The notes under the pieces: generated by a model
What the model was told of the DNA's origin: nothing
Seen by the model: the letters and a program-made list of their open reading frames with translations, nothing else
The model's database searches: none
Program-made: the position numbers and the translations under genes
Part shown: piece after piece, positions 1 through 64,000 of the stretch
Numbering within the stretch: the stretch's first letter is position 1
Layout of the letters: the number at the start of each line of letters is the position of its first letter
From: Zunongwangia pacifica
Lineage (GTDB): Bacteria; Bacteroidota; Bacteroidia; Flavobacteriales; Flavobacteriaceae
Length of the DNA stretch: 64,000 bases
Assembly: GCF_023499215.1 (NCBI RefSeq)
Contig: NZ_JAKHSK010000001.1
Span: 1-64,000 of the forward strand
Direction of reading: 5' to 3'

Positions 1-1
1 A

Positions 2-487
2 AAGGTGGAAAAGTCCAAAGGCAAACGTGGCCGAGGTGCAGCAGGCAAATCCAATGTTGCGGTAATGGCAGAATCAGAGCAACTGGAAGATATCGATACT
101 GGTAAGAAAAGCAGTCAGTGCCGTTACTTTAAGGCAAAAGTGCTGGATCACCATAAGGCAGAAGGGATCAATGAGGCCGTTAAAGAAAGTTTTGATGAAA
201 AAAGCATTGTCCTAAGTGATGATAGTACCTCCTATGTTGATATATCGGACTATGTGGAGCTACATATCTCCGAAAAATCCAGCGAAGGGCTTACCAAAGA
301 GACACTGCGGTGGGTGCACATTACCATCAGCAATGCGAAGAAGAACTTCGTGGGCAACTATAACAAGATCAAGGGAAAGTACCTACAGTTATACCTGAAT
401 GAATTTATCTACAAACTCAACAGAAGATATTTCGGAGAAAAACTCTTCGATAGGCTCGTTATAGCAGGAATTACAGGTTATGACTAA
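2..487 (+). CDS. IS1595-family (ISXO2-like) transposase, C-terminal part
   Basis: The reading frame is open to the window edge, so this is the 3' part of a longer gene; the GTG at position 5 is probably an internal codon. The visible part starts with the Gly/Lys/Arg-rich segment (GKRGRGAAGKS) typical of ISXO2-like DDE transposases. An acidic strand follows (VLSDDSTSYVDI), then the C-terminal block WVHITISNAKKNFVGNY that Bacteroidota IS1595 elements share. It would catalyse cut-and-paste transposition. No clear terminal inverted repeat is visible between the stop and the tRNA gene, so the IS boundary cannot be set from this end. Whether the copy is active depends on the unseen N-terminus. Confidence 0.85.
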   Translation, partial: KVEKSKGKRGRGAAGKSNVAVMAESEQLEDIDTGKKSSQCRYFKAKVLDHHKAEGINEAVKESFDEKSIVLSDDSTSYVDISDYVELHISEKSSEGLTKETLRWVHITISNAKKNFVGNYNKIKGKYLQLYLNEFIYKLNRRYFGEKLFDRLVIAGITGYD

Positions 488-490
488 TTG

Positions 491-520
491 CGGATAATCA
501 AAAACAGATAATCCGATTTT
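491..520 (+). terminator. Hairpin with T tract after the transposase
   Basis: The arms CGGATAATC (491-499) and GATAATCCG (507-515) can pair with one mismatch and are followed by ATTTTTAT. This probably ends the transposase transcript, though it could belong to the IS end. Confidence 0.4.
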
Positions 521-554
521 TATAAAAAAAGGTATTAGATATCAAATAATTTTT

Positions 555-562
555 TAATTTTG
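555..562 (+). promoter_or_regulatory. -7 promoter element for tRNA-Leu
   Basis: TAATTTTG matches the Bacteroidota primary-sigma -7 consensus TAnnTTTG and lies 10 bp before the mature tRNA 5' end. The -33 region is weak: a TTA lies 17 bp upstream. Confidence 0.55.
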
Positions 563-572
563 CCGTCCAATT

Positions 573-654
573 GCCTTGGTGGCGGAATTGGTAGACGCGC
601 TGGATTCAAAATCCAGTTCTTTCGAGAGTGTGGGTTCGATTCCCACCCAAGGTA
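573..654 (+). tRNA. tRNA-Leu (anticodon CAA)
   Basis: A complete class II cloverleaf is visible. The acceptor arms GCCTTGG (573-579) and CCAAGGT (647-653) pair, with one G-U at the end. The anticodon stem CTGGA/TCCAG surrounds loop TTCAAAA, giving anticodon CAA at 607-609, which reads UUG. A long variable arm and the T-loop GGTTCGATTCC are present. The discriminator is A654. CCA is not encoded, as is common in Bacteroidota, so it must be added enzymatically. Confidence 0.96.
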
Positions 655-671
655 CTAAGTGATTGGAACAT

Positions 672-700
672 AAAGCCCTACATGCGTAGGGCTTTTTTTT
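672..700 (+). terminator. Intrinsic terminator of the tRNA-Leu transcript
   Basis: A perfect 10-bp stem (AAAGCCCTAC / GTAGGGCTTT) with a 4-nt loop is followed by a run of eight or more T. Confidence 0.9.
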
Positions 701-802
701 TAACGGATTTTTAGATTAAAATAGGTTTCTTTTACAATTAATATTCTAAAATATCGTTTAAGTTTACACCGAGAATTGTGCCCCCAATTTATTAAAACGT
801 TT

Positions 803-1474
803 ATGAAGTATAAAGGACTAACCTTAATGGTATTAATGGCCTTTTTTTTAACCCCAAAAGTTTTTTCGCAAGAATTTACCGCTGGTGTTAAAGGAGGAGT
901 CAATTTTTTTGAAACATTGGATTTTTCAGATACCGGAACTTTACCAGACTCTGATGTTGGGTTTCACGGTGGTATTTTTGGACAATATAATTTCTCTCCC
1001 GTATTTTTTGTTCGTCCAGAAATAGAATACAGTAATATCACATTACATTACAAATTAAGAAGGTTAGATACTTCTTATAAACTAGATAAAATTAGTGCTT
1101 CTGCGTTATTTGGTGCAGAAATCTTTAATAACTTCAGCGTTTTTGCAGGTCCTGCTTATCAGCATTTTCTTAATAAGGAATATAGTGCTCAGGTACGGGA
1201 ACCAGAAATTATTATCAATTCCTGGGCTATTCAATTTGGTGTAAAATATGATATTAAGGACTGGATCGGGCTTAGTGTAAAATATGACTATACAGCAGAT
1301 TCTAACAAGCGGCAAATCTTAAGTTTACAGGCCGCAGATGGTAATGTGTATAATTACAGCTCGGATGATGGTAGGGTAAACCAAATTTTTTGTAGTGTAT
1401 ATTTTACCATTTTTAACTCTTCTAATAATAAAAATAAGCGAGCAAAAAGTGGTGGTCGTGGTTGTTATTTTTAG
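803..1474 (+). CDS. Outer-membrane beta-barrel (PorT-like) protein
   Basis: A 223-residue secreted protein. The start at 803 is preferred over the in-frame ATG at 776 because it puts a standard signal peptide (MKYKGLTLMVLMAFFL, cleavage near VFSQ/E) at the N-terminus. The rest alternates short strands rich in Gly, Phe, Tyr and Asn (TAGVKGGVNF, GIFGQYNF, FFVRPEIEYSN, SVFAGPAYQHF), as expected for the eight-stranded 'outer membrane protein beta-barrel' family of Bacteroidota. The role is unknown; members act as structural barrels or secretion-associated proteins. The C-terminus has a basic tail (NKNKRAKSGGRG), unusual for a barrel. The gene stands alone between the tRNA terminator and prs. Confidence 0.7.
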   Translation: MKYKGLTLMVLMAFFLTPKVFSQEFTAGVKGGVNFFETLDFSDTGTLPDSDVGFHGGIFGQYNFSPVFFVRPEIEYSNITLHYKLRRLDTSYKLDKISASALFGAEIFNNFSVFAGPAYQHFLNKEYSAQVREPEIIINSWAIQFGVKYDIKDWIGLSVKYDYTADSNKRQILSLQAADGNVYNYSSDDGRVNQIFCSVYFTIFNSSNNKNKRAKSGGRGCYF

Positions 1475-1553
1475 AATTGGCTAAAAATTTTTGTGTTGTT
1501 TTAATGCTTCTAATAGAATTACTATTTGAAGTTCTTAACAAAGAATTAATTTC

Positions 1554-1561
1554 TAAATTTG
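1554..1561 (+). promoter_or_regulatory. -7 element upstream of prs
   Basis: TAAATTTG matches TAnnTTTG and lies 36 bp before the prs start. A TTC 19 bp upstream is the best -33 candidate; the consensus TTG is only found at a 25-bp spacing. Confidence 0.5.
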
Positions 1562-1597
1562 CATCGCAACTATTAATTAAAATTAAACAACACAACA

Positions 1598-2539
1598 ATG
1601 AGTACTTCTTTAACCGAAGCTAAGATTTTTAGCTGTACCCAAAGTCGGGATCTTGCAGAGAAAATTGCTGCTTCGTACGGTATCAAACTTGGGAATGTAA
1701 TTACTTCTACTTACAGTGATGGTGAGTATCAGCCGTCTTTTGAGGAATCTGTACGTGGAGCACGACTATTTATTATTGGTTCTACAAATCCGGGTGCAGA
1801 TAACCTGATGGAAATGCTTTTAATGCTCGATGCCGCAAAACGTGCCTCTGCACGACATATCACTGCGGTAATGCCATATTTTGGATGGGCGCGACAGGAT
1901 AGAAAAGACAAGCCACGAGTTCCTATTGCGGCAAAAATGATCGCGAGTATTCTTGAGACTGCTGGAGCAACCCGAATCATAACGATGGATTTACACGCCG
2001 ATCAGATCCAGGGCTTTTTTGAAAAGCCGGTAGACCATCTATTTGCATCTACCGTTTTCTTACCTTATTTAAGAAGTCTTAATCTCGAAGATTTAACCAT
2101 AGCTTCTCCAGATATGGGAGGTTCTAAAAGAGCTTATGCCTATTCAAAAGAATTGCAAAGCGATGTTGTAATTTGTTATAAGCAAAGAGAAAAGGCCAAT
2201 GTTATTTCGCATATGGAATTAATTGGTGATGTGACCGGTAAAAATGTGGTATTGGTAGACGATATGGTAGATACTGCCGGAACATTGACTAAGGCAGCCG
2301 ATCTTATGATGGAGCGCGGAGCTAAAAGTGTTAGAGCAATTTGTACGCATCCCGTACTTTCAGGAGGTGCTTATGAGCGTGTAGAAAATTCTAAACTTTC
2401 AGAACTTATTGTAACCGATTCTATTCCGCTAAGAAAAAAATGTGATAAGATAAAAGTGGTAAGTTGTGCCGAACTTTTTGCAGATGTAATGCAACGGGTA
2501 CACGGAAATCGTTCTATAAGCTCTAAATTTTTAATGTAA
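1598..2539 (+). CDS. prs: Ribose-phosphate pyrophosphokinase (PRPP synthase)
   Basis: Makes phosphoribosyl pyrophosphate from ribose 5-phosphate and ATP for nucleotide, His and Trp synthesis in the cytoplasm. At 313 residues it has the family's usual length. Visible signatures are the N-terminal SRDLAEKIAASYGI block, the flexible-loop region GWARQDRKDKPRVPI, the metal-binding MDLHADQIQGFF segment, and the PRPP-binding loop VLVDDMVDTAGT. The rplY gene follows 85 bp downstream on the same strand, a pairing seen widely in bacteria, so the two may be co-transcribed. Confidence 0.97.
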   Translation: MSTSLTEAKIFSCTQSRDLAEKIAASYGIKLGNVITSTYSDGEYQPSFEESVRGARLFIIGSTNPGADNLMEMLLMLDAAKRASARHITAVMPYFGWARQDRKDKPRVPIAAKMIASILETAGATRIITMDLHADQIQGFFEKPVDHLFASTVFLPYLRSLNLEDLTIASPDMGGSKRAYAYSKELQSDVVICYKQREKANVISHMELIGDVTGKNVVLVDDMVDTAGTLTKAADLMMERGAKSVRAICTHPVLSGGAYERVENSKLSELIVTDSIPLRKKCDKIKVVSCAELFADVMQRVHGNRSISSKFLM

Positions 2540-2624
2540 ATCTATTCTGCTAAAAAATTTAGAATCAGGCTTTAATATTTCAGCAAAATGTTGCAATTTT
2601 GCACTCCTTAAAAATAAATAAGAA

Positions 2625-3266
2625 ATGAAGTCAATTACGATCAAAGGATCTAAAAGAGAAAGCGTAGGTAAAAAAGCTACTAAAGCGCTACGTAATGCTG
2701 GCCAGGTTCCTTGTGTATTGTACGGTGGTGATGGAGAACCATTACACTTTACAACCGAGGAAATTTCATTCCAGCACTTAGTGTACACACCAGATGTTCA
2801 CACAGTAGTAATCGAGTTGAAGAGTGGAGAAAAGTACAATGCAATTCTTCAGGATATTCAGTTTCACCCAGTAACTGATAATATTCTTCATGTTGATTTC
2901 TACGAAATATTCGATAACAAACCAATCACTATGGAAATTCCAATCCATACTGTAGGTGTTGCTCGTGGTGTTAAAAATGGTGGTGTATTAAGATATAACT
3001 TACGTCGTTTAAAAGTACGTGGTTTACCAGGAGTACTTCCAGATTACATCGAAGCAGATGTTACAAAACTTAAAATTGGTCAGAAATTATATGTAACTGC
3101 CGTTGAAAGCGAAGATTACAAAATTCAGCACCCAGATAACACTGTAATTTGTCAGGTTAGAACTTCTCGTAATATCGTTGCACTTGATGACGATGATGAG
3201 GATGAAGATGACGCACAAGATGTGCCAGCTACAGAAACTGATGATGTTGCAGCAGTAAAAGAATAG
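2625..3266 (+). CDS. rplY: 50S ribosomal protein L25 / general stress protein Ctc
   Basis: Binds 5S rRNA in the large ribosomal subunit. At 213 residues it is the long CTC-type form: an N-terminal L25 domain (about 1-95, opening [20 protein letters not shown]) plus a C-terminal TL5 beta domain (about 96-185). It ends in a strongly acidic tail ([12 protein letters not shown]). The start follows a CAATTTTG sequence (2594-2601), one base off the -7 consensus. A strong terminator follows at 3294, which closes the prs-rplY unit. Confidence 0.95.
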
Positions 3267-3293
3267 TCTTTTTAAAAGCATTATTTTACACGA

Positions 3294-3328
3294 TATCCCG
3301 TATCAGCATGATACGGGATATTTTTTTG
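3294..3328 (+). terminator. Intrinsic terminator after rplY
   Basis: A perfect 12-bp stem (ATATCCCGTATC / GATACGGGATAT) with a 5-nt loop AGCAT is followed by a T tract. The stem core resembles palindromes that recur in flavobacterial intergenic DNA. Confidence 0.92.
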
Positions 3329-3397
3329 CAAGAACTTTAGCATCACCGTTATTAAAAGCGCAGTGAAAATTTTATCTTTACCGAAAAGAAATAAAAA

Positions 3398-4027
3398 ATG
3401 CTGTCGTTCTTCGGAAGAATTTTAAAAAATAAGAAAACTGCAGAAGAAGAAATTGATCCCATGAAAAAGTTTTTAATCGCGGGCCTTGGGAATATTGGTC
3501 CAAAATATGAAAATACACGACATAATATAGGTTTTAAAATTCTGGATGAATTAGCAGCGAAACAAGAAGCTGTTTTTACTACACAAAAGCTGGGTGATAT
3601 TGCCCAATTTCGATATAAAGGACGAACTTTTGTATTACTAAAACCCAGTACTTACATGAATCTTAGTGGAAAGGCAGTTAATTATTGGCTTCAGAAAGAA
3701 AAAATCGCTGTAGAAAATTTACTGGTGGTTACAGACGATCTTAATTTGCCTTTTGGGACGTTACGCCTTAAAACCAAGGGTAGCGATGGCGGGCATAATG
3801 GATTAAAAGATATTCAGGCGCAGCTTAATACCACAAAATATAATAGATTTAGATTTGGGATTAGTGCAGAATTTTCTAAAGGCCAGCAAATCGATTACGT
3901 GTTAGGAGAATGGAGTGAAGAAGAGCTTAAGCAACTTCCCGAGCGTTTAAAAAAGTCGGCCGAGTTGATTGAGTCTTTTGCCACAGCAGGTGTTTCTAAT
4001 ACAATGAATTCATTTAACGGAAAATAA
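3398..4027 (+). CDS. pth: Peptidyl-tRNA hydrolase
   Basis: Releases peptides from peptidyl-tRNA that drops off the ribosome. Family signatures are GLGNIGPKYENTRHNIGF (with the conserved Asn and catalytic His), KPSTYMNLSGKAV, and DDLNLPFGTLRLKTKGSDGGHNGL. The total of 209 residues includes a 21-residue N-terminal extension (MLSFFGRILKNKK...) before the usual start; an in-frame ATG at 3461 would give the shorter core protein, so the start is uncertain. ribF begins 6 bp downstream, suggesting one transcript. Confidence 0.95.
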   Translation: MLSFFGRILKNKKTAEEEIDPMKKFLIAGLGNIGPKYENTRHNIGFKILDELAAKQEAVFTTQKLGDIAQFRYKGRTFVLLKPSTYMNLSGKAVNYWLQKEKIAVENLLVVTDDLNLPFGTLRLKTKGSDGGHNGLKDIQAQLNTTKYNRFRFGISAEFSKGQQIDYVLGEWSEEELKQLPERLKKSAELIESFATAGVSNTMNSFNGK

Positions 4028-4033
4028 AAAGCC

Positions 4034-4972
4034 TTGGAAATACACAAAGGAGCAAATGCATTTAAAAGTAATAAGTCAACAGTGGTGACTATTGGTACTT
4101 TTGACGGAGTGCATGCAGGGCATCAAAAAATAATAAAACGTCTGGTAGATAGTGCCCAGGCTAATAATTTGGAATCGGTGATCCTTACTTTTTTTCCGCA
4201 TCCAAGAATGGTTTTGCAGAAAGAAAGCGGGATTAAATTAATTAATACCATAGAGGAGCGTACCGATATTTTGGAGCAAACCGGGATAGATCATTTGGTG
4301 ATTCATCCTTTTACCATGCAATTTTCACGACTTACTGCAAGAGAGTTTGTGAAAGAAGTACTGGTAGAAAAATTAAAGGCCAAAAAAGTAATTATTGGTT
4401 ATGACCATCGCTTCGGAAGAAACCGTACTGCGAATATCAACGATCTTAAAAAATTTGGGGAAGAATTTAATTTTGAAGTCGAAGAAATTACCCGTCAGGA
4501 TATTGAAGAAGTAGCCGTAAGTTCAACTAAAATAAGAACAGCGCTTGAAGAAGGACGGGTAGAAAAAGCGAATAATTATTTACGACATCCATTTTCTTTA
4601 GAAGGAGAAGTGGTTAAAGGTAGAGGGCTGGGTAAAGAATTTAATTATCCAACGGCAAATATTAATGTTGCTGACGATTATAAGCTTATTCCTAAAAATG
4701 GCGTTTATGTGGTACGATCTACAATTGAAGGAGAACAGTACTTTGGGATGATGAGTATTGGTACAAACCCAACCGTAGGAGGAACTTCAAGAACTATCGA
4801 AAGTTTTTTCTTTAAGCTGGATAAAGACCTGTATGGGAAACGCTTAAAAATAGATCTTTTAATTCGAATAAGGAACGAAAAGAAATTCAATTCCGTAGAA
4901 GAATTAAAACTTGCCATGAGGCAGGACGAGGCTTTTTCAAAACAATATATAAAAGATAATTATGTGGAATAG
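4034..4972 (+). CDS. ribF: Bifunctional riboflavin kinase / FAD synthetase
   Basis: Phosphorylates riboflavin to FMN and adenylylates FMN to FAD. The N-terminal nucleotidyltransferase domain (about 1-180) has GTFDGVHAGHQ and the IIGYDHRFGRNR block. The C-terminal riboflavin kinase domain (about 185-310) has GRGLGKEFNYPTANI and the GTNPTVGGT stretch. At 312 residues it has the usual length. Translation appears to start at TTG, since no ATG lies upstream of the conserved first strand. It overlaps the HTTM gene by 11 bp, so the two are probably translationally coupled. No FMN riboswitch is visible. Confidence 0.96.
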   Translation: MEIHKGANAFKSNKSTVVTIGTFDGVHAGHQKIIKRLVDSAQANNLESVILTFFPHPRMVLQKESGIKLINTIEERTDILEQTGIDHLVIHPFTMQFSRLTAREFVKEVLVEKLKAKKVIIGYDHRFGRNRTANINDLKKFGEEFNFEVEEITRQDIEEVAVSSTKIRTALEEGRVEKANNYLRHPFSLEGEVVKGRGLGKEFNYPTANINVADDYKLIPKNGVYVVRSTIEGEQYFGMMSIGTNPTVGGTSRTIESFFFKLDKDLYGKRLKIDLLIRIRNEKKFNSVEELKLAMRQDEAFSKQYIKDNYVE

Positions 4973-6284
4973 ATGGCTTTTTAAGCGGGTAGATAATTCA
5001 GCTTTAATATTCTTTAGAATGGCTTTTGGATTATTAATTGCGCTTGAAGCTATTGGAGGGATTTTTACAGGCTGGATTAGGAGAACCCTGGTCGAACCAG
5101 ATTTTACCTTTAACTTTATAGGATTAGAGTTTTTACAACCCTTACCCGGTGATCTTATGTATTACTATTATGCGGTGATGGGAATTTTTGGTATCCTGGT
5201 AATGATAGGTTTTAAATATCGATTTTCGATGTTTTGCTATACCATTATGTGGGCATCGGTCTATTTAATGCAAAAATCGTCTTATAATAACCATTATTAC
5301 CTTTTAATGTTGCTTTGCATTATTATGACTTTCTTGCCGGCGCATAAAGCCTTGTCTTATGATGCATGGAAAAATAAAGCAATACGATCGATCTCGATGC
5401 CGCGTTGGGTATGGCTTTTTATAGTGGTGCAGCTATGGATTGTTTATACTTATGCTTCAGTAGCAAAATTATATCCAGACTGGTTAGATGGTACGGTTCC
5501 AGAATTGTTAATGCGAGGTAGGAGAGATTATTGGTTGGTAGGTGAATTTCTTCAGAAACCATGGATAAAGTGGGTGATCGCCTATTTTGGATTAATATTC
5601 GATTTATTAATTGTGCCTATGTTGTTGTGGCGACGAACACGGGTTCCATTTTTCCTTCTTGCGATATTTTTTCATCTATTTAATAGTTTTGTCTTTCATA
5701 TTGGGATATTTCCTTATTTGTCTTTGGCCTTTTGTGTTTTCTTTTTTCCTACAGAGAAAGTCAATAAATACTTGCTGCGAAATAAAAAAGAACATTATGA
5801 CGGGGACCAGGTAATAGTACCGCAAAACAGTGCAATCTTAAAACTTACCATTGTTTTATGGTTTGTGATCCAAATTTCTTTACCGCTAAGGCACTGGTTA
5901 ATTAAAGACAATGTACTTTGGACAGAGGAAGGTCACCGCTTAAGCTGGCGAATGATGCTAAGAACTAAAAGCGGACGTTCTACCTTTAAGGTGGTAGAGA
6001 AAGGAACAACAGATACTATTAGGGTTAATAAACATAAATATCTTTCCAGAAAACAACGAAGGGTAATAAGTACCAAACCCGATGTGATTTGGCAATTTGC
6101 GCAACGATTAAAACGTGAATATGAAAAGGAAGGAAAAGATATTCAGGTTTTTGTGGATGCAAAGGTTTCTGTTAATGGCAGGCCTTACGAAAAGTTAATC
6201 GACCCTAAAGTAGATATAGCAAACGAAGAATGGAATTATTTTGCCCATCATGATTGGATTTTGCCTTCTAATTTAGAGGAATAA
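4962..6284 (+). CDS. HTTM-domain membrane protein, vitamin K gamma-carboxylase-like
   Basis: A 440-residue integral membrane protein with about six to eight hydrophobic segments in the first 290 residues, then a soluble C-terminal part (about 290-440). It matches the HTTM family, whose best-known member is the vertebrate vitamin K-dependent gamma-glutamyl carboxylase. The segment YTYASVAKLYPDWLDG (about 163-177) lines up by eye with the region around the catalytic lysine of that enzyme, which would make K169 the counterpart. The bacterial substrate is unknown. It overlaps ribF by 11 bp and precedes serS by 67 bp. The family call is firm; the enzymatic role is only inferred. Confidence 0.8.
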   Translation: MWNRWLFKRVDNSALIFFRMAFGLLIALEAIGGIFTGWIRRTLVEPDFTFNFIGLEFLQPLPGDLMYYYYAVMGIFGILVMIGFKYRFSMFCYTIMWASVYLMQKSSYNNHYYLLMLLCIIMTFLPAHKALSYDAWKNKAIRSISMPRWVWLFIVVQLWIVYTYASVAKLYPDWLDGTVPELLMRGRRDYWLVGEFLQKPWIKWVIAYFGLIFDLLIVPMLLWRRTRVPFFLLAIFFHLFNSFVFHIGIFPYLSLAFCVFFFPTEKVNKYLLRNKKEHYDGDQVIVPQNSAILKLTIVLWFVIQISLPLRHWLIKDNVLWTEEGHRLSWRMMLRTKSGRSTFKVVEKGTTDTIRVNKHKYLSRKQRRVISTKPDVIWQFAQRLKREYEKEGKDIQVFVDAKVSVNGRPYEKLIDPKVDIANEEWNYFAHHDWILPSNLEE

Positions 6285-6300
6285 TTAGCCCCGCTTTTAT

Positions 6301-6308
6301 TACATTTG
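6301..6308 (+). promoter_or_regulatory. -7 element upstream of serS
   Basis: TACATTTG matches the TAnnTTTG consensus, 43 bp before the serS start. No TTG lies at the expected -33 distance. Confidence 0.45.
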
Positions 6309-6351
6309 CGACTTCAAATTATTATTAACGGCAATAAAAATAATTGGCCTT

Positions 6352-7623
6352 ATGTTACAAGTTAACAACATCAGAGAGCATAAAGATGCTTATATCGAAG
6401 CGCTGAAAAAGAGAAATTTTGATGCTGAATCTATTTTTGATGAGGTATTGAGTTTAGACGAAACCCGTCGATCCACTCAGTCCAAACTTGATGATACTTT
6501 GGCCGAATCCAATAAGCTGTCTAAGCAAATTGGATTGATGTTTAAAAACGGAGAACATCAAAAAGCCAATCTTTTAAAAGAAAAAACAGGAAAATTAAAA
6601 GAAGATTCAAAACAATATTCTGAAGTTTTATCAAATACCATTGCAGATTTAGAAAAACTGCTGTATACCATTCCTAACGTGCCCAATGAGATTGTTCCCG
6701 CCGGAAGTTCTGAAGAGGATAACGAGGAAGTGTATAAAGAAGGGGATATTCCCGTTTTAGCAGAAGGATCACTACCACACTGGGAACTGGCAAAAAAATA
6801 TGACATTATCGATTTTGAGCTGGGGAATAAAGTAACCGGGGCAGGTTTCCCTATTTATAAAGGAAAAGGAGCAAGATTACAGCGTGCTTTAATTTCTTAC
6901 TTTTTAGATAAAGCAGTTGAGGCGGGGTATTCAGAATATCAGTTACCCTTAATGGTCAACGAAGCTTCGGGTTACGGTACGGGACAATTGCCAGATAAAG
7001 AAGGACAAATGTATCATATCACCGCAGACGATCTTTATATGATCCCAACGGCCGAGGTACCTATGACCAATATGTACCGTGAAAATCTATTAACCGATAA
7101 GGATTTTCCTATAGCCTGTACGGGGTATACGCCTTGTTTTAGACGAGAAGCAGGATCTTATGGAGCCCATGTACGGGGTTTAAATCGCTTACATCAATTT
7201 GATAAAGTAGAGTTGGTACGGATTGAAAAACCAGAAGATTCTTATGCCGCTTTAGATAAGATGGTAGATCATGTAAAAGGATTACTGAAAGATCTAAAAT
7301 TGCCTTATCGTATCTTAAGATTGTGTGGTGGAGACTTAGGTTTTACATCTGCCTTAACTTACGATTTCGAAGTATTCTCTACCGCGCAGGATCGATGGCT
7401 AGAAATTAGTTCAGTTTCAAATTTTGAGACTTTTCAGGCCAATCGTCTAAAATTACGCTATAAAGATAAAGAGGGGAAGAAAGAACTGGTACATACCCTT
7501 AATGGAAGTGCTTTAGCGCTACCAAGAGTATTAGCAGGTATTTTAGAAAATTACCAGACAGAAAACGGAATTAAAATTCCAGATGCACTTGTGCCTTATA
7601 CCGGTTTCGATATGATCGATTAA
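6352..7623 (+). CDS. serS: Serine--tRNA ligase
   Basis: Charges tRNA-Ser with serine in the cytoplasm. At 423 residues it has the family's usual length. An N-terminal coiled-coil tRNA-binding arm (about 1-110, beginning MLQVNNIREHKDAYIEALKK) is followed by a class II catalytic core. The core shows motif 2 (GYTPCFRREAGSYG), the serine-binding segment around PTAEVPMTNMY, and motif 3 (LNGSALALPRVLAGILENYQ). The gene has its own -7 element. Its terminator overlaps the start of the next gene. Confidence 0.98.
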   Translation: MLQVNNIREHKDAYIEALKKRNFDAESIFDEVLSLDETRRSTQSKLDDTLAESNKLSKQIGLMFKNGEHQKANLLKEKTGKLKEDSKQYSEVLSNTIADLEKLLYTIPNVPNEIVPAGSSEEDNEEVYKEGDIPVLAEGSLPHWELAKKYDIIDFELGNKVTGAGFPIYKGKGARLQRALISYFLDKAVEAGYSEYQLPLMVNEASGYGTGQLPDKEGQMYHITADDLYMIPTAEVPMTNMYRENLLTDKDFPIACTGYTPCFRREAGSYGAHVRGLNRLHQFDKVELVRIEKPEDSYAALDKMVDHVKGLLKDLKLPYRILRLCGGDLGFTSALTYDFEVFSTAQDRWLEISSVSNFETFQANRLKLRYKDKEGKKELVHTLNGSALALPRVLAGILENYQTENGIKIPDALVPYTGFDMID

Positions 7624-7645
7624 ATAAGTGAATTATATAAACAAG

Positions 7646-7686
7646 AAGCGCATTTTGTTATATTTACAGGATGCGCTTTTTTATTT
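7646..7686 (+). terminator. Terminator-like hairpin overlapping the start of the next gene
   Basis: AAGCGCAT (7646-7653) pairs perfectly with ATGCGCTT (7671-7678) across a 17-nt loop and is followed by T tracts to 7686. The downstream arm contains the ATG and first codons of the TPR gene, so the same bases may end serS transcription and hide the next start. Confidence 0.6.
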
Positions 7687-9452
7687 TAATCATAGCAGTT
7701 TTTCTTTGTTCAATTGCAGTCGATGCACAGTCCCTGCAACTGGCCGAGAATTTTTTTGCTAAAGGGGAATACGAGAAGGCTTTATCGTATTATCAAAAAA
7801 CGCTACAGCAACAAAATAACGATATCCGCGCTTTTCAGGGGGTGATTAGTTCTTTACAGCAATTAGAGCGTTTTGATGAGGCAGAAGAAATGCTTGTACA
7901 GCAATTAGAGCGTTCCCCAAAAAACTTAACGCTATTAATTGATATTGGGCATAATTTCGCTTTACAGAGAAACGAAGCCAAAGCTGAGCAATATTATCAA
8001 AAAGCCCTGACCTTTCTTGAAGAAGATCCAAAACAAGCCTTTAGCATAGGGCTGAAATTTGAAAATTATAATCTTTTAGATAACGCCGCCGCTGCCTATA
8101 AAAAAGCGAACCAATTAATGCCAAATGCCGGCCTGGAGCTAAAACTGGCCAGGCTGTATGGCGAGCAGGGGGAGCTTCAGCAAATGTTTGAAAGTTACCT
8201 GGATTTAGTAATGAAAGACCAGAAGTATTTCCCTTATGCAAATCGGGAATTTGGAGAATTCATTACTGAGGATGCTTCAGCCGAACCTAATATTTTGCTT
8301 AGGACCACTCTTTTAAAACGACTGCAAACCAATCCCAATCCTTTTTATAACGAGATGTTAAGCTGGTTGTATATTCAGCAAAAAGAATATAATAAAGCGC
8401 TTATTCAGGAAAAAGCAATTTATAGGCGGTCTGCAATTCCCAATTTAAGCCGCATCATGAATCTGGCTTATGCTGCGAAAAACGCAGAAGATCTGGAAGC
8501 TGCAAAAACAGTAACCGATTTTATTATTGAAGAAGCCCCGGCTTCTTTAAAATTGAACGCAAAACAGCTAAAAATAAGTTTACAGATAGCCACGGCAACG
8601 CCCTCACAATATCCTGAAATCGAAGATGATTTTCGCCATGTTGTTGAAGAATATGCAAATTCCGTAGAAACCATTCCGTTACAAATCGATTTTGGTTTGT
8701 TTTTGGCCTTTAAATCAGATAAAGTTGCCGAAGCAGAAAATCTGCTTAAAACTCTGCTTAATATGTCTGTAAACGCATATGAGATAGCTCGTATAAAAAT
8801 GGCTATTGCCGATGTTTTGGTACTTCAGCAAAAATTTAATGAAGCACTTATTACCTATACTCAGGTGCAAAAAATGGTCAATAACGATAAAATTGCCCAG
8901 GATGCACAATTCAAAGTGGCAAAAACCAGCTATTATAAAGGCGACTTTGAGTGGGCGCAAACACAATTGGACGTTCTAAAGAAATCGACTTCTCAGTTAA
9001 TCGCAAACGATGCGATGGAGCTTAGCCTGATGATTAAAGACAATTCCCTGGACTCTAATCAGGTTGCCCTTAAAAAGTATGCACATGCCGATTTACTGGC
9101 TTATCAGGGGAAAAATAAACAGGCGATTGCCGAGTTAACGCAATTATTACAAGCACATAAAGGTGAGAAAATTGAAGATGAAGCATTATTTAAGCAGGCA
9201 CAGCTCTACGAATTAGAAGAACAGTATCTTTTAGCCGAAGAAAACTATTTGGCGATATTGGATAATTATAGTCAGGATTTATTAGCCGATAATGCAGCCT
9301 GGAATTTGGCCCAGATGTATAATAATAAACTGAAGTTGCCAGAGAAAGCCCGGCAATATTATGAGATGATATTGTTTAATTTTGAGGATAGTATTTATTT
9401 TACTGAGTCTAGGAAAAAATACAGGTTGCTAAGAGGCGACGACATAGAATGA
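7671..9452 (+). CDS. Secreted TPR-repeat protein
   Basis: A 593-residue protein with a clear signal peptide (MRFFILIIAVFLCSIAVDAQ, cleavage after DAQ or before it). The rest is helical TPR repeats, easily seen as A-E-x-Y-Y-x-K-A-L type units near residues 20-60, 85-125, 360-420 and 480-560 (for example ENFFAKGEYEKALSYYQKTL and AEENYLAILDNY). It would act in the periplasm or at the outer membrane as a protein-protein scaffold; no enzymatic domain is visible. The next gene overlaps its stop by 4 bp (ATGA), indicating translational coupling. The specific partner is unknown. Confidence 0.85.
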   Translation: MRFFILIIAVFLCSIAVDAQSLQLAENFFAKGEYEKALSYYQKTLQQQNNDIRAFQGVISSLQQLERFDEAEEMLVQQLERSPKNLTLLIDIGHNFALQRNEAKAEQYYQKALTFLEEDPKQAFSIGLKFENYNLLDNAAAAYKKANQLMPNAGLELKLARLYGEQGELQQMFESYLDLVMKDQKYFPYANREFGEFITEDASAEPNILLRTTLLKRLQTNPNPFYNEMLSWLYIQQKEYNKALIQEKAIYRRSAIPNLSRIMNLAYAAKNAEDLEAAKTVTDFIIEEAPASLKLNAKQLKISLQIATATPSQYPEIEDDFRHVVEEYANSVETIPLQIDFGLFLAFKSDKVAEAENLLKTLLNMSVNAYEIARIKMAIADVLVLQQKFNEALITYTQVQKMVNNDKIAQDAQFKVAKTSYYKGDFEWAQTQLDVLKKSTSQLIANDAMELSLMIKDNSLDSNQVALKKYAHADLLAYQGKNKQAIAELTQLLQAHKGEKIEDEALFKQAQLYELEEQYLLAEENYLAILDNYSQDLLADNAAWNLAQMYNNKLKLPEKARQYYEMILFNFEDSIYFTESRKKYRLLRGDDIE

Positions 9453-9880
9453 GGCAGTTATTATCAAAATCCTATAAATTATTCTGGGTGCTTATCCCAT
9501 TTGTGTTTATGTACGGTTTGTTCAATGAAGAGCATTCTTTGGTATTAAATATTCATGCAACTTATTTCGTAATTAACCACCTGGTTTTTGCAGAACTCAT
9601 TGTCATATTTTTTGCCATATTTGGTTTAGGATATTGGCTAATGGATATATTCAACAGGGAATTGATCAGCTGGATGACGGCTTACCATGTTTTTATAAGC
9701 ATTTTTGGGTTTTTGATTTTGTTGGTTTTTTACGGCTATGTTGAAAATTTAGAGATAGATTATGCTTTTAAGCAAACTTTGATGTTGTTTATGCTTATCA
9801 CCGCAGCCGTTACCGTTGCAGCACAATTACTATTTCCGCTTAATTTTGTCCTTTCTTTTCTTCGGAAGAGAAAACGCTGA
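9449..9880 (+). CDS. Small membrane protein with a COX1-like motif
   Basis: A 143-residue protein with four hydrophobic segments (about 12-24, 46-68, 76-98, 108-135) and a basic C-terminus (RKRKR). Residues 34-44 read NIHATYFVINH, close to the HDTYFVVAHFH motif of heme-copper oxidase subunit I. The following GLGYWLM also recalls subunit I, but the protein is far too short to be an oxidase and only part of the His set is present. The function is unknown. It overlaps the TPR gene by 4 bp, so the two products may work together in the envelope. Confidence 0.65.
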   Translation: MRQLLSKSYKLFWVLIPFVFMYGLFNEEHSLVLNIHATYFVINHLVFAELIVIFFAIFGLGYWLMDIFNRELISWMTAYHVFISIFGFLILLVFYGYVENLEIDYAFKQTLMLFMLITAAVTVAAQLLFPLNFVLSFLRKRKR

Positions 9881-9937
9881 ATTCATTTACCGCCAGTTAT
9901 TTAATTTATTAGTTTTTGGTATTCCCAACTTATAGTC

Positions 9938-9967
9938 TTGTCACAAGGCTTTGGATTCGTACTTTTG
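9938..9967 (+). promoter_or_regulatory. Bacteroidota-type promoter before the DUF4286 gene
   Basis: TTG (9938-9940), a 19-bp spacer and TACTTTTG (9960-9967) match both the -33 and -7 elements of the flavobacterial primary-sigma consensus. It would drive DUF4286-rsmA-mgtE. Confidence 0.75.
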
Positions 9968-9992
9968 CAAATTCAGGACTAAATTTTAGAAA

Positions 9993-10301
9993 ATGGTTAT
10001 TTATAACGTCACAACAAATGTTCAGGAAGAAGTCCATGCACAATGGCTAAAATGGATGAAAGCTGAATATATTCCTGCAATGCTAGATACCGGTAAATTT
10101 ACCAAAGCTTTAATGACCAAAGTGCTTACCAAAGAGCCTATGGGAGGGATCACGTATTCGGTGCAATATACGGCTGAAAGTATGGCCTATCTAAAAACCT
10201 TTTATGTAGAAGATCACGCCAATATGCTTTCCAAAAGTCAGGTTTTTAAAGGGAAGATTGTAGAGTTTTCTACTGAACTTCAGGTAATGGACGAGCAATA
10301 A
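9993..10301 (+). CDS. DUF4286 family protein
   Basis: A 102-residue cytoplasmic protein, no signal peptide or membrane segment. It matches the DUF4286 pattern: MVIYNVTTNV at the N-terminus, HAQWLKWMKAEYIPAML, and a VQYTAESMAYLKTFY block, suggesting a small ferredoxin-like (antibiotic-monooxygenase type) alpha/beta fold. No function is established. It sits 21 bp before rsmA behind a good promoter, so it is probably co-expressed with that rRNA methyltransferase. Confidence 0.85.
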   Translation: MVIYNVTTNVQEEVHAQWLKWMKAEYIPAMLDTGKFTKALMTKVLTKEPMGGITYSVQYTAESMAYLKTFYVEDHANMLSKSQVFKGKIVEFSTELQVMDEQ

Positions 10302-10322
10302 TTTGTTGTAAAAACAAACAAT

Positions 10323-11162
10323 ATGAGCAAGAAGAAATTTAAGAAAAACTATAAACCATCCCGGCAAGAAGATCAAAATGGGCAGGTACGGGCTAAAAAA
10401 CATCTTGGACAGCATTTTCTTAAAGACGAAAATATAGCCAAAAAGATTGGGGATACCTTGTCGCTTTCCGGTTACGATTATGTTTTGGAAATTGGGCCGG
10501 GAATGGGCGTGCTTACTAAGTTCTTGCTTCAAAAAAACACTGAGGTTCATGTTGTTGAAATCGATACTGAAAGTGTAGAATATCTAAACGCCAATTACCT
10601 TCAGCTTCATGGGAGAATTCACGAACAGGACTTTTTAAAATACGATCTTACGCAGGTTTTTGGAGATAAGCCGTTTGCGGTAACGGGTAATTTTCCTTAC
10701 AATATCTCTTCCCAAATCGTCTTTAAAGTATTAGAAATGAGAGACCAGATTCCAGAATTTTCGGGGATGTTTCAAAAAGAGGTCGCTCAACGAATTTGTG
10801 AAAAAGAAGGGAGCAAAACGTATGGTATTCTTTCAGTATTAACTCAGGCGTTTTATGATGCTGAATATTTGTTTACCGTTTCACCTTCAGTATTTAATCC
10901 GCCACCAAAAGTGGATAGTGGAGTGCTTCGGTTAATTCGAAAAGAGGATTTCCATTTAGCCTGTAATGAAGTCTTACTTTTTAGAATTGTTAAAATGGCC
11001 TTTCAGCAACGTCGTAAAACCTTAAGAAATAGTTTAAAAAGTCTTAATTTACCCGATACTTTAAGGGAAGATGCTATCTTTGGCAAGCGGCCAGAACAGC
11101 TCAGCACAAAGGATTTTATTTCACTTACCTTAAATATCGAGCCATATGCAGTTTCAAATTAG
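10323..11162 (+). CDS. rsmA: 16S rRNA dimethyladenosine transferase (A1518/A1519)
   Basis: Adds methyl groups to two adjacent adenines near the 3' end of 16S rRNA. A basic N-terminal leader ([15 protein letters not shown]) precedes the conserved [15 protein letters not shown] start. The SAM-binding motif is [12 protein letters not shown] and the catalytic motif IV is NFPYNIS. The C-terminal domain shows [15 protein letters not shown] and the basic stretch [13 protein letters not shown]. At 279 residues it has the usual length. mgtE overlaps its end by 17 bp. Confidence 0.97.
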
Positions 11163-12501
11163 CACCGAACTAATTGAGAAAATTCAATTCCTCATTGAAG
11201 AAAGAAATGATGAAGAATTGTTATTGCATTTAGAGGAAGTTCACCATGCCGATATTGCTGAAATTATTACAGAGCTTAGCCTGGACGATGCGACCTATTT
11301 GGTAAGACTTCTTGATAGCGGAAAAACTTCTGAAGCTATAATGGAGCTTGAAGAAGGGGTGAGGGAGCGTATTTTGGAAACCTTATCTGCCAAAGAGATC
11401 GCAGATGAGTTGGTAGAAATGGATACCGATGATGCTGCCGATATCATGAACGAGCTTTCGCCCGAGTTGCAGAAGCAGGTGATTTCTGAAATTAAGGACG
11501 AGCAACATGCTGAAGATATCGTAGAACTGTTACGTTATCCTGAAGATTCAGCCGGTGGTTTAATGGCAAAAGAGCTGGTAAAGGTTAACGAGAACTGGAG
11601 CGTTACCGGTTGTATGACCGAGATGCGTGCCCAGGCAGAAAATGTAACCCGTGTACATTCTATCTATGTGGTAGATGATAAAAATCGCTTAAAAGGAAGA
11701 CTTTCCCTTAAAGATTTACTTACCGCAGCAAGCAATGAAAACATAAGGGATGTTTATATCCCAAATGTAGATTATGTAACTGTACATACCGAAGGCGAAG
11801 AAGTGGCCAGGATCATGCAAAAATATGATCTGGAAGCGATTCCTGTAATTGATGAAATGAGACGATTGGTTGGTAGGATTACCATAGATGATATTGTAGA
11901 TTTTATTAAAGAAGAAGCCGAGCGTGATTATCAAATGGCTGCAGGTATCTCTGAAGGTGTAGAAGCCGATGATAATATCTTTAAACAAACCAGAGCGCGA
12001 CTGCCCTGGCTTTTAATAGGAATGTTTGGAGGATTAGGAGCAGCTGGGATTATTAGTGGATTTCAGGGGAGTATGGCAGTTTTTCCTAAATTATTGCTTT
12101 TTGTACCCCTTATCCAGGCGACTGCGGGTAACGTGGGTGTGCAATCTAGCGCTATAGTGGTGCAGGGGCTGGCTAACGGTAGTTTAAAAGGGAATATTAT
12201 CGCAAAGCGATTATTTAAAGAAATTTCACTGGCTTTGGTAAACGGAATCTCGATTGCGATCATTGTGTTTATTATAAGCAGCGTTTGGTTTGAAACCAGT
12301 TATACGGAATCCCTAAGTGTTGGAGTAGCTTTAATTTCAGTGATACTACTGGCGGCGATGATTGGTACCGTAATCCCAATAATTTTAGATAAAAATAATA
12401 TCGATCCGGCAGTAGCCACAGGACCATTTATCACAACCAGTAATGATGTTTTTGGGATTCTTACCTATTTTTTAATCGCAAAAGCCATATTAGGCTTCTA
12501 A
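11146..12501 (+). CDS. mgtE: MgtE-type magnesium transporter
   Basis: Inner-membrane Mg2+ channel/transporter. The domain order is standard: an acidic N-terminal helical domain (about 1-130) with repeated E/D-rich motifs, two CBS domains (about 131-255), then five hydrophobic segments (about 283-450). The pore region contains [23 protein letters not shown], and the last segment has the conserved [18 protein letters not shown] stretch with the pore aspartate. At 451 residues it has the usual length. The 17-bp overlap with rsmA implies coupled expression. Confidence 0.96.
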
Positions 12502-12540
12502 GAAATCGGTTTATTTTTTCTTCATATGCCCAGCTTTGTT

Positions 12541-12548
12541 TAAATTTG
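12541..12548 (+). promoter_or_regulatory. -7 element upstream of the 2-hydroxyacid dehydrogenase
   Basis: TAAATTTG matches TAnnTTTG. It lies 228 bp before the dehydrogenase start and 16 bp before a doubtful 71-codon ORF. No TTG is found at the proper upstream distance. Confidence 0.45.
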
Positions 12549-12564
12549 TAGGCTATTGTAGCGG

Positions 12565-12780
12565 TTGAATATGACACTTTTCACTTTTCAACGATTAAAT
12601 TTAGAAAGCGATTTTAACCCTTTTTCTTCGGGGAAATCTGCTATAAATTCAGATCATATCTTTTTTAGAAAAAATAGTAGGCAGGTAGGTATCTGGTATT
12701 CTAAACTTAACTGGTTAAGGGATAGTTATGTTTCAGCTAAAAATCACAAATTATATATTAATAAAAATCGCTTAAAATGA
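12565..12780 (+). CDS. Doubtful 71-residue ORF ahead of the dehydrogenase
   Basis: Starts at TTG (12565) or ATG (12571) just after a -7 element and overlaps the next start by 4 bp (ATGA), which favours a real gene. The product has no signal peptide, no membrane segment and no motif I recognise; it is rich in Asn, Ser, Phe and Lys. It could equally be a long untranslated leader. Confidence 0.25.
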   Translation: MNMTLFTFQRLNLESDFNPFSSGKSAINSDHIFFRKNSRQVGIWYSKLNWLRDSYVSAKNHKLYINKNRLK

Positions 12781-13754
12781 TCATTTTACACGCCGATACG
12801 AATCACCCTAAATTGATTGAGTTATTGGCAGATGCATGGCATCACAATATTGAAGGGTTTACTCAAAGCAGGGAAGAAACATTACAAAACCAGCATTTAT
12901 ACGATGGGATTGTAATAAGAAGTAGGTACACAATCGATAAGGCTTTTCTTGATGCGGCCCCAAACCTAAAATTTATTGCAAGAGTAGGCGCCGGTTTAGA
13001 AAATATCGATGTAGACTATGCAAAGGAACGTGGAGTGAAATTATTCTCGGCCCCAGAAGGTAATCGCAATGCCGTAGGAGAGCATACTTTGGGAATGTTG
13101 TTATCCCTTTTCAATAAATTGAACAAAGCTGATAGAGAAGTGAGAGAAGGGCTTTGGAACCGTGAAGAGAATCGTGGGATCGAGCTTGATGGAAAAACCG
13201 TAGGAATCATTGGCTACGGAAATATGGGAAAAGCCTTCGCTAAAAAGCTAAGAGGTTTTGATGTAGAAGTACTTTGCTATGATATTAAAGACGATGTAGA
13301 CGATAGCAATGCTACCCAGGTAGATTGGCAAGAATTCACTAAAAAATGTGATGTAGTAAGTTTGCATACCCCGTGGACAAAAGAAACCGATAAAATGGTT
13401 AACGCAAAGTTTATCGAGTCTTTCGCAAAACCATTCTGGTTTATTAATACGGCACGCGGTAAAAATGTAGTGACTGAAGATTTAGTGGCTGCCCTACGAT
13501 CTGGACAGGTTTTAGGGGCTGGATTAGACGTTTTAGAATACGAAAAAGCCTCATTCGAAAGCTTATTTGCCAACAAGAAGAATGTAGCGATTAGTGCTGC
13601 CGAGCCAGTGCCAGAAGCGATGCGTGAACTTATGTTTATGCCAAATACAATTTTGAGTCCGCATGTGGCCGGTTGGACGGTAGAATCTCATGAAAAATTG
13701 GCCACTGTAATTGCCAATAAAATCATTAAGCAATTTGGTAAGGGCGAGGAATAA
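12777..13754 (+). CDS. D-isomer-specific 2-hydroxyacid dehydrogenase
   Basis: NAD-dependent oxidoreductase of the phosphoglycerate dehydrogenase superfamily; 325 residues. The NAD-binding motif is TVGIIGYGNMGKAFAKKLRGF (about 142-162). The catalytic Arg lies in INTARGKNV, the Glu in the GLDVLEYEKASFE segment and the His in LSPHVAGWT. It lacks the C-terminal ACT regulatory domain of long SerA proteins, so it is a short form. Serine synthesis is plausible, but glyoxylate/hydroxypyruvate or D-lactate activity cannot be excluded. A terminator follows at 13781. Confidence 0.85.
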   Translation: MIILHADTNHPKLIELLADAWHHNIEGFTQSREETLQNQHLYDGIVIRSRYTIDKAFLDAAPNLKFIARVGAGLENIDVDYAKERGVKLFSAPEGNRNAVGEHTLGMLLSLFNKLNKADREVREGLWNREENRGIELDGKTVGIIGYGNMGKAFAKKLRGFDVEVLCYDIKDDVDDSNATQVDWQEFTKKCDVVSLHTPWTKETDKMVNAKFIESFAKPFWFINTARGKNVVTEDLVAALRSGQVLGAGLDVLEYEKASFESLFANKKNVAISAAEPVPEAMRELMFMPNTILSPHVAGWTVESHEKLATVIANKIIKQFGKGEE

Positions 13755-13780
13755 ATAACTCGAATTCCATAAAATTAGTA

Positions 13781-13822
13781 AAAAGCTGCCTGCGATATTC
13801 CATATTTCAGGTAGCTTTTTTA
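13781..13822 (+). terminator. Intrinsic terminator after the dehydrogenase
   Basis: AAAAGCTGCCTG (13781-13792) pairs with CAGGTAGCTTTT (13808-13819) with one G-T pair, followed by T's. Nothing else was recognised between here and 13971. Confidence 0.7.
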
Positions 13823-13971
13823 TTAACATTAGTTCCAAATTTTAACTCCTGCTTTTAGTTCGGGGCACAATATAATTCCTTATTGCGGTTTTTTTGGGAA
13901 TTTTAGATGCTGAAAGGAATGAAATTGAATTTTGTGAACCTTCGAATTAAAGTTTCTCTGAAATGTCCTGA

Positions 13972-14094
13972 ATGCTTAACACTATCGAAACAGGAAATGT
14001 TTTAAAGCTTCTTATTTTAGCGATATTCATGATTTTTTTATCATTATTTCGGCCTATGATTGCTGAAATTTTATCTGAAATAATACGCCTATGA
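13972..14094 (+). CDS. Possible 40-residue single-span membrane peptide
   Basis: An ATG-started frame of 40 codons reading MLNTIETGNVLKLLILAIF at the start, then a hydrophobic stretch ending IIRL. One transmembrane helix covers about residues 11-33. Its TGA overlaps the ATG of the next gene (ATGA), a typical translational-coupling arrangement, and it fills an otherwise empty 336-bp gap. I do not recognise a family. Coding status is inferred from the overlap and the clean hydrophobic helix only. Confidence 0.4.
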   Translation: MLNTIETGNVLKLLILAIFMIFLSLFRPMIAEILSEIIRL

Positions 14095-14507
14095 AAAACA
14101 TTCTCGTGCTTTGTACAGGAAACTCATGCCGTAGCCAGATCGCGCACGGTTACTTAAATTATTTTGCCTATAAAAAGGCGAACGTCTATAGCGCGGGAAT
14201 AGATAAACATGGGGTGAACCCACATGCCATCGTTACGATGCAGGAAGATGGGATTAATATTGAAGCACATACCAGCAATCTGATAGAAGAATATAAGGAT
14301 ATCGATTTCGATTATATTATTAGTGTTTGCGATCATGCTAAAGACCATTGTCCTGTGGACTTTTCATCTAAAGCCGTTAGAATACATCAGCATTTTAAAG
14401 ATCCTTCAGCGGTAAAAGGAAATAGTCGCCAAATCCATGAAGCCTTTGAGGCTACCAGACAGGGGATTAAAGATTTTTGTAGGGCTTTTGTGAAACAATA
14501 TTTATAA
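14091..14507 (+). CDS. ArsC-type arsenate reductase (LMW phosphatase fold)
   Basis: 138 residues with the low-molecular-weight phosphatase P-loop C8-TGNSC-R14-S15 at the N-terminus. Two further cysteines, C80 and C87 (SVCDHAKDHCP), have the spacing of the redox pair in thioredoxin-coupled ArsC enzymes, which pass electrons C8-C80-C87. That makes reduction of arsenate to arsenite more likely than tyrosine phosphatase activity. No arsR, arsB or acr3 gene is adjacent, so the reductase may act with an exporter encoded elsewhere. Confidence 0.8.
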   Translation: MKNILVLCTGNSCRSQIAHGYLNYFAYKKANVYSAGIDKHGVNPHAIVTMQEDGINIEAHTSNLIEEYKDIDFDYIISVCDHAKDHCPVDFSSKAVRIHQHFKDPSAVKGNSRQIHEAFEATRQGIKDFCRAFVKQYL

Positions 14508-14530
14508 AAAAGGATGGCTATTGCCATCCT
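14505..14530 (-). terminator. Intrinsic terminator of the minus-strand SDR gene
   Basis: AGGATGGC (14511-14518) and GCCATCCT (14523-14530) form an 8-bp stem. Read on the minus strand it is followed by TTTTTTAT, so it ends the gene at 14558-15208; the plus-strand side lacks a T tract. Confidence 0.8.
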
Positions 14531-14557
14531 AATTAAGGTCAAAAATTAGTCACGAAA

Positions 14558-15208
14558 TTATCCAATCCCGCTTATTTCTATTAAAGCCTGCTTCACTGGA
14601 GTTTCTCCTTCTAGCGCTTCAAAACTCATGTTTTTAGTTAATGGGTCTGCTAAAGACATCACCATTAAAAAAGCAACATCGTCGCGGGCAATTTCGCCAT
14701 ATTCACCAAGTTTTTCAGCAACTTTTACACGAGCTCGGCCAAGCTCGTCACTTAAACTTCCTGGTTGTACAATGGTAAAAGGGACACCGCTTTCACGAAG
14801 ATGGTCGTCAGCTTTTTTCTTTGCACGTAGATAATGTTCTAGGTCTCCGCCATCTTCAGGATGATCTGTTCCCATAGAACTTAACATAACAAACTTTTTT
14901 ACACCATGCTCTTTCGCTGCATCGATCATTTTTATAGCTCCTTCTTCATCTACCGCCGTTGTTTTCTCTGGGCCAGTACTTCCGCCAGAACCTGCCGCAA
15001 AGATAACCTTGTCTACCCCTTCAAAAGCGTGTTTTACATCGCCTTCAAGATCAGCCATAATACTTTCAACACCCATATCGTCAAAAATCTGTTTTTGTTC
15101 TTCTTTCCTGATCATGGCTACAGGATTAAAGTTTTGGGAGCTGTTCAGTATTTCAATAATTCTTTTTCCTGTTTGTCCGGTTGCTCCGGCAATCAATATC
15201 TTTTCCAT
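14558..15208 (-). CDS. NAD(P)-binding SDR / NmrA-like protein
   Basis: A 216-residue protein of the atypical short-chain dehydrogenase group. The nucleotide-binding motif is ILIAGATGQTGKRI (about 4-17). Later segments VIFAAGSGG, KFVMLSSMGTD and FTIVQPGSL mark strands of a Rossmann fold. The classical YxxxK pair is not obvious, so it may act as a redox-sensing or flavin-reductase-like protein. It is a single gene on the minus strand with its own terminator. Confidence 0.8.
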   Translation of the reverse strand: MEKILIAGATGQTGKRIIEILNSSQNFNPVAMIRKEEQKQIFDDMGVESIMADLEGDVKHAFEGVDKVIFAAGSGGSTGPEKTTAVDEEGAIKMIDAAKEHGVKKFVMLSSMGTDHPEDGGDLEHYLRAKKKADDHLRESGVPFTIVQPGSLSDELGRARVKVAEKLGEYGEIARDDVAFLMVMSLADPLTKNMSFEALEGETPVKQALIEISGIG

Positions 15209-15358
15209 TGTTTTTTACTTGTTTTAGGGTAATATAATAATCGATATAAAAATTGCCTAAGCTCAACGCAGGTATAACACTAAATTAACAGGTATAGGAG
15301 GTAATCTTCTTATAAAAAATAATTTTCTGATAATGCTTATGGATTTACAAGAGATTGT

Positions 15359-17161
15359 TTACTGATTGTTTTGATGCTTTTCCTCCAGTTCTTTCTGAAA
15401 TTCTTCCATTACCGGTTTTACGGTGCTTTCAGGAAGGTCAGCAATTCTTATGTACATTAAGCCATCTACCGCATTGTTAAATAAGGGGTCTACATTAAAA
15501 GCAATTACTTTGGCGTTTTGCTTAATGTATTTTTTTATTAGTACCGGTAATCGTAGATTTTCAGGTTCTATTTCATCGATAATTTTATCGAATTTATTTA
15601 AATCGGCTTCACTTTTATCAAAAACAATGTCTTTGTCGGCATCTTCAAGCTTTACCTTAAATTCCTTTTTTGGTCTAACGTATTGCGCTACATAAGGATC
15701 GTAATAATTAGAGCGCATAAATTCGATCATTAGAGATTTAGAGAAGTTAGAAAACTTATTGCTAATACTTACCCCGCCAATAAGATATTTATGTTCCGGG
15801 AATCGCAGGGTGCAATGCACAATACCTTTCCAGAGTAAGAATAGCGGCATTGGTTTTTGCTGGTATTCTTTAATGATAAAAGCCCTACCCATTTCGATAG
15901 ATTTGCTCATCATTTTATACAATTCTGGCTCAAATCGAAAGAGGTCCTGTAGATAAAAGCCATTAATGCCATGATCTTTAAAAATCTCGGCGCCCATTCC
16001 CATTCGGTACGCACCGGCTACTTTTTTGGTTTCGTTATCCCAAAGAAACAGGTGATAGTAATAATCGTCAAAAGGATCCAAATCTACCGGATTATTGGTG
16101 CCCTCGCCAATTTCCCTAAAGGTGATTTCACGCAATCGTCCCAGTTCCTGTACGATGTTGGGAATTATTTCCCGTTTTGCTAGAAATACCTCATAGTTTT
16201 TGGAAATGAGCAGGCGCTTATCCAGTTCACGGCAGTTTTCAACTTCAGCCTCCATAAGCTCAGATTTCATTTCTGTCGCGATTTTTTTTGGAGGTTTTGG
16301 CAGTTTTAAGGTATGAGGAATTTTCTCAAAAAGCTTCTTTTTTTCAAAAACATTAGCCAGCATATAGGTTTTGCGACGCAGATAGGCGGTAAAGGATTCC
16401 AGATCTTTAAATTCAGATTGGTCTTCTACAGATATTGGGTTTCCAATGCGCACATTTATTTTTCGGCGTTTTTGCGATAACATTTCACTGGGCAGTTTTG
16501 CCGTTCTTAATACATCGCTCATCGACGCTAAACGATAGAAAAACGTACTGTTTTTTGCATGAAAATAAATAGGGACAACGGGAACTTTGGCTTTTTGGAT
16601 TAAACGCATGGCCACCGGTTCCCAGGGTTTATCTACAATTAATTTTTCATCATTATAAGTGGAAACTTCACCCGCGGGGAACATGCCTAGCCCATGGCCC
16701 TCGCGCAAATGCGCAATGGCTTCTTTAATCCCGCCAACGCTAGATTTGGCGTCTTTATGGGTTTCAAAAGGATTCACCGGCATAATATACGGTCGTAAAG
16801 GATCCAGGCGGTGCAATAAAAAATTAGCTATAATTTTATAATCTTCCCGTTGTTCTAATAAAAGTTTCATTAAAATCATCCCATCAATACCGCCAAGTGG
16901 ATGGTTAGAAATAGTGATAAAAGGGCCATTTTTGGGAATACGCTTCAGGTCTTTTTCTGGGATGTCGAACTGAATTTCAAAACCTTCAAGTATAGAATCT
17001 ATAAAGTCTACACCTTTAAGGTTTTTACGTTTTTGGTATTCTTTATTTAATCTGGAAAGCTTCGTGGTTCTTAAAATCACCCAGCCTGCTGTGGTTCCCA
17101 GAAAACCCATTTTCTCGAGATTCATTACTCGAGCTACTTCTTTGGCGGTTACAAATCCCAT
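15359..17161 (-). CDS. olsF: Fused acyltransferase, OlsF-type (ornithine lipid synthesis)
   Basis: 600 residues with two acyltransferase modules. The N-terminal PlsC-like domain (about 75-280) has SNHPLGGIDGM, where the His-to-Asp spacing is one residue longer than the classic HX4D, plus FPAGEVS and VVPIYFHAKNS. The C-terminal part (about 310-530) is an OlsB-like GNAT domain (GRLREITFREIGEGTN, DLFRFEPELY, IGGVSISNKF). OlsF proteins of Bacteroidota and some proteobacteria combine N- and O-acylation to make ornithine lipids. The order PlsC-then-GNAT fits; another amino-acid head group such as glycine is possible. It is the last gene of a probable four-gene minus-strand operon. Confidence 0.75.
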   Translation of the reverse strand: MGFVTAKEVARVMNLEKMGFLGTTAGWVILRTTKLSRLNKEYQKRKNLKGVDFIDSILEGFEIQFDIPEKDLKRIPKNGPFITISNHPLGGIDGMILMKLLLEQREDYKIIANFLLHRLDPLRPYIMPVNPFETHKDAKSSVGGIKEAIAHLREGHGLGMFPAGEVSTYNDEKLIVDKPWEPVAMRLIQKAKVPVVPIYFHAKNSTFFYRLASMSDVLRTAKLPSEMLSQKRRKINVRIGNPISVEDQSEFKDLESFTAYLRRKTYMLANVFEKKKLFEKIPHTLKLPKPPKKIATEMKSELMEAEVENCRELDKRLLISKNYEVFLAKREIIPNIVQELGRLREITFREIGEGTNNPVDLDPFDDYYYHLFLWDNETKKVAGAYRMGMGAEIFKDHGINGFYLQDLFRFEPELYKMMSKSIEMGRAFIIKEYQQKPMPLFLLWKGIVHCTLRFPEHKYLIGGVSISNKFSNFSKSLMIEFMRSNYYDPYVAQYVRPKKEFKVKLEDADKDIVFDKSEADLNKFDKIIDEIEPENLRLPVLIKKYIKQNAKVIAFNVDPLFNNAVDGLMYIRIADLPESTVKPVMEEFQKELEEKHQNNQ

Positions 17162-17179
17162 TGATTAATTGGTTTTAAA

Positions 17180-17187
17180 CAAATATA
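17180..17187 (-). promoter_or_regulatory. -7 element for the acyltransferase gene
   Basis: On the minus strand TATATTTG, matching TAnnTTTG, lies 18 bp before the start codon. It could give the acyltransferase expression independent of lysC. Confidence 0.45.
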
Positions 17188-17210
17188 GCAAACAAAAAGC
17201 ATTAAGGTTT

Positions 17211-18467
17211 TTAACCGGCGGTAACCATCTGTACCGTGTTATGTGTAAGCTGCTTTAATAATACTTTCTTTCCTTTTTCTACGGAATTGATCGCAGTTTC
17301 ATTAAAATGCCGAATGGTATATAATGAAACTCCCGTTTGATATTCAACGCGGAATTTTGCTTTTAAGTGTTGAATTAATTTTTCGAGCTGGTTAAATTTA
17401 TTATCCACACATACTGAAAAGCTGATGGCCGAATTTTGTATAAGGTCAACTTTCATCTGATATTGATGAAAAAGCTGAAATACTTCGCTAATGTTTTCTT
17501 CGACCATAAACGAAAAATCCAGGGAAGATAAAGAGATTAAGGCCTGGTTTTTCTTTACGATAAAACAGGGTAGTTGCGGAACTATTGCGCATCCATTTCC
17601 TCTACAAACCTTTGTGCCTTCGTCTTCTGGATGAAAAAAAGAATTTACAAAAAGCGGAATTTCCTTTTGCTGTAAAGGCTGTAGCGTTTTTGGATGAATC
17701 ACCGATGCGCCATAAAAAGCCAGCTCAATCGCTTCTTCATAAGAGATTTGGTTTAATAAAGTCGTTTCAGTAAATTCACGGGGATCGGCATTTAAAACAC
17801 CGGGCACATCTTTCCAGATGGTCACACTTTCGGCATTTAAACAGTATGCAAATATTCCTGCGGTGTAATCACTGCCTTCTCGTCCCAGGCTCGTGGTGAA
17901 ATTGTTAGTATCAGATCCAATAAAACCTTGTGTGATCGTAATGGTTTCAGGGGATAATTTGGTAATAATATTTTTTTGGGTGGCTTCCCAGTCTACTTTT
18001 GCATCACGATAGGTACTATCGGTTTTTATAAAATCGCGAGCGTCGATCCAGGTATTTCTAACCCCGTTTCTTGATAAAAACTCACTTACGATGGTCGTAG
18101 AAATTAATTCACCAAAACCTATAATCTGGTCATAAACAAAGTCGTATTGTTTCGATTTATTATGCTGAAGAAAATTCCTGAGATTGGTGAAAAACTGATT
18201 GATTTTTTCAAAAACTGCGGCCTGTTTATTCTCAAAAAGTCCGTTCATGATGTCTACATGAAACAGTTTTAAGCTTTCAATTTCGGCTTCGGTAGGTTGT
18301 TCACTCAAATATTTCTGAATAATAACTTCTAGGGCATTGGTAGTTTTACCCATGGCTGAAATTACAATCAGTTTATCTGGATTATGATGCTTTTGCAGCA
18401 CCTTTAGTACATTTTTTACACCTACTGTATCTTTTACAGAAGCTCCCCCAAATTTGAAGACTTTCAT
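17211..18467 (-). CDS. lysC: Aspartate kinase (monofunctional)
   Basis: Phosphorylates L-aspartate as the first step to Lys, Met and Thr. The N-terminal KFGGASV motif, the IVISAMGKTTNAL segment and the substrate-binding GREGSDYTAG loop identify the amino-acid kinase domain (about 1-280). The C-terminal part (about 290-418) has room for ACT-like regulatory folds. No homoserine dehydrogenase domain is fused. It starts 3 bp after the upstream GNAT gene's stop, so the two are in one operon. Confidence 0.93.
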   Translation of the reverse strand: MKVFKFGGASVKDTVGVKNVLKVLQKHHNPDKLIVISAMGKTTNALEVIIQKYLSEQPTEAEIESLKLFHVDIMNGLFENKQAAVFEKINQFFTNLRNFLQHNKSKQYDFVYDQIIGFGELISTTIVSEFLSRNGVRNTWIDARDFIKTDSTYRDAKVDWEATQKNIITKLSPETITITQGFIGSDTNNFTTSLGREGSDYTAGIFAYCLNAESVTIWKDVPGVLNADPREFTETTLLNQISYEEAIELAFYGASVIHPKTLQPLQQKEIPLFVNSFFHPEDEGTKVCRGNGCAIVPQLPCFIVKKNQALISLSSLDFSFMVEENISEVFQLFHQYQMKVDLIQNSAISFSVCVDNKFNQLEKLIQHLKAKFRVEYQTGVSLYTIRHFNETAINSVEKGKKVLLKQLTHNTVQMVTAG

Positions 18468-18470
18468 TCG

Positions 18471-18944
18471 TTATTTTTCAATATTCTTTTTAATAACGTT
18501 TTCATTCATGTGTACCGTATACCAGTTTTTCTTAATGTCGGCTCCAGTATTTTCGTAAAACTCGATCGCATTTTTATTTCCTTCAGAAACTACCCATTCT
18601 ACACGCTTTACTCCATGTTCATAACCATATTTTACAACCTGATTGTATAAAGCGCCTCCTAAACCGGTTCCCCGCATACTCTCGGTAACGATAAGGTCTT
18701 CCAGGTGCACGGTGCGCCCCTTCCAGGTAGAAAACCTGAAGTAAACAAGCGCCATTCCGGCAAGTTTACCGTCTACATCGGCAACAAAACATTTAAAATT
18801 GCCATGGTCAAAACCTTCGGTTTCCAGGTCTTCTAGAGTGATTTCAACCTGATCTGCCGCATTTTCGTGTTTTGCCAGTTCCATTATTAATTCAAGGACT
18901 TTTGGCATGTCCTCTCTTTTAGCTTCGCGTATCTGATATTCCAT
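18471..18944 (-). CDS. GNAT acetyltransferase (SSAT-like), copy 1
   Basis: 157 residues in a single GNAT domain. It resembles the spermidine/thialysine acetyltransferase group: REAKREDMPKVLELIMELA at the start, STWKGRTVHLEDLIV in the middle, the acetyl-CoA loop RGTGLGGALYN, and the C-terminal NAIEFYENTGA. Those blocks are shared almost exactly with the protein encoded at 19021-19503. Polyamines or a lysine analogue are likely acceptors, but the true substrate is unknown. lysC follows after 3 bp. Confidence 0.85.
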   Translation of the reverse strand: MEYQIREAKREDMPKVLELIMELAKHENAADQVEITLEDLETEGFDHGNFKCFVADVDGKLAGMALVYFRFSTWKGRTVHLEDLIVTESMRGTGLGGALYNQVVKYGYEHGVKRVEWVVSEGNKNAIEFYENTGADIKKNWYTVHMNENVIKKNIEK

Positions 18945-19020
18945 AATTTTTAATTTGATTTTAACAAAAATAGGAATATGCTTTTAGAAGTTACAGTATT
19001 TTATGGGACTTAGCTTTATC

Positions 19021-19503
19021 TTAACGGGTTTTAGCGCAAAAAGATGCCATGGCAGCTTCATCCATTTGTACAGTTCTCCATTCATCAAAAACTGTCGCGC
19101 CACTGTTTTTATAAAATTCTACCGCATTGGTATTCCAATCTAAAACCACCCATTCGGTTCGTTTACAACCTTGTTTTTTAGCATACGCGATAACTTCAGT
19201 ATATAACGCACCACCAACACCTTTGCCGCGAAAAGCTTCGCTTACTACCAGGTCTTCAAGATGTACTGTTTTTCCTTTCCAGGTAGAATAGCGATAGTAG
19301 AACAACGCCATGCCTTCGATCTTACCATCAGCTTCAGCAACAAAGCATTCAAATAGCGGCTGATCTCCAAAACCATCATTTTCTAAATCCTTTACGGTAA
19401 TTTCTACCGCATCGGGTTCATTCTCAAATTTTGCCAATTCATTAATGAGTTTAAGCACCGCGGGCATATCTTGTTTTATAGCTTTTCTAACTTCTATTTT
19501 CAT
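19021..19503 (-). CDS. GNAT acetyltransferase (SSAT-like), copy 2
   Basis: 160 residues, clearly paralogous to the gene just downstream. Shared blocks are MPAVLKLINELAKFEN, YRYSTWKGKTVHLEDLVV, RGKGVGGALYTEV and NAVEFYKNSGA. It is the first gene of the minus-strand run, 76 bp before copy 1. The pair looks like an old tandem duplication, since the two differ throughout in the acceptor-binding N-terminal half (ENEPDAVEITVKDLENDGFG against ENAADQVEITLEDLETEGFD). Confidence 0.85.
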   Translation of the reverse strand: MKIEVRKAIKQDMPAVLKLINELAKFENEPDAVEITVKDLENDGFGDQPLFECFVAEADGKIEGMALFYYRYSTWKGKTVHLEDLVVSEAFRGKGVGGALYTEVIAYAKKQGCKRTEWVVLDWNTNAVEFYKNSGATVFDEWRTVQMDEAAMASFCAKTR

Positions 19504-19579
19504 TTTGAAAGATGTTTAAGTAGAATTTTAAATTTTGTTAAATTTTTTTCGAAAACGATGTAAAACGGCATTTTTTCAA

Positions 19580-19587
19580 TAAGTTTG
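19580..19587 (+). promoter_or_regulatory. -7 element upstream of fbp
   Basis: TAAGTTTG matches TAnnTTTG, 23 bp before the fbp start. No clear -33 TTG is present. Confidence 0.45.
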
Positions 19588-19610
19588 ATAATAAACTACA
19601 CGTAATCAAA

Positions 19611-20621
19611 ATGACTAAGACCAGACCAACACTTGGTGAATTTATCATCGATAACCAACAGGATTTCCCTTATTCTACAGGAGAATTGTCCAGATTAATA
19701 CGTTCTATCCGTTTAGCGGCAAAAGTAGTAAATCACGAGGTAAATAAAGCAGGGCTTGTAGATATTACCGGTGCGGCTGGTGAACAAAACATTCAGGGAG
19801 AAGATCAGCAAAAATTAGATGTGTTTGCCAATAACACGTTTATCCAAACGTTAACCAATCGGGAGATTGTATGCGGGATCGCTTCTGAAGAAAATGACGA
19901 ATTTATAACCATTTCCGGTAGCCGTAACGATCATAAAAACAAATATGTGGTGCTTATGGATCCCCTGGACGGAAGTTCTAATATCGATGTAAATGTATCT
20001 GTAGGAACTATTTTCTCTATTTATAGAAGAGTCACTCCGTTGGGAACTCCCGTTACTTCAAAAGATTTTTTACAGCCCGGAAATTTACAGGTAGCTGCGG
20101 GATATATTATTTACGGAACATCAACCATGTTAGTCTATACCACGGGACATGGTGTAAACGGTTTCACATTAAACCCTGCGTTGGGATCCTGGTATTTGTC
20201 GCATCCCGATATGAAATTCCCTGAGAACGGCAATATTTATTCTATTAACGAAGGGAATTATGCCCATTTCCCCAATGGGGTGAAAAAATATATAAAATAT
20301 TGCCAGGAAGAAGAAGGTGATCGCCCTTATACTTCGCGGTACATTGGTTCGATGGTCTCAGATATTCATCGAAATATGATAAAAGGGGGCATATATCTTT
20401 ATCCAAAAAGTACAAAGTATAACAAAGGAAAACTTCGACTCTTATACGAATGTAATCCTATGGCATTTATCGTTGAACAAGCCGGTGGTAAAGCCAGTGA
20501 CGGCTATCAGCGTATTATGGATATAATGCCTACTGAATTACATGAGCGATCTGCCATTTTCTGTGGAAGCAAAAAAATGGTCGAAAAAGCCGAAGCGTTT
20601 ATGAAAGAATTTGGAGATTAG
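19611..20621 (+). CDS. fbp: Fructose-1,6-bisphosphatase, class I
   Basis: Hydrolyses fructose 1,6-bisphosphate to fructose 6-phosphate in gluconeogenesis. At 336 residues it has the class I length. The metal-binding signature [22 protein letters not shown] is present (about 116-137), as are [18 protein letters not shown] and the C-terminal [21 protein letters not shown]. With pckA at 37.5 kb the window encodes two gluconeogenic steps. Its stop overlaps the convergent TerB-like gene by 4 bp. Confidence 0.97.
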
Positions 20622-21046
20622 TCCTCTTTCTCTAGCAAATATTGGTAATCTTCAAAAGAAATTTGTCCACCAAAAATTTGTATCGATCTTTTGATGATTG
20701 CGTCTGAGGCATGATTGGAAAAACCAAGCCCAATGGCATAGCGTTTTATCAATTCGGCTTCTTCATCGTCAATAAGATGATCGGCAAAGATAATTCTAAA
20801 AAGATCATGAAGGCGCTCCAGGCGTCTTTCGGTATCATGAGAAGGAGTTAATGGATATGCTTTAGGATTTTCCAGTACTTTTTCATATTCACTTTCTGTA
20901 ATATCCAGTTTTCTGGCAAAACGTCTTAATAAGCTCTCTTCGGCTTCATTAATATCACCATCTACAGCAGCAAGGTTTACAATTGCCGCAAAATGACTTA
21001 AATTTCTTAAATGCTCTCCCGAGCCGAATAAATCTGAAAATGACAT
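20618..21046 (-). CDS. TerB-like (tellurite resistance B family) protein
   Basis: 142 residues if started at the ATG at 21046; an in-frame ATG at 21067 would add seven residues, but the downstream one gives the better N-terminus ([16 protein letters not shown]). The protein is helical, with two acidic segments typical of TerB-like metal-binding domains: [21 protein letters not shown] and [20 protein letters not shown]. These proteins are cytoplasmic and of uncertain function; no other tellurite genes are nearby. Confidence 0.75.
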
Positions 21047-21210
21047 GTTAAGGGATTTTGGCTGCAAATATAAATAATGATAAGATATTTTAATTTAAAA
21101 TTTACGAATTTTCAATTATATAACATTCGCTAATCTTTTCTTAATCCCTTTTTTAGCCTTTCTATTTTGCCTAATTTCATCAGAGAAGTTGCAAAAAATG
21201 TAATATCCTG

Positions 21211-22230
21211 ATGAGAAATACTCCCCTTTTGGCTTTTAATAACAAAGGAATTTACTGCGCCCAGGCCGATGTCTATCTGGATCCCTGGCGGCCGGTAGAT
21301 AAGGCGATTATTTCGCATGGACATGCCGATCATTCACGCTGGGGACATAAAAAATATATCACACATCATAGCAACATACCTATTATTAAACACCGGTTGG
21401 GAGATATTAATGTAAGCGGTAAAGAATGGAGTGAAACCTTTACGATCAATAATGTGAAATTTTCGTTTCATCCTGCAGGGCATATTATTGGTTCAGCACA
21501 AATAAGGGTAGAATATAAAGGCGAAGTTTGGGTGTTTACAGGGGATTATAAAACCGAGGACGATGGCGTAGCGACACCTTATGAACCTGTAAAATGTCAC
21601 ACCTTTATTACTGAATGCACCTTTGGTTTACCTGCTTTTAAATGGCAGCCGCAGGAAGAGGTTTTTGCTGAAGTAAATAACTGGTGGCAACAAAACCAGT
21701 CTGAAGGAAGAACCTCGGTGATTTTTGGATATTCTTTAGGGAAAGCGCAACGATTACTGAAGTATCTAGATACCTCTATCGGGAAAATCTACACGCATGG
21801 AGCCATAGAAAATATGACCGAAGTTTTGCGACCTCAATTAAAAATGCCCGAAACTACCAGAATTACCCGTGATGTAAAAAAAGAAGAAATTAAAGGGAAT
21901 ATAGTGGTAGCACCGCCAAGTGCGCATGGAACGCCATGGATCAAAAAAATGGTGCCGTATGTTACAGCATCGGCAAGCGGATGGATGACTTTTCGGGGCG
22001 CAAGGAGGCGAAGGGCTATCGATCGCGGATTTGTACTTTCAGATCATTGTGACTGGCAGGGATTGCTTTCTTCGATAAAAGAAACCGGAGCTGAAAAAGT
22101 AATTTGTACCCATGGCTATACCGATATTTTTTCACGATACCTGCGTGAAATTGGATATGATGCCCGTACCGAGCAAACCCAATATGAAGAAGAAAATGCC
22201 GAGCAAACTTCTAAAACCGAAGATGCATGA
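21211..22230 (+). CDS. Ligase-associated DNA exonuclease (MBL/beta-CASP)
   Basis: 339 residues of the metallo-beta-lactamase fold. The metal motif HGHADH (residues 36-41) is followed by HPAGHIIGSAQIRVEY and FTGDYKTEDDG, then a beta-CASP-like region and the C-terminal SDHCDWQGLL and THGYTDIF segments. It matches the exonuclease that in many bacteria is encoded beside an ATP-dependent ligase and an Lhr-type helicase, thought to act in DNA repair. The ligase gene overlaps its stop by 4 bp (ATGA), confirming an operon. Confidence 0.92.
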   Translation: MRNTPLLAFNNKGIYCAQADVYLDPWRPVDKAIISHGHADHSRWGHKKYITHHSNIPIIKHRLGDINVSGKEWSETFTINNVKFSFHPAGHIIGSAQIRVEYKGEVWVFTGDYKTEDDGVATPYEPVKCHTFITECTFGLPAFKWQPQEEVFAEVNNWWQQNQSEGRTSVIFGYSLGKAQRLLKYLDTSIGKIYTHGAIENMTEVLRPQLKMPETTRITRDVKKEEIKGNIVVAPPSAHGTPWIKKMVPYVTASASGWMTFRGARRRRAIDRGFVLSDHCDWQGLLSSIKETGAEKVICTHGYTDIFSRYLREIGYDARTEQTQYEEENAEQTSKTEDA

Positions 22231-23819
22231 GACAGTTTGCAGAACTTATAAAAACGCTGGATAGCACCAACAAAACCACGCTAAAAGTTGAAGCATTAAC
22301 CCAATACTTTAACAATGCGCCAGATCGCGATAAGGTCTGGACCATCGCCATTCTTTCCCATCGCCGGCCGCCAAGACCGGTAAATACGACTTTAATGCGG
22401 TTGTGGGCTTCAGAAATTGCCAATATTCCGTTATGGTTATTCGAGGAATCCTACCATATTGTCGGGGATCTGGCAGAAACTATTGCTTTGGTTATTCCGC
22501 CTTCGTCAGCCTCTTCAGAAAAAAGTCTGAGTCAGTTTCTACAGGAAATTATCGATCTAAAACCAGGATCTGAAGAAGAGAAAAAGGAATATTTAAAAGA
22601 AAATTGGCTTAGTTTAAATTATTACGAGCGTTTTGTTTTTACCAAACTTATTACCGGAAGTTTTAGAATTGGCGTGAGTCAGAAGTTAATGACACGTGCA
22701 CTTTCTAAAGCCACTAGTATCGACGAAGATATTTTAGCCTATAAATTAATGGGCGATTGGAATCCCGCGAAAACCACTTATACCAAGCTGATATTAGAAG
22801 AAAATGAAGAAGATTTTTTATCGAAACCTTATCCTTTTTACCTGGCTTATGCTATTGAAGACCAGCCGGAAGATTTGGGTGATGTGAGCGATTGGAGTGC
22901 AGAGCATAAATGGGATGGGATTAGATCGCAGATAATTATTAGAAATGACGAATTGTTCGTGTGGAGCCGCGGGGAAGAGCTGGTAACCGATAAATATCCA
23001 GAGTTCGAAAAGTTTGTGGGCGTGATCCCAAACGGGACGGTAATCGACGGAGAGATTCTGCCATTCCCAAAAGGAGAAATAGGCACGTTTAAGGATTTAC
23101 AAACCCGCATTGGCCGAAAAACCATCTCCAAAAGTCTGCTTAAAAAAACGCCGGTAATTCTAAAAGCTTATGATGTTTTAGAATGGCAGGGCGACGATAT
23201 AAGACAAATGGCCTTTCAGGATCGTAGGGCGATTTTAGAGAAATTATATACTGAAGTGAAATTTGATGAGCTTCCACTGCATTTATCACATACCATTCAA
23301 TTTACAAGTTGGGAAGAAGTTGCTGAAGAACGGGAAAGATCCCGAGAGGTGAAATCTGAAGGTTTAATGCTGAAGCGTTTGGATTCGCCATATCTGGTTG
23401 GTCGAAAAAAAGGAGACTGGTGGAAATGGAAAGTAGATCCGCTTACTATCGATGCCGTACTTACTTACGCCATGCGCGGTCACGGTAGGCGCAGCAATTT
23501 GTTTACCGATTATACCTTTGGTTTATGGGACGAGAAAAAGGAAGAACTGGTCACTTTTGCAAAAGCTTATAGCGGTTTAACCGATGCCGAATTTAAAAAA
23601 TTAGATGCCTGGATCAAGAAAAATACTTTAGAGCGATTCGGACCGGTAAGAAGTGTGACACCTCATCATGTTTTTGAAGTCGCTTTTGAAGGTATCGCTG
23701 AATCCAAAAGGCATAAAAGTGGCGTTGCCACCAGGTTTCCAAGAATTTTGCGCTGGCGTACCGATAAGAAAATTGAAGAGGCCAATACTCTGGAAGATCT
23801 AAAAGCTTTAATTCCATAA
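22227..23819 (+). CDS. ATP-dependent DNA ligase (DNA-damage-response type)
   Basis: 530 residues. An N-terminal DNA-binding helical domain (about 1-195) is followed by the adenylation domain with the nucleotidyl motif K228-W-D-G (EHKWDGIR) and motif GTVIDGEIL. Motif IV/V segments are SEGLMLKRLDSPYLVGRKKGDWWKWK, whose last lysines bind ATP phosphate. A C-terminal OB domain covers about 410-530. Most bacteria seal nicks with the NAD ligase, so this is the accessory ATP enzyme of the repair cluster, next to the exonuclease and 0.7 kb before the helicase. Confidence 0.95.
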   Translation: MRQFAELIKTLDSTNKTTLKVEALTQYFNNAPDRDKVWTIAILSHRRPPRPVNTTLMRLWASEIANIPLWLFEESYHIVGDLAETIALVIPPSSASSEKSLSQFLQEIIDLKPGSEEEKKEYLKENWLSLNYYERFVFTKLITGSFRIGVSQKLMTRALSKATSIDEDILAYKLMGDWNPAKTTYTKLILEENEEDFLSKPYPFYLAYAIEDQPEDLGDVSDWSAEHKWDGIRSQIIIRNDELFVWSRGEELVTDKYPEFEKFVGVIPNGTVIDGEILPFPKGEIGTFKDLQTRIGRKTISKSLLKKTPVILKAYDVLEWQGDDIRQMAFQDRRAILEKLYTEVKFDELPLHLSHTIQFTSWEEVAEERERSREVKSEGLMLKRLDSPYLVGRKKGDWWKWKVDPLTIDAVLTYAMRGHGRRSNLFTDYTFGLWDEKKEELVTFAKAYSGLTDAEFKKLDAWIKKNTLERFGPVRSVTPHHVFEVAFEGIAESKRHKSGVATRFPRILRWRTDKKIEEANTLEDLKALIP

Positions 23820-23921
23820 TTCAGCATCGAATTTTATAAAATTTTTAGTGTCAGTTTTCATAATTTGGTATTTAAATTGTTTAAAATCAGATGTCATTTT
23901 TAACTGAATTATAAATTTAAA

Positions 23922-24467
23922 ATGTGTAGTACAATGAGAACATCAATGGTCATGTTGGCATTCGCAGTTTTAGGATTTACCGGCTGCAACGCACAGGAAA
24001 AAAAGACTGATGAGCATAGCAATTTGGGATTAAGTACCAAAACTAAAAAAGAAGAACCAAAAGGAAGCTGGACGGTGAACAAAGAGTTTGATGAAAACGG
24101 TAACCTAAAAAGTTACGATTCTACGTACACCTATAGCTATGGCAGTATCAATGGAGATACAATTGCCAATACAGAGGAAATGAGGCAGCATTTTCAACGA
24201 TTTTTTGGAGATGATGAAATGTCTTCAGCGATGATGCAAAGGTTTTTTAACGATTCTACTGCTTTAGGAAATGATTTCTTCGGAAGCAATTTAATGGAAA
24301 GTGGATTCTTTCAAACCGAAAATTTTCCAGAAGAAATTCAGCAGGAAATAAAGAAAATGGATTCTATACATCAGCAAATGCTGAAGAATAATTATCCGCA
24401 GTTGTTTATAAAAGAGGACGAACAAAAACTTCCTTCAGAGAAGAAAACAACTCAGCAACATATTTAA
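23922..24467 (+). CDS. Putative lipoprotein inside the repair cluster
   Basis: 181 residues (or 177 from the in-frame ATG at 23934, which gives a better signal peptide). A hydrophobic leader ends in the lipobox FTGC with the lipidated Cys at position 22, followed by NAQEKK. The mature part is hydrophilic, rich in Asp, Glu, Gln and Met, with no recognised domain; one stretch reads MSSAMMQRFFNDSTALGNDFF. It would sit on the periplasmic or outer-membrane surface. Its position between ligase and helicase is unexpected, and it has its own downstream terminator. Confidence 0.7.
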   Translation: MCSTMRTSMVMLAFAVLGFTGCNAQEKKTDEHSNLGLSTKTKKEEPKGSWTVNKEFDENGNLKSYDSTYTYSYGSINGDTIANTEEMRQHFQRFFGDDEMSSAMMQRFFNDSTALGNDFFGSNLMESGFFQTENFPEEIQQEIKKMDSIHQQMLKNNYPQLFIKEDEQKLPSEKKTTQQHI

Positions 24468-24475
24468 TTGAAATA

Positions 24476-24514
24476 AAAAGCCTTCATAATTTACCAATTT
24501 ATGGAGGCTTTTTT
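24476..24514 (+). terminator. Terminator between the lipoprotein and helicase genes
   Basis: AAAAGCCTTCATAA (24476-24489) pairs with the TTATGGAGGCTTTT arm with one G-T pair, followed by T's. It implies that the helicase gene at 24533 needs its own promoter or read-through. Confidence 0.75.
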
Positions 24515-24532
24515 ATACGATAACAGGTTGAA

Positions 24533-27001
24533 ATGACAAGACAGGAACTTCTGGAAATTGCCGAAAATTGGTTTGCCGAGCAGGGCTGGAAGCCTTTTAA
24601 GTTTCAGAAGGATACCTGGAAAGCATATCTGCAAAAGAAAAACGGACTTCTAAATGCACCTACCGGAAGTGGAAAGACCTACGCACTTTGGGTACCGATC
24701 GTGCTGAATTACATTAAAAATAATCCTGATTATAAGACCAAGCCTAAAAAAGGCTTAAAAGCGATTTGGATAACGCCGCTACGCGCACTTTCCGTAGAAA
24801 TCGAACAGGCTGCCGAACGCTTTGCAAGCGGGCTGGGAACTAATCTTACAGTTGGGATTAGAACCGGGGATACCCCACAAAAAGAACGGGCAGCACAAAA
24901 AAAATCAATGCCCGATTTGCTTATTACCACTCCAGAGAGTTTGCATCTCTTGTTGTCTTCAAAAAACTACGATAAAACCTTCAAACACCTGGAGGCAATT
25001 GTGGTAGATGAATGGCATGAATTGCTGGGGAGTAAACGTGGCGTTCAGGTAGAACTGGCATTGTCACGATTAAAAACCGTTTCAAAAAAGCTACGGATCT
25101 GGGGAATTTCAGCCACGATCGGGAATCTTCAGCAGGCCCGGGAAGTATTGTTGGGACCAGAATCGGAAGCACTTCAGCATTCAGAATTGATCAGGGCGAA
25201 TCTTCAGAAAAAAATAAAGGTAAAATCTATTATTCCCGAGACTATGGAAAAGTTTCCGTGGCGGGGACACATGGGATTGCATTTGTTAGATGAGGTGGTG
25301 CCGATTGTCAAAAACTCAAAAACCACCCTGCTTTTTACCAATACCAGGTCGCAGTGTGAATTATGGTTTCAGAAAATAATTAATAAATACCCTGAATTTG
25401 CCGGGGAACTGGCGATGCATCATGGCAGTATTAACAAAGAAACACGTTTGTGGGTAGAACAGGCCATTAGGAACGAAAGTTTAAAAGCGGTGGTTTGTAC
25501 CTCTAGTTTAGATTTGGGAGTCGATTTTGCACCAGTTGAAACCATTATCCAGATTGGTGGTCCTAAAGGTGTGGCCCGGTTTTTACAACGCGCCGGGCGT
25601 AGTGGTCACCAGCCTGGAAAAGAAAGTGTGATTTACTTTTTACCCACCCACGCGATCGAATTGATCGAGGCTTCAGCACTACAAAAAGCCGTAGAGAAAA
25701 AAGCGGTAGAAGACCGAATCCCGTATTTGCTAAGTTTCGATGTTTTGGTGCAGTATTTAACTACTTTGGCGGTTTCAAACGGATTTTTTCCAAAGGATAT
25801 TTACCCGGAAATCAAATCGACCTTTTGCTTTCAGGCCATGACCGAAGATGACTGGCGCTGGGTGCTAAATTTCATCACCAAAGGCAGCCAGAGTTTACAG
25901 GCGTATGATGAATATAAAAAAGTAGAGATTGAAGAAGATGGCCGGTTTAAAGTAAACCATCGAGGTGTTTCCATGCGGCATCGTTTGCAAATAGGAACTA
26001 TTGTAAGTGACGCGATGCTGAGTGTAAAATACATGAAAGGTGGCTATATTGGTACGATAGAGGAATGGTTTATTTCGAAATTAACACAGGGCGATGTCTT
26101 TACTTTTGCCGGTAGAAACCTGGAATTAGTTCGGATTAAAAACATGCAGGTACTCGTAAAAAGATCGAAGAAAAAAACGGCAAAAGTTCCCAGTTGGATG
26201 GGGGGACGGATGACTTTTTCGGCACAAATGAGTGAATTGTTGCGAGAGGAAATGTATTTAGCATCAGAATATGATTCGGCCACAGGCAAATCTGAAGAAC
26301 TTTCAGCGTTAACCGGTATTTTTGAGCGTCAAAAGAAAGAATCGGTTATTCCCAAAAGTAATGAATTTCTAATCGAAACCTTTAAAACACGAGAAGGCTA
26401 TCACGCTATATTTTATCCTTTTGAAGGCCGATTTGTACACGAAGCTTTGGGGAGTTTGCTGGCTTACCGAATTAGTTTATTGTCACCCATTTCGTTTTCT
26501 ATCGCTTTTAACGATTATGGTTTTGAATTATTAAGCGACCAGGAAATCGATATGCAGCAGGTACTCGATAATAATTTATTTTCTGCGGAATTTTTAATGG
26601 ACGATCTTTATAAAAGTTTAAATGCTACCGAAATGGCGCGCCGTAAGTTTCGGGATATTGCGGTAATCGCTGGTCTTGTATTTACCGGATACCCTAATAA
26701 AGTGGTAAAAAGTAAACATTTGCAATCCAGTTCGCAATTGTTATTTAGTGTATTTCGGGACTACGAAGAGGATAACTTGCTGTATTTGCAATCGTTTCGA
26801 GAAACTTTTGAGCATCAGTTGGAAGAAGGACGGTTGCGACAGGCGTTAGAGCGAATTGAACATCAAAAGATTGTGTGGCGAAATTGCGAAAAACCAACAC
26901 CTTTTTCTTTCCCGATTATCACCGATCGTTTACGGGAAAAATTATCTTCTGAAAAACTGGAAGATCGCATTCGTAAAATGATGAAAAGCCTGGAAGGATA
27001 A
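24533..27001 (+). CDS. Ligase-associated DEXH-box DNA helicase (Lhr-core type)
   Basis: 822 residues. The helicase core has Walker A APTGSGKT (42-49), a DEWH Walker B box (159-162, rarer than DEAH/DEVH), motif III GISATIG and the C-terminal RecA motif VI QRAGRSGHQPG. A winged-helix/Lhr-core region with the conserved WMGGRMTF segment follows (about 400-822). Lhr-core enzymes unwind DNA or RNA-DNA 3' to 5' and accompany the exonuclease and ligase of this locus. The fourth usual member, the PdeM phosphoesterase, is not adjacent. Confidence 0.93.
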   Translation: MTRQELLEIAENWFAEQGWKPFKFQKDTWKAYLQKKNGLLNAPTGSGKTYALWVPIVLNYIKNNPDYKTKPKKGLKAIWITPLRALSVEIEQAAERFASGLGTNLTVGIRTGDTPQKERAAQKKSMPDLLITTPESLHLLLSSKNYDKTFKHLEAIVVDEWHELLGSKRGVQVELALSRLKTVSKKLRIWGISATIGNLQQAREVLLGPESEALQHSELIRANLQKKIKVKSIIPETMEKFPWRGHMGLHLLDEVVPIVKNSKTTLLFTNTRSQCELWFQKIINKYPEFAGELAMHHGSINKETRLWVEQAIRNESLKAVVCTSSLDLGVDFAPVETIIQIGGPKGVARFLQRAGRSGHQPGKESVIYFLPTHAIELIEASALQKAVEKKAVEDRIPYLLSFDVLVQYLTTLAVSNGFFPKDIYPEIKSTFCFQAMTEDDWRWVLNFITKGSQSLQAYDEYKKVEIEEDGRFKVNHRGVSMRHRLQIGTIVSDAMLSVKYMKGGYIGTIEEWFISKLTQGDVFTFAGRNLELVRIKNMQVLVKRSKKKTAKVPSWMGGRMTFSAQMSELLREEMYLASEYDSATGKSEELSALTGIFERQKKESVIPKSNEFLIETFKTREGYHAIFYPFEGRFVHEALGSLLAYRISLLSPISFSIAFNDYGFELLSDQEIDMQQVLDNNLFSAEFLMDDLYKSLNATEMARRKFRDIAVIAGLVFTGYPNKVVKSKHLQSSSQLLFSVFRDYEEDNLLYLQSFRETFEHQLEEGRLRQALERIEHQKIVWRNCEKPTPFSFPIITDRLREKLSSEKLEDRIRKMMKSLEG

Positions 27002-27004
27002 TTA

Positions 27005-27050
27005 GTAGTTAGAATTTAGATCGCTTCGCTCTTAGAATTTAAAAATTAGA
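27005..27050. repeat. Short degenerate repeat after the helicase gene
   Basis: TTAGAATTTA occurs twice (starting near 27008 and 27031) around GATCGCTTCGCTC, which can fold on GCGAAGC. It looks like non-coding filler DNA and lies exactly between the repair cluster and the toxin-antitoxin pair. Confidence 0.35.
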
Positions 27051-27084
27051 CAGGAGAAAATAGAAGATAGCTAAAAGAATCAAT

Positions 27085-27375
27085 TTAGCTAAAAATACTA
27101 TCCAAATCTTGTTTCCCTATGATAGCCATTATTTCGACCGTATCATTATTCACACGGTAGAAAATACTATCTGAACCACATACACATCTGCGGTAATCTT
27201 TTCTTATATAAACTACAGCTTCAAATGAGTATGGATTATTGGCGATGATCTCGAAATATTCAAAAAGTTGATGAAAATAAGAATCGGCTTGTTTCATTCC
27301 GAATTTTGAAACGCCATATTGATGAATCCGAATTATATCTTCTTTTTCGGTGTCACTAAGTTTATAATTAGCCAT
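27085..27375 (-). CDS. ParE/RelE-family toxin
   Basis: 96 residues of the ParE/RelE fold: an N-terminal helix pair (KLSDTEKEDIIRIHQYGVSKFG, then ADSYFHQLFEYFEIIANNPYS) and C-terminal strands (KDYRRCVCGSDSIFYRVNNDTVEIMAIIG). ParE toxins poison gyrase, RelE toxins cut mRNA; the sequence leans to ParE because of the RxxxxxxHxIFYR-like strand and the paired ParD. It overlaps the antitoxin gene by 8 bp, the usual arrangement with antitoxin first. Confidence 0.85.
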   Translation of the reverse strand: MANYKLSDTEKEDIIRIHQYGVSKFGMKQADSYFHQLFEYFEIIANNPYSFEAVVYIRKDYRRCVCGSDSIFYRVNNDTVEIMAIIGKQDLDSIFS

Positions 27376-27607
27376 CTAATAATGACTTGGATTGTGCTAA
27401 AATATCTTGTTTGCTATCTGATGTAAATCCGCTTTGTTCTGCTTTTTCAAGTTTAGCGCTTATCCAATCAATTTTTGCTTGTTGTTTTCGGGCCTGTCTT
27501 ATAAGGTCGTTGACGATCTCACTTTTGCTAGAATATTCTTTACTATCTACCTGATTTTTGAGCCATTCATCGTTCGGCTCTGTTAAGGAAATGCTCTGTC
27601 TGGACAT
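27368..27607 (-). CDS. ParD-like antitoxin
   Basis: 79 residues. The N-terminal ribbon-helix-helix half (MSRQSISLTEPNDEWLKNQV, SSKSEIVNDLIRQAR) would bind operator DNA and autoregulate the operon. The C-terminal half is a flexible toxin-neutralising helix (WISAKLEKAEQSGF). It belongs to the ParD antitoxin group paired with ParE. The 133-bp region upstream should hold the autoregulated promoter; no clear palindromic operator was seen. Confidence 0.85.
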   Translation of the reverse strand: MSRQSISLTEPNDEWLKNQVDSKEYSSKSEIVNDLIRQARKQQAKIDWISAKLEKAEQSGFTSDSKQDILAQSKSLLDG

Positions 27608-27740
27608 GGTGCGTTTTTGAAGTGAATTTACACCAAAAATTTTACATTGTCAATATTTAAGTAAGTAACTGAAGGTTTAAATCTGACAGCTTCTCGATAA
27701 AAATACTGTTCGCCGCAAACCCTTAACTGTAAACTAAGCT

Positions 27741-28244
27741 CTATTTCTTCAATCTTTGATTCACCTTATTTCTTACCAACTCGGTTGTGATTCCAAATAA
27801 AACATGAGCGATGAGTTCGTTAGCCTGCATTCTTACAGGTACGTCGGTAGGTTTATCTTTAAGGCCTAAAATAGGTAACGAAGTTTGGTGGGTAGAGATC
27901 CATGTGGAGGTTCCTATGATAATTCCTTCGGCAAGATTAAATTGATCTTTATCTTTTTTTCCGTAGCCATAAGCAGCGCCCACACTGGCACCTACCGGAA
28001 AGTTTACCAGTTGTTCTGCCAATTCTTCATTTTGCACACTTATGGGAGTGCCGGTGATTTTGGTAGAAAGATTATCCAAAATTTTAAGTTGTGCGCTTCG
28101 GTTTTCAGCTTTTCTAACCGGTAAAAAATATTCGACCAGGCCTTTAACCGCGCCACCTGCTAATCCGCCAATAGCCCCGGCGATTAAACTTCGGGTAGTG
28201 TTATTATTTATTGTAGGGTTACTTTTTAAGTGCTCTAAAAACAT
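27741..28244 (-). CDS. Hypothetical membrane protein, YagU/DUF1440-like
   Basis: 167 residues with a Gly/Ala-rich hydrophobic segment at about 20-40 (LIAGAIGGLAGGAVKGLVEYF) and two weaker ones near 88-118 and 142-158. The pattern TSLPILGLKDKPTDVPV followed by ELIAHVLFGITTELV recalls the DUF1440 (YagU) inner-membrane family. No function is known here. It is a single gene, upstream of but on the same strand as the toxin-antitoxin pair, and convergent with nothing. Confidence 0.5.
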   Translation of the reverse strand: MFLEHLKSNPTINNNTTRSLIAGAIGGLAGGAVKGLVEYFLPVRKAENRSAQLKILDNLSTKITGTPISVQNEELAEQLVNFPVGASVGAAYGYGKKDKDQFNLAEGIIIGTSTWISTHQTSLPILGLKDKPTDVPVRMQANELIAHVLFGITTELVRNKVNQRLKK

Positions 28245-28343
28245 AATTTCGAATTTGTATTAAAGCTATTTAATAAAGAACGCTTCTGCAATCATTTAAC
28301 AATCATTTGACAACAGCTTGAAAAAATATCCTATTTTTAAAAT

Positions 28344-29129
28344 ATGAGTAAATCACAAAATTTAAACCTGGCCATTATTCAGGCAAACCTAAAATGGGAA
28401 GATGCCACCGCAAATCGAAGTTTTTTTAGTAAACAAATCGACGCTTTAAGTGATGCTGTAGAACTTATTGTGTTGCCCGAAATGTTTACGACCGGTTTTA
28501 GTATGAATGCCGAAAGTCTTGCTGAAGCAATCGAAGGGGAAACATTGCAATGGATGAAGGAGCAGGCAAAGCTGAAAAATGCAGCCATCACCGGAAGCGT
28601 AATTATTACTGAAAATGGTGCGTTTTACAACCGTTTATTTTTTGTTTTTCCAGATGGTTCCCACCAAAAATACGATAAGCGGCATACGTTTACACTGGCT
28701 AAAGAAGATGAAACCTATACCGCCGGGACAGAACGTTTAATCGTAAACTATAAAGGCTGGAAAATTTGTCCGCTTATTTGTTATGACCTTAGATTTCCTG
28801 TTTGGGCGAGAAATACAGAAGATTATGATCTTTTAATTTATGTGGCCAACTGGCCTAAAAAACGGATTTTCGCCTGGGATGCTTTACTAAAAGCCAGAGC
28901 GATTGAAAACATGAGTTTTTGTGTTGGTGTAAACCGCGTGGGAGAAGATGGCGATGGTTATAGTTATAACGGGCATAGTGCTATTTACGACTGTCTTGGT
29001 GAAATTTTAACCGAAGAAAATGCCGAAACTGAGTTTTCTAAAGAAGTTATGCTAAAGAAGGCGTACCTCCAAAATAAGCGAAATCAATTTAAATTTTTAC
29101 AGGATCGTGATCAATTTCGATTAATCTAG
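28344..29129 (+). CDS. Nitrilase-superfamily omega-amidase
   Basis: 261 residues. The catalytic triad of carbon-nitrogen hydrolases is visible: E46 (VLPEMFTTGF), K112 (KYDKRHTF) and C146 (LICYDLRFP). Those flanking sequences match omega-amidases of the YafV group, which hydrolyse alpha-ketoglutaramate or alpha-ketosuccinamate formed during methionine salvage and transamination. It is cytoplasmic. The 3' end overlaps the convergent lipoprotein gene by 9 bp. Confidence 0.9.
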   Translation: MSKSQNLNLAIIQANLKWEDATANRSFFSKQIDALSDAVELIVLPEMFTTGFSMNAESLAEAIEGETLQWMKEQAKLKNAAITGSVIITENGAFYNRLFFVFPDGSHQKYDKRHTFTLAKEDETYTAGTERLIVNYKGWKICPLICYDLRFPVWARNTEDYDLLIYVANWPKKRIFAWDALLKARAIENMSFCVGVNRVGEDGDGYSYNGHSAIYDCLGEILTEENAETEFSKEVMLKKAYLQNKRNQFKFLQDRDQFRLI

Positions 29130-30734
29130 ATAAAACTGATAGACCTGATCGAAATTAGCTCGGGTTTCTAAAGTATCTGGATAGTAACTTATTTTTTCAG
29201 GTTTTCGCCGCTCCAACCAGCTCCCGGTGTCCCAATATCCATTTTGGTTTTCGTCATAGATAATTCTTAAAAAATAATCCCCGGGGTTTATATGTTCAAA
29301 AGTGAACTGGGTTCCTTCAGTTAAAAATTGCTGTTTTACAACCTCTCCTTTTAAATTAGTTAACTGTACAATCATAGGATAACTTCGTACATTTCGAAGC
29401 GACATTATAATACTTCCGTATTCAGAAAGAGGTTTGGTGGTTAATTTCTGACTTATGGTATCGTTTTGATCCCCAAATAAGTCGGTTAACGATCCCGGCA
29501 AGGCTTTAAAATAATAAGTGCCTTCGGGTTCTTTGTCGAAATAAATTTCTAGTTGATTTTCTAAACCTCTAATTTCAGAAGTGAAATTAACTTCAAGAGA
29601 GTCTTTATCTAGAATTGTGATTAGCGCATCATTTTTTTCAACTAAGGGAGTATTTGCTTTTAGTAATAACGGCTGATTATATTCTATACTTCCTGAAGGT
29701 TCCACTTTTACATTTAAAGAATCGCGTTCCAACTGTGCCATCCTTATATAAACGGTATCACGCTGGCGTGGTGTAACATATTCTAGCGATACACTATCGG
29801 TTTCAATAGGATCCCTAAACCAGTAATAAAGGGTATCGGTTTCAGGATCACGGGTGATTCTGGATACTGGTGGATCTATTGGTGGATATAAAAAATTAAG
29901 TTCTAAATCGTCTAAATTCGGGATGCCCTGGTAGCCAATAAGCAATTGCCTTCCTTTAAAAAGTTTCGGTCTTTTCACCTCAAAAGCTAGTTCTTCCTTA
30001 AAAATAGAGATCGTATAAATGCTATCGGTAGGAATGGTAATTGGCTGGTCTAAAAAGCCAATTTTGTCTTTTGCGGGGTTAAATTTATAATTGTCGTTAT
30101 CATCTAAAATAGCGACCATTTGATATTTACCTGCCTTTAAGTTTTCCAGATCAAAATTTACACTGCTATCACGAGTGTAGGCCACATAACGCGGAATTTC
30201 ATTGTAAACTACAGAATCTGTGTAGGTACTATCCATTTCGTATAGAAAGATCGAAACAAACTCTGGCGTATCTTTTAAATAGGCATCTTCAATAAACCCT
30301 GAAACTTTTAAAGAATCGATATAATCTCCGGTACTAAAAACATATTTAAAATAAGGATAGGGATTCCCTTCGTTATTATCCACGATACTTTTACCAAAGT
30401 TAATCGCGTAGGTGGTATTTTCTCTAAGGGTATCGGTAATTTCGATTTTTACATCTTTCCTGGCCTGGCCTAAGGGCAAAATGTTAGGCGCGGGATCCAT
30501 TGGTGGTGAAATGATGATTTGCTGCTGCGGATTTTCGAGCTTAATAAACTCGTTAAAAAGAATACTAATTTCCTTAGCATCAAAATTGGTAGTATAATTC
30601 TCGGGGTTCGCTCTTATAAAACGTGGTGGTTCTTCGTCTATTGGTCCACCTTCAGGCATTCCTTTTTTGGCACATCTTACTACAGATGTGATGACTACAA
30701 TAAAAAGAATAAAGTTGAAAAGCTTCCTGTTCAT
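29121..30734 (-). CDS. Ig-like (Big_5/SbsA type) lipoprotein
   Basis: 537 residues. The N-terminus is a lipoprotein signal ending VVRC, then AKKGMPEGGPIDEEPPRF. The adjacent segment (about 35-135: AKEISILFNEFIKLENPQQQIIISPP, NTTYAINFGKSIVDNNEGN) matches the Big_5 Ig-like domain. Later regions are all-beta with carboxypeptidase-regulatory-like units (GKYQMVAILDDNDNYKFNPAKD and the C-terminal GDYFLRIIYDENQNGYWDTGSW). It is probably surface- or periplasm-exposed; no ligand is known. It lies 84 bp after comF on the same strand. Confidence 0.8.
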   Translation of the reverse strand: MNRKLFNFILFIVVITSVVRCAKKGMPEGGPIDEEPPRFIRANPENYTTNFDAKEISILFNEFIKLENPQQQIIISPPMDPAPNILPLGQARKDVKIEITDTLRENTTYAINFGKSIVDNNEGNPYPYFKYVFSTGDYIDSLKVSGFIEDAYLKDTPEFVSIFLYEMDSTYTDSVVYNEIPRYVAYTRDSSVNFDLENLKAGKYQMVAILDDNDNYKFNPAKDKIGFLDQPITIPTDSIYTISIFKEELAFEVKRPKLFKGRQLLIGYQGIPNLDDLELNFLYPPIDPPVSRITRDPETDTLYYWFRDPIETDSVSLEYVTPRQRDTVYIRMAQLERDSLNVKVEPSGSIEYNQPLLLKANTPLVEKNDALITILDKDSLEVNFTSEIRGLENQLEIYFDKEPEGTYYFKALPGSLTDLFGDQNDTISQKLTTKPLSEYGSIIMSLRNVRSYPMIVQLTNLKGEVVKQQFLTEGTQFTFEHINPGDYFLRIIYDENQNGYWDTGSWLERRKPEKISYYPDTLETRANFDQVYQFYLD

Positions 30735-30818
30735 CTTTAAAAGCGCTATTATTTTTTCAGAATTTATACTTAAAATTCTTTCGCAAAGAAACGATTATTT
30801 TGAATTTAAACGTAACAA

Positions 30819-31499
30819 TCAAATGGTAATTGCCATTGTTGCGATACTGATTTTAATTTTTTCTTCTTTTCTTAAACACTTAATGCAGGCTTCTAATGTT
30901 GCACCGGTGGTTAAAATGTCGTCCACTAGCAGGATATGTTTGCCAGAAATTACCGAAGTATCTGTAACTTGAAAAGACTGCTCCATAAGATTCCATCTTG
31001 AAATTCGATTTTTTAGCGCCTGTTTTTTAGAGGAATTGATTTTTAGAAGGAGATCGTCACGATATTTGGCATTTAGACTTTTCGCGATTTCTTTTCCAAA
31101 ACCTTCTACCTGATTATAACCACGCTCTTTGAAACGTTTTTTATGCAGTGGAACAGGGATCACCATATCTACAGCATTAAATCTTTCACTATTTTTAAGA
31201 ATTTCACCAGTCCATACCCCTAAAAAATAGCTTATTTCAAATTGTCTCTTATATTTGAGGCTGTGAAGTAACGCCTGTACCATGTTCTTTTTACGGAAAA
31301 CAAGTAGTGCATAAGCAGCATTAATTTGGGCTCGACCATAAAATACTTTATCTGCCTGATTTTCGTTATTAGGAAGATAGTTAGTAAGTGGGAGCTGATG
31401 TAAACAAGAGGTGCAAATCACTTTTTCATGATCTAGCAAAGGCCTTTCGCAACAATTGCAGGTTTTGGGGTAAAACAGGTTTATGAAATCGTGAAACAT
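30819..31499 (-). CDS. ComF family protein (phosphoribosyltransferase fold)
   Basis: 226 residues. The N-terminus carries a zinc-ribbon-like CxxC pair set (KTCNCCERPL, ICTSCLHQL), followed by a PRTase domain with VIPVPLHKKRFKERGYNQ and the PRPP loop ILLVDDILTTGATL. ComF proteins take part in DNA uptake in competent bacteria and are widely kept in non-competent ones. Its gene is divergent from the coiled-coil protein at 31561 and upstream of the Ig-like lipoprotein. Confidence 0.9.
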   Translation of the reverse strand: MFHDFINLFYPKTCNCCERPLLDHEKVICTSCLHQLPLTNYLPNNENQADKVFYGRAQINAAYALLVFRKKNMVQALLHSLKYKRQFEISYFLGVWTGEILKNSERFNAVDMVIPVPLHKKRFKERGYNQVEGFGKEIAKSLNAKYRDDLLLKINSSKKQALKNRISRWNLMEQSFQVTDTSVISGKHILLVDDILTTGATLEACIKCLRKEEKIKISIATMAITI

Positions 31500-31560
31500 T
31501 TGTTAAGTGGTTGTTGAGGAAAGCCTTAAACCTCTAAATTTATAAAATCTAAAATACTTT

Positions 31561-32445
31561 ATGATGACTGAAAAGAAGAATAATACTGCATTAAAGATTC
31601 TTATTGGTGTTTTGGCGGTAGCTCTTATTGCGCTTACGATCTATACCATACGATTCTACAATGAAGAAAAAGAAAATAAAGCGATTCTTCAAAAAGAAAA
31701 GGCGGCCATAGAGAATGAGCTTAATGAGCTTATCGTAAAATACGATGAAGCCATTGATGAGAATGAGATCATGGATCAAAATCTGGTAGATGCCAGGGAG
31801 CGAATCAATCGCTTATTAGATTCAGTACAGGATTACGAGGCAAATCTGGTATTGATTACAAGATATCGCAGAGAAATAAGCAATCTTAAAGCTGAAAAAG
31901 AAAGACTATTTAGAGTGGTAGATAGTTTAAGCCAGCAAAATCAAAGAATGGCAATGACCATTGATAGCACGCAAACCGAACTTTCTGAGAAAACAAGGTT
32001 GTCTGATTCTTTACAAACGTCTAATCAAAGTCTTGCCAACAAAGTTAATAAGGCCTCTCAGCTTAAAATCACCGGTTTACGTGGTGAAGGTGTGATTGTA
32101 AGAAATAGTGGTAAACTGGTAGAAAATGACCGTACGGGAAGAATAGACCAGATAAGAACCTGTTTTACCATCACCGCAAATGACCTTACTGAAGCCGGAG
32201 AAAAAAATCTTTATGTACAGGTGTATAACCCAGAAAATGAACTGGTGGGCGATAAGATAGCGGTAGAACATGATGGCGGAGTAATGGTGTACAGTGCGCA
32301 GAGTACTGTGTATTACGAGAATGACGAATTAGATGTGTGTATACTGGCCAATACCATTAAAGAAAAACTATTGGAAGGTAATTATAAAGTATATGTTTAT
32401 AACGATACAACGCTTATAGGAACAGCTTCTTTTAGTTTAAGATAA
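31561..32445 (+). CDS. Membrane-anchored coiled-coil protein
   Basis: 294 residues. One N-terminal transmembrane helix (about 11-29, LKILIGVLAVALIALTIYTI) leads into a long heptad coiled coil (about 33-170), rich in Glu, Lys and Ser. A compact beta-rich C-terminal domain follows (about 175-294: GRIDQIRTCFTITANDL, YVQVYNPENELVGDKI, YKVYVYNDTTLIGTASFSL). Similar architecture is common in Flavobacteria; the function is unknown, perhaps envelope organisation. The start may be the second Met (31564). Confidence 0.75.
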   Translation: MMTEKKNNTALKILIGVLAVALIALTIYTIRFYNEEKENKAILQKEKAAIENELNELIVKYDEAIDENEIMDQNLVDARERINRLLDSVQDYEANLVLITRYRREISNLKAEKERLFRVVDSLSQQNQRMAMTIDSTQTELSEKTRLSDSLQTSNQSLANKVNKASQLKITGLRGEGVIVRNSGKLVENDRTGRIDQIRTCFTITANDLTEAGEKNLYVQVYNPENELVGDKIAVEHDGGVMVYSAQSTVYYENDELDVCILANTIKEKLLEGNYKVYVYNDTTLIGTASFSLR

Positions 32446-32464
32446 GAAACTCAAAATTTTAAAG

Positions 32465-32500
32465 ACCGCCATGAGTTAAATCATGGCGGTTTTTTTATTT
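32465..32500 (+). terminator. Terminator between the coiled-coil gene and glyS
   Basis: ACCGCCATGA (32465-32474) pairs perfectly with TCATGGCGGT (32481-32490), then a T tract. The T tract also contains the start of the glyS -7 element. Confidence 0.92.
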
Positions 32501-32503
32501 TTG
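32496..32503 (+). promoter_or_regulatory. -7 element for glyS, possibly leaderless
   Basis: TATTTTTG matches TAnnTTTG and ends four bases before the glyS ATG. Transcription would start at or next to the ATG, giving a leaderless mRNA. No -33 TTG is seen at 17-23 bp. Confidence 0.45.
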
Positions 32504-32507
32504 CTGT

Positions 32508-34049
32508 ATGGCAAAACAAGAAGATTCATTTAAAAACGTGATATCCCATGCTAAGGAGTATGGGTATATTTTTGCGTCTAGTGAAATATACGACGGATTA
32601 AGCGCGGTTTATGACTATGGTCAAAACGGTGCTGAATTAAAGAAAAATATCAAAGAATACTGGTGGAAAAGTATGGTGCAGTTGCACCAGAATATTGTGG
32701 GCATCGATGCTGCAATATTAATGCATCCTACAACCTGGAAAGCTTCTGGGCACGTAGATGCTTTTAACGATCCGCTAATCGATAATAAAGATTCTAAGAA
32801 GCGTTATCGGGCTGATGTGTTGGTTGAAGATTATGCTGAAAAGATCAATCAAAAAGCGCAGAAAGAGATCGAAAAGGCCAAAAAGCGTTTTGGAGATGCT
32901 TTTGATGAAGAGCAATTTGTAGCGACCAATCCAAGGGTACAGCGATATAAAGTAGAAGAGAAGGAGATTTTAGAGCGTTTGGCAAAGTCTTTAACTGAAG
33001 AGAACTTGGCCGATGTGAAGGCGCTTATTGAAGAATTGGGGATTGCATGTCCAGAGAGTGGTTCTAAAAACTGGACAGACGTTAAGCAATTCAACTTAAT
33101 GTTTGGAACAAAGCTTGGAGCTTCTGCCGATAGTGCGACCGATCTTTATTTAAGACCGGAAACCGCGCAGGGTATTTTCGTGAACTTTGCAAATGTTCAA
33201 AAAACCGGAAGGATGAAAATTCCGTTTGGGATTGCACAAATTGGTAAAGCGTTTAGGAATGAAATTGTAGCGAGACAGTTTATCTTCCGTCAGCGTGAGT
33301 TTGAGCAAATGGAGATGCAATTTTTTGTACGCCCTGGTGAAGAGCTCAGCTGGTTTGAAAAATGGAAAGAAGCACGCCAAAAATGGCATGCAAGCTTAGG
33401 GCTTGGTGATGAGAAATATCGTTTTCACGATCATGAAAAGTTAGCCCATTATGCGAATGCGGCTACAGATATCGAGTTTGATTTTCCTTTTGGATTTAAA
33501 GAATTAGAAGGAATTCATTCCCGTACTGATTTCGATTTAAAAGCACATGAGGAACATTCTGGTAAAAAACTTCGGTTTTATGATCCTGAAATGGGAGAAA
33601 ATTATGTGCCTTACGTAATTGAAACTTCTATTGGTTTAGATCGTATGTTTTTAGCCGTATTTTCTGCATCCTTACAAGAAGAAGGTTTAGGAGATGGAAA
33701 ATCCAGAACAGTCTTAAAGTTACCGGCAGTTTTAGCGCCAACAAAAGCAGCTATCTTACCATTAGTGAAAAAGGATGGCTTACCAGAACTGGCACAGGAA
33801 ATTGTAGAAGAACTGAAGTGGGATTTTAGAGTGCAATATGATGAGAAGGATGCCGTTGGTAGACGTTATCGTCGCCAGGATGCTGCCGGAACGCCGTTAT
33901 GTATTACGGTAGATCACGATTCTTTAGAAGATAAAACGGTTACTGTTCGTTATCGGGATACAATGGAACAAAAACGAGTGTCAATTTCAGAATTAGCATC
34001 AATTATCGATCAGGAAGTTAATTTTAAGTATTGGCTTAAAAAAGCGTAA
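32508..34049 (+). CDS. glyS: Glycine--tRNA ligase (alpha2 type)
   Basis: 513 residues, the dimeric eukaryote/Bacteroidota-type enzyme. Class II signatures are YLRPETAQGIFVNFANV, the motif 2 region GKAFRNEIVARQFIFRQREFEQMEMQ, and motif 3 ETSIGLDRMFLA. A C-terminal anticodon-binding domain (about 405-510) begins with LAPTKAAILPLVKKDG. The N-terminus fits the usual start, with no upstream in-frame alternative. Confidence 0.97.
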   Translation: MAKQEDSFKNVISHAKEYGYIFASSEIYDGLSAVYDYGQNGAELKKNIKEYWWKSMVQLHQNIVGIDAAILMHPTTWKASGHVDAFNDPLIDNKDSKKRYRADVLVEDYAEKINQKAQKEIEKAKKRFGDAFDEEQFVATNPRVQRYKVEEKEILERLAKSLTEENLADVKALIEELGIACPESGSKNWTDVKQFNLMFGTKLGASADSATDLYLRPETAQGIFVNFANVQKTGRMKIPFGIAQIGKAFRNEIVARQFIFRQREFEQMEMQFFVRPGEELSWFEKWKEARQKWHASLGLGDEKYRFHDHEKLAHYANAATDIEFDFPFGFKELEGIHSRTDFDLKAHEEHSGKKLRFYDPEMGENYVPYVIETSIGLDRMFLAVFSASLQEEGLGDGKSRTVLKLPAVLAPTKAAILPLVKKDGLPELAQEIVEELKWDFRVQYDEKDAVGRRYRRQDAAGTPLCITVDHDSLEDKTVTVRYRDTMEQKRVSISELASIIDQEVNFKYWLKKA

Positions 34050-34070
34050 TGTTTTTAAGTTTAGGATATA

Positions 34071-34097
34071 AAAAAGGCTGCAATTGCAGCCTTTTTT
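34071..34097. terminator. Bidirectional terminator between glyS and ferritin
   Basis: The perfect 16-bp palindrome GGCTGCAATTGCAGCC (34076-34091) is flanked by A5 and T6, so it can end transcription of both convergent genes. Confidence 0.9.
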
Positions 34098-34118
34098 CGT
34101 GTTCTTTTTTTTTCTGAA

Positions 34119-34652
34119 TTACTCAGGATTTGCCTCTTCTCGAATTTCTTTAATTCGTTCGTCCAAAAAGCGAAGCCCAACATTTTCAGTATTAATTAAG
34201 TCAAATAACTCTAATGCTCTACGCATCGTTTGCTCTTCTTCCATTTGCTCTTTCACATACCACTGTAAAAAGTTTTCAGTAGTAAGGTCACGTTTATTTC
34301 GGCATTCATAAATAATATTGTGAATGCTTTTAGTAATGGCGATTTCCTGATCCAAGGCGGTTTCAAATATCTCTTCTAAAGAGGCAAAATCGTGATTGAT
34401 ATTGCTTACTTCGGGAGAATATGTGGTTCCACCATTATCATTGATAAAGTGGAATATTTTCATCATATGTTCGCGCTCTTCTGTAGATTGCTCGTAGAAG
34501 AATTCAGCGCTGTAAACCAGTCCGTTATGATCGCACCAGGAGGCCATTGCAAGATAAGCAGCAGAAGATTGAGCTTCCTGCTTAATTTGTTTATTTAATA
34601 AATCTAAAATATCTACATGGATAAGTAGATTTTGTCTTACAAGGTCTTTCAT
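34119..34652 (-). CDS. Ferritin
   Basis: 177 residues, a four-helix iron-storage subunit of the FtnA type. Ferroxidase ligands are visible as E26, the E59-x2-H62 pair (EEREHMMK) and acidic residues in LDQEIAITKSI and KEQMEEEQTM. No heme-binding or BFR signature was seen. It is the last gene of a minus-strand run (saccharopine dehydrogenase, Lrp, the 101-residue protein, ferritin), 79 bp after the preceding gene. It likely has its own regulation in response to iron, which is not visible. Confidence 0.95.
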   Translation of the reverse strand: MKDLVRQNLLIHVDILDLLNKQIKQEAQSSAAYLAMASWCDHNGLVYSAEFFYEQSTEEREHMMKIFHFINDNGGTTYSPEVSNINHDFASLEEIFETALDQEIAITKSIHNIIYECRNKRDLTTENFLQWYVKEQMEEEQTMRRALELFDLINTENVGLRFLDERIKEIREEANPE

Positions 34653-34731
34653 GGGATTTTGATTTTACACAAAGCTACCCAAAAAAAAAGTAAGTCCCTA
34701 AGAATGAGGTCAATTTAGAAGTAGTCTAAAA

Positions 34732-35037
34732 CTAAGCAATAACCGAGTTGATTTCCATCATAGCAAACGCGCCATCAACAAGTGATAACAGGTCGAGTAT
34801 CTCTAAGGTATTAAAGACAAATAAATGCTCACGATTACAAAGACTTACTACCTCTAAACCGTGTGTATTTTCACCGTTTAAATGTTGCTCGATATCAATA
34901 GATTTTAATCGATGGCGAAAGGCCAGTAATTGGCATAAAGAAAACTTCACCGTTTTATGACCAAAATCGATATAGAATCTTCGGCTATTGTCGCACTGGC
35001 TGGCAGCAAAATATTTTGATGTATAAATCGTATTCAT
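34732..35037 (-). CDS. Conserved hypothetical protein (101 residues)
   Basis: Soluble, no signal peptide. The sequence RFYIDFGHKTVKFSLCQLLAFRHRLKSID and the later REHLFVFNTLEILDLLSLVDGAF alternate strands and helices in a regular way. I believe similar ORFs occur beside Lrp genes in other Flavobacteria, but no domain is recognised. It lies 41 bp after the Lrp gene on the same strand. Confidence 0.6.
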   Translation of the reverse strand: MNTIYTSKYFAASQCDNSRRFYIDFGHKTVKFSLCQLLAFRHRLKSIDIEQHLNGENTHGLEVVSLCNREHLFVFNTLEILDLLSLVDGAFAMMEINSVIA

Positions 35038-35078
35038 TTGCCGCCAAAATTAATTTTAATTTAGAATAAATCCAAATA

Positions 35079-35549
35079 TCAAATCTTAATTTGTCGACTT
35101 ATTTGCTGATTTAAGGAAATAAAGGTTTCTGTTCGCGACACTCCTTCGATTCCCTGAATGTTTTTATTTAAAACTTTCATTAAATGCTCGTTGTCTTTGC
35201 AAAGCACTTTTACAAATATCGACCAGTTTCCTGTGGTATAATGGCATTCAATAACCTCGGGGATTTCTTTCAATTTATTTACGGCAAGCGGGTTGCTAAC
35301 CGCTTTATCCAGATAGATCCCAACAAAAGCCATGGTTTTATACCCTAGCAATCGGGGATCGATAATTAGTCGGGAGCCTTCAATTAATCCAGATTTTTCT
35401 AGTTTTCGTAATCTTTGGTGAACGGCAGCTCCAGTAATGCCTATGTTTTTAGCGATTTCTAAAATAGGTCTTTTGGCGTCCTCCATAAGGAAGTTAAGGA
35501 TGGTTTTATCGATACCATCGATAACAACATTTTGGTCTATAATCTTCAT
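35079..35549 (-). CDS. Lrp/AsnC family transcriptional regulator
   Basis: 156 residues. The N-terminal winged helix-turn-helix (about 10-65: DGIDKTILNFLMEDAKRPILEIAKNIGITGAAVHQRLRKLEKSG) is followed by a RAM ligand-sensing domain (about 70-150). Lrp proteins sense amino acids. The gene is 46 bp after the saccharopine dehydrogenase gene and probably regulates it, with lysine as a reasonable but unproven ligand. Confidence 0.93.
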   Translation of the reverse strand: MKIIDQNVVIDGIDKTILNFLMEDAKRPILEIAKNIGITGAAVHQRLRKLEKSGLIEGSRLIIDPRLLGYKTMAFVGIYLDKAVSNPLAVNKLKEIPEVIECHYTTGNWSIFVKVLCKDNEHLMKVLNKNIQGIEGVSRTETFISLNQQISRQIKI

Positions 35550-35595
35550 TTAGTTGTAGTTATATGAGCTAAAATAGGAAAAAAGATTTCATTTC

Positions 35596-36969
35596 CTAAT
35601 TGCTTACCCCGCCTATAGGATTATATCCTAGATAATTTGTTTTCTTTTCTTTAAAAATGATGCCGTTTTCTTGAAGTTCTTTTAAAATAGGTTCGTAAAT
35701 CTCTTTATGAATTGGTAATTGTACACCAGGAGTGTTTATTTCTTTTTTTAAAATTTTTATTGCAGCAATGCCAACAGGTAAGCCTACAGTTTTTGCCATC
35801 GCGGTTTCAGTTTGATCTTTACCAAGGCATACCATGGTTGAATCTATTTGTTTTTCTTCATTATTTAATTGGTATCCAAATTTGTGGTACATCACAATCA
35901 TATCCTTATCTTCTGAAGAGAGTTGCCATTTTTCCTCTAATATTTTTTGAAGAGCTTGTGCCGGAGTGGCGTTTCTTATAGCTATAGTTTTTTTGTTATT
36001 AAATAGGTCTAGTTCCAATAATTTCTCCCACATAATATCGTCCTGATCTATTTTTAAGTTGTGACGTAATTTTAATTCAACCGAATCTGTTGGGGAGTAA
36101 GGTAAAAATGAGTTTACAAATTCGCGATGGGTCATATGTTCTGAATCTTCCATGGTAAAACTATCGTCTGTCATCCCAAGTTGCACAAACATATTCCAGG
36201 CGCGGCTGTAACCTACCCGTCGCACGGTGCCTCTATATAAAGTTAAAATATCCTGAAGCCCATAAGCTTCTCGGTAATCCAGCGAATTTCGATTGGCATA
36301 AGCTTCAAATCGGCCATAGCCCTCGATATCCAAAAACTCTGTTCTTCTAAACAATCGGTGATAGGGAATGTATTTATATTTTCCTTCCTGGATAAATTTG
36401 GCAACGCCACCCTGGCCGGCAACTACGACATTTCTGGGATTCCAGGTAAACTTATAGTTCCATAAATTATTATCACTTTCAGGCGCTACAAGTCCGCCAC
36501 AAAAAGATTCAAACATCAGCATTTTTCCACCGGCATCTCGAATGCGATCAATCACCTGCATGGCACTCATGTGATCAATGCCCGGGTCGACACCAATCTC
36601 ATTCATAAAAATAAGTCCGGCTTTGCGAACTTCAGCATTAAGGGCTTTCATTTCTTTACTAATGTAAGAAGCAGTGACCAGATTTTTTTTGAGTTTAAGG
36701 CAGGTTTTGGCAATTTCTATATGAAATCTCGCCGGTAGCATAGAAATGACGATATCTGTAGAAGCGATATGTTGTTCGCGGTTTTCAGCATTAAAAATAT
36801 CAAAACTAATGGCCGTGCAATTTTGGTGATTTTTAATTGCTTTTTTTGCCAGCGATAGCTCTTTATCTGCAACACTAATGGTAAAGTTTTCTTCGAGAGA
36901 CTTTTCAGATAGATATCGAATAAGAACGGCGGTAGATTTTCCCGCGCCAATTATCAGGATTTGTTGCAT
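35596..36969 (-). CDS. Saccharopine dehydrogenase (LYS9-like)
   Basis: 457 residues. The N-terminal Rossmann motif is ILIIGAGKSTAVLIRYL (about 4-20), followed by VVISMLPARFHIEIA and NEIGVDPGIDHMSAM, hallmark segments of the saccharopine reductase/dehydrogenase family. It converts saccharopine to glutamate and aminoadipate semialdehyde, the second step of lysine breakdown, or the reverse in synthesis. The adjacent Lrp gene and the GcdH-like enzyme at 62.8 kb favour catabolism. It is divergent from the DUF423 gene by 49 bp. Confidence 0.88.
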   Translation of the reverse strand: MQQILIIGAGKSTAVLIRYLSEKSLEENFTISVADKELSLAKKAIKNHQNCTAISFDIFNAENREQHIASTDIVISMLPARFHIEIAKTCLKLKKNLVTASYISKEMKALNAEVRKAGLIFMNEIGVDPGIDHMSAMQVIDRIRDAGGKMLMFESFCGGLVAPESDNNLWNYKFTWNPRNVVVAGQGGVAKFIQEGKYKYIPYHRLFRRTEFLDIEGYGRFEAYANRNSLDYREAYGLQDILTLYRGTVRRVGYSRAWNMFVQLGMTDDSFTMEDSEHMTHREFVNSFLPYSPTDSVELKLRHNLKIDQDDIMWEKLLELDLFNNKKTIAIRNATPAQALQKILEEKWQLSSEDKDMIVMYHKFGYQLNNEEKQIDSTMVCLGKDQTETAMAKTVGLPVGIAAIKILKKEINTPGVQLPIHKEIYEPILKELQENGIIFKEKKTNYLGYNPIGGVSN

Positions 36970-36977
36970 AATTAAAG

Positions 36978-36985
36978 TATTTTTG
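36978..36985 (+). promoter_or_regulatory. -7 element upstream of the DUF423 gene
   Basis: TATTTTTG matches TAnnTTTG, 33 bp before the start, in the 49-bp gap between divergent genes. Confidence 0.4.
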
Positions 36986-37018
36986 TGTAATGCTAACTAA
37001 GGTATAAAAACTTGTAGT

Positions 37019-37399
37019 ATGACGCGTAAATTTTTAGTAACAGGAGGAATATTTGGTCTTTTAGCAGTAATTCTTGGCGCTTTTGGAGCTCATGGATTAA
37101 AGAATGTGTTAGATGCTGAAACGTTAACCTCTTTTGAAACTGGAGTGCGTTACCAAATGTATCATGCACTTTTATTAATTGGTTTGGCTAATTTTACGAA
37201 GCTACAAAACAACCTTCTTTTTTGGTTTTTTACAATAGGCACTATTTTTTTTAGCGGATCGATTTATTTACTTAGTTTAGATGAGCTGGCTGGATTAGAC
37301 CTTAGTAGTATCGCTTTAGTTACTCCGCTGGGAGGAGCTCTTTTAATTGTTGGTTGGACACTTTTTATTTTTAAGGCCTTAAAGTTAAAGTATCAATAA
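37019..37399 (+). CDS. DUF423 family membrane protein
   Basis: 126 residues with four transmembrane helices (about 6-24, 44-58, 67-86, 98-120). The N-terminal GGIFGLLAVILGAFGAHGLK and the segment FETGVRYQMYHALLLIGL are the DUF423 signature. The function is unknown. It is a single gene between the divergent lysine-pathway gene and pckA. Confidence 0.9.
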   Translation: MTRKFLVTGGIFGLLAVILGAFGAHGLKNVLDAETLTSFETGVRYQMYHALLLIGLANFTKLQNNLLFWFFTIGTIFFSGSIYLLSLDELAGLDLSSIALVTPLGGALLIVGWTLFIFKALKLKYQ

Positions 37400-37436
37400 T
37401 TTAAGGTTTAAAATTAGTTCTTTTATTGAAGATTTT

Positions 37437-37444
37437 TAAATTTG
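37437..37444 (+). promoter_or_regulatory. -7 element upstream of pckA
   Basis: TAAATTTG matches TAnnTTTG, 31 bp before pckA. The -33 region has only a TTA at 20 bp. Confidence 0.5.
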
Positions 37445-37475
37445 TTTTCTTAAAAATCACACAAACCTATTAATT

Positions 37476-39086
37476 ATGGATTCAAAAGACATAATTACGA
37501 AAACGATTTCGTTGAAACAATACGGAATTAAAAATGCTACGACAAATTATCAACTTTCACCAAAAAAACTTCAGCAGGAGACATTAAAACAAAATCTGGG
37601 AAAAGAAACCAGTGACGGAGTTTTAGCAATTAACACAGGGAAATTTACCGGAAGATCTCCAAAAGACCGCTTTATAGTAAAAGATGAGGTGACAAAAGAT
37701 CAAGTTTGGTGGGGAGATATCAATATCCCTTTCGAAACATCGAATTTCGATAAATTGTATGATAAAGTAACAAAATATCTTTCTGGTAAAGCACTTTATG
37801 TTCGAGACGCCTATGCTTGTGCGCACCAGGATTATAAATTAAATATTAGAGTAATTAACGAATATCCATGGTCTAATATGTTTGCCTATAACATGTTTTT
37901 ACGACCAACAGAAGAGGAATTGTCTGGTTTTAAAGAAGATTGGGTGATCCTTAATGCGCCCGGTTTTAAGGCCGATCCAGACGAAGATGGAACGAGACAA
38001 GAGAATTTTGCTATTTTAAACTTCAGTAAAAAAATTGCTCTAATTGGCGGTACAGGCTATACCGGAGAAATTAAAAAGGGAATCTTTTCAGCATTAAATT
38101 TAATTTTACCCGTTTATCAGGACGCTTTACCTATGCATTGCTCTGCAAACGTTGGTGACAAGGGAGATGCCGCAATATTTTTTGGTTTATCTGGTACGGG
38201 TAAAACCACACTTTCGGCAGATCCTAATAGAAAGTTAATTGGAGACGACGAGCATGGTTGGACACCCGATAATAAGATTTTTAATTTTGAAGGCGGTTGT
38301 TATGCCAAAGTAATTAATCTTTCTAAAGAAAACGAACCCGATATTTATAATGCCATAAAACCGGGTGCTATTTTAGAGAATATCGTCTTTAAAAACGGAG
38401 AAGTAGATTATGCAGATACAAGCATTACCCAGAATACCAGGGTAAGTTACCCCATAAATCATATTCAATATATCCAAAAGCCCTCGGTGGCCGGAAATCC
38501 TAAAAATATTTTCTTCTTAACAGCAGATGCCTTTGGTGTTTTGCCTCCTATAAGTAAACTAAATCCTGCCCAGGCAGCTTATCATTTTATTAGTGGATAT
38601 ACAGCGAAGGTTGCAGGTACTGAGGAAGGTGTGAAAGAACCACAACCCAGTTTTTCGGCATGTTTTGGTGCGCCCTTTATGCCGTTACATCCAACGGTTT
38701 ATGCTGAAATGCTAAGCCGAAAAATGAAGGAAGCCAATGTAAATGTGTGGCTAGTAAATACCGGTTGGACGGGTGGACCATACGGTACAGGGCAGCGAAT
38801 GAAACTGAATTATACGCGGGCAATGATCGATGCGGCATTATCTGGAAGCCTGAATGAGGTAGCCTATGAATGCCATGAAATTTTTGGAATCAAAATGCCC
38901 ACAGCGTGCCCTAATGTGCCTACAGAAGTTTTAAACCCTAAAAATACCTGGAAGGATAAAGAGGCTTACGATTTGAAAGCTGAAGAGCTTGCCAATACTT
39001 TTAAAAGAAATTTTTCCCAGTTTAAAGAATATGCTAGTCGGGAAATCTTGGAGGGTGGACCATTCTCTGTAGAGTATAATGCTTAG
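37476..39086 (+). CDS. pckA: Phosphoenolpyruvate carboxykinase (ATP)
   Basis: 536 residues. It converts oxaloacetate and ATP to phosphoenolpyruvate, the entry to gluconeogenesis. The kinase P-loop GLSGTGKTT is at 237-245. Other signatures are NTGKFTGRSPKDRFIV, MHCSANVG, the metal-site LIGDDEHGW and NTGWTGGPYGTGQRMKL. The length is typical of the ATP-dependent (prokaryotic) class. A strong hairpin follows at 39117. Confidence 0.98.
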   Translation: MDSKDIITKTISLKQYGIKNATTNYQLSPKKLQQETLKQNLGKETSDGVLAINTGKFTGRSPKDRFIVKDEVTKDQVWWGDINIPFETSNFDKLYDKVTKYLSGKALYVRDAYACAHQDYKLNIRVINEYPWSNMFAYNMFLRPTEEELSGFKEDWVILNAPGFKADPDEDGTRQENFAILNFSKKIALIGGTGYTGEIKKGIFSALNLILPVYQDALPMHCSANVGDKGDAAIFFGLSGTGKTTLSADPNRKLIGDDEHGWTPDNKIFNFEGGCYAKVINLSKENEPDIYNAIKPGAILENIVFKNGEVDYADTSITQNTRVSYPINHIQYIQKPSVAGNPKNIFFLTADAFGVLPPISKLNPAQAAYHFISGYTAKVAGTEEGVKEPQPSFSACFGAPFMPLHPTVYAEMLSRKMKEANVNVWLVNTGWTGGPYGTGQRMKLNYTRAMIDAALSGSLNEVAYECHEIFGIKMPTACPNVPTEVLNPKNTWKDKEAYDLKAEELANTFKRNFSQFKEYASREILEGGPFSVEYNA

Positions 39087-39116
39087 CATGATTATTTGTT
39101 AATGTTGTAAATAAAG

Positions 39117-39150
39117 AAATCCGGTGCTTAATAAGCAAAGCACCGGATTT
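39117..39150. terminator. Hairpin between convergent pckA and hemD
   Basis: AAATCCGGTGCTT (39117-39129) pairs perfectly with AAGCACCGGATTT (39138-39150), 13 bp. T tracts are short on both sides, so it may serve both genes. Confidence 0.75.
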
Positions 39151-39173
39151 CGAATTTTAATAGAAGGTAATTT

Positions 39174-39920
39174 TTATTTCTTATTAGCTTCAGCAATATA
39201 TTTATTAAGAGCCATGGTCATAGATGGCGTTTCTGAAGTTGGTGCTTTAATATTCACGGTTAGGCCATGTTCTTTTGCAGCTTTAATCGTCGTGTTGCCA
39301 AAAACAGCAATTCTTGTATTGTTTTGTTTGAAATCTGGAAAGTTTTCAAATAGGGATTTGATGCCGCTTGGACTAAAAAACACCAAAATATCATAAGTCA
39401 CATCACTAAGATGTGATAAATCGCTTACCACAGTTTTATAAAACACGGCTTGCTTCCATTGTACCCCCAGTTTATCCAGAGTTTTAGGGATCACAGGCTT
39501 CAGCATGTCTGAAGAGGGTAGTAAAAATTTCTCATTCTTATACTTTTTGATAAGCGGAGAAAGCTCGGCAAAAGTACGCTTACCTACATAAATTTTACGT
39601 TTTCTATAGACTACGTATTTTTGAAGGTAATAAGCAACGGCTTCACTAAGGCAAAAATACTTCAGTGAATCTGGTACTTTAAAACGCATCTCTTCAGCAA
39701 CCCTAAAAAAGTGATCTACGGCATTTCTACTGGTTAGGATTATGGCGGTATGTTTTGAAAGATCTACTTTTTGCTGTCTAACTTCCTTAGAAGAAACACC
39801 TTCTACATGAATAAAAGGGATGAAATCAACTTTAACCTTTTGCTTTTCCTCCAATTCGAAATATGGAGAATTTTCTACTTTAGGCTCTGGTTGAGAAACC
39901 AAAATTGTTTTCACTTTCAT
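39174..39920 (-). CDS. hemD: Uroporphyrinogen-III synthase
   Basis: 248 residues. Cyclises hydroxymethylbilane in heme synthesis. HemD is poorly conserved; the call rests on the two-lobed Rossmann-like pattern with KTAIILTSRNAVDHFFRVA (lobe 1), the linker FLLPSSDMLKPVIPKTLDKLG, and the C-terminal YDILVFFSPSGIKSLFENF, which is the usual S-P-S-G/V motif. It is the downstream partner of DUF4271 (25-bp gap), an arrangement I have seen in other Flavobacteria. Confidence 0.85.
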   Translation of the reverse strand: MKVKTILVSQPEPKVENSPYFELEEKQKVKVDFIPFIHVEGVSSKEVRQQKVDLSKHTAIILTSRNAVDHFFRVAEEMRFKVPDSLKYFCLSEAVAYYLQKYVVYRKRKIYVGKRTFAELSPLIKKYKNEKFLLPSSDMLKPVIPKTLDKLGVQWKQAVFYKTVVSDLSHLSDVTYDILVFFSPSGIKSLFENFPDFKQNNTRIAVFGNTTIKAAKEHGLTVNIKAPTSETPSMTMALNKYIAEANKK

Positions 39921-39945
39921 ATATCAATATTCTTTATCTGATCGT

Positions 39946-40605
39946 TTAATACACTGTAATAAGCTTATATAAAATAAAATACGGTGCAATTTCAAGAGCG
40001 CAAAGGTACAAAATAAAATAAAACCAGTTGCCGCTAATTAACTTTTGATATTGTTTAAAGATGTTAAATATCCCTGTTAAATTGGCGAAAAGTATAAATC
40101 CTACAATCCCGTACACCCATAAATCGCTAATAGTAAAGGTATAAATTAATAAAAGCGTTATAGGATATACCAGTATTGCGATATAATTACGGTAGCTTAA
40201 TTTCTGAAATAAATAAGTATCTACTATTTTATCAATATTAAAGATATTAGAGACAATTTTTTCAACCCCAAACTTTAAAAGGATGAAACACACATAGGCG
40301 GTAAAGATCCTTATATAGATTAAAAGATAGTCCGATGGATTGGGGGTGTTATAATATTTATAAATCCAGAAGAATAAAACAGATACAGAAAGGGCGTTTA
40401 CCGTAAAAAGGATTATGTTAAATCCATGAAAAGCATTGTTCTCTTTTCCTTTAAACAACATAAATTTGTTAGAGGTTAAAATAGAGAGGAATTCGGTAAA
40501 TCGATTAGTGTACAGGTTTCTAACCAGTACAATCAATATAAAACAGATTAGAAATATGATTGTAATCCAGTCTAAAGGTTCGGTATAATGTTCTATTGCC
40601 TGCAC
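39946..40605 (-). CDS. DUF4271 family membrane protein
   Basis: 219 residues with six to seven hydrophobic helices (about 14-32, 61-81, 90-112, 137-158, 160-180, 195-215). The YNTPNPSDYLLIYIRIFTAY and KFGVEKIVSNIFNI segments match the DUF4271 pattern. The function is unknown. It is encoded just upstream of hemD. The start is ATG or GTG-like near 40605, behind the -7 element at 40619-40626. Confidence 0.8.
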   Translation of the reverse strand: MQAIEHYTEPLDWITIIFLICFILIVLVRNLYTNRFTEFLSILTSNKFMLFKGKENNAFHGFNIILFTVNALSVSVLFFWIYKYYNTPNPSDYLLIYIRIFTAYVCFILLKFGVEKIVSNIFNIDKIVDTYLFQKLSYRNYIAILVYPITLLLIYTFTISDLWVYGIVGFILFANLTGIFNIFKQYQKLISGNWFYFILYLCALEIAPYFILYKLITVY

Positions 40606-40618
40606 AATTATTTTTTTA

Positions 40619-40626
40619 CAAATTTA
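40619..40626 (-). promoter_or_regulatory. -7 element for the DUF4271-hemD unit
   Basis: On the minus strand TAAATTTG, matching TAnnTTTG, lies 13 bp before the DUF4271 start. No TTG is found at -33 distance. Confidence 0.45.
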
Positions 40627-40682
40627 AAGGAATGTGATAAAAACTAAGCTTAAAAACAAAAGAAAGCATTGTTTAAAATCCC

Positions 40683-40690
40683 TACATTTG
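40683..40690 (+). promoter_or_regulatory. -7 element for the glycosyltransferase-pyrC unit
   Basis: TACATTTG matches TAnnTTTG, 16 bp before the glycosyltransferase ATG at 40707, giving a very short leader. Confidence 0.5.
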
Positions 40691-40706
40691 TGCAAAATTT
40701 GCGGTA

Positions 40707-41435
40707 ATGGTTCATGGGCTCATTATTATACCCACTTTTAATGAAATAGAGAATATAGAGCGGCTGGTGCGAAATATTTTTTCCCAACAGCGCAAATTTC
40801 ATATTTTGGTGGTAGATGATAATTCGCCAGATGGTACTGCTACCAGAGTAAGGACTTTGCAGGCTGAGTTTCCTGAGCAACTTTTTCTTGAAGAACGAAT
40901 GGAAAAAACAGGTTTAGGAACTGCATATATACATGGCTTTAAGTGGGCATTACAACGGAAGTACGATTATATTTTCGAAATGGATGCCGATTTTTCCCAT
41001 AATCCCAATGATCTTATACGATTATACAACGCATGTAAACGCGAGGGTGCCGATTTGGCTATAGGCTCGCGATACGTTACCGGGGTGAATGTGATTAACT
41101 GGCCTATGAACCGTGTTTTAATGTCTTGGTTAGCTTCTAAGTACGTGCAGGTGATTACAGGAATGGATATTCAGGATACCACGGCAGGTTATGTTTGTTA
41201 TAAAAGAGAAGTTTTAGAACGTATACAACTGGATAAAATACAGTTTGTAGGTTATGCGTTCCAGATCGAGATGAAGTTTAAAGCGCATCTTTTAGGGTTT
41301 AAAATAACCGAAGTTCCCGTTATTTTTACCGACAGAACCAGGGGAACCTCTAAAATGAGTGGCTCAATAATTTATGAAGCCATTTTTGGAGTAATAAAAA
41401 TGAAAGTAAAAAGTCTGTTTAACAGAATAAAATAG
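40707..41435 (+). CDS. Polyprenol monophosphomannose synthase (GT2)
   Basis: 242 residues, a GT2 glycosyltransferase of the Dpm1 group. Signatures are IIPTFNEIENIERLV, VVDDNSPDGTATRV, FEMDADFSHNPNDL (DAD metal site) and IGSRYVTG; the C-terminal DRTRGTSKMSG is also typical. It transfers a sugar from a nucleotide donor to polyprenyl phosphate on the cytoplasmic side, for envelope glycan synthesis. It lacks the extra C-terminal membrane helices of larger Dpm proteins. pyrC follows at once. Confidence 0.9.
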   Translation: MVHGLIIIPTFNEIENIERLVRNIFSQQRKFHILVVDDNSPDGTATRVRTLQAEFPEQLFLEERMEKTGLGTAYIHGFKWALQRKYDYIFEMDADFSHNPNDLIRLYNACKREGADLAIGSRYVTGVNVINWPMNRVLMSWLASKYVQVITGMDIQDTTAGYVCYKREVLERIQLDKIQFVGYAFQIEMKFKAHLLGFKITEVPVIFTDRTRGTSKMSGSIIYEAIFGVIKMKVKSLFNRIK

Positions 41436-41437
41436 TG

Positions 41438-42781
41438 ATGAAAAAAGTCCTGATTAAAAACGCCAAAATCGTAAATGAAGGTAAGATTACTGAAGGTGAT
41501 GTTTTTATAGAAGATGGAATTATTAAGGAGATATCTGAGTCGATAAGTGCAAAATCTCCAGACGTTCAGATCTTTGATGCTGAAGGAACCCATCTTTTAC
41601 CCGGGGTTATCGACGATCAGGTGCATTTTAGAGAACCTGGCTTGACCCATAAAGAAGATATCGAAATGGGAAGTAGGGCAGCCGTTGCTGGCGGTATTAC
41701 CTCTTTTATAGAGATGCCAAATACACTGCCGCAAACGACTACCATAGCGGAGTTGGAAAAAAAGTTCCAGTTGGCGGCAGAAAAATCGTACGCTAACTAT
41801 TCTTTTATGTTTGGTGGGACGAATGATAACCTGGAAGAAATTTTAAAAGTAGATCCTAAAAAAACGGCGGCGTTAAAGTTGTTTTTGGGGTCTTCTACCG
41901 GTAATATGCTCGTAGATGATCAAAAGGTTTTAGAGGAAATATTTTCTAAATCTCCTTTATTGATCGCGGTGCACTGTGAAGACGAAACGACTATTCAAAA
42001 TAATTTAAAAGAGTATGTAGAGCAGTATGGCGATGATATTCCTATCGAGCTTCACCCCAAGATTAGAAGTGAAGAAGCGTGTTACAAATCTTCTTCAAAT
42101 GCTGTAAAATTAGCGAAGAAAACCGGAGCAAGATTGCATGTTTTTCATGTGTCAACGGCAAAAGAATTAGCGCTTTTCAGCAATAAGAAGCCATTAAAAG
42201 ATAAGAAAATTACTGCGGAAGTTTGTATCCATCACTTATGGTTTAATGATCATGATTATAAAGAAAAAGGAACCTTTATAAAGTGGAACCCGGCAGTAAA
42301 ATCTGAAAAAGATCAGGAAGCTTTGATGAAAGCGCTAAACGATGATATTTTGGATGTTATAGCAACAGATCATGCGCCACATACCAAGCAGGAAAAACAA
42401 AACCCTTATACCAAAGCACCAAGTGGTGGCCCATTGGTTCAACACGCATTACCTGCGATGCTCCAATTTTATCATAAAGAGAAAATTTCTTTAGAAAAAA
42501 TTGTAGAAAAAATGTGTCATAATCCTGCAATCTTATTTAATATAAAGGATCGTGGTTATATTCGTGAAGGGTATAAAGCAGATCTGGTATTGGTAGATCT
42601 TAATGCACCATGGCAGGTGAAATCTGATAATATTTTATACAAATGTGGATGGTCTCCTTTTGAAGGAGTTACTTTTAAATCCAGGATTACCCACACTTTT
42701 GTAAATGGACGTTTGGTGTATAAAAATTTTAAGCATCAGCCTTTTGCTAACGTCGCACAGCAATTGGAATTCGATAGATAA
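41438..42781 (+). CDS. pyrC: Dihydroorotase (multifunctional-complex type)
   Basis: 447 residues from ATG 41438 (a GTG at 41435 would add one residue). It cyclises carbamoyl-aspartate in pyrimidine synthesis. The metal motif reads DDQVHFREPGLTHK: the first histidine of the usual DxHxH motif is Q61, while H63 and R65 are kept. ATDHAPHT, VHCEDE and HVFHVSTAKE supply other active-site residues. It starts 2 bp after the glycosyltransferase and shares its last base with the DUF4296 ATG. Confidence 0.93.
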   Translation: MKKVLIKNAKIVNEGKITEGDVFIEDGIIKEISESISAKSPDVQIFDAEGTHLLPGVIDDQVHFREPGLTHKEDIEMGSRAAVAGGITSFIEMPNTLPQTTTIAELEKKFQLAAEKSYANYSFMFGGTNDNLEEILKVDPKKTAALKLFLGSSTGNMLVDDQKVLEEIFSKSPLLIAVHCEDETTIQNNLKEYVEQYGDDIPIELHPKIRSEEACYKSSSNAVKLAKKTGARLHVFHVSTAKELALFSNKKPLKDKKITAEVCIHHLWFNDHDYKEKGTFIKWNPAVKSEKDQEALMKALNDDILDVIATDHAPHTKQEKQNPYTKAPSGGPLVQHALPAMLQFYHKEKISLEKIVEKMCHNPAILFNIKDRGYIREGYKADLVLVDLNAPWQVKSDNILYKCGWSPFEGVTFKSRITHTFVNGRLVYKNFKHQPFANVAQQLEFDR

Positions 42782-43323
42782 TGAGATTTATTAAATACGG
42801 TATTATTCTTATCATTTTTATTGGGCTTTCCTGCCAGGATGTAAAGCATATGGATAAGCCCAAAAACCTTATACCAGAGGATAAGATGGTCGATATCCTT
42901 ACCGAAATGGCGTTGTTGAATGCGGCCAGAAATTATAATAAAATTATGCTGGAACAAACCGGGATAAAGCCAGACCAGTATATTTATGAAAAATTTGGAA
43001 TAGATAGCGTACAGTTTGAAAAAAGCAATGCGTACTATACCGAAAAATATGATGACTACGAGCGGGTTTTTGATAAAGTAAAAGACTCGCTACAGTCTCT
43101 AAAGGCTCATTTTGATGAGTTGGTAGAAGAAGAGAAACGAGTGAAAGATTCTATCAATAAAGCCAAAATGGAGAAAAACCGTCCTGAGTTTAAGAAAGAA
43201 ACCGATACCGTTGAAGTAGATAGTATCAAGATCGATTCTGTTTTTACAGGGGATAACAAAAAATTAGATAGTCTAAAGCAAAATCAGCAACAGATACCGG
43301 ATTCACTGGAAAATGATAACTAA
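42781..43323 (+). CDS. DUF4296 family lipoprotein
   Basis: 180 residues. The N-terminal signal ends in lipobox GLSC (Cys18), followed by QDVKHM. The DUF4296 domain (about 30-110) shows LIPEDKMVDILTEMALLNAARNY and QTGIKPDQYIYEKFGIDSVQF. The C-terminal third is a charged, possibly coiled-coil tail rich in Lys, Glu and Asp. It would be anchored in the outer membrane facing the periplasm. It overlaps pyrC by one base and the convergent SDR gene by 4 bp. Confidence 0.9.
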   Translation: MRFIKYGIILIIFIGLSCQDVKHMDKPKNLIPEDKMVDILTEMALLNAARNYNKIMLEQTGIKPDQYIYEKFGIDSVQFEKSNAYYTEKYDDYERVFDKVKDSLQSLKAHFDELVEEEKRVKDSINKAKMEKNRPEFKKETDTVEVDSIKIDSVFTGDNKKLDSLKQNQQQIPDSLENDN

Positions 43324-44357
43324 ATTTTAGTAATTTCTTTTTTATTCAAGTCCTTCACAAAATAGTTGCCGGTTTCTTCAATTACATTTTGCATTGGAGT
43401 GAATTTAAAATTCAATTCTTTTTTGATTTTCGAATTATCATAGGTTGATTTTTTGAAAATCCCTGAAATATCACTTTTCGTGATACTGCGACTATAGCCA
43501 AAAAATGAGGCTGTTTTTTGTACAAACCAACCTATAGAAATCATCCATTTTTTAAGTGGTTTAGCGGGTTTTGGCCTGTTGATACTCAAAGCGGTAAGAT
43601 CTATCACCTCTTTAAAACTAAGATTTTCAGTTACCAGAATATATCTTTCGTTATAAATTTCAGAAGCCATTAATTTTAGCATGGCATTTACTACGTCTTT
43701 TACGCCCACAAAACCAGTGACTTTTGGGAAGTGATAACTTAAGCCCTTTTGAATTCGGGTAAATAATTGTCCGCTTCCTTTTTGCCAAAACCCCGGGCCA
43801 ATAATCACTCCCGGATTCACAATAATTACTTTTACACCTTCCTGCGAGGCACGCCAAACTTCAATTTCAGCACCATATTTAGAGATCGCATAATCACTGT
43901 TGTTTGCTTCAGGATTCCATTGGGTATTTTCAGTAGTAGGTTCAGATTTTATAATAGGTTTACCTAAACTTGCAATGCTGCTTACATAGCAAAGTTTTTC
44001 AATGTTTTTAGCGATGCACAGGTTAACGATATTGGCGGTGCCTTCAATATTAATTTTGCGAAGTGCTTTTTCATCTTTGGGCTTAAAGGAAACTAAGGCT
44101 GCGCAATGGTAAACCTGTGTAACCTCATTAAATGCGGGTGTTAACTGTGGTACATCGGTAAGTTCAGCAATCACCCATTCAATTTTTTTAAAAAGGCGTT
44201 CAGCTTCTTCTTTGTTATGATAATACAAAAAAACCTCAAGTGTTTTATAAAGATCACTTTTGGGACGATAAATCGCTCTAATCTTATTATTTTCTTCTGC
44301 CAGTTTTAAAAGCAAATGAGCGCCTACTAAACCGGTACCACCTGTAACTAAAATCAT
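43320..44357 (-). CDS. NAD-dependent epimerase/dehydratase (extended SDR)
   Basis: 345 residues. The Rossmann motif is [19 protein letters not shown], followed by [37 protein letters not shown], and the YxxxK pair in YAISKYGAE. It acts on a nucleotide-linked sugar or a related ketone; the product is not predictable. It lies divergent from tyrS and convergent with DUF4296. Confidence 0.87.
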
Positions 44358-44402
44358 GTGGTAAATATAGCTAAAGCACTTAGGAAAAATAAGAGTAAAT
44401 GG

Positions 44403-44410
44403 TATCTTTA
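44403..44410 (+). promoter_or_regulatory. Imperfect -7 element upstream of tyrS
   Basis: TATCTTTA matches TAnnTTTG except the last base, 28 bp before the tyrS ATG at 44439. Confidence 0.35.
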
Positions 44411-44438
44411 CAGCTGTTTTAAGAACAAATTGTTAATT

Positions 44439-45734
44439 ATGAACAAAAATTTTGTTGAAGAGCTTACCTGGCGCGGGATGATTCACGATGTGATGCCGGG
44501 CACAGAAGAACATCTAAACGGAGAAATGCGCGCTGCTTATGTTGGTATCGATCCAACAGCAGATTCTTTGCATATTGGTCACCTGGTAGGAGTAATGATG
44601 CTTCGTCATTTTCAGTTAGCGGGACATAAACCCTATGCATTGGTTGGTGGTGCAACGGGAATGATTGGAGATCCTTCTGGGAAATCTGCAGAGCGTAATC
44701 TTTTAGATGAGGCTACTTTAAGACATAACCAAAATTCGATAAAAGAGCAGCTTTCACGGTTTTTAAATTTTGAAGGATCTGAAGAAAATACCGCAGTTTT
44801 AGTGAATAACTATGACTGGATGAAGGATTTTTCGTTTCTTGGTTTTATTCGTGATGTAGGGAAGCATATTACCGTAAACTATATGATGGCCAAAGATTCG
44901 GTTAAAAAACGTTTATCTTCAGATGCTTCTGAGGGGATGTCTTTTACCGAGTTTACCTACCAATTAGTACAGGGCTATGATTTTCTTCATTTGTTTAGGG
45001 AACACAAGTGTACCTTGCAAATGGGAGGTAGCGACCAGTGGGGAAATATCACTACCGGAACCGAGATGATTCGTAGAATTGGAGATGGTAAAGGATATGC
45101 GCTTACCTGTCCATTAATTACAAAGGCTGATGGAACTAAATTCGGTAAAACCGAAGGTGGAAATATCTGGTTGGATGCCAACAGAACCTCGCCATACAAA
45201 TTCTACCAGTACTGGTTAAATACCAGTGATGCTGATGCGGAAAAGTATATCAAAATATTTACTTTTTTAAGTCAAGAAGAAATAGCCGATTTAATTTCAA
45301 AACATCAGGAAGCGCCTCATTTAAGAGAACTTCAGAGAGTTTTGGCGAAAGAGGTTACCGTGATGGTACATTCTGAAGAAGATTATAATAACGCGGTAAA
45401 AGCTTCTGAAGTTTTATTTGGGAAAAGTACTGCTGAAGATTTAAAATCTTTGAATGAAGCCACTTTTTTAGATGTTTTTGAGGGGGTGCCACAAGCAGAA
45501 GTTTCCAGAGCAGAAGTTGAAGCAGGTTTAGATATGATAGGAGCATTATCTGCGAAAACAGACTTTTTAAGATCGAACGGAGAGGCGAGAAGAGCTTTAA
45601 AAGAAAATTCGGTTTCTGTAAATAAAGAGAAAGTAAAAGAAGATTACACCATTACCGTTAATGATCTTATTAACGATAAATATGTTATCATTAATAAGGG
45701 GAAAAAGAATACGTATATATTAGTGGTTGTTTAA
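44439..45734 (+). CDS. tyrS: Tyrosine--tRNA ligase
   Basis: 431 residues from ATG 44439, chosen because the first conserved residues ([18 protein letters not shown]) follow it; a longer ATG at 44358 adds 27 unconserved residues. Class I signatures are the HIGH-like segment [13 protein letters not shown] and the KMSKS variant KFGKT ([10 protein letters not shown]). A C-terminal S4 RNA-binding domain (about 365-430) ends the protein. It is followed by a strong hairpin. Confidence 0.97.
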
Positions 45735-45740
45735 ATTAAA

Positions 45741-45771
45741 AATCCCCTCTTGATAAATTCAAGAGGGGATT
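45741..45771 (+). terminator. Strong hairpin after tyrS
   Basis: AATCCCCTCTTGA (45741-45753) and TCAAGAGGGGATT (45759-45771) form a perfect 13-bp stem with a 5-nt loop. There is no T tract, so it may stabilise the mRNA end rather than terminate. Beyond it, 45772-45924 holds nothing but an AT-rich stretch and a 12-codon ATG frame at 45793. Confidence 0.65.
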
Positions 45772-45924
45772 CAACTAACTAACCAATCTAATATGAAAAA
45801 AATTTCACTTAGCCACAGAATGAATTTTTGACTTCTCCTATTCTGCGAAGAGGTAGTCGGTTATTTTTCAGGTTACTTACAGCTTTTCAGAAAAAAATAA
45901 TACTTGTTTAAAAATTCAGCGAAA

Positions 45925-46911
45925 TTATAAAACCATCAGGTTGCAACCACGAATATCGCTATTGTCAAATCTTCCTAAAATTTCTATAGAATGGTCTTTA
46001 TTTATCTTGCCCAGATCTTGAGTTGCGATAAATGAACAGGAGTTGATATTCGCAAGGTCGATGACGTTTATTCCACCGGTTTTCCCTTTTTTTACTGGCG
46101 AAAAAGCATCTTCAGGATCTCTAATAAGGATCTTCATCCATGGCGGGCAATCAAAAATACCATTCCCTTTAGAATAGGCCTGAGAAAGCAGCTCTGTCAT
46201 CCCATACTCGCTATGAATAGTCGAAACCCCGAAACCTTTAGAGAGGATGCTATGCAGTTCTTCCCGTATCATTTCTTTACGGCGGCCCTTCATTCCGCCG
46301 GTTTCCATAACAATAGTATTTTTAAGCTGAAATTGATGATTTTCAACAAGATCCAGTAAGGCAAACGATACGCCGATTAACAGGATTTTTTTTCCGTTTT
46401 TATCTAGGGCAATAAGTTTACTTTTTAGTTCATCCAAATTATGTAAATAGAAGTCGCTTTCTTTTTGGTTACTTTTTTGGATAAGATGCTCGACCATATA
46501 AATTAATGAAGATCCTTTACGCTCTAAATAAGAGGGAAGCAGTGCTAGAATGGTTAAGTCCCCGGTTGGTCCATAAAACTGCTCAAAAGCTTTATTGAAA
46601 CTTTCTTCATAAATACTCAAATTGGTGACCAGATGTTTGCTAGTTGAGTTTGCGGTAGTGCCGCTACTGGTAAATGTGATCTCGGCGGGCTTATTTTCAG
46701 AAACTATTTGATGGCTTTTAAAGAGCTCGATAGGTAGAAAAGGAATGTCTGATAATGTGAGAACATTTTCAGGTGATTTTTTTAACAGCTCGCAAAAATG
46801 ACGATAAACTTTGTTATTCTGAAATTGATATTTGAAAATTTCGAGACTAATTTTTAGAAAATCAGCTTCAGATTGAATATCAAAAATTTTGCTTTGTTGT
46901 ATCATCTGCAA
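45925..46911 (-). CDS. LuxE-like acyl-protein synthetase family protein
   Basis: 328 residues, resembling LuxE acyl-protein synthetases and related adenylating acyltransferases: EITFTSSGTTANSTSKHLV (phosphate-binding loop of the ANL type), KILLIGVSFALLDLVE, VMETGGMKGRRKEMI and STIHSEYGMTELLSQAYS. The C-terminal part is short, with GGINVIDLANINSCSFIATQDLG. The substrate (acyl or aryl acid) is unknown. The next genes upstream are short secreted proteins, so a link to them is uncertain. Confidence 0.75.
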   Translation of the reverse strand: MQMIQQSKIFDIQSEADFLKISLEIFKYQFQNNKVYRHFCELLKKSPENVLTLSDIPFLPIELFKSHQIVSENKPAEITFTSSGTTANSTSKHLVTNLSIYEESFNKAFEQFYGPTGDLTILALLPSYLERKGSSLIYMVEHLIQKSNQKESDFYLHNLDELKSKLIALDKNGKKILLIGVSFALLDLVENHQFQLKNTIVMETGGMKGRRKEMIREELHSILSKGFGVSTIHSEYGMTELLSQAYSKGNGIFDCPPWMKILIRDPEDAFSPVKKGKTGGINVIDLANINSCSFIATQDLGKINKDHSIEILGRFDNSDIRGCNLMVL

Positions 46912-46920
46912 TTTTTACTT

Positions 46921-47012
46921 GATAATCGAGATTATATGCTTCGAGACTTACCTCGAAATAAAAATTATTTTCCTACAAATGCCAGATGGGCTTTCCCAAA
47001 GGTAGTTTACAC
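46921..47012. repeat. Dispersed intergenic repeat, copy 1
   Basis: Starts with GATAATCGAGATTAT, a palindrome (46922-46935), then a 6-bp hairpin (46940-46957), and ends with ATGGGCTTTCCC (from 46986) and TAGTTTAC. The same blocks occur in copy 2 (58416-58527), in the same order and orientation, with 20 of 25 positions identical in the last block. Confidence 0.5.
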
Positions 47013-47107
47013 AAAGTTAGAAAGAATATAATTTTCAGAAATAATTAATGGGAATAATAGCGAATATTATCACTGGGATGAACGACGTGGGCCGAAGCCT
47101 CTCCTCT

Positions 47108-47452
47108 TCATTTAACAACGAGCTTACGAGTAGCAATCTCGTTTTGCTCTTTGATTTTTACAATATAGATGCCAGCAACAAGTGAAGAAATGTCTAATTC
47201 TTTACCACGAAGTTTCGTTTTTTTTATGGCTTTTCCCAACACGTTGTAGATTTCAATCTCTTTTTCAAGATTTTTGGTGCTGGTGATATAAATTTTATCT
47301 CCGGATACCGGATTAGGATAAAGACTAAGGCCTTCGATGGTCTCTGCAGTGGTTTTTTTAGCTATACGTGAATCATTCTGCTGAGCAGTTGCAGGAGCAG
47401 CTATCAGTAGAAATAATCCCAATATAAGACTGTAGAGATAATTTTGTTTCAT
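47108..47452 (-). CDS. Secreted protein consisting of a type IX sorting tail
   Basis: 114 residues. A signal peptide (MKQNYLYSLILGLFLLIAAPATAQ) is followed by a short linker (about 25-45), and then almost only a type A C-terminal sorting domain: SLYPNPVSGDKIYI, IYNVLGKAIKKTKL, GIYIVKIKEQ. The T9SS machine normally removes this tail from a larger cargo protein. No cargo domain is present, so it may be a decoy, a spent fragment or a small modified peptide. Confidence 0.8.
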   Translation of the reverse strand: MKQNYLYSLILGLFLLIAAPATAQQNDSRIAKKTTAETIEGLSLYPNPVSGDKIYITSTKNLEKEIEIYNVLGKAIKKTKLRGKELDISSLVAGIYIVKIKEQNEIATRKLVVK

Positions 47453-47562
47453 GCTTTCTTAGTCGGTTATTGCAAACTTACAATAAAAAATCAAAAATCA
47501 TACCTAAAATTTGCTTAATTCGATAAAATGTATTTAGGTTATTTTTAACAGATTAGGAATAG

Positions 47563-47588
47563 AAAAAGGCTGCGATTGGCAGCCTTTT
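47563..47588 (-). terminator. Terminator after the interrupted secreted-protein gene
   Basis: AAGGCTGC / GCAGCCTT type stem with loop GATT, with T's in the minus direction. It shares its core with the terminators at 34071 and 48751. Confidence 0.8.
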
Positions 47589-47611
47589 AAGATTATAGCT
47601 ATTTAAAACGT

Positions 47612-48667
47612 TTAGTTTTTAACCTTATAGGTTTTATCTCCAGATTTTACAATGTATAAACCGGGTTGTAAACTTTTTACCGTTTCCCATTCCTCTTGTT
47701 CTGAACTAACAGTTTTATCAATTACCTGGACACCTGAAAAGGTGTATACTTTCATGTTTTTTTGAGGAGCAGTGGTTTTCGCTGTCGCTGTCGAAAAAGA
47801 ACTTCTTGAAGGGTTAAAATATACTTTTACTGCTACGGTATTATTGCTAGTATTTTTGTCTTCTGCTTTTATTCTCGCAATAATGTACCAATACCCAGAT
47901 AAGCCATATTCAAAATCCGAGGCGAATAAAGTTTTGCTGTAATAGCCGTTACTGCTACCCGCGCAAATCGACGGAATTGATTTTTCTGGACTTAACTTAG
48001 CATCATCTGACGCATTAAATGTAGCATTGCTCGATCTATAAAATTCAATTTTCGTTGAACTAGAGCTAGCATCTCCTATATTATCTACGATAAAATTAAA
48101 TGATAGCATGCTGCTGGAATAGTTTAATCGGTGTGTTACAGTTAAGCTAGAAGAAGAAGCGTCACTTGTTACTCGTGATCCATTCGTATTGAATTTAAGA
48201 TCTGGCTGTGTATTGCCACTTGGTGGTGTAGTTTGTGGCGGTGTAGTTGTAGAGTTTTGGAAGTATATTGTTTTCGAAAGTCCGTCTCTTGTATGTTTTG
48301 CGACAAGGATAAACTTTGTTCCTGGTATTGTAAAAATTCTATCAGCATAGTTTGTTACCCAAGTTTTAAAAGTGTGATAGTCAGAAAAATTTAGAGGCTT
48401 GTCGCAATCACAATTACATCTTACGTATGCAATTCTATCTTGTTCAAAATCTGTGTTGGCATAAAGATTTAGTTCTAGTTTTTGATAAGTTCCTTTTATA
48501 TCAAATTGAAAATCAATTCTTTCATGATTGCTACCATTGGGATTGTATGTGTCGCCTTAATAAATTTCAGAATCATCGGCAATAATTTTAAGATTTTTTA
48601 TGTCGGGTTGCTGAGAAAACAAGAGACATTAGTAGAAGCCGAATAATAGTAGAGTAATTTTTTTCAT
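47612..48667 (-). pseudogene. Interrupted gene for a secreted CARDB-like protein with T9SS tail
   Basis: Reading the minus strand from an ATG at 48667 gives one 351-codon frame with a signal-like start (MKKITLLLFGFY), broken by TAA at codon 13 (48629-48631) and codon 37 (48557-48559). After codon 37 the frame is open to 47612. The intact 3' part encodes a CARDB-like adhesion domain (SFNFIVDNIGDASSSSTKIEFYRS; VAVKVYFNPS) and a T9SS-type tail (GLYIVKSGDKTYKVKN). A start at 48109 is possible but lacks a signal peptide. Loss of export makes decay likely; suppression of the stops cannot be excluded. Confidence 0.7.
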
Positions 48668-48750
48668 AAGGTTAATATTAAAGGTTAGATCTAAAATAAA
48701 TTAAAGCAATGTCATGTATGTTTTTTTAGAACATTAAGAGTATGTAAACT

Positions 48751-48781
48751 AAAAAAGGCTGCCAAAATTAATTGACAGCCT
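48751..48781 (-). terminator. Terminator after the duplicated lipoprotein gene
   Basis: On the minus strand AGGCTGTCAA pairs with TTGGCAGCCT (one G-T pair) across a 6-nt loop, then a T5-6 tract. Confidence 0.88.
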
Positions 48782-48806
48782 AGTATGGGTTGTGAGAATT
48801 TAAATC

Positions 48807-50756
48807 TTATAGTCTGGAATCGATCCAGGACCAAGTAGAAATTTCTACTTGTGTACCCGCTTTGTATTCAGCATTTAATTCTGCATTTACACCATCAATT
48901 TTAATATTTGATAATGGGCCGTTATCTTTCATATCTACATTGGTTTCATAACCTTCCAAATAAACATTGTTCATTATGGCGCCAGATTCTTTTTTAAACT
49001 GAAGAGCTGTTCCGCCGGTTGTCGATATCGCAGTAAAGTTTTCTAATTGAGGATTTTTATTTGTTCCGTCCGCTTCAACAGCTGTAGAGAATCCTTCAAT
49101 GGTGTGTTTAACATAAGTATTAGTAACTTTACCATTCCAGCCTTCTGTCCAGTCTACGGCATCATCTTCGTTGTTTTCAAGATAAAGGTTGGTTACCGAT
49201 ACACTTCCTCCAAAAAATTCAACTCCGTCGTCTGCTCCATTAATAACGGCAAGGTTTTCAACTACAGTTTTAGATCCTACAGCGTAAAAAGATACACCGT
49301 TATATTGCGAATCTGCGTTAATTTGAGCTCCTGTACCTAAGATTACAAGATTTTTTATACTTCCTGAATCATCTTCATCGTTAGTTCCTCCATAAATGAA
49401 ACCACCAACTTCAGCAGTTACATCTGTTCCAGATGTTGTAGTAGCTTTTCCGCAAATAGTTAATCCACCCCAGTCGCCAGGATTTTCGTTTTCAGAAGAC
49501 ATAACTACCGGTTTTTCTTCTGTTCCCTGAATGTCTATTTTGCCACCTTTAAGTATAGCGATATAAACGTCTGTTCCTCCGTTTCTAGCTAAAATTTTGG
49601 TTCCTGCAGGAATGGTTAAAGTGGCACCATCCTTTACAATGTAATTTGATCTTAACTGATATTCAACTGAGGCATCTAATGTTACGTCACTATCGATAGT
49701 TCCCTGAAGAATATTTGAAGCTACGCTACCTTTATTGTTAATCCAGTCAAACATATCTACATCTACGGTAGCTACGGCGTTGTAATTCTTTTCAGGATCT
49801 GCAGTTTCTCCATCTATTATGATGTTAGCTAGAGGGCCATTATCTTTCATGTCTATAGACGTATCGTATCCTATAAGCGATAATCCTGTTATTGTAGCAC
49901 CAGATTCTAATTTAAATTGTAATGCTGTACCTCCTGTAGTAGAAACTGCAGTGAAATTTATAAGCTTAGGATTGTTATTGGTTTTGTCCGCTTCAACAGC
50001 AGTAGAGAAACCTTCAATGGTATGAAGAACGTATGTATTGGTAACGGTACCATTCCAACCTTCAGTCCAGTCTACGGCATCATCTTCGTTATTTTCAAGA
50101 TAAAGATTGGTTATTGAAGCTGCACCACCAAAGAATTCTACACCATCATCAGCTCCATCTATAATAGCGATATTGCTCAATTTTGTTTCTGAACCAACAG
50201 CGTATAAAGTAAGTCCGTTATACTGAGATTTAGTATTTATTTGCGCCCCAGCACCTTCAATAACAAGATAATCTATAGAGCCAGAATTATCTGCGTTGTT
50301 TGTGCCTCCATAAATAAGACCACTTACTTCTGCAGTAACATCGGTGCCAGAGGTGGTAATTCCTTCTCCTAATAAAATAAGGCCACCCCAATCACCAGGA
50401 TTACTATTTTTTGATGTCATAATAACAGGTGCATCTTTGGTACCTTTTACATCAATTTTAGCTCCCTGTTGAATAACAATAAAAACCTCCTGTCCTTTCT
50501 CGGCGGTAATTTTTGTCCCTGCTGGGATGGTTAAAGTAGCACCAGCTTCAATACTCAAAACACCGGTTAGTTGGTAATCAATATCAGACTCTAAAGTCAT
50601 ATTTTCAGTGATCGATCCATTTAATTCGTCCTCAATTTGTGGAATTTCACCTCCTCCATTAGGATCATCAATGATATCGTCATCGTTACTACAGCTCGTC
50701 AGGAATAAGCCTGATAGCATAAGCATCGCAGTAAATTTTCTAAAATTTCTTTTCAT
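48807..50756 (-). CDS. Beta-helix-like lipoprotein with two 306-residue repeats
   Basis: 649 residues. Lipobox LTSC with Cys22, then an Asp/Asn/Gly-rich linker. Two tandem copies follow (about 47-350 and 352-649). Both contain a TLTIPAGTKI strand, NPGDWGGL, GADDGVEFFGG, NLYLENNEDDAVDWTEGWNG, HTIEGFSTAVEAD, TTGGTALQFK and DMKDNGPL. The evenly spaced short strands suggest a right-handed beta-helix, exposed on the cell surface. It is the probable partner lipoprotein of the TonB receptor, whose gene ends 37 bp upstream. Confidence 0.82.
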   Translation of the reverse strand: MKRNFRKFTAMLMLSGLFLTSCSNDDDIIDDPNGGGEIPQIEDELNGSITENMTLESDIDYQLTGVLSIEAGATLTIPAGTKITAEKGQEVFIVIQQGAKIDVKGTKDAPVIMTSKNSNPGDWGGLILLGEGITTSGTDVTAEVSGLIYGGTNNADNSGSIDYLVIEGAGAQINTKSQYNGLTLYAVGSETKLSNIAIIDGADDGVEFFGGAASITNLYLENNEDDAVDWTEGWNGTVTNTYVLHTIEGFSTAVEADKTNNNPKLINFTAVSTTGGTALQFKLESGATITGLSLIGYDTSIDMKDNGPLANIIIDGETADPEKNYNAVATVDVDMFDWINNKGSVASNILQGTIDSDVTLDASVEYQLRSNYIVKDGATLTIPAGTKILARNGGTDVYIAILKGGKIDIQGTEEKPVVMSSENENPGDWGGLTICGKATTTSGTDVTAEVGGFIYGGTNDEDDSGSIKNLVILGTGAQINADSQYNGVSFYAVGSKTVVENLAVINGADDGVEFFGGSVSVTNLYLENNEDDAVDWTEGWNGKVTNTYVKHTIEGFSTAVEADGTNKNPQLENFTAISTTGGTALQFKKESGAIMNNVYLEGYETNVDMKDNGPLSNIKIDGVNAELNAEYKAGTQVEISTWSWIDSRL

Positions 50757-50793
50757 AATTTGAGATTTAATTGTTTGTTAGTTAGGTTATAAT

Positions 50794-53583
50794 TTAAAAG
50801 TTATAATTAAGGCCAAGACTCAATATACTTCCTCTTGTGTAAGAGCGAACAACTTCTTCAGTCTCAATACTTGTAGTACTAGGTTTTATTTTTTGTGTTC
50901 TTTGTATTTCAGGATTTAATAAGTTCTTACCAATAATTCTAAAATTCCAGTGTTCTCCAATGCTTTGGTTAAGTACCGCATCTAGGGTTACAAATCCTTT
51001 TTCTATAATTGCTTCGTTATATTGTGTTTGGTATTCTTGTTGGTTGGCAGGAGTTCCTAGCGCATATATTTTATCTGAAGCATAACTAGCGGTAATATTA
51101 GCTAGTAAAGGGTTTTCTGAATCTGTACTGAAATTTACAGAGCCATTTAATATCCAATCTGATGCACCTTGTAATCCAGAATCTTTTAAATCTTTATATT
51201 TAAAGGTTTGGACTAATCCCCCTTGATCATTATATACATCTTTTAAATCTTGCGAATGCCACATTCTGGTTGCATTAAAATTAAAATTGAAGTTATAGGG
51301 AAGTTCTTCGGTAGCTTCGAAAAGATTAAACCTGCTTTCCAATTCAATACCATAAATATTGGCTTCATTACCAGAGTTAAAGTAAGAGAAAACACCTGAT
51401 GAACCTCTTGTTTGTACTTTGTTTATTGGGTCTTTGATATTTTTGTAAAATCCGGTTAATGAGATTAATTCATCATTTGATGGGAAAAACTCATATTTTA
51501 CGTCTAGATTGTAATTTTTAGAGGCTTCCAGGTTTTGGTTACCACGTGTTACCTGACCCGTTGGTGAAACATATTCAAAAGGAGCAATTTCTTTAAATTC
51601 TGGTAATGTAATTGTTTTGCTCCCTGCTATTCTTAGATTAGTTTTATCACTTAAACCATACTTTATATTAAAAGTTGGATAAATGTTATCGTTATTAATT
51701 TGAGAAGAACCTATTCTTCCAGGAATGTTACCAACATCATAAGTAACCTCTATTTGATCATTTTGGTATCTTGCTCCAATATTGAAATTGAATTTTCCTA
51801 TTTCATAATTGGCAGAAGCAAATCCTGAGGCTGAAGTTAGGTTTGCCTTGTAGCGATCTATTTGTAATTCATTGATCGTTAAATTTCCATTTTGGAAATT
51901 CCTTAGTATAAATATACTTGAAATATCATCTATTGATGTTGGGTTAAGAGTATTAGTAGACTTTTCTTCAACGCCTACAAATTGAGAGGCAAAATCCCGG
52001 TCTTTATTTCTATAGTTTCCTCCTACAGTGATACTTAATTTCCTTTCTTCTTCTGTGATTAAAGAAATTTTATCTTTTAAAAGGCCGCTAAATTCCTCAT
52101 CGTTGATGGCTTGCGCCGTTTTTCTTTGTTGAAAACCACCTGTAGTTCCTAATTGAACAAAAGAGCTATTAGGATCAAAGTTAACTTCATTACGAATACG
52201 GTTGGGTTCGTCGGCATCTACTATGTTTAATCCAGCTGCCCAATCAATAGCGTGTTTTTCCCCAATTTTATGTTCACCTATAAGTTGGTTAACCAAAAGT
52301 CTTGTTTGCTTTGTATTTTGATCTCTTATAAATTGAAACAAACCATCTTTAGGATTTGTTTCTTCAAAGATCACACCTTCTCCGTTTCTACCACCTTCGT
52401 AAACTTCATCCTTAACTTTGTTGATTAATAAGCTATTGAATTTAACAGTGTTATTTTCATTCATTTCGTAAATAATGTTTCCTAAGGCAGTTGTGTTTAC
52501 AGATTTAGAGAAAATCTCGGCATCTGTAATGGAATCATTAATGAAGTTTGATTGAAATTGTCTAAAAACACCTTGATTATGGCTGTATTTAGTAGATTGA
52601 GATCCTGTGAAAAATACCTCTAGTTTTTCTCCAATCTTGGTTCCTGCAACAATGCTGTATTGATTATCTATGGGAGCACTTTCTTTTTGCGGACTCCAGC
52701 TTTGTGAATATAGCGCCTGTTTTTTTGGTAAATCTTTTTTATAGAAACCTAATGTGATATCATCTTGATTAGGAGAAACCTTGAAATTATCATAGATACC
52801 ATTTTTAGTTACATTTGTATTAATCCCTATTTTAATACCTAAATTAAGTTCGTTTCTACCAGCAAGTTCACGCGTTGAAATATCGATATTACCAGAGGAT
52901 TGGTCTGCAGAAGTTTCTGAAGAATAGGTCTTACTAATACTTACATTTTGGATTACTCTGGTAGGAAATAATTCCAGATCAATATTTTTTCGCTCAACAT
53001 CATCTGATGGTACAGGTAGCCCATTCATTGTAGTGTATAAATAGCGATCACCTAAACCTCTTACAAAAACATCTCCTGAGGCCTCACTACTGGTAACACC
53101 TGAGATTTTTGTGGTAGCAGTCGCTACGTCTGAAACCCCCATTTTAGCTAATTGCTGGGCGCCGATACTTTCCTTAATTTCAATAGCGCCCTTTTGCTCC
53201 AACAATAATGCTACTTCACTATCCCTTCTGGATACTGTAGTAATCACTACTTCATCTAAAGTAGCTGCACTGGCGCCAAGACCTGTATTGATCTCGGTAA
53301 CTTTATCGGCAACAACTTTTACATTTGGTATTTCTAAAGTTTCGTATCCCACAAAACTAAAGACAACGGTATAGGTGCCTGGCTCAATTTTATCCAGTAC
53401 ATAAAGACCATCATAATCTGATGTTGTCCCTTTAGAAGTTCCTTTAATTGTTACGTTGGCAAACGGTAATGGTTCGCCGTTCATCTCGCGATCAGTAAGC
53501 TTTCCTGCGATAGAACCTGTTGTTTCTTGTGCATTTACTATAGTAGTAAGTAAAAATGCAATGAGTACTAAAAATTTATTCAT
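50794..53583 (-). CDS. TonB-dependent receptor with carboxypeptidase-like N-terminal domain
   Basis: 929 residues. Signal peptide (MNKFLVLIAFLLTTIVNAQ), then a carboxypeptidase-regulatory-like domain (about 24-105: GSIAGKLTDREMNGEPLPFANV, GTYTVVFSFVGYET), a DEVVITTVSRR TonB-box-like segment, a plug domain (about 125-250, VFVRGLGDRYLYTTMNGLPVPSDD) and a 22-strand barrel ending GSILSLGLNYNF. It imports an unknown ligand across the outer membrane. Encoded divergently from phoB with 173 bp between, and in one run with the lipoprotein. Confidence 0.92.
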   Translation of the reverse strand: MNKFLVLIAFLLTTIVNAQETTGSIAGKLTDREMNGEPLPFANVTIKGTSKGTTSDYDGLYVLDKIEPGTYTVVFSFVGYETLEIPNVKVVADKVTEINTGLGASAATLDEVVITTVSRRDSEVALLLEQKGAIEIKESIGAQQLAKMGVSDVATATTKISGVTSSEASGDVFVRGLGDRYLYTTMNGLPVPSDDVERKNIDLELFPTRVIQNVSISKTYSSETSADQSSGNIDISTRELAGRNELNLGIKIGINTNVTKNGIYDNFKVSPNQDDITLGFYKKDLPKKQALYSQSWSPQKESAPIDNQYSIVAGTKIGEKLEVFFTGSQSTKYSHNQGVFRQFQSNFINDSITDAEIFSKSVNTTALGNIIYEMNENNTVKFNSLLINKVKDEVYEGGRNGEGVIFEETNPKDGLFQFIRDQNTKQTRLLVNQLIGEHKIGEKHAIDWAAGLNIVDADEPNRIRNEVNFDPNSSFVQLGTTGGFQQRKTAQAINDEEFSGLLKDKISLITEEERKLSITVGGNYRNKDRDFASQFVGVEEKSTNTLNPTSIDDISSIFILRNFQNGNLTINELQIDRYKANLTSASGFASANYEIGKFNFNIGARYQNDQIEVTYDVGNIPGRIGSSQINNDNIYPTFNIKYGLSDKTNLRIAGSKTITLPEFKEIAPFEYVSPTGQVTRGNQNLEASKNYNLDVKYEFFPSNDELISLTGFYKNIKDPINKVQTRGSSGVFSYFNSGNEANIYGIELESRFNLFEATEELPYNFNFNFNATRMWHSQDLKDVYNDQGGLVQTFKYKDLKDSGLQGASDWILNGSVNFSTDSENPLLANITASYASDKIYALGTPANQQEYQTQYNEAIIEKGFVTLDAVLNQSIGEHWNFRIIGKNLLNPEIQRTQKIKPSTTSIETEEVVRSYTRGSILSLGLNYNF

Positions 53584-53618
53584 CCCTTTGTTTGATTCTT
53601 GTGTGCAAATTAAAGGGC

Positions 53619-53690
53619 GTTATGTAAAGCTTGTGTTAACCGCAAATTAACGCTTTGTCATTTTAGTGTTATGTAAAGGTTACTAAATAA
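53619..53690. promoter_or_regulatory. Candidate response-regulator sites: direct repeats with 11-bp period
   Basis: GTTATGTAAAG occurs at 53619-53629 and 53668-53678. Between them TTAAC occurs at 53636 and 53647, exactly 11 bp apart, the spacing of OmpR/PhoB half-sites. The copy at 53669 is followed 11 bp later by TTACT. PhoB binding is inferred from the neighbouring genes. Confidence 0.45.
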
Positions 53691-53699
53691 ATGCGTAAA

Positions 53700-53728
53700 T
53701 TGTAGGTTCAAATTAATAATTACATTTA
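53700..53728 (+). promoter_or_regulatory. Promoter for phoB-phoR
   Basis: TTG (53700-53702), 18-bp spacer, TACATTTA (53721-53728, one base off TAnnTTTG). It sits just downstream of the 11-bp repeats. Confidence 0.5.
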
Positions 53729-53756
53729 CCGCGTATTTGTTAAAATCTATACTAAA

Positions 53757-54440
53757 ATGAAGAAAAAAGACATCAGGATCCTTCTAGTAGATGACGAGCC
53801 AGATATCCTAGAGATCGTTGGATATAACCTTTCTGCAGAAGGGTATCAGGTAATTACTGCCGATAATGGCGCTGATGCGGTAAAGGTAGCTAAGAAAAAA
53901 TCACCTCATTTAATTATTCTAGACGTTATGATGCCGGGCATGGATGGTATAGAAGCCTGTGAGCAAATGCGAAAAATACCAGAATTAGATGATACTATTA
54001 TTACCTTTTTAACTGCTAGGGGTGAAGATTACTCGCAGATGGCAGGTTTTGATGCCGGTGCAGACGATTATATCACCAAGCCTATAAAACCAAAAGTTTT
54101 AATAAGTAAGGTGAAAGCACTACTTAGAAGGTTTAGGGACGAAGAAGCAACATCCAATATTGTAAAGGTAGGGGAGATTGTAATCAATAGAGATGAATAT
54201 AAAGTAGTAAAGAATAAAGAGGAGATGATTTTACCTCGTAAAGAATTTGAATTACTTTCACTATTGGCCTCTAAACCAGGAAAAGTATTTAAAAGAGAGG
54301 ATATCCTTGATAAAGTTTGGGGGAACGAAGTTGTTGTTGGAGGGCGTACTATAGATGTACATATTCGTAAATTAAGAGAAAAAATAGGTGACGACAGCTT
54401 TAAAACCGTAAAAGGAGTTGGTTATAAGTTTGTAGTTTAA
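53757..54440 (+). CDS. phoB: PhoB-like response regulator
   Basis: 227 residues. Receiver domain (about 5-120) with ILLVDDEPD acidic pair and phospho-acceptor D56 (IILDVMMPGMDG). The OmpR/PhoB winged-helix DNA-binding domain (about 130-227) has LLSLLASKPGKVFKREDILDKVW and IDVHIRKLREKIGDDSFKTVKGVGYKF. The phoR gene overlaps its stop by one base. Phosphate response is the usual role of this type in Bacteroidota, but the name rests on resemblance. Confidence 0.85.
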   Translation: MKKKDIRILLVDDEPDILEIVGYNLSAEGYQVITADNGADAVKVAKKKSPHLIILDVMMPGMDGIEACEQMRKIPELDDTIITFLTARGEDYSQMAGFDAGADDYITKPIKPKVLISKVKALLRRFRDEEATSNIVKVGEIVINRDEYKVVKNKEEMILPRKEFELLSLLASKPGKVFKREDILDKVWGNEVVVGGRTIDVHIRKLREKIGDDSFKTVKGVGYKFVV

Positions 54441-55525
54441 TGGCAAAAAAATTTAAGAAGTCCTACACGTTTGCAATAAAGACCTCTTTATATCTAACCT
54501 TATTTTTAAGCGGTCTGTGGACTGCTTTTTCTTATTTTTCAGGAAACTTTCACTGGTGGGCACTTTTGGGATTCGCATTGGTGTGCTACACCTTTTCATT
54601 TTTTACCACGCAATATCGGGTAGAGAACTTTATCTATAAAAGGATTAAGAAAATTTACGACGACGTATCTTTATTAGACTCTTCTACACTTAATCCTAAT
54701 CAGGTGACTACAGATATGGCTTCGTTAACCCGAGAGGTGGAGAAGTTTGCCGAAAATAAAAAGCTTGAAATAGAAACCCTTAAAGTGCGCGAGAATTACC
54801 GTAAAGAATTTATGGGGAATGTTTCACACGAGTTAAAAACACCATTGTTTACGGTGCAGGGATACATTTTAACTTTGTTAGATGGGGCGATGAAAGATAA
54901 AACCGTGCGTAAAAAGTATCTGCAACGAGCCAGTAAAGGAGTAGAGCGACTTATCTATATCGTTAAAGACCTGGATATGATCACCAAGTTAGAAACAGGG
55001 GATTTACATCTTTATACTGAAGATTTTGATATTGTTGAATTAATTCAAAATACTTTCGATCTATTAGAGATGAAAGCGGCTAAAAAGAATATAACCCTTA
55101 CGTTCGATATGGAGTATCAGGAAGCCATTTGGGTGAGAGCCGACCAGGAAAGAATTCAGCAGGTCATTACAAATTTGGTAGTCAATTCCATTAAATACGG
55201 AAAAGAAGGTGGTACAACAGAGATTAGTATCGAAAATTTAATTAAAAATAAAGTCATCGTTAGGGTAACCGATAATGGCGAAGGGATTGCGAAGGATAAT
55301 ATTCCACGTTTATTTGAACGTTTTTATCGTGTAGATAAAAGTGGATCCCGTAAAGAAGGTGGTTCTGGTTTAGGCTTGTCTATCGTAAAACATATTATCG
55401 AAGCTCATAGCGAAAAAATTTATGTAGAAAGTGTTTTTGGGGTAGGAAGCGAATTTTCATTCACACTCGAAAAGAGTAAAGAGATCCCTAAAAGGGTATT
55501 GGAAACTGAAACTACTGAAGCCTGA
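54440..55525 (+). CDS. phoR: PhoR-like sensor histidine kinase
   Basis: 361 residues. Two N-terminal transmembrane helices (about 14-34, 38-56) with only a very short periplasmic loop, so sensing is probably inside the membrane or by a partner. HisKA has the phosphorylated H130 (GNVSHELKTPLFTVQG), then an HATPase domain with VNSIKYGKEGG, DNGEGIAKDNIPRLFERFYR, GGSGLGLSIVKHIIEAH. Its 3' end overlaps the convergent glycosyltransferase gene by 69 bp. Confidence 0.88.
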   Translation: MAKKFKKSYTFAIKTSLYLTLFLSGLWTAFSYFSGNFHWWALLGFALVCYTFSFFTTQYRVENFIYKRIKKIYDDVSLLDSSTLNPNQVTTDMASLTREVEKFAENKKLEIETLKVRENYRKEFMGNVSHELKTPLFTVQGYILTLLDGAMKDKTVRKKYLQRASKGVERLIYIVKDLDMITKLETGDLHLYTEDFDIVELIQNTFDLLEMKAAKKNITLTFDMEYQEAIWVRADQERIQQVITNLVVNSIKYGKEGGTTEISIENLIKNKVIVRVTDNGEGIAKDNIPRLFERFYRVDKSGSRKEGGSGLGLSIVKHIIEAHSEKIYVESVFGVGSEFSFTLEKSKEIPKRVLETETTEA

Positions 55526-56515
55526 AAATTCATCTAGTTTTTCTAATTTCTCTAAAGAGAAGTCAGCTTGCTGACAAAATGGGGCTATACCCAGTTTTTC
55601 AAAACGTTCTGCCAGATATTCCTGTTCAAATTGTCCGGGAGTTGGTATAAAAAAAGCTTTTGCTTCAATTTTACAAAGATCCATAATTGTAGTGTAGCCC
55701 GATCGTGCGATAACGCATTTACAACTATTCAGGGCTTGTTGTAAAAAAGCACCGTAAAGATGATTCCTAATATTGATATTAGGGTTTTTCAAGCTGATTT
55801 CTTCCGAAGAAAAAACACCCCTTATAAATAAAATCTTGTGTTCGGTATCTTTAAAAGCATCAAGGAGACGCTTTTCTAAAAAACTTCGCTGAGGTTCGGG
55901 TCCAGAAAGGATAATTAAATAATCATAAATTTTTGGCCAGGATCTTCTTTCAATACGGCTTAAAGGACCAATATATTTTAGGGCTGGATTGTTAGTTTTT
56001 AAATGTCCAAGGATGCCACTTAGGTTTTTACTGCCTGGTAGATCCGGAATCCAACATTCATCAAACTTTTCAATATATTTTTGCTGAATTTTACTGCTAA
56101 AATAGGTGGTGTTTCCTGAAAGGACATTGAGCTGATGTGTTATAAAAACACATTTTAATCGCTTATTTCTTACGCCCCAGCGATTATCTGAAATTATTCC
56201 TAAAATTTGATAATCCCGTATAATTCCCTGGGTTGCTTTTTTTTCAGCCTTAATTACTTTTAGAATACGTGGGCTGTCAAAAAGCAATTTCCATTTTAAT
56301 TTTTTGGGATCTTCGGTATATCTTATATTATAAGAAGGTAATTCCAGGCAAATAATATGTGGGAACTCTTTTTTTAAAAGCCGTAATGCATTACCATCTG
56401 AAGCTAAAACAGGTTCGTAATCATTTTTTAGCAGCGCTTTGATAATAGGAATGCATCTGGTAGCATGACCAAGGCCCCAATTTAAAGCCGCAACTAAAAT
56501 TCGCTTTTTTTGCAT
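55457..56515 (-). CDS. MurG-like family 28 glycosyltransferase
   Basis: 352 residues from the ATG at 56515 (MQKKRILVAALNWGLGHATR); an ATG at 56560 adds 15 unconserved residues. The GHATR glycine loop, DGNALRLLKKEFPHIICLELPSYNIRY, and the C-terminal CKCVIARSGYTTIMDLCKIEAKAFFIPTPGQFEQEYLAE block (donor binding, S-G-Y/G-T) mark a GT-B enzyme of the GT28 type. The acceptor is unknown; envelope glycolipid synthesis is reasonable. Its stop lies inside phoR. Confidence 0.82.
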   Translation of the reverse strand: MQKKRILVAALNWGLGHATRCIPIIKALLKNDYEPVLASDGNALRLLKKEFPHIICLELPSYNIRYTEDPKKLKWKLLFDSPRILKVIKAEKKATQGIIRDYQILGIISDNRWGVRNKRLKCVFITHQLNVLSGNTTYFSSKIQQKYIEKFDECWIPDLPGSKNLSGILGHLKTNNPALKYIGPLSRIERRSWPKIYDYLIILSGPEPQRSFLEKRLLDAFKDTEHKILFIRGVFSSEEISLKNPNINIRNHLYGAFLQQALNSCKCVIARSGYTTIMDLCKIEAKAFFIPTPGQFEQEYLAERFEKLGIAPFCQQADFSLEKLEKLDEFSGFSSFSFQYPFRDLFTLFECE

Positions 56516-56610
56516 TTTACAAATATAGATTCGTAAAGACTTCAGCCGGTTTTTATGCATTAAAAAAACATCACGAAATTTTTAAATCTAAATTTGAATT
56601 TTCTAAAAGC

Positions 56611-56640
56611 TTGTCTTTGAATACTGAAATTATACATTTG
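56611..56640 (+). promoter_or_regulatory. Distal promoter for trmB
   Basis: TTG (56611-56613), 19-bp spacer, TACATTTG (56633-56640): a perfect match to the flavobacterial consensus. Confidence 0.72.
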
Positions 56641-56651
56641 TAGTATTAACT

Positions 56652-56685
56652 TTGCTAAAAACTGAAATATAATTCTATAAATTTG
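56652..56685 (+). promoter_or_regulatory. Proximal promoter for trmB
   Basis: TTG (56652-56654), 23-bp spacer, TAAATTTG (56678-56685), 20 bp before the GTG start. It lies within the leader made from the distal promoter. Confidence 0.5.
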
Positions 56686-56705
56686 CCGAAAATCAAATTT
56701 CAGCT

Positions 56706-57380
56706 GTGGGAAGTAAGAATAAATTAAAACGTTTTAAAGAGAACGAAACATTTTCAAATGTCATTCAGCCAACGAGGGAAGAGCTTACGGAGGCTGACTT
56801 TCAGTATAAAGGAAAATGGAATGCCGATTTTTTTAAAAATGATAAACCAATTGTTTTAGAATTAGGTTGTGGTAAGGGTGAATATAGTCTTGGGCTAGCA
56901 CAGGCTTTTCCCGAAAAGAATTTTATAGGGATCGATATTAAAGGAGCGCGTTTTTGGCGCGGTGCAAAAACAGCTATAGAAGAAGGATTGGATAATGTGG
57001 GGTTTTTAAGAACGCAAATCGAGCTTATCGATGATGCTTTTGCTGAACATGAGGTTAGCGAAATTTGGATCACATTTCCAGATCCGCAGATTAAGTATAA
57101 AAGAACCAAGCATCGCTTAACAAACACCGATTTTTTACAGAAGTATAAAAAAATACTAAAGCCAGATGGCTTGGTAAACCTAAAAACCGATAGCGAGTTT
57201 ATGCACGGGTATACTTTAGGTTTGTTGCATGGCGAAGGGCACGAAGTTATTTATGCCAATCATCATGTTTATAAAAATGAAGGAGCGCCAAAAGAGGTAA
57301 CCAGTATACAAACTTTCTATGAAAAGCAGTATCTTGAAAAAGGAAAACCAATTACATATATTAAGTTCAGAATAAAATAA
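56706..57380 (+). CDS. trmB: tRNA (guanine46-N7)-methyltransferase
   Basis: 224 residues. Starts at GTG (MGSKNKLKRFKENETFSNVIQPTREEL), the N-terminus seen across Flavobacteria. SAM-binding IVLELGCGKGEYSLGLA, FIGIDIKGARFWRGAKTA, and the signature WITFPDPQIKYKRTKHRLTN identify the family. LysE starts 9 bp downstream, so the two genes are probably one unit. Confidence 0.96.
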   Translation: MGSKNKLKRFKENETFSNVIQPTREELTEADFQYKGKWNADFFKNDKPIVLELGCGKGEYSLGLAQAFPEKNFIGIDIKGARFWRGAKTAIEEGLDNVGFLRTQIELIDDAFAEHEVSEIWITFPDPQIKYKRTKHRLTNTDFLQKYKKILKPDGLVNLKTDSEFMHGYTLGLLHGEGHEVIYANHHVYKNEGAPKEVTSIQTFYEKQYLEKGKPITYIKFRIK

Positions 57381-57389
57381 AAGGTTTTT

Positions 57390-58013
57390 TTGGAAGAAGC
57401 AAAAATTTTTCTCATTGTTTATTTTGCGGCGCTTTTTGGAGTTTTGCCGCCGGGTTTGGTGAACATGACTGTCGCTAAAACCTGTATTGAGCGTGGTAAG
57501 AAAAATGGGATGCTGGTGGCTATAGGAGCTTCTGTAGTTATTCTTCTTCAGGCTTTTATTGCGGTTTTATTGGCTAAATATATTTTTGAACACGAATTTG
57601 TACGAAGGATCATGCTTAGAGCGGCCTTGGTGATATTCAGTATGTTAGGAGTGTATTTTTTTGTTCAGGCCAAAAGAAAAAAAGGTATGCCGGCCCATTC
57701 CAAGAAAAAACAAAACAGCAGTTTGTATAAAGGCATGATTATAGCTGCGTTAAATATTTTTCCCATCCCTTATTTTTGCGCTATTGCCGGTGCTTTTAAC
57801 GTAGGGGTTGGCGTTAGCTATAACTGGTTTAAAATTATAGCCTTTGCAGTTGCAGCGTCGCTAGGTAGCTTTACCAGTCTTTACCTGTATGTACTTTCTT
57901 TTATTAAGATTGAAAAAAAAGCAGAGAAATTCGCTAAATATTCCAATTACTTCATGGCGGGTTTAATGGCGGTTCTTGTGGTTATTACCATAATTAGAAT
58001 ATACAATTCATGA
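57390..58013 (+). CDS. LysE/RhtB family exporter
   Basis: 207 residues, six transmembrane helices (about 6-26, 42-65, 72-93, 114-133, 145-170, 185-205). The N-terminal FGVLPPGLVNMTVAKTCIERGKKNGMLVAIGASV matches the LysE family's P-G-P segment. It exports an amino acid or similar compound. Translation appears to start at TTG (57390). It ends with an ATGA overlap onto the next gene. Confidence 0.85.
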   Translation: MEEAKIFLIVYFAALFGVLPPGLVNMTVAKTCIERGKKNGMLVAIGASVVILLQAFIAVLLAKYIFEHEFVRRIMLRAALVIFSMLGVYFFVQAKRKKGMPAHSKKKQNSSLYKGMIIAALNIFPIPYFCAIAGAFNVGVGVSYNWFKIIAFAVAASLGSFTSLYLYVLSFIKIEKKAEKFAKYSNYFMAGLMAVLVVITIIRIYNS

Positions 58014-58357
58014 GTGTGGTAGATAAATCTGGATTTTTTGAAGAAGTATATAAAGTAGCCGCACAAATTCCTGAAGGCCGTGTAACTTCTTACGGTGCTA
58101 TTGCAAAATATCTTGGTTCAGCAAAAAGTGCGAGAATGGTAGGCTGGGCTATGAATGCTTCTACAAACCGGGAGGATATTCCTGCCCATCGGGTGGTAAA
58201 TCGAAATGGTGTGCTTACCGGTAAAAGTCATTTTGGAGGGTCTAATGCCATGCAACAATTATTGGAAGCTGAAGGAGTGAAAGTACTAGAGTTGAAAATC
58301 GTTGATTTTGAATCTGTTTTTTGGGATCCCATGAGCGAGTTGGGAGAACATTCTTAA
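58010..58357 (+). CDS. Alkyltransferase-like (ATL) protein, MGMT family
   Basis: 115 residues, the size of the DNA-binding half of O6-alkylguanine-DNA alkyltransferase. The usual active-site PCHRV is IPAHRVV (Ala59 replaces Cys), so it cannot transfer alkyl groups to itself. SYGAIAKYLGSAKSARMVGWAMNA supplies the helix-turn-helix and Arg finger. ATL proteins bind alkylated bases and hand them to nucleotide excision repair. It overlaps the LysE gene by 4 bp. Confidence 0.9.
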   Translation: MSVVDKSGFFEEVYKVAAQIPEGRVTSYGAIAKYLGSAKSARMVGWAMNASTNREDIPAHRVVNRNGVLTGKSHFGGSNAMQQLLEAEGVKVLELKIVDFESVFWDPMSELGEHS

Positions 58358-58410
58358 GAAATTTATTTCTGTAAGGTTTTGGGTTGTGGTTACACTAAAT
58401 CTGGAGTGTT

Positions 58411-58527
58411 TATCCGATAATCGAGACTAAAAGTTTATATCCTGTGCCGTCCCGATAGTGAGATGACTAGGGCATAAAAAACATTTTCTAACAGCTATTT
58501 TATGGGCTTGCCCTTCGATAGTTTACT
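58411..58527. repeat. Dispersed intergenic repeat, copy 2
   Basis: In the 306-bp gap before Mrp. Contains GATAATCGAGACTAAAAG (from 58416), GCCGTCCCGATAG, and ATGGGCTTGCCC...TAGTTTAC (58502-58526). Its first half, read on the opposite strand, matches copy 3 (CTCGATTATCGGATAAAC, 16 of 18 positions). The rest of the gap shows only the -7 element at 58610. Confidence 0.5.
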
Positions 58528-58609
58528 ATTCAGAAAACCTGAATTAATTGTATTTATTAGATAATAGATCAATTCTTTATAAATGCTTCGTGTTCTTAGC
58601 ATTTCAAAG

Positions 58610-58617
58610 TATATTTG
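58610..58617 (+). promoter_or_regulatory. -7 element upstream of the Mrp gene
   Basis: TATATTTG matches TAnnTTTG, 46 bp before the Mrp start. No -33 TTG. Confidence 0.45.
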
Positions 58618-58663
58618 CATTTAGAATCGATCTAATTAGAAGATATTCTGACTAAAAATTTTT

Positions 58664-59806
58664 ATGAAATTAGATAGAAAAGAAATAATCAGAGCATTAG
58701 AATCTATTAGTGTTGCCGGAGAAGGTAAAAACATGGTAGAAGGCGGTGCTGTTCAAAACGTTATGACCTTTGGAGACGAGGTCGTTGTAGATTTAGTATT
58801 AAGTTCGCCTGCGCTCCATATAAAAAAGAGAGCTGAAGTAGATGTGATGAAAGCTATTCACGAAAAAGTCTATGAAAAAGCGAAAGTAAAAGTAAATATT
58901 AAGGTTGAAGCGCCTGCGGCGGAGAAAAAAGCTCCTGAAATTAAAGGAAAAGCTATTCCCGGGATTAAAAACGTAGTGGCCGTAGCATCAGGAAAAGGTG
59001 GTGTAGGAAAATCTACCGTTACTGCGAATTTAGCGGTTACTTTATCGAAAATGGGCTTTAAAGTAGGTGTTTTAGATGCAGATATTTACGGCCCATCTGT
59101 ACCTATTATGTTTGATGTGGCTGCAGAGCGTCCATTATCTGTAAATGTTGAGGGGAAATCTAAAATGAAGCCGGTAGAAAATTACGGAGTTAAAATCCTT
59201 TCTATTGGATTTTTCACCAAACCAAACCAGGCGGTGATCTGGAGAGGTCCAATGGCTGCAAAAGCACTAAATCAAATGATTTTTGATGCGGCCTGGGGAG
59301 AATTAGATTTTCTTTTGGTCGATTTACCTCCGGGAACAGGAGATATTCATCTTTCCATCATGCAATCCTTGCCCATTACAGGAGCAGTTGTAGTGAGTAC
59401 ACCACAAAATGTGGCATTAGCAGATGCTAAAAAAGGAGTTGCGATGTTTCAGCAGGAAAGCATAAACGTACCCGTGCTGGGTATTGTTGAAAATATGGCG
59501 TACTTTACCCCACAGGAGTTGCCGGATAATAAATATTATATTTTTGGTGAGCAGGGAGCTAAAAACCTTTCTGAAGATTTACAGGTGCCATTTTTAGGAG
59601 AAATTCCATTGGTGCAAAGCCTTAGGGAATCAGGCGATATTGGTCGTCCTGCCGCACTTCAGGAAAATACTCCTTTAGAGGAATCTTTCAAAGAGCTTAC
59701 CAGGAATATGGTTCAGGAAACGGTAAACAGAAACAAAAGCTTACCTCCCACCGAGGCGATTAAGATCACCACGATGGCTGGATGTAGTGCGGTTAAAACT
59801 AAGTAA
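58664..59806 (+). CDS. Mrp/NBP35-type iron-sulfur carrier ATPase
   Basis: 380 residues. An N-terminal MIP18/DUF59 domain (about 1-90) precedes a P-loop NTPase with the deviant Walker A GKGGVGKST (110-118), DADIYGPSVPIMFD, LLVDLPPGTGDIHLS and VENMAYF. It delivers Fe-S clusters to client enzymes. The C-terminal CxxC of some relatives is absent: one Cys in MAGCSAVKTK is the only one there. The NifU-like gene follows with no gap, which supports the cluster-transfer role. Confidence 0.93.
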   Translation: MKLDRKEIIRALESISVAGEGKNMVEGGAVQNVMTFGDEVVVDLVLSSPALHIKKRAEVDVMKAIHEKVYEKAKVKVNIKVEAPAAEKKAPEIKGKAIPGIKNVVAVASGKGGVGKSTVTANLAVTLSKMGFKVGVLDADIYGPSVPIMFDVAAERPLSVNVEGKSKMKPVENYGVKILSIGFFTKPNQAVIWRGPMAAKALNQMIFDAAWGELDFLLVDLPPGTGDIHLSIMQSLPITGAVVVSTPQNVALADAKKGVAMFQQESINVPVLGIVENMAYFTPQELPDNKYYIFGEQGAKNLSEDLQVPFLGEIPLVQSLRESGDIGRPAALQENTPLEESFKELTRNMVQETVNRNKSLPPTEAIKITTMAGCSAVKTK

Positions 59807-60049
59807 ATGACAAGCGAAGAAGTAAAAATTAATGTAGAAAAGGCATTAGCCGAAATTCGCCCTTTTTTAGAAAGTGATGGGGGTGATATCTCTTTGGTTG
59901 CGATTGAAGACGATCGTTTAGTGAAAGTACAGTTAGAAGGTGCTTGCGTAGGTTGCTCTGTAAATCAAATGACTTTAAAGTCTGGAGTAGAAATGACCAT
60001 TAAAAAGTACGCACCACAGATAGAAGAAGTAATTAATATACAAAAATAA
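59807..60049 (+). CDS. NifU-like (NfuA C-terminal type) iron-sulfur scaffold
   Basis: 80 residues, a single NifU C-terminal domain. The cluster-binding CxxC is C47-V-G-C50 (LEGACVGCSVNQM), preceded by LESDGGDISLV. Two subunits would bind one 4Fe-4S cluster between them. The gene starts at the base after the Mrp stop, so the two products are made together. Confidence 0.95.
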   Translation: MTSEEVKINVEKALAEIRPFLESDGGDISLVAIEDDRLVKVQLEGACVGCSVNQMTLKSGVEMTIKKYAPQIEEVINIQK

Positions 60050-60106
60050 ATAACCTCAGGGCCATGTCATGAGGCATTTATTAGATAATGGTTTTATTTC
60101 AAGGTC

Positions 60107-60171
60107 TCCTGATCCCGATAACCATCTGGATCAGGACGGATCGGAGCATATAATCGCGATTATCGAATAAA
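60107..60171. repeat. Dispersed intergenic repeat, copy 3 (inverted)
   Basis: Holds a 9-bp inverted repeat TCCTGATCC (60107-60115) / GGATCAGGA (60128-60136), GGACGG, and the perfect 14-bp palindrome ATAATCGCGATTAT (60150-60163) running into CGATTATCGAATAAAC. Copy 2 carries these blocks on the opposite strand. Confidence 0.45.
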
Positions 60172-60193
60172 CTTTCAAATTAACCCAAATAGC

Positions 60194-61255
60194 ATGATTG
60201 AAACAGATATGATAATTGTTGGTGCAGGACCAACAGGACTTTTTACTGTTTTCGAGGCAGGATTATTAAAATTGAAATGTCATCTTATCGATGCTTTGCC
60301 ACAACCAGGTGGTCAATGTTCAGAAATATATCCTAAGAAACCCATATATGATATTCCTGGTTTTCCAGAAGTACTTGCAGGAGACCTTGTAAGTAATTTA
60401 ATGGAGCAAATAAGGGCTTTTGAGCCAGGTTTTACATTGGGAGAGCGTGCTGAAACCATCGATAAACAAGAAGACGGTAGTTTTATAGTAACCACAAACA
60501 AGGGGACTAAGCATCATGCGCCGGTAGTGGTGATTGCCGGAGGTTTGGGAAGTTTTGAGCCAAGAAAACCTCCTATACCAAATATTGTTGGTTTTGAGGA
60601 CAAAGGGGTGGCTTATATGATTAAAGAGCCAGAAACCTATCGCGATAAAAAAGTAGTTGTTGCGGGCGGAGGTGATTCTGCTTTAGATTGGGCGATTTTT
60701 CTTGCCGATGTAGCTTCAGAGGTTTCTTTAGTGCACAGAAGACAGGAGTTTAGAGGGGCTTTAGATTCCGTAGAAAAGGTAGAAGAATTATCCAAAATCG
60801 GTAAAATAAAACTAATTACAAATGCCGAGGTTGTTGATCTAAAAGGAGAAGATGATCTTGAAGCGGTAGTAATAAGACATAAAGATACGGCACTTGGTGA
60901 AGAGGTTAAAGAAACCGATTATTTTATTCCGTTATTTGGTTTATCGCCAAAACTAGGGCCAATAGGTGATTGGGGACTGGAAATTGAAAAGAACGCCATA
61001 AAGGTCAATAATTCTTACGATTATCAAACTAATATTCCCGGTGTGTATGCAGTGGGCGATGTAAATACTTATCCAGGTAAATTAAAGCTGATCCTTTGTG
61101 GCTTCCACGAAGCAGCGATTATGTGCCAGAGTGCTTATCAACGTATATTTCCAGATAAGAAATATGTGATGAAATATACTACCGTGAGTGGTGTTGATGG
61201 TTTTGACGGAAGTAGAAAAGAAGCGAAAAAAGAAGTAGTTAAAAGTATAAATTAG
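60194..61255 (+). CDS. Ferredoxin/flavodoxin--NADP+ reductase (TrxR-like type)
   Basis: 353 residues. FAD-binding IIVGAGPTGLFTVFEAGLL (about 7-25), ALPQPGGQCSEIYPKKPIYDIPGFPE, NADPH-binding VVVAGGGDSALDWAIFLAD, and C-terminal GVYAVGDVNTYPGKLKLIL. The redox CxxC of thioredoxin reductase is absent, which separates the FNR2 group from TrxR. It would move electrons between NADPH and the ferredoxin encoded 33 bp downstream. Confidence 0.9.
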   Translation: MIETDMIIVGAGPTGLFTVFEAGLLKLKCHLIDALPQPGGQCSEIYPKKPIYDIPGFPEVLAGDLVSNLMEQIRAFEPGFTLGERAETIDKQEDGSFIVTTNKGTKHHAPVVVIAGGLGSFEPRKPPIPNIVGFEDKGVAYMIKEPETYRDKKVVVAGGGDSALDWAIFLADVASEVSLVHRRQEFRGALDSVEKVEELSKIGKIKLITNAEVVDLKGEDDLEAVVIRHKDTALGEEVKETDYFIPLFGLSPKLGPIGDWGLEIEKNAIKVNNSYDYQTNIPGVYAVGDVNTYPGKLKLILCGFHEAAIMCQSAYQRIFPDKKYVMKYTTVSGVDGFDGSRKEAKKEVVKSIN

Positions 61256-61288
61256 TAGTGGAAGCCTAGAGCTTCAAAATATAAAGAC

Positions 61289-61624
61289 ATGTCTGATATA
61301 AAAATTACCATCATAGACAGAGAAGGTGAAGCGCATACTGTAGATGCACCTACAGATATGAATATGAATTTAATGGAAGTCATTCGTTCGTACGAACTTG
61401 CTCCTGAAGGTACGATTGGTATCTGTGGTGGGATGGCGATGTGTGCGTCCTGCCAGTGTTATGTGCTTAATTTGGAGCACATGTTGCCAGAGCAGAGTTT
61501 TGAGGAAGAAGATATGCTAGATCAGGCATTTTTTGTTGAGGATAACAGCCGTTTAAGTTGCCAGATCCCAATTACCGAAGATTTGGATGGATTGGAAGTG
61601 AAATTAGCGCCAGAGTCCACTTAA
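61289..61624 (+). CDS. 2Fe-2S ferredoxin (adrenodoxin type)
   Basis: 111 residues. The cluster ligands C46, C52, C55 and C91 follow the C-x5-C-x2-C...C spacing (GICGGMAMCASCQCYVL; RLSCQIP). Acidic surface residues surround them, as in adrenodoxin-like proteins that work with Fe-S assembly or oxygenases. Co-encoded with its likely reductase; a terminator follows at 61641. Confidence 0.95.
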   Translation: MSDIKITIIDREGEAHTVDAPTDMNMNLMEVIRSYELAPEGTIGICGGMAMCASCQCYVLNLEHMLPEQSFEEEDMLDQAFFVEDNSRLSCQIPITEDLDGLEVKLAPEST

Positions 61625-61640
61625 CAATAAATGATATTTA

Positions 61641-61670
61641 AAAAGCCAATTCTTTAAGAGTTGGCTTTTT
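61641..61670. terminator. Bidirectional terminator between ferredoxin and DUF3050
   Basis: AAAAGCCAA pairs with TTGGCTTTT around an 11-nt loop, then T's. Its bases also include the last codons and stop of the convergent DUF3050 gene. Confidence 0.85.
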
Positions 61671-62520
61671 CGTTTTTTATGGCGAGTAGATCAATTTCTT
61701 GTTCTATTCCATCCCATAATTCAATTCGGGTATTTAAAGCTTGTTTAGCAATGGCTTCAACTTCCTGCCATTTCGCAATGTCTTTTCCGCAAAGATGGGT
61801 AATCATTTCAAAGGCCATTGGTCCGTGTTCATCATCATCCAATTCTATATGGCGGTCAAAGTAATATTTGAATAATTGTAAGTCTTTTTCAGGGAAATTC
61901 TTTTGGATATTCCCGATAATAGAAGTAAACATCCCAGGGATTAATCCTTCCCTGCCAAAGGTAAATGCAGAGGCTATTTTGTGCGGTTTACCTTCAGAAA
62001 TGGTTTCAAAAGTAAATTTTAAAAACTGTTTGATGCTCCAGGGTAAATCACTGGCAGCAATAATTAAGTATATATCGGTACCATGAATTACCTGATTTAA
62101 AAATGTAGTGATTTTGATGGTATTTGCGCCTGCTTTTTCCATAGCATCAATGTACATCTCATAATGACTTTGGTGTTTCCCGTAGAAATTAACATCGGTT
62201 TCCTCGGCCAGTACAATTTCATTGATTAAATATCTGGTTTCAGGATTCCCAACCGGGAACCAGGGATTGGTAGTTTTGGTAAGATTTTGCTGTAAAGCTT
62301 TTAGTAACGACATAAAATCCCAAACTGCAAAAATGTGGTGCTCCATAAATATTTGCAATTCCTTTGGAGTGGTTACTTTTGAATATAGCGTGTGGTTTAG
62401 TAAAGTTTCTACCTGTGGTTTTAAAACTTTATTGATGTCTTTAATCATAGCTTCACTTAAATTTGCCGCAAAAATACTCGCTGGCATGGGGATTTTAAAA
62501 TTGTAACAGTCTTTTTGCAA
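61654..62520 (-). CDS. DUF3050 protein, heme-oxygenase-like helical fold
   Basis: 288 residues as drawn; the conserved part starts at Met25 (MIKDINKVLKPQVETLLNHTLYSKV), so a start at 62448 is likely. All-helical with acidic and His residues in a metal-site pattern: FMEHHIFAVWDFM, EIVLAEETDVN, and DRHIELDDDEHGPMAFEM. That pattern fits the heme-oxygenase-like di-iron oxidase group. The substrate is unknown; no neighbouring biosynthesis genes. Confidence 0.8.
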   Translation of the reverse strand: MQKDCYNFKIPMPASIFAANLSEAMIKDINKVLKPQVETLLNHTLYSKVTTPKELQIFMEHHIFAVWDFMSLLKALQQNLTKTTNPWFPVGNPETRYLINEIVLAEETDVNFYGKHQSHYEMYIDAMEKAGANTIKITTFLNQVIHGTDIYLIIAASDLPWSIKQFLKFTFETISEGKPHKIASAFTFGREGLIPGMFTSIIGNIQKNFPEKDLQLFKYYFDRHIELDDDEHGPMAFEMITHLCGKDIAKWQEVEAIAKQALNTRIELWDGIEQEIDLLAIKNEKANS

Positions 62521-62645
62521 ATTGTTAGTAGCAAATTTCGGTAATTCTGGTTAAATTGAAAGATATTATGATTGGATTAACTCATTTTCATATCATTATT
62601 TTTTATTCTGAAAAATCTAAAGATTTCCTCAGGGTAGAGGGGGTG

Positions 62646-62741
62646 ATGCCCAAAAAGGAAGTGAAATTAAAAACCAAATGCTGCGAGAAATATAAAAAAG
62701 GCAAACGATGTAAGCGCTGCCCTTGTTTTGATCTTTTGTAA
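62646..62741 (+). CDS. Cys-rich 31-residue miniprotein
   Basis: From ATG 62646 the product is 31 residues, with Lys-rich N-terminus (MPKKEVKLKTK), then C12-C13, C22, C25 and C27 (KCCEKYKKGKRCKRCPCF). An in-frame ATG at 62556 would give 61 residues, but the extra 30 are poorly constrained. The Cys pattern suggests zinc or Fe-S binding. I believe similar short ORFs occur in Flavobacteria, but cannot search for them. Confidence 0.6.
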   Translation: MPKKEVKLKTKCCEKYKKGKRCKRCPCFDLL

Positions 62742-62771
62742 CTCGATTTTATCGAATTTGGAATCTAATTT

Positions 62772-63953
62772 TTAAAAAGCGGGATGTCCTGTAATATCCA
62801 TTCCCGTGATTAGCAGATGAATATCATGGGTGCCTTCATAAGTAATAACACTTTCAAGGTTCATCATGTGGCGCATGATGCTGTATTCTCCCGTTATTCC
62901 CATCGCTCCTAAAATCTGGCGAGCTTCTCTGGCAATTTTTAAGGCCATTTCAACATTGTTTCTTTTAGCCATGGATATTTGTGCTGAAGTTGCTTTTCCT
63001 TCATTCCTAAGAGTCCCCAAGCGCCAGGCTAATAACTGGGCTTTGGTAATTTCAGTAATCATTTCAGCTAATTTTTTCTGCTGAAGTTGCTTTACCGCAA
63101 TAGGTTTTCCAAACTGAATTCGTTCTTTAGCATAACGCAATGCGGTGTCGTAACAGTCCATTGCTGCTCCAATAGCGCCCCATGCAATTCCATATCTTGC
63201 AGAATCAAGGCAGCCAAGTGGTGCGCCCAATCCGTTTTTTTCGGGTAAAAGATTTTCTTTTGGTATTTTAACATCATTAAAAATAAGTTCACCGGTGGCA
63301 CTGGCGCGAAGGGACCATTTATTATGAGTTTCGGGCGTAGAGAATCCTTCCATGCCACGTTCCACTATAAGCCCGTGTATGCGGCCTTCTTCGTTTTTTG
63401 CCCATACTACTGCGATATCTGCAAAAGGAGCATTAGAGATCCATAATTTCGCTCCGTTTAGTACATAATGATCCCCTTTATCTTTAAAATTGGTAAGCAT
63501 TCCGCCAGGATTCGAGCCAAAATCTGGTTCGGTTAAACCAAAACATCCTATTAATTCACCAGAAGCCAATTTTGGAAGGTATTTTTGCTTTTGTTCTTCA
63601 CATCCGTATGCGTAGATAGGATACATTACCAAAGACGACTGTACCGAGGCGGTAGAGCGTATTCCGCTGTCTCCTCTTTCGATTTCCTGCATAATGATCC
63701 CGTAGGAAATCTGGTCTAAGCCGGCACCGCCATAACTTTCAGGAATGTATGGCCCAAAAGCGCCAATTTCAGCTAAGCCTTTTAGTAAACCTTTTGGGAA
63801 TTCTGCTTTCTGAGCGGCATCTTCTATAACCGGGCTTAGCTCTTTTTTAACCCAGGCGCGCGTCGCGTCGCGTACCATTTTATGTTCGTCGTTCAGTAAA
63901 TCGTCAAGATTGTAATAATCTGGTGCTGTAAAAAGATCTGGTTTCATTTGCAA
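62772..63953 (-). CDS. Glutaryl-CoA dehydrogenase-like acyl-CoA dehydrogenase
   Basis: 393 residues. The segment STASVQSSLVMYPIYAYGCEEQKQKYLPKL closely follows glutaryl-CoA dehydrogenases, including the arginine just before it (GIRSTASV). The catalytic base is E373 (TYEGTHDIH). FAD-binding segments are CFGLTEPDFGSNPGGM and LWISNAPFAD. It oxidises and decarboxylates glutaryl-CoA to crotonyl-CoA, a late step in lysine and tryptophan breakdown. No ETF or acyl-CoA ligase gene is adjacent. Confidence 0.9.
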   Translation of the reverse strand: MQMKPDLFTAPDYYNLDDLLNDEHKMVRDATRAWVKKELSPVIEDAAQKAEFPKGLLKGLAEIGAFGPYIPESYGGAGLDQISYGIIMQEIERGDSGIRSTASVQSSLVMYPIYAYGCEEQKQKYLPKLASGELIGCFGLTEPDFGSNPGGMLTNFKDKGDHYVLNGAKLWISNAPFADIAVVWAKNEEGRIHGLIVERGMEGFSTPETHNKWSLRASATGELIFNDVKIPKENLLPEKNGLGAPLGCLDSARYGIAWGAIGAAMDCYDTALRYAKERIQFGKPIAVKQLQQKKLAEMITEITKAQLLAWRLGTLRNEGKATSAQISMAKRNNVEMALKIAREARQILGAMGITGEYSIMRHMMNLESVITYEGTHDIHLLITGMDITGHPAF

Positions 63954-64000
63954 TGTGTAGTTTCATTAAATGTAACCAAGTTTTTAATAGGAATCAATAG

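Follow-up and report, generated by a model that had tools for sequence, protein, structure and literature searches.

A probable PUSIV-type phosphate-starvation locus in Zunongwangia pacifica with an apparently exchangeable receptor-lipoprotein cassette

A 64,000-nucleotide stretch of the Zunongwangia pacifica genome (the window) was analyzed, and a group of genes within it, comprising a TonB-dependent receptor, a beta-helix lipoprotein and a phoB-phoR-like pair, was taken to be the counterpart in Zunongwangia of the PUSIV-type phosphate-starvation locus known from Flavobacterium. The probability of this reading, with regulation, import and cassette exchange as proposed below, is put at about 75%. 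In comparisons with related genomes, the lipoprotein and the plug-barrel part of the receptor behaved as a single cassette that appears to have passed between species as a block, while the promoter region and the start of the receptor appear to stay in place. The unit is not new, since the collinear "PhoBR operon" or PUSIV was described in Flavobacterium johnsoniae (Lidbury et al. 2020; PMC8115612). New here are the promoter array, the phosphate-related neighbors of loci that are not linked to phoBR, and the block exchange, which the first-pass annotation could not see. No description of receptor block exchange was found in the searched literature, mostly at the level of listings, which is no proof of absence.

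Organization of the locus

The features of the locus are listed in Table 1. As the first-pass annotation had stated, the receptor and phoB-phoR are divergent across 173 bp and the lipoprotein gene follows the receptor by 37 bp, both of which were confirmed by ORF coordinates. The phoB-like and phoR-like genes overlap by 1 base. The receptor carries the Pfam domains CarbopepD_reg_2, Plug and OMP_b-brl_3, the regulator Response_reg and Trans_reg_C, and the kinase HisKA and HATPase_c. The names PhoB and PhoR are used here from best hits and gene order. The regulator is called PhoB-like because it scored below the curated equivalog cut-offs (TIGR02154 PhoB, 219 bits against 296.2; NF053854, 208 against 270), with TIGR02154 still the best NCBIfam hit. 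The kinase was also below all curated cut-offs (NF046044 PnpS, 248 bits against 400; TIGR02966, 235 against 334; NF053855, 149.5 against 500).

The claim that no SusD-like protein is present also held, as none was seen among the 15 ORFs of at least 100 aa between 44 and 60 kb, 7 of which, including the nearest neighbors on both sides, were scanned by Pfam and the other 8 judged by reading. The receptor scored 53 bits against the SusC model TIGR04056, below its cut-off of 368. Neither phosphatases nor phosphodiesterases were seen among the ORFs neighboring the receptor locus. The glycosyltransferase (PF04101, 1.3e-9) lies on the far side of phoR with no gene between them, and thus there is no OprP of the Fjoh_0542 type at that place. 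The CARDB remnant has two early in-frame stops and a weak CARDB match (E 0.028), and no counterpart was found in the three congeners compared.

Table 1. Features of the receptor locus, in coordinates of the window
Feature	Coordinates	Strand	Remarks
Replaced block vs congener G085	47588..53134	-	Receptor plug and barrel, lipoprotein, CARDB remnant
Decayed CARDB/T9SS-tail gene	47612..48667	-	Position as Fjoh_0549 (pf07705)
Lipoprotein	48807..50756	-	Lipobox Cys22; two beta-helix units spanning approximately residues 42-345 and 346-649
TonB-dependent receptor, 929 aa	50794..53583	-	CarbopepD extension, plug, OMP_b-brl_3 barrel
Conserved 5' part of receptor gene	53134..53583	-	Encodes residues 1-150 (signal peptide plus N-terminal CarbopepD extension); distances follow PhoB
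Divergent promoter region	53584..53756	.	Common to receptor and phoB-like gene
Pho-box-like array	53635..53682	-	Five TAAC-type half-sites, 11-bp phase, -99 to -52 from receptor start
phoB-like response regulator	53757..54440	+	OmpR/PhoB type; Pfam, best NCBIfam hit TIGR02154
phoR-like sensor histidine kinase	54440..55525	+	Pfam; position equals Fjoh_0543 (PMC8115612)
Glycosyltransferase PF04101	55457..56560	-	Convergent with phoR; position and Pfam as Fjoh_0541

Occurrence and phosphate-related neighbors

The receptor was found in 108 of 149 Flavobacteriaceae genomes (E<=1e-60). In 26 of the 108, the receptor and the best PhoB homologue are divergently oriented, with 174 to 284 bp between the matches, and the arrangement of receptor and phoB is more than chance. 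The first-pass annotation had named two things as evidence against the unit, occurrence of the pair away from PhoBR or a lack of response to phosphate, and the first half of this was observed: in 77 of the 108 genomes the best PhoB homologue is not found within 3 kb of the receptor. The phosphate link survives these unlinked loci because the promoter array is present there anyway.

Away from phoBR, PHO4/PitA genes were nearby in 13 loci, OprO/P in 11 and a pst operon in 1, and at least one phosphate porin, PitA or Pst gene was nearby in 15 of 19 such loci. Of 22 phoBR-linked loci, 20 lacked the OprO/P and PHO4 clusters within the region extracted, and intact CARDB and OprP were therefore treated as variable accessories. 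PstS was matched in 11 of the 149 genomes (E<=1e-20), within 6 kb of the receptor in 4 of these. The genome of Z. pacifica yielded one PHO4/PitA-type transporter, and PstS was not found in it.

A phased array in receptor promoters

The Pho-box-like array is the sole match with 0 mismatches in the 5.1-Mb genome, for a pattern derived from promoters including this one. The array occurs in receptor promoters whether or not phoBR is adjacent. The evidence comes from 41 receptors and from 67 held-out receptors, of which 47 reached an array score of at least 14, against 6 of 374 other promoters; 5 of these 6 belong to a stand-alone CarbopepD-like gene beside the receptor. When the held-out receptors were split at 34% identity, a value chosen after the scores were seen, 46 of 50 at or above it and 1 of 17 below it scored at least 14. 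The mean best score was 14.2 with 11-bp spacing and 4.8 to 5.9 with six other spacings. The PhoP motif of Riemerella determined by DAP-seq is TTTAACA (PMC9603813).

In 19 unlinked genomes, the opposite strand of the phoB promoters carried the phased motif, and 5 of them scored at least 14. Support for the box from independent Pho genes was weak: none of 17 phoX-family promoters (best 10.8) and 1 of 6 pstS promoters reached 14, in controls that excluded 9 of 26 phoX-family loci and 6 of 12 pstS loci where no start codon was found, and in which many further loci had uncertain starts. Other array-like sites in the Z. pacifica genome were at the chance level (9 against 8 with the reversed pattern; 9 against 13 in a second scan), and no phosphate gene was recognized by reading downstream of the whole-genome matches beyond the receptor promoter and its overlapping register. 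The promoter region DNA is 96 to 100% identical in three congeners, compared with 83 to 92% in the adjacent phoB coding DNA.

The duplicated lipoprotein

The duplication proposed for the lipoprotein was upheld: the two units are 67% identical to each other, and each was predicted by AlphaFold2 to be a right-handed beta-helix (mean pLDDT 87), with an unsure angle between the halves because the pTM was 0.53. The Pfam scan assigned the protein to no family. By sequence, solved relatives were limited to one insignificant match for the lipoprotein (E 0.058) and none for the receptor at 1e-5, and a PHROGs search gave one weak lipoprotein match of unknown function (E 0.0068) and none for the receptor. 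Foldseek and VIA-align returned only a generic right-handed beta-helix. The lipoprotein is probably located on the cell surface.

Rather than a SusD-like binding cap, the lipoprotein may be an enzyme or enzyme helper whose product is imported by the receptor. This is a serious but less favored possibility, suggested by analogy to ElpS of Caulobacter, for which such a role in enhancing phosphatase activity outside the cell was proposed, or to beta-helix enzymes that act on glycans. The FI-FIII lipoproteins of F. johnsoniae share 31 to 36% identity with ElpS over 50 to 54% coverage (PMC8115612). Overexpression of ElpS raised phosphatase activity, but the protein itself showed none after refolding or immunoprecipitation. 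The best matches of the two halves to solved beta-helices had Z scores of 21 and 20, and each half matched polysaccharide lyases, hydrolases and epimerases (Z about 18 to 20), but the fold is also found in nonenzymes such as NosD and antigen 43. Seven acidic residues (D162, D163, E166, D184, D185, D188 and D216 in unit numbering) are invariant in 61 of 61 parsed units, which would suit an enzyme, but no catalytic set was identified. The residues kept in every unit are mostly acidic, aromatic or Gly, with no obvious phosphate-binding set. The number of units per protein ranges from 1 to 3, which suits binding at least equally.

Exchange of the plug-barrel-lipoprotein cassette

Compared with congener G085, the DNA similarity of the replaced block is nil except for 58 bp, whereas the flanks are 79 to 82% identical. 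PhoB of five congeners is 98 to 99% identical to that of Z. pacifica and receptor residues 1-150 are 89 to 95% identical, while residues 151-929 are 59, 55, 32, 32 and 32% identical. Two barrel types stand side by side in Zunongwangia, in 3 and 3 of 6 genomes. The exchange was tested by distance correlations, sliding windows, quick trees and AU tests. Barrel distances correlated with those of the lipoprotein (r 0.91) but not of PhoB (0.03), PhoR (-0.02) or the glycosyltransferase (-0.10). PhoB distances correlated with those of PhoR (0.83), the receptor N terminus (0.71), the glycosyltransferase (0.66) and, at only 0.38, a LuxE-like neighbor. At unlinked loci, the barrel retained a weak correlation with the gene flanking it (0.17; p 0.027). 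Two further intended vertical controls were only moderately correlated with dgt, OprO/P at 0.37 (p 0.055, 11 genomes) and PitA at 0.42 (p 0.022, 13 genomes). Four AU tests, with p values from 2e-6 to 3e-32, rejected barrel clades matching genera.

Instead of horizontal exchange, the discordant histories of barrel and PhoB could reflect old allelic types that balancing selection has maintained across genera, or very fast divergence of the barrel. The coexistence of two barrel types in Zunongwangia and the presence of A-type together with other barrels in the genus of G096, as an old shared polymorphism could give, fit old alleles. These explanations are nevertheless unlikely. The Z. pacifica barrel is closer to that of G096, from another genus (67% identity), than to those of its own A-type congeners (59 and 55%). 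The barrel of Z. atlantica falls with Gramella (SH-aLRT 100), a single clade of even the three A-type Zunongwangia barrels was rejected (p-AU 6e-7), and the non-A barrels belong to different lineages in the two genera. Speed alone does not shift rows between genera.

The idea that only the phosphate locus undergoes such exchange was not borne out. A second, unrelated TonB receptor, found in 15 of 21 genomes (E<=1e-100) but with a second match in two of them and so short of a clean single-copy orthologue, showed the same split, with correlations of 0.70 between N terminus and PhoB, -0.08 between barrel and PhoB and 0.09 between N terminus and barrel; the pattern was unchanged without outlier genomes. 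Exchange may therefore be general. Concerted evolution of the N-terminal extensions within a genome is unlikely, because those of the two receptors in Z. pacifica are 34% identical, whereas the phosphate-receptor extension shares 43 to 93% identity with its counterparts in five other genomes. The balance leans slightly toward a scheme in which Flavobacteriaceae TonB receptors consist of a fixed socket (promoter, signal peptide and N-terminal extension) and a swappable plug-barrel(-lipoprotein) cassette that is exchanged horizontally. If so, the outer face of the phosphate importer could change, and with it the ligand range or the sensitivity to phages and bacteriocins, with regulation and TonB coupling untouched, and given the second receptor this split may be a general rule.

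Proposed function

The first-pass annotation had proposed a regulated, SusD-less import unit, perhaps for a phosphorus-containing compound. As a phosphate-linked unit it is well supported by the induction in F. johnsoniae, the promoter array and the phosphate-transport neighbors, but it has already been described. The beta-helix lipoprotein, which that annotation put in the place of SusD, is at most a candidate for this role. In the proposed mechanism, low phosphate would lead the PhoR-like kinase to activate the PhoB-like regulator, which may bind the observed 11-bp tandem array of TAAC-type half-sites and turn on the receptor-lipoprotein pair and phoB, as Pi depletion is known to do in F. 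johnsoniae. The lipid-anchored surface lipoprotein, with its two beta-helices, and the receptor would together capture a source of phosphorus, with TonB energy driving its import through the receptor. Phosphate would then reach the cytoplasm probably via the PHO4/PitA-type transporter, a route proposed because no PstS was found in this genome. The exchanged cassette would sit beneath the conserved promoter and the conserved N-terminal part of the receptor, which presumably faces TonB.

SusC-like receptors usually import glycans, and beta-helix proteins often act on them. A role of the pair in carbon (glycan) uptake, with its position beside phoBR incidental, was already disfavored and is highly improbable in view of the position-independent Pho-box-like array, the phosphate-transport neighbors and the induction of three such receptors by Pi depletion only, not by N or Fe limitation (PMC8115612).

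For phosphorus uptake across the outer membrane in Bacteroidota, import driven by TonB could be a high-affinity step of importance, because 138 of the 149 Flavobacteriaceae genomes had no PstS match at E<=1e-20. The phased array gives a concrete handle for testing the regulon. The block exchange is a natural experiment, in which different barrels and lipoproteins stand under the same promoter, and a model for receptor diversification.

Comparison with known systems

PUSIV (Fjoh_0541-0549) shares with the Z. pacifica locus the order glycosyltransferase, phoR, phoB, divergent receptor, beta-helix lipoprotein and CARDB gene; the likeness is by published gene order and Pfam. No SusD is listed, and the receptor Fjoh_0545 has the same three Pfam domains (PMC8115612). 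The lipoprotein directly downstream (FII) is matched by position and predicted fold; that of Z. pacifica has two units. Z. pacifica differs in having no OprP between the glycosyltransferase and phoR and in its broken CARDB gene, with two stops, against an intact Fjoh_0549. Upon Pi depletion in F. johnsoniae, log2 changes were +8.0 for the receptor, +9.9 for the lipoprotein Fjoh_0546, +7.6 for Fjoh_0549, +5.4 for the glycosyltransferase Fjoh_0541 and +3.1 for PhoB (Fjoh_0544), and the change of PhoR (Fjoh_0543) was not significant (PMC8115612).

ElpS (CC0170) of Caulobacter crescentus is likewise a surface lipoprotein of phosphate starvation whose gene adjoins that of a TonB receptor (CC0171), a co-occurrence noted by its authors (PMC2996285). 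By description it differs in adjoining a type II secretion system and being released from the surface, and CC0171 was reported to be constitutive (PMC2996285). The PusCD systems of Flavobacterium (PUSI and PUSII) are also low-phosphate outer-membrane import units, of the SusCD-like type (PMC8115612). They differ in carrying a SusD-like cap and in having phosphatases or phosphodiesterases encoded nearby; the neighboring ORFs in Z. pacifica showed neither. Hypervariable siderophore receptors, such as pyoverdine receptors, are TonB receptors that diversify by recombination together with partner genes. The Z. pacifica receptor differs from these in that its partner is a lipoprotein, its regulon is that of phosphate, and the N-terminal extension is separated from the plug by the breakpoint.

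Gene content of the locus

The four-gene layout described in the first-pass annotation was borne out by the gene coordinates in the window. The receptor and phoB-like genes diverge across 173 bp. The CARDB-like remnant sits within the replaced block described below, and a comparison with three congeners did not find it in any of them.

Genes of the phoBR-linked receptor locus
Feature	Position	Strand	Assignment
CARDB-like and T9SS-tail gene remnant	47612-48667	-	weak CARDB (PF07705) match, two early in-frame stops
lipoprotein gene	48807-50756	-	no Pfam family
TonB receptor gene	50794-53583	-	Pfam CarbopepD_reg_2, Plug, OMP_b-brl_3
phoB-like gene	53757-54440	+	best NCBIfam match PhoB (TIGR02154), under curated cut-off
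phoR-like gene	54440-55525	+	best NCBIfam models PnpS, then PhoR, under curated cut-offs

The lipoprotein had also been described as a duplicated beta-helix protein, and this held: it has two units, 67% identical, both predicted to fold as right-handed beta-helices. In the AlphaFold2 model (input alignment of 18 locus-derived sequences, mean pLDDT 87), each of the two predicted right-handed helices matched solved beta-helices with a best Z of 20-21, and their mutual orientation was unsure (pTM 0.53). A motif parser, which read 39 of 40 lipoproteins (that of genome G134 was unread), found one unit in 16, two in 20 and three in 3. Because units within one protein of the B type, one of two barrel classes, can be up to 88-91% alike (genomes G001 and G124), the sequences indicate that unit duplication probably happened more than once. 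The acidic residues D162, D163, E166, D184, D185, D188 and D216 (unit numbering) were kept in 61/61 parsed units, from 37 of the 40 proteins, as were many Gly, W82 and Y108. This conservation suggests a candidate metal or ligand site.

Synteny across Flavobacteriaceae

The receptor was present (E ≤ 1e-60) in 108 of 149 Flavobacteriaceae genomes representing 148 genera. The proposed grouping of receptor and PhoBR stood in part. The best PhoB homologue was located within 3 kb of the receptor in 31 of the 108 genomes, and in 26 of these the two were divergent, with 174-284 bp between matches; in the other 77 it was away from the receptor, either far off on the same contig (36) or on another contig (41).

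In the 41 receptor neighborhoods compared (22 phoBR-linked and 19 unlinked, window included), the lipoprotein was the next gene in 40, and in the sole exception, genome G139, the contig stops inside the lipoprotein match. A dgt-like HD gene was located within two ORFs upstream in 18/19 unlinked loci. The 19 included 13 with a PHO4/PitA transporter (and, under the cut-off, a PhoU match) and 11 with an OprO/P porin; Pfam was run on one representative of each. One unlinked locus (genome G006) has a pst operon, its PstS assigned by PF12849 and the remaining genes by reading. At least one of PHO4/PitA, OprO/P and pst occurred in 15/19 unlinked versus 2/22 linked loci. Only 11/149 genomes had a PstS match (PF12849, E ≤ 1e-20), and four of these 11 carry it no more than 6 kb away from the receptor. 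PhoX (PF05787, E ≤ 1e-30) was found in 25/149. The window's own genome has one PHO4/PitA-type gene, away from the locus.

Phased array in the receptor promoter

TAAC-type half-sites repeat at 11-bp intervals between the divergent genes. An array score was fixed on 41 promoters, of which 36 scored ≥14 and all ≥10, and was then run on the remaining 67 receptors, of which 47 scored ≥14. When these were split post hoc, with scores known, at 34% identity to the window's receptor, 46 of 50 at or above the cut scored ≥14 versus 1 of 17 below it. Among other promoters of the neighborhoods, 6/374 scored ≥14 and 33/374 ≥10; of these six, one precedes a lipoprotein gene and five a small CarbopepD-like gene that stands alone next to the receptor. 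The mean score was 14.2 at 11-bp spacing versus 4.8-5.9 at 8, 9, 10, 12, 13 and 14 bp. In the window's own genome, the five-site pattern had a single match with no mismatches, at this promoter; with three mismatches allowed, its eight other matches equaled those of the reversed-pattern control (eight).

PhoB/PhoP boxes are 11-bp direct repeats. In sequence, the array fits such repeats and the Riemerella PhoP motif TTTAACA from a DAP-seq study (PMC9603813). At phoB's own promoter in the 19 unlinked genomes, the motif lies on the opposite strand, with a mean of 11.2 versus 5.5-8.0 at other spacings, and 5/19 scored ≥14. Among the weak control promoters evaluated, this score was reached by 0/17 for phoX and 1/6 for pstS.

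Five loci (L034, L035, L036, L055 and L056) encode, just upstream of the receptor, a stand-alone protein, 118-129 aa long and secreted-looking, whose resemblance to the receptor, as judged by reading, is limited to the N-terminal CarbopepD extension. Its gene carries its own 11-bp-phased TAAC array (scores 16.5-18.9).

Exchange of the barrel together with the lipoprotein

The window and G085, a Zunongwangia congener, share 82% DNA identity from 4.2 kb upstream through receptor base 449. The sequences are then dissimilar to base 5995, save 58 bp, and return to 79-80%. In the five other Zunongwangia genomes, identity to the window was 98-99% for PhoB and 89-95% for receptor residues 1-150 (the N-terminus), and 59, 55, 32, 32 and 32% for residues 151-929 (plug and barrel). 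The lipoprotein follows the barrel, with 56-63% identity per unit in the two congeners of the window's A type and 41-49% for single units in the three B-type congeners. Compared with the two A-type congeners there is no clean break; the DNA can be aligned through much of the block, with an identity of 87-100% near the start that decreases to 52-63% at bases 650-875. Promoter conservation among the congeners compared is 95-100%. The window's barrel is closer to that of a different genus, with 67% identity to G096 (PhoB, 88%), than to that of any congener. Within the genus of G096, genomes G164 and G153 have an unlike barrel (26-27%) under PhoB identities of 85-87%. Two further loci of that genus, L217 (G163) and L214 (G165), have receptor frames of 308 and 400 aa beside phoB, which are possibly broken or cut-off genes.

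Pairwise distances over 21 phoBR-linked genomes showed the same division. Barrel and lipoprotein distances were correlated at 0.91 (0.66 by rank) and N-terminus and PhoB distances at 0.71, and barrel and PhoB distances were uncorrelated (0.03; Mantel P = 0.34). In sliding windows, receptor residues 1-125 tracked PhoB at 0.61-0.77, and residues from about 126 onward tracked the lipoprotein at 0.72-0.89 and PhoB at most at 0.09; residues 101-150 were intermediate. The split recurred when the 9 genomes of type A and the 12 of type B were each taken separately. Vertical controls were correlated with PhoB at 0.83 (PhoR), 0.66 (the glycosyltransferase convergent with phoR) and 0.75 (TyrS), and the LuxE-like neighbor at just 0.38. 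With dgt taken as the flanking gene, the split was seen again in the 18 unlinked loci, at 0.72 for N-terminus and flank and 0.95 for barrel and lipoprotein; a weak tie between barrel and flank remained (0.17; P = 0.027).

A quick tree of PhoB plus the N-terminus (36 rows) recovered Zunongwangia as one clade (SH-aLRT, 99) and the genus of G096 as another (fork support, 80). The barrel data, whose tree bears a long-branch warning, rejected both genera as clades, namely the six Zunongwangia rows (a drop of 352 in log-likelihood; p-AU, 3e-32) and the 11 rows from the genus of G096 (a drop of 246; p-AU, 6e-8). Also rejected were the three A-type Zunongwangia rows, a group picked post hoc (125 lower; p-AU, 6e-7), and the window plus Z. 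atlantica, picked after the identities were known (128 lower; p-AU, 2e-6).

The exchange is not peculiar to the phosphate locus, since one unrelated TonB receptor taken as a control from the same genomes (G000:C17:37963-40611; L229 and L234) showed the same split, with an N-terminus that follows PhoB and a barrel that does not, robust to dropping outliers. Judging from this one control receptor, exchange may be common among these receptors. Exchange of the outer part may serve to alter ligand range or to evade phages or bacteriocins.

Comparison with known systems

The receptor and lipoprotein are best read as a phosphate-starvation outer-membrane import pair. The lipoprotein would capture the ligand, the receptor would import it by TonB drive, and later entry would be via PitA. 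In two Caulobacter studies, ElpS adjoins a TonB receptor (PMC2996285) and the PhoB regulon includes TonB receptors (PMC11208175).

The closest counterpart is the F. johnsoniae "PhoBR operon," part of PUSIV, reported by Lidbury and colleagues (PMC8115612). The operon comprises Fjoh_0541 (glycosyltransferase, pf04101), Fjoh_0542 (OprP), Fjoh_0543 (PhoR), Fjoh_0544 (PhoB), Fjoh_0545 (receptor; pf07715, pf13715 and pf14905), Fjoh_0546 (lipoprotein FII, IPR011050) and Fjoh_0549 (lipoprotein, pf07705). Upon phosphate depletion, log2 increases of 8.0, 9.9, 7.6 and 3.1 were given there for Fjoh_0545, Fjoh_0546, Fjoh_0549 and PhoB, respectively, and no significant change for PhoR and OprP. The window is collinear with this operon through the PF04101 glycosyltransferase, phoR, phoB, receptor, lipoprotein and the CARDB-like remnant, the last matching Fjoh_0549 in position. 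This gene arrangement is already published as the F. johnsoniae PhoBR operon/PUSIV (PMC8115612).
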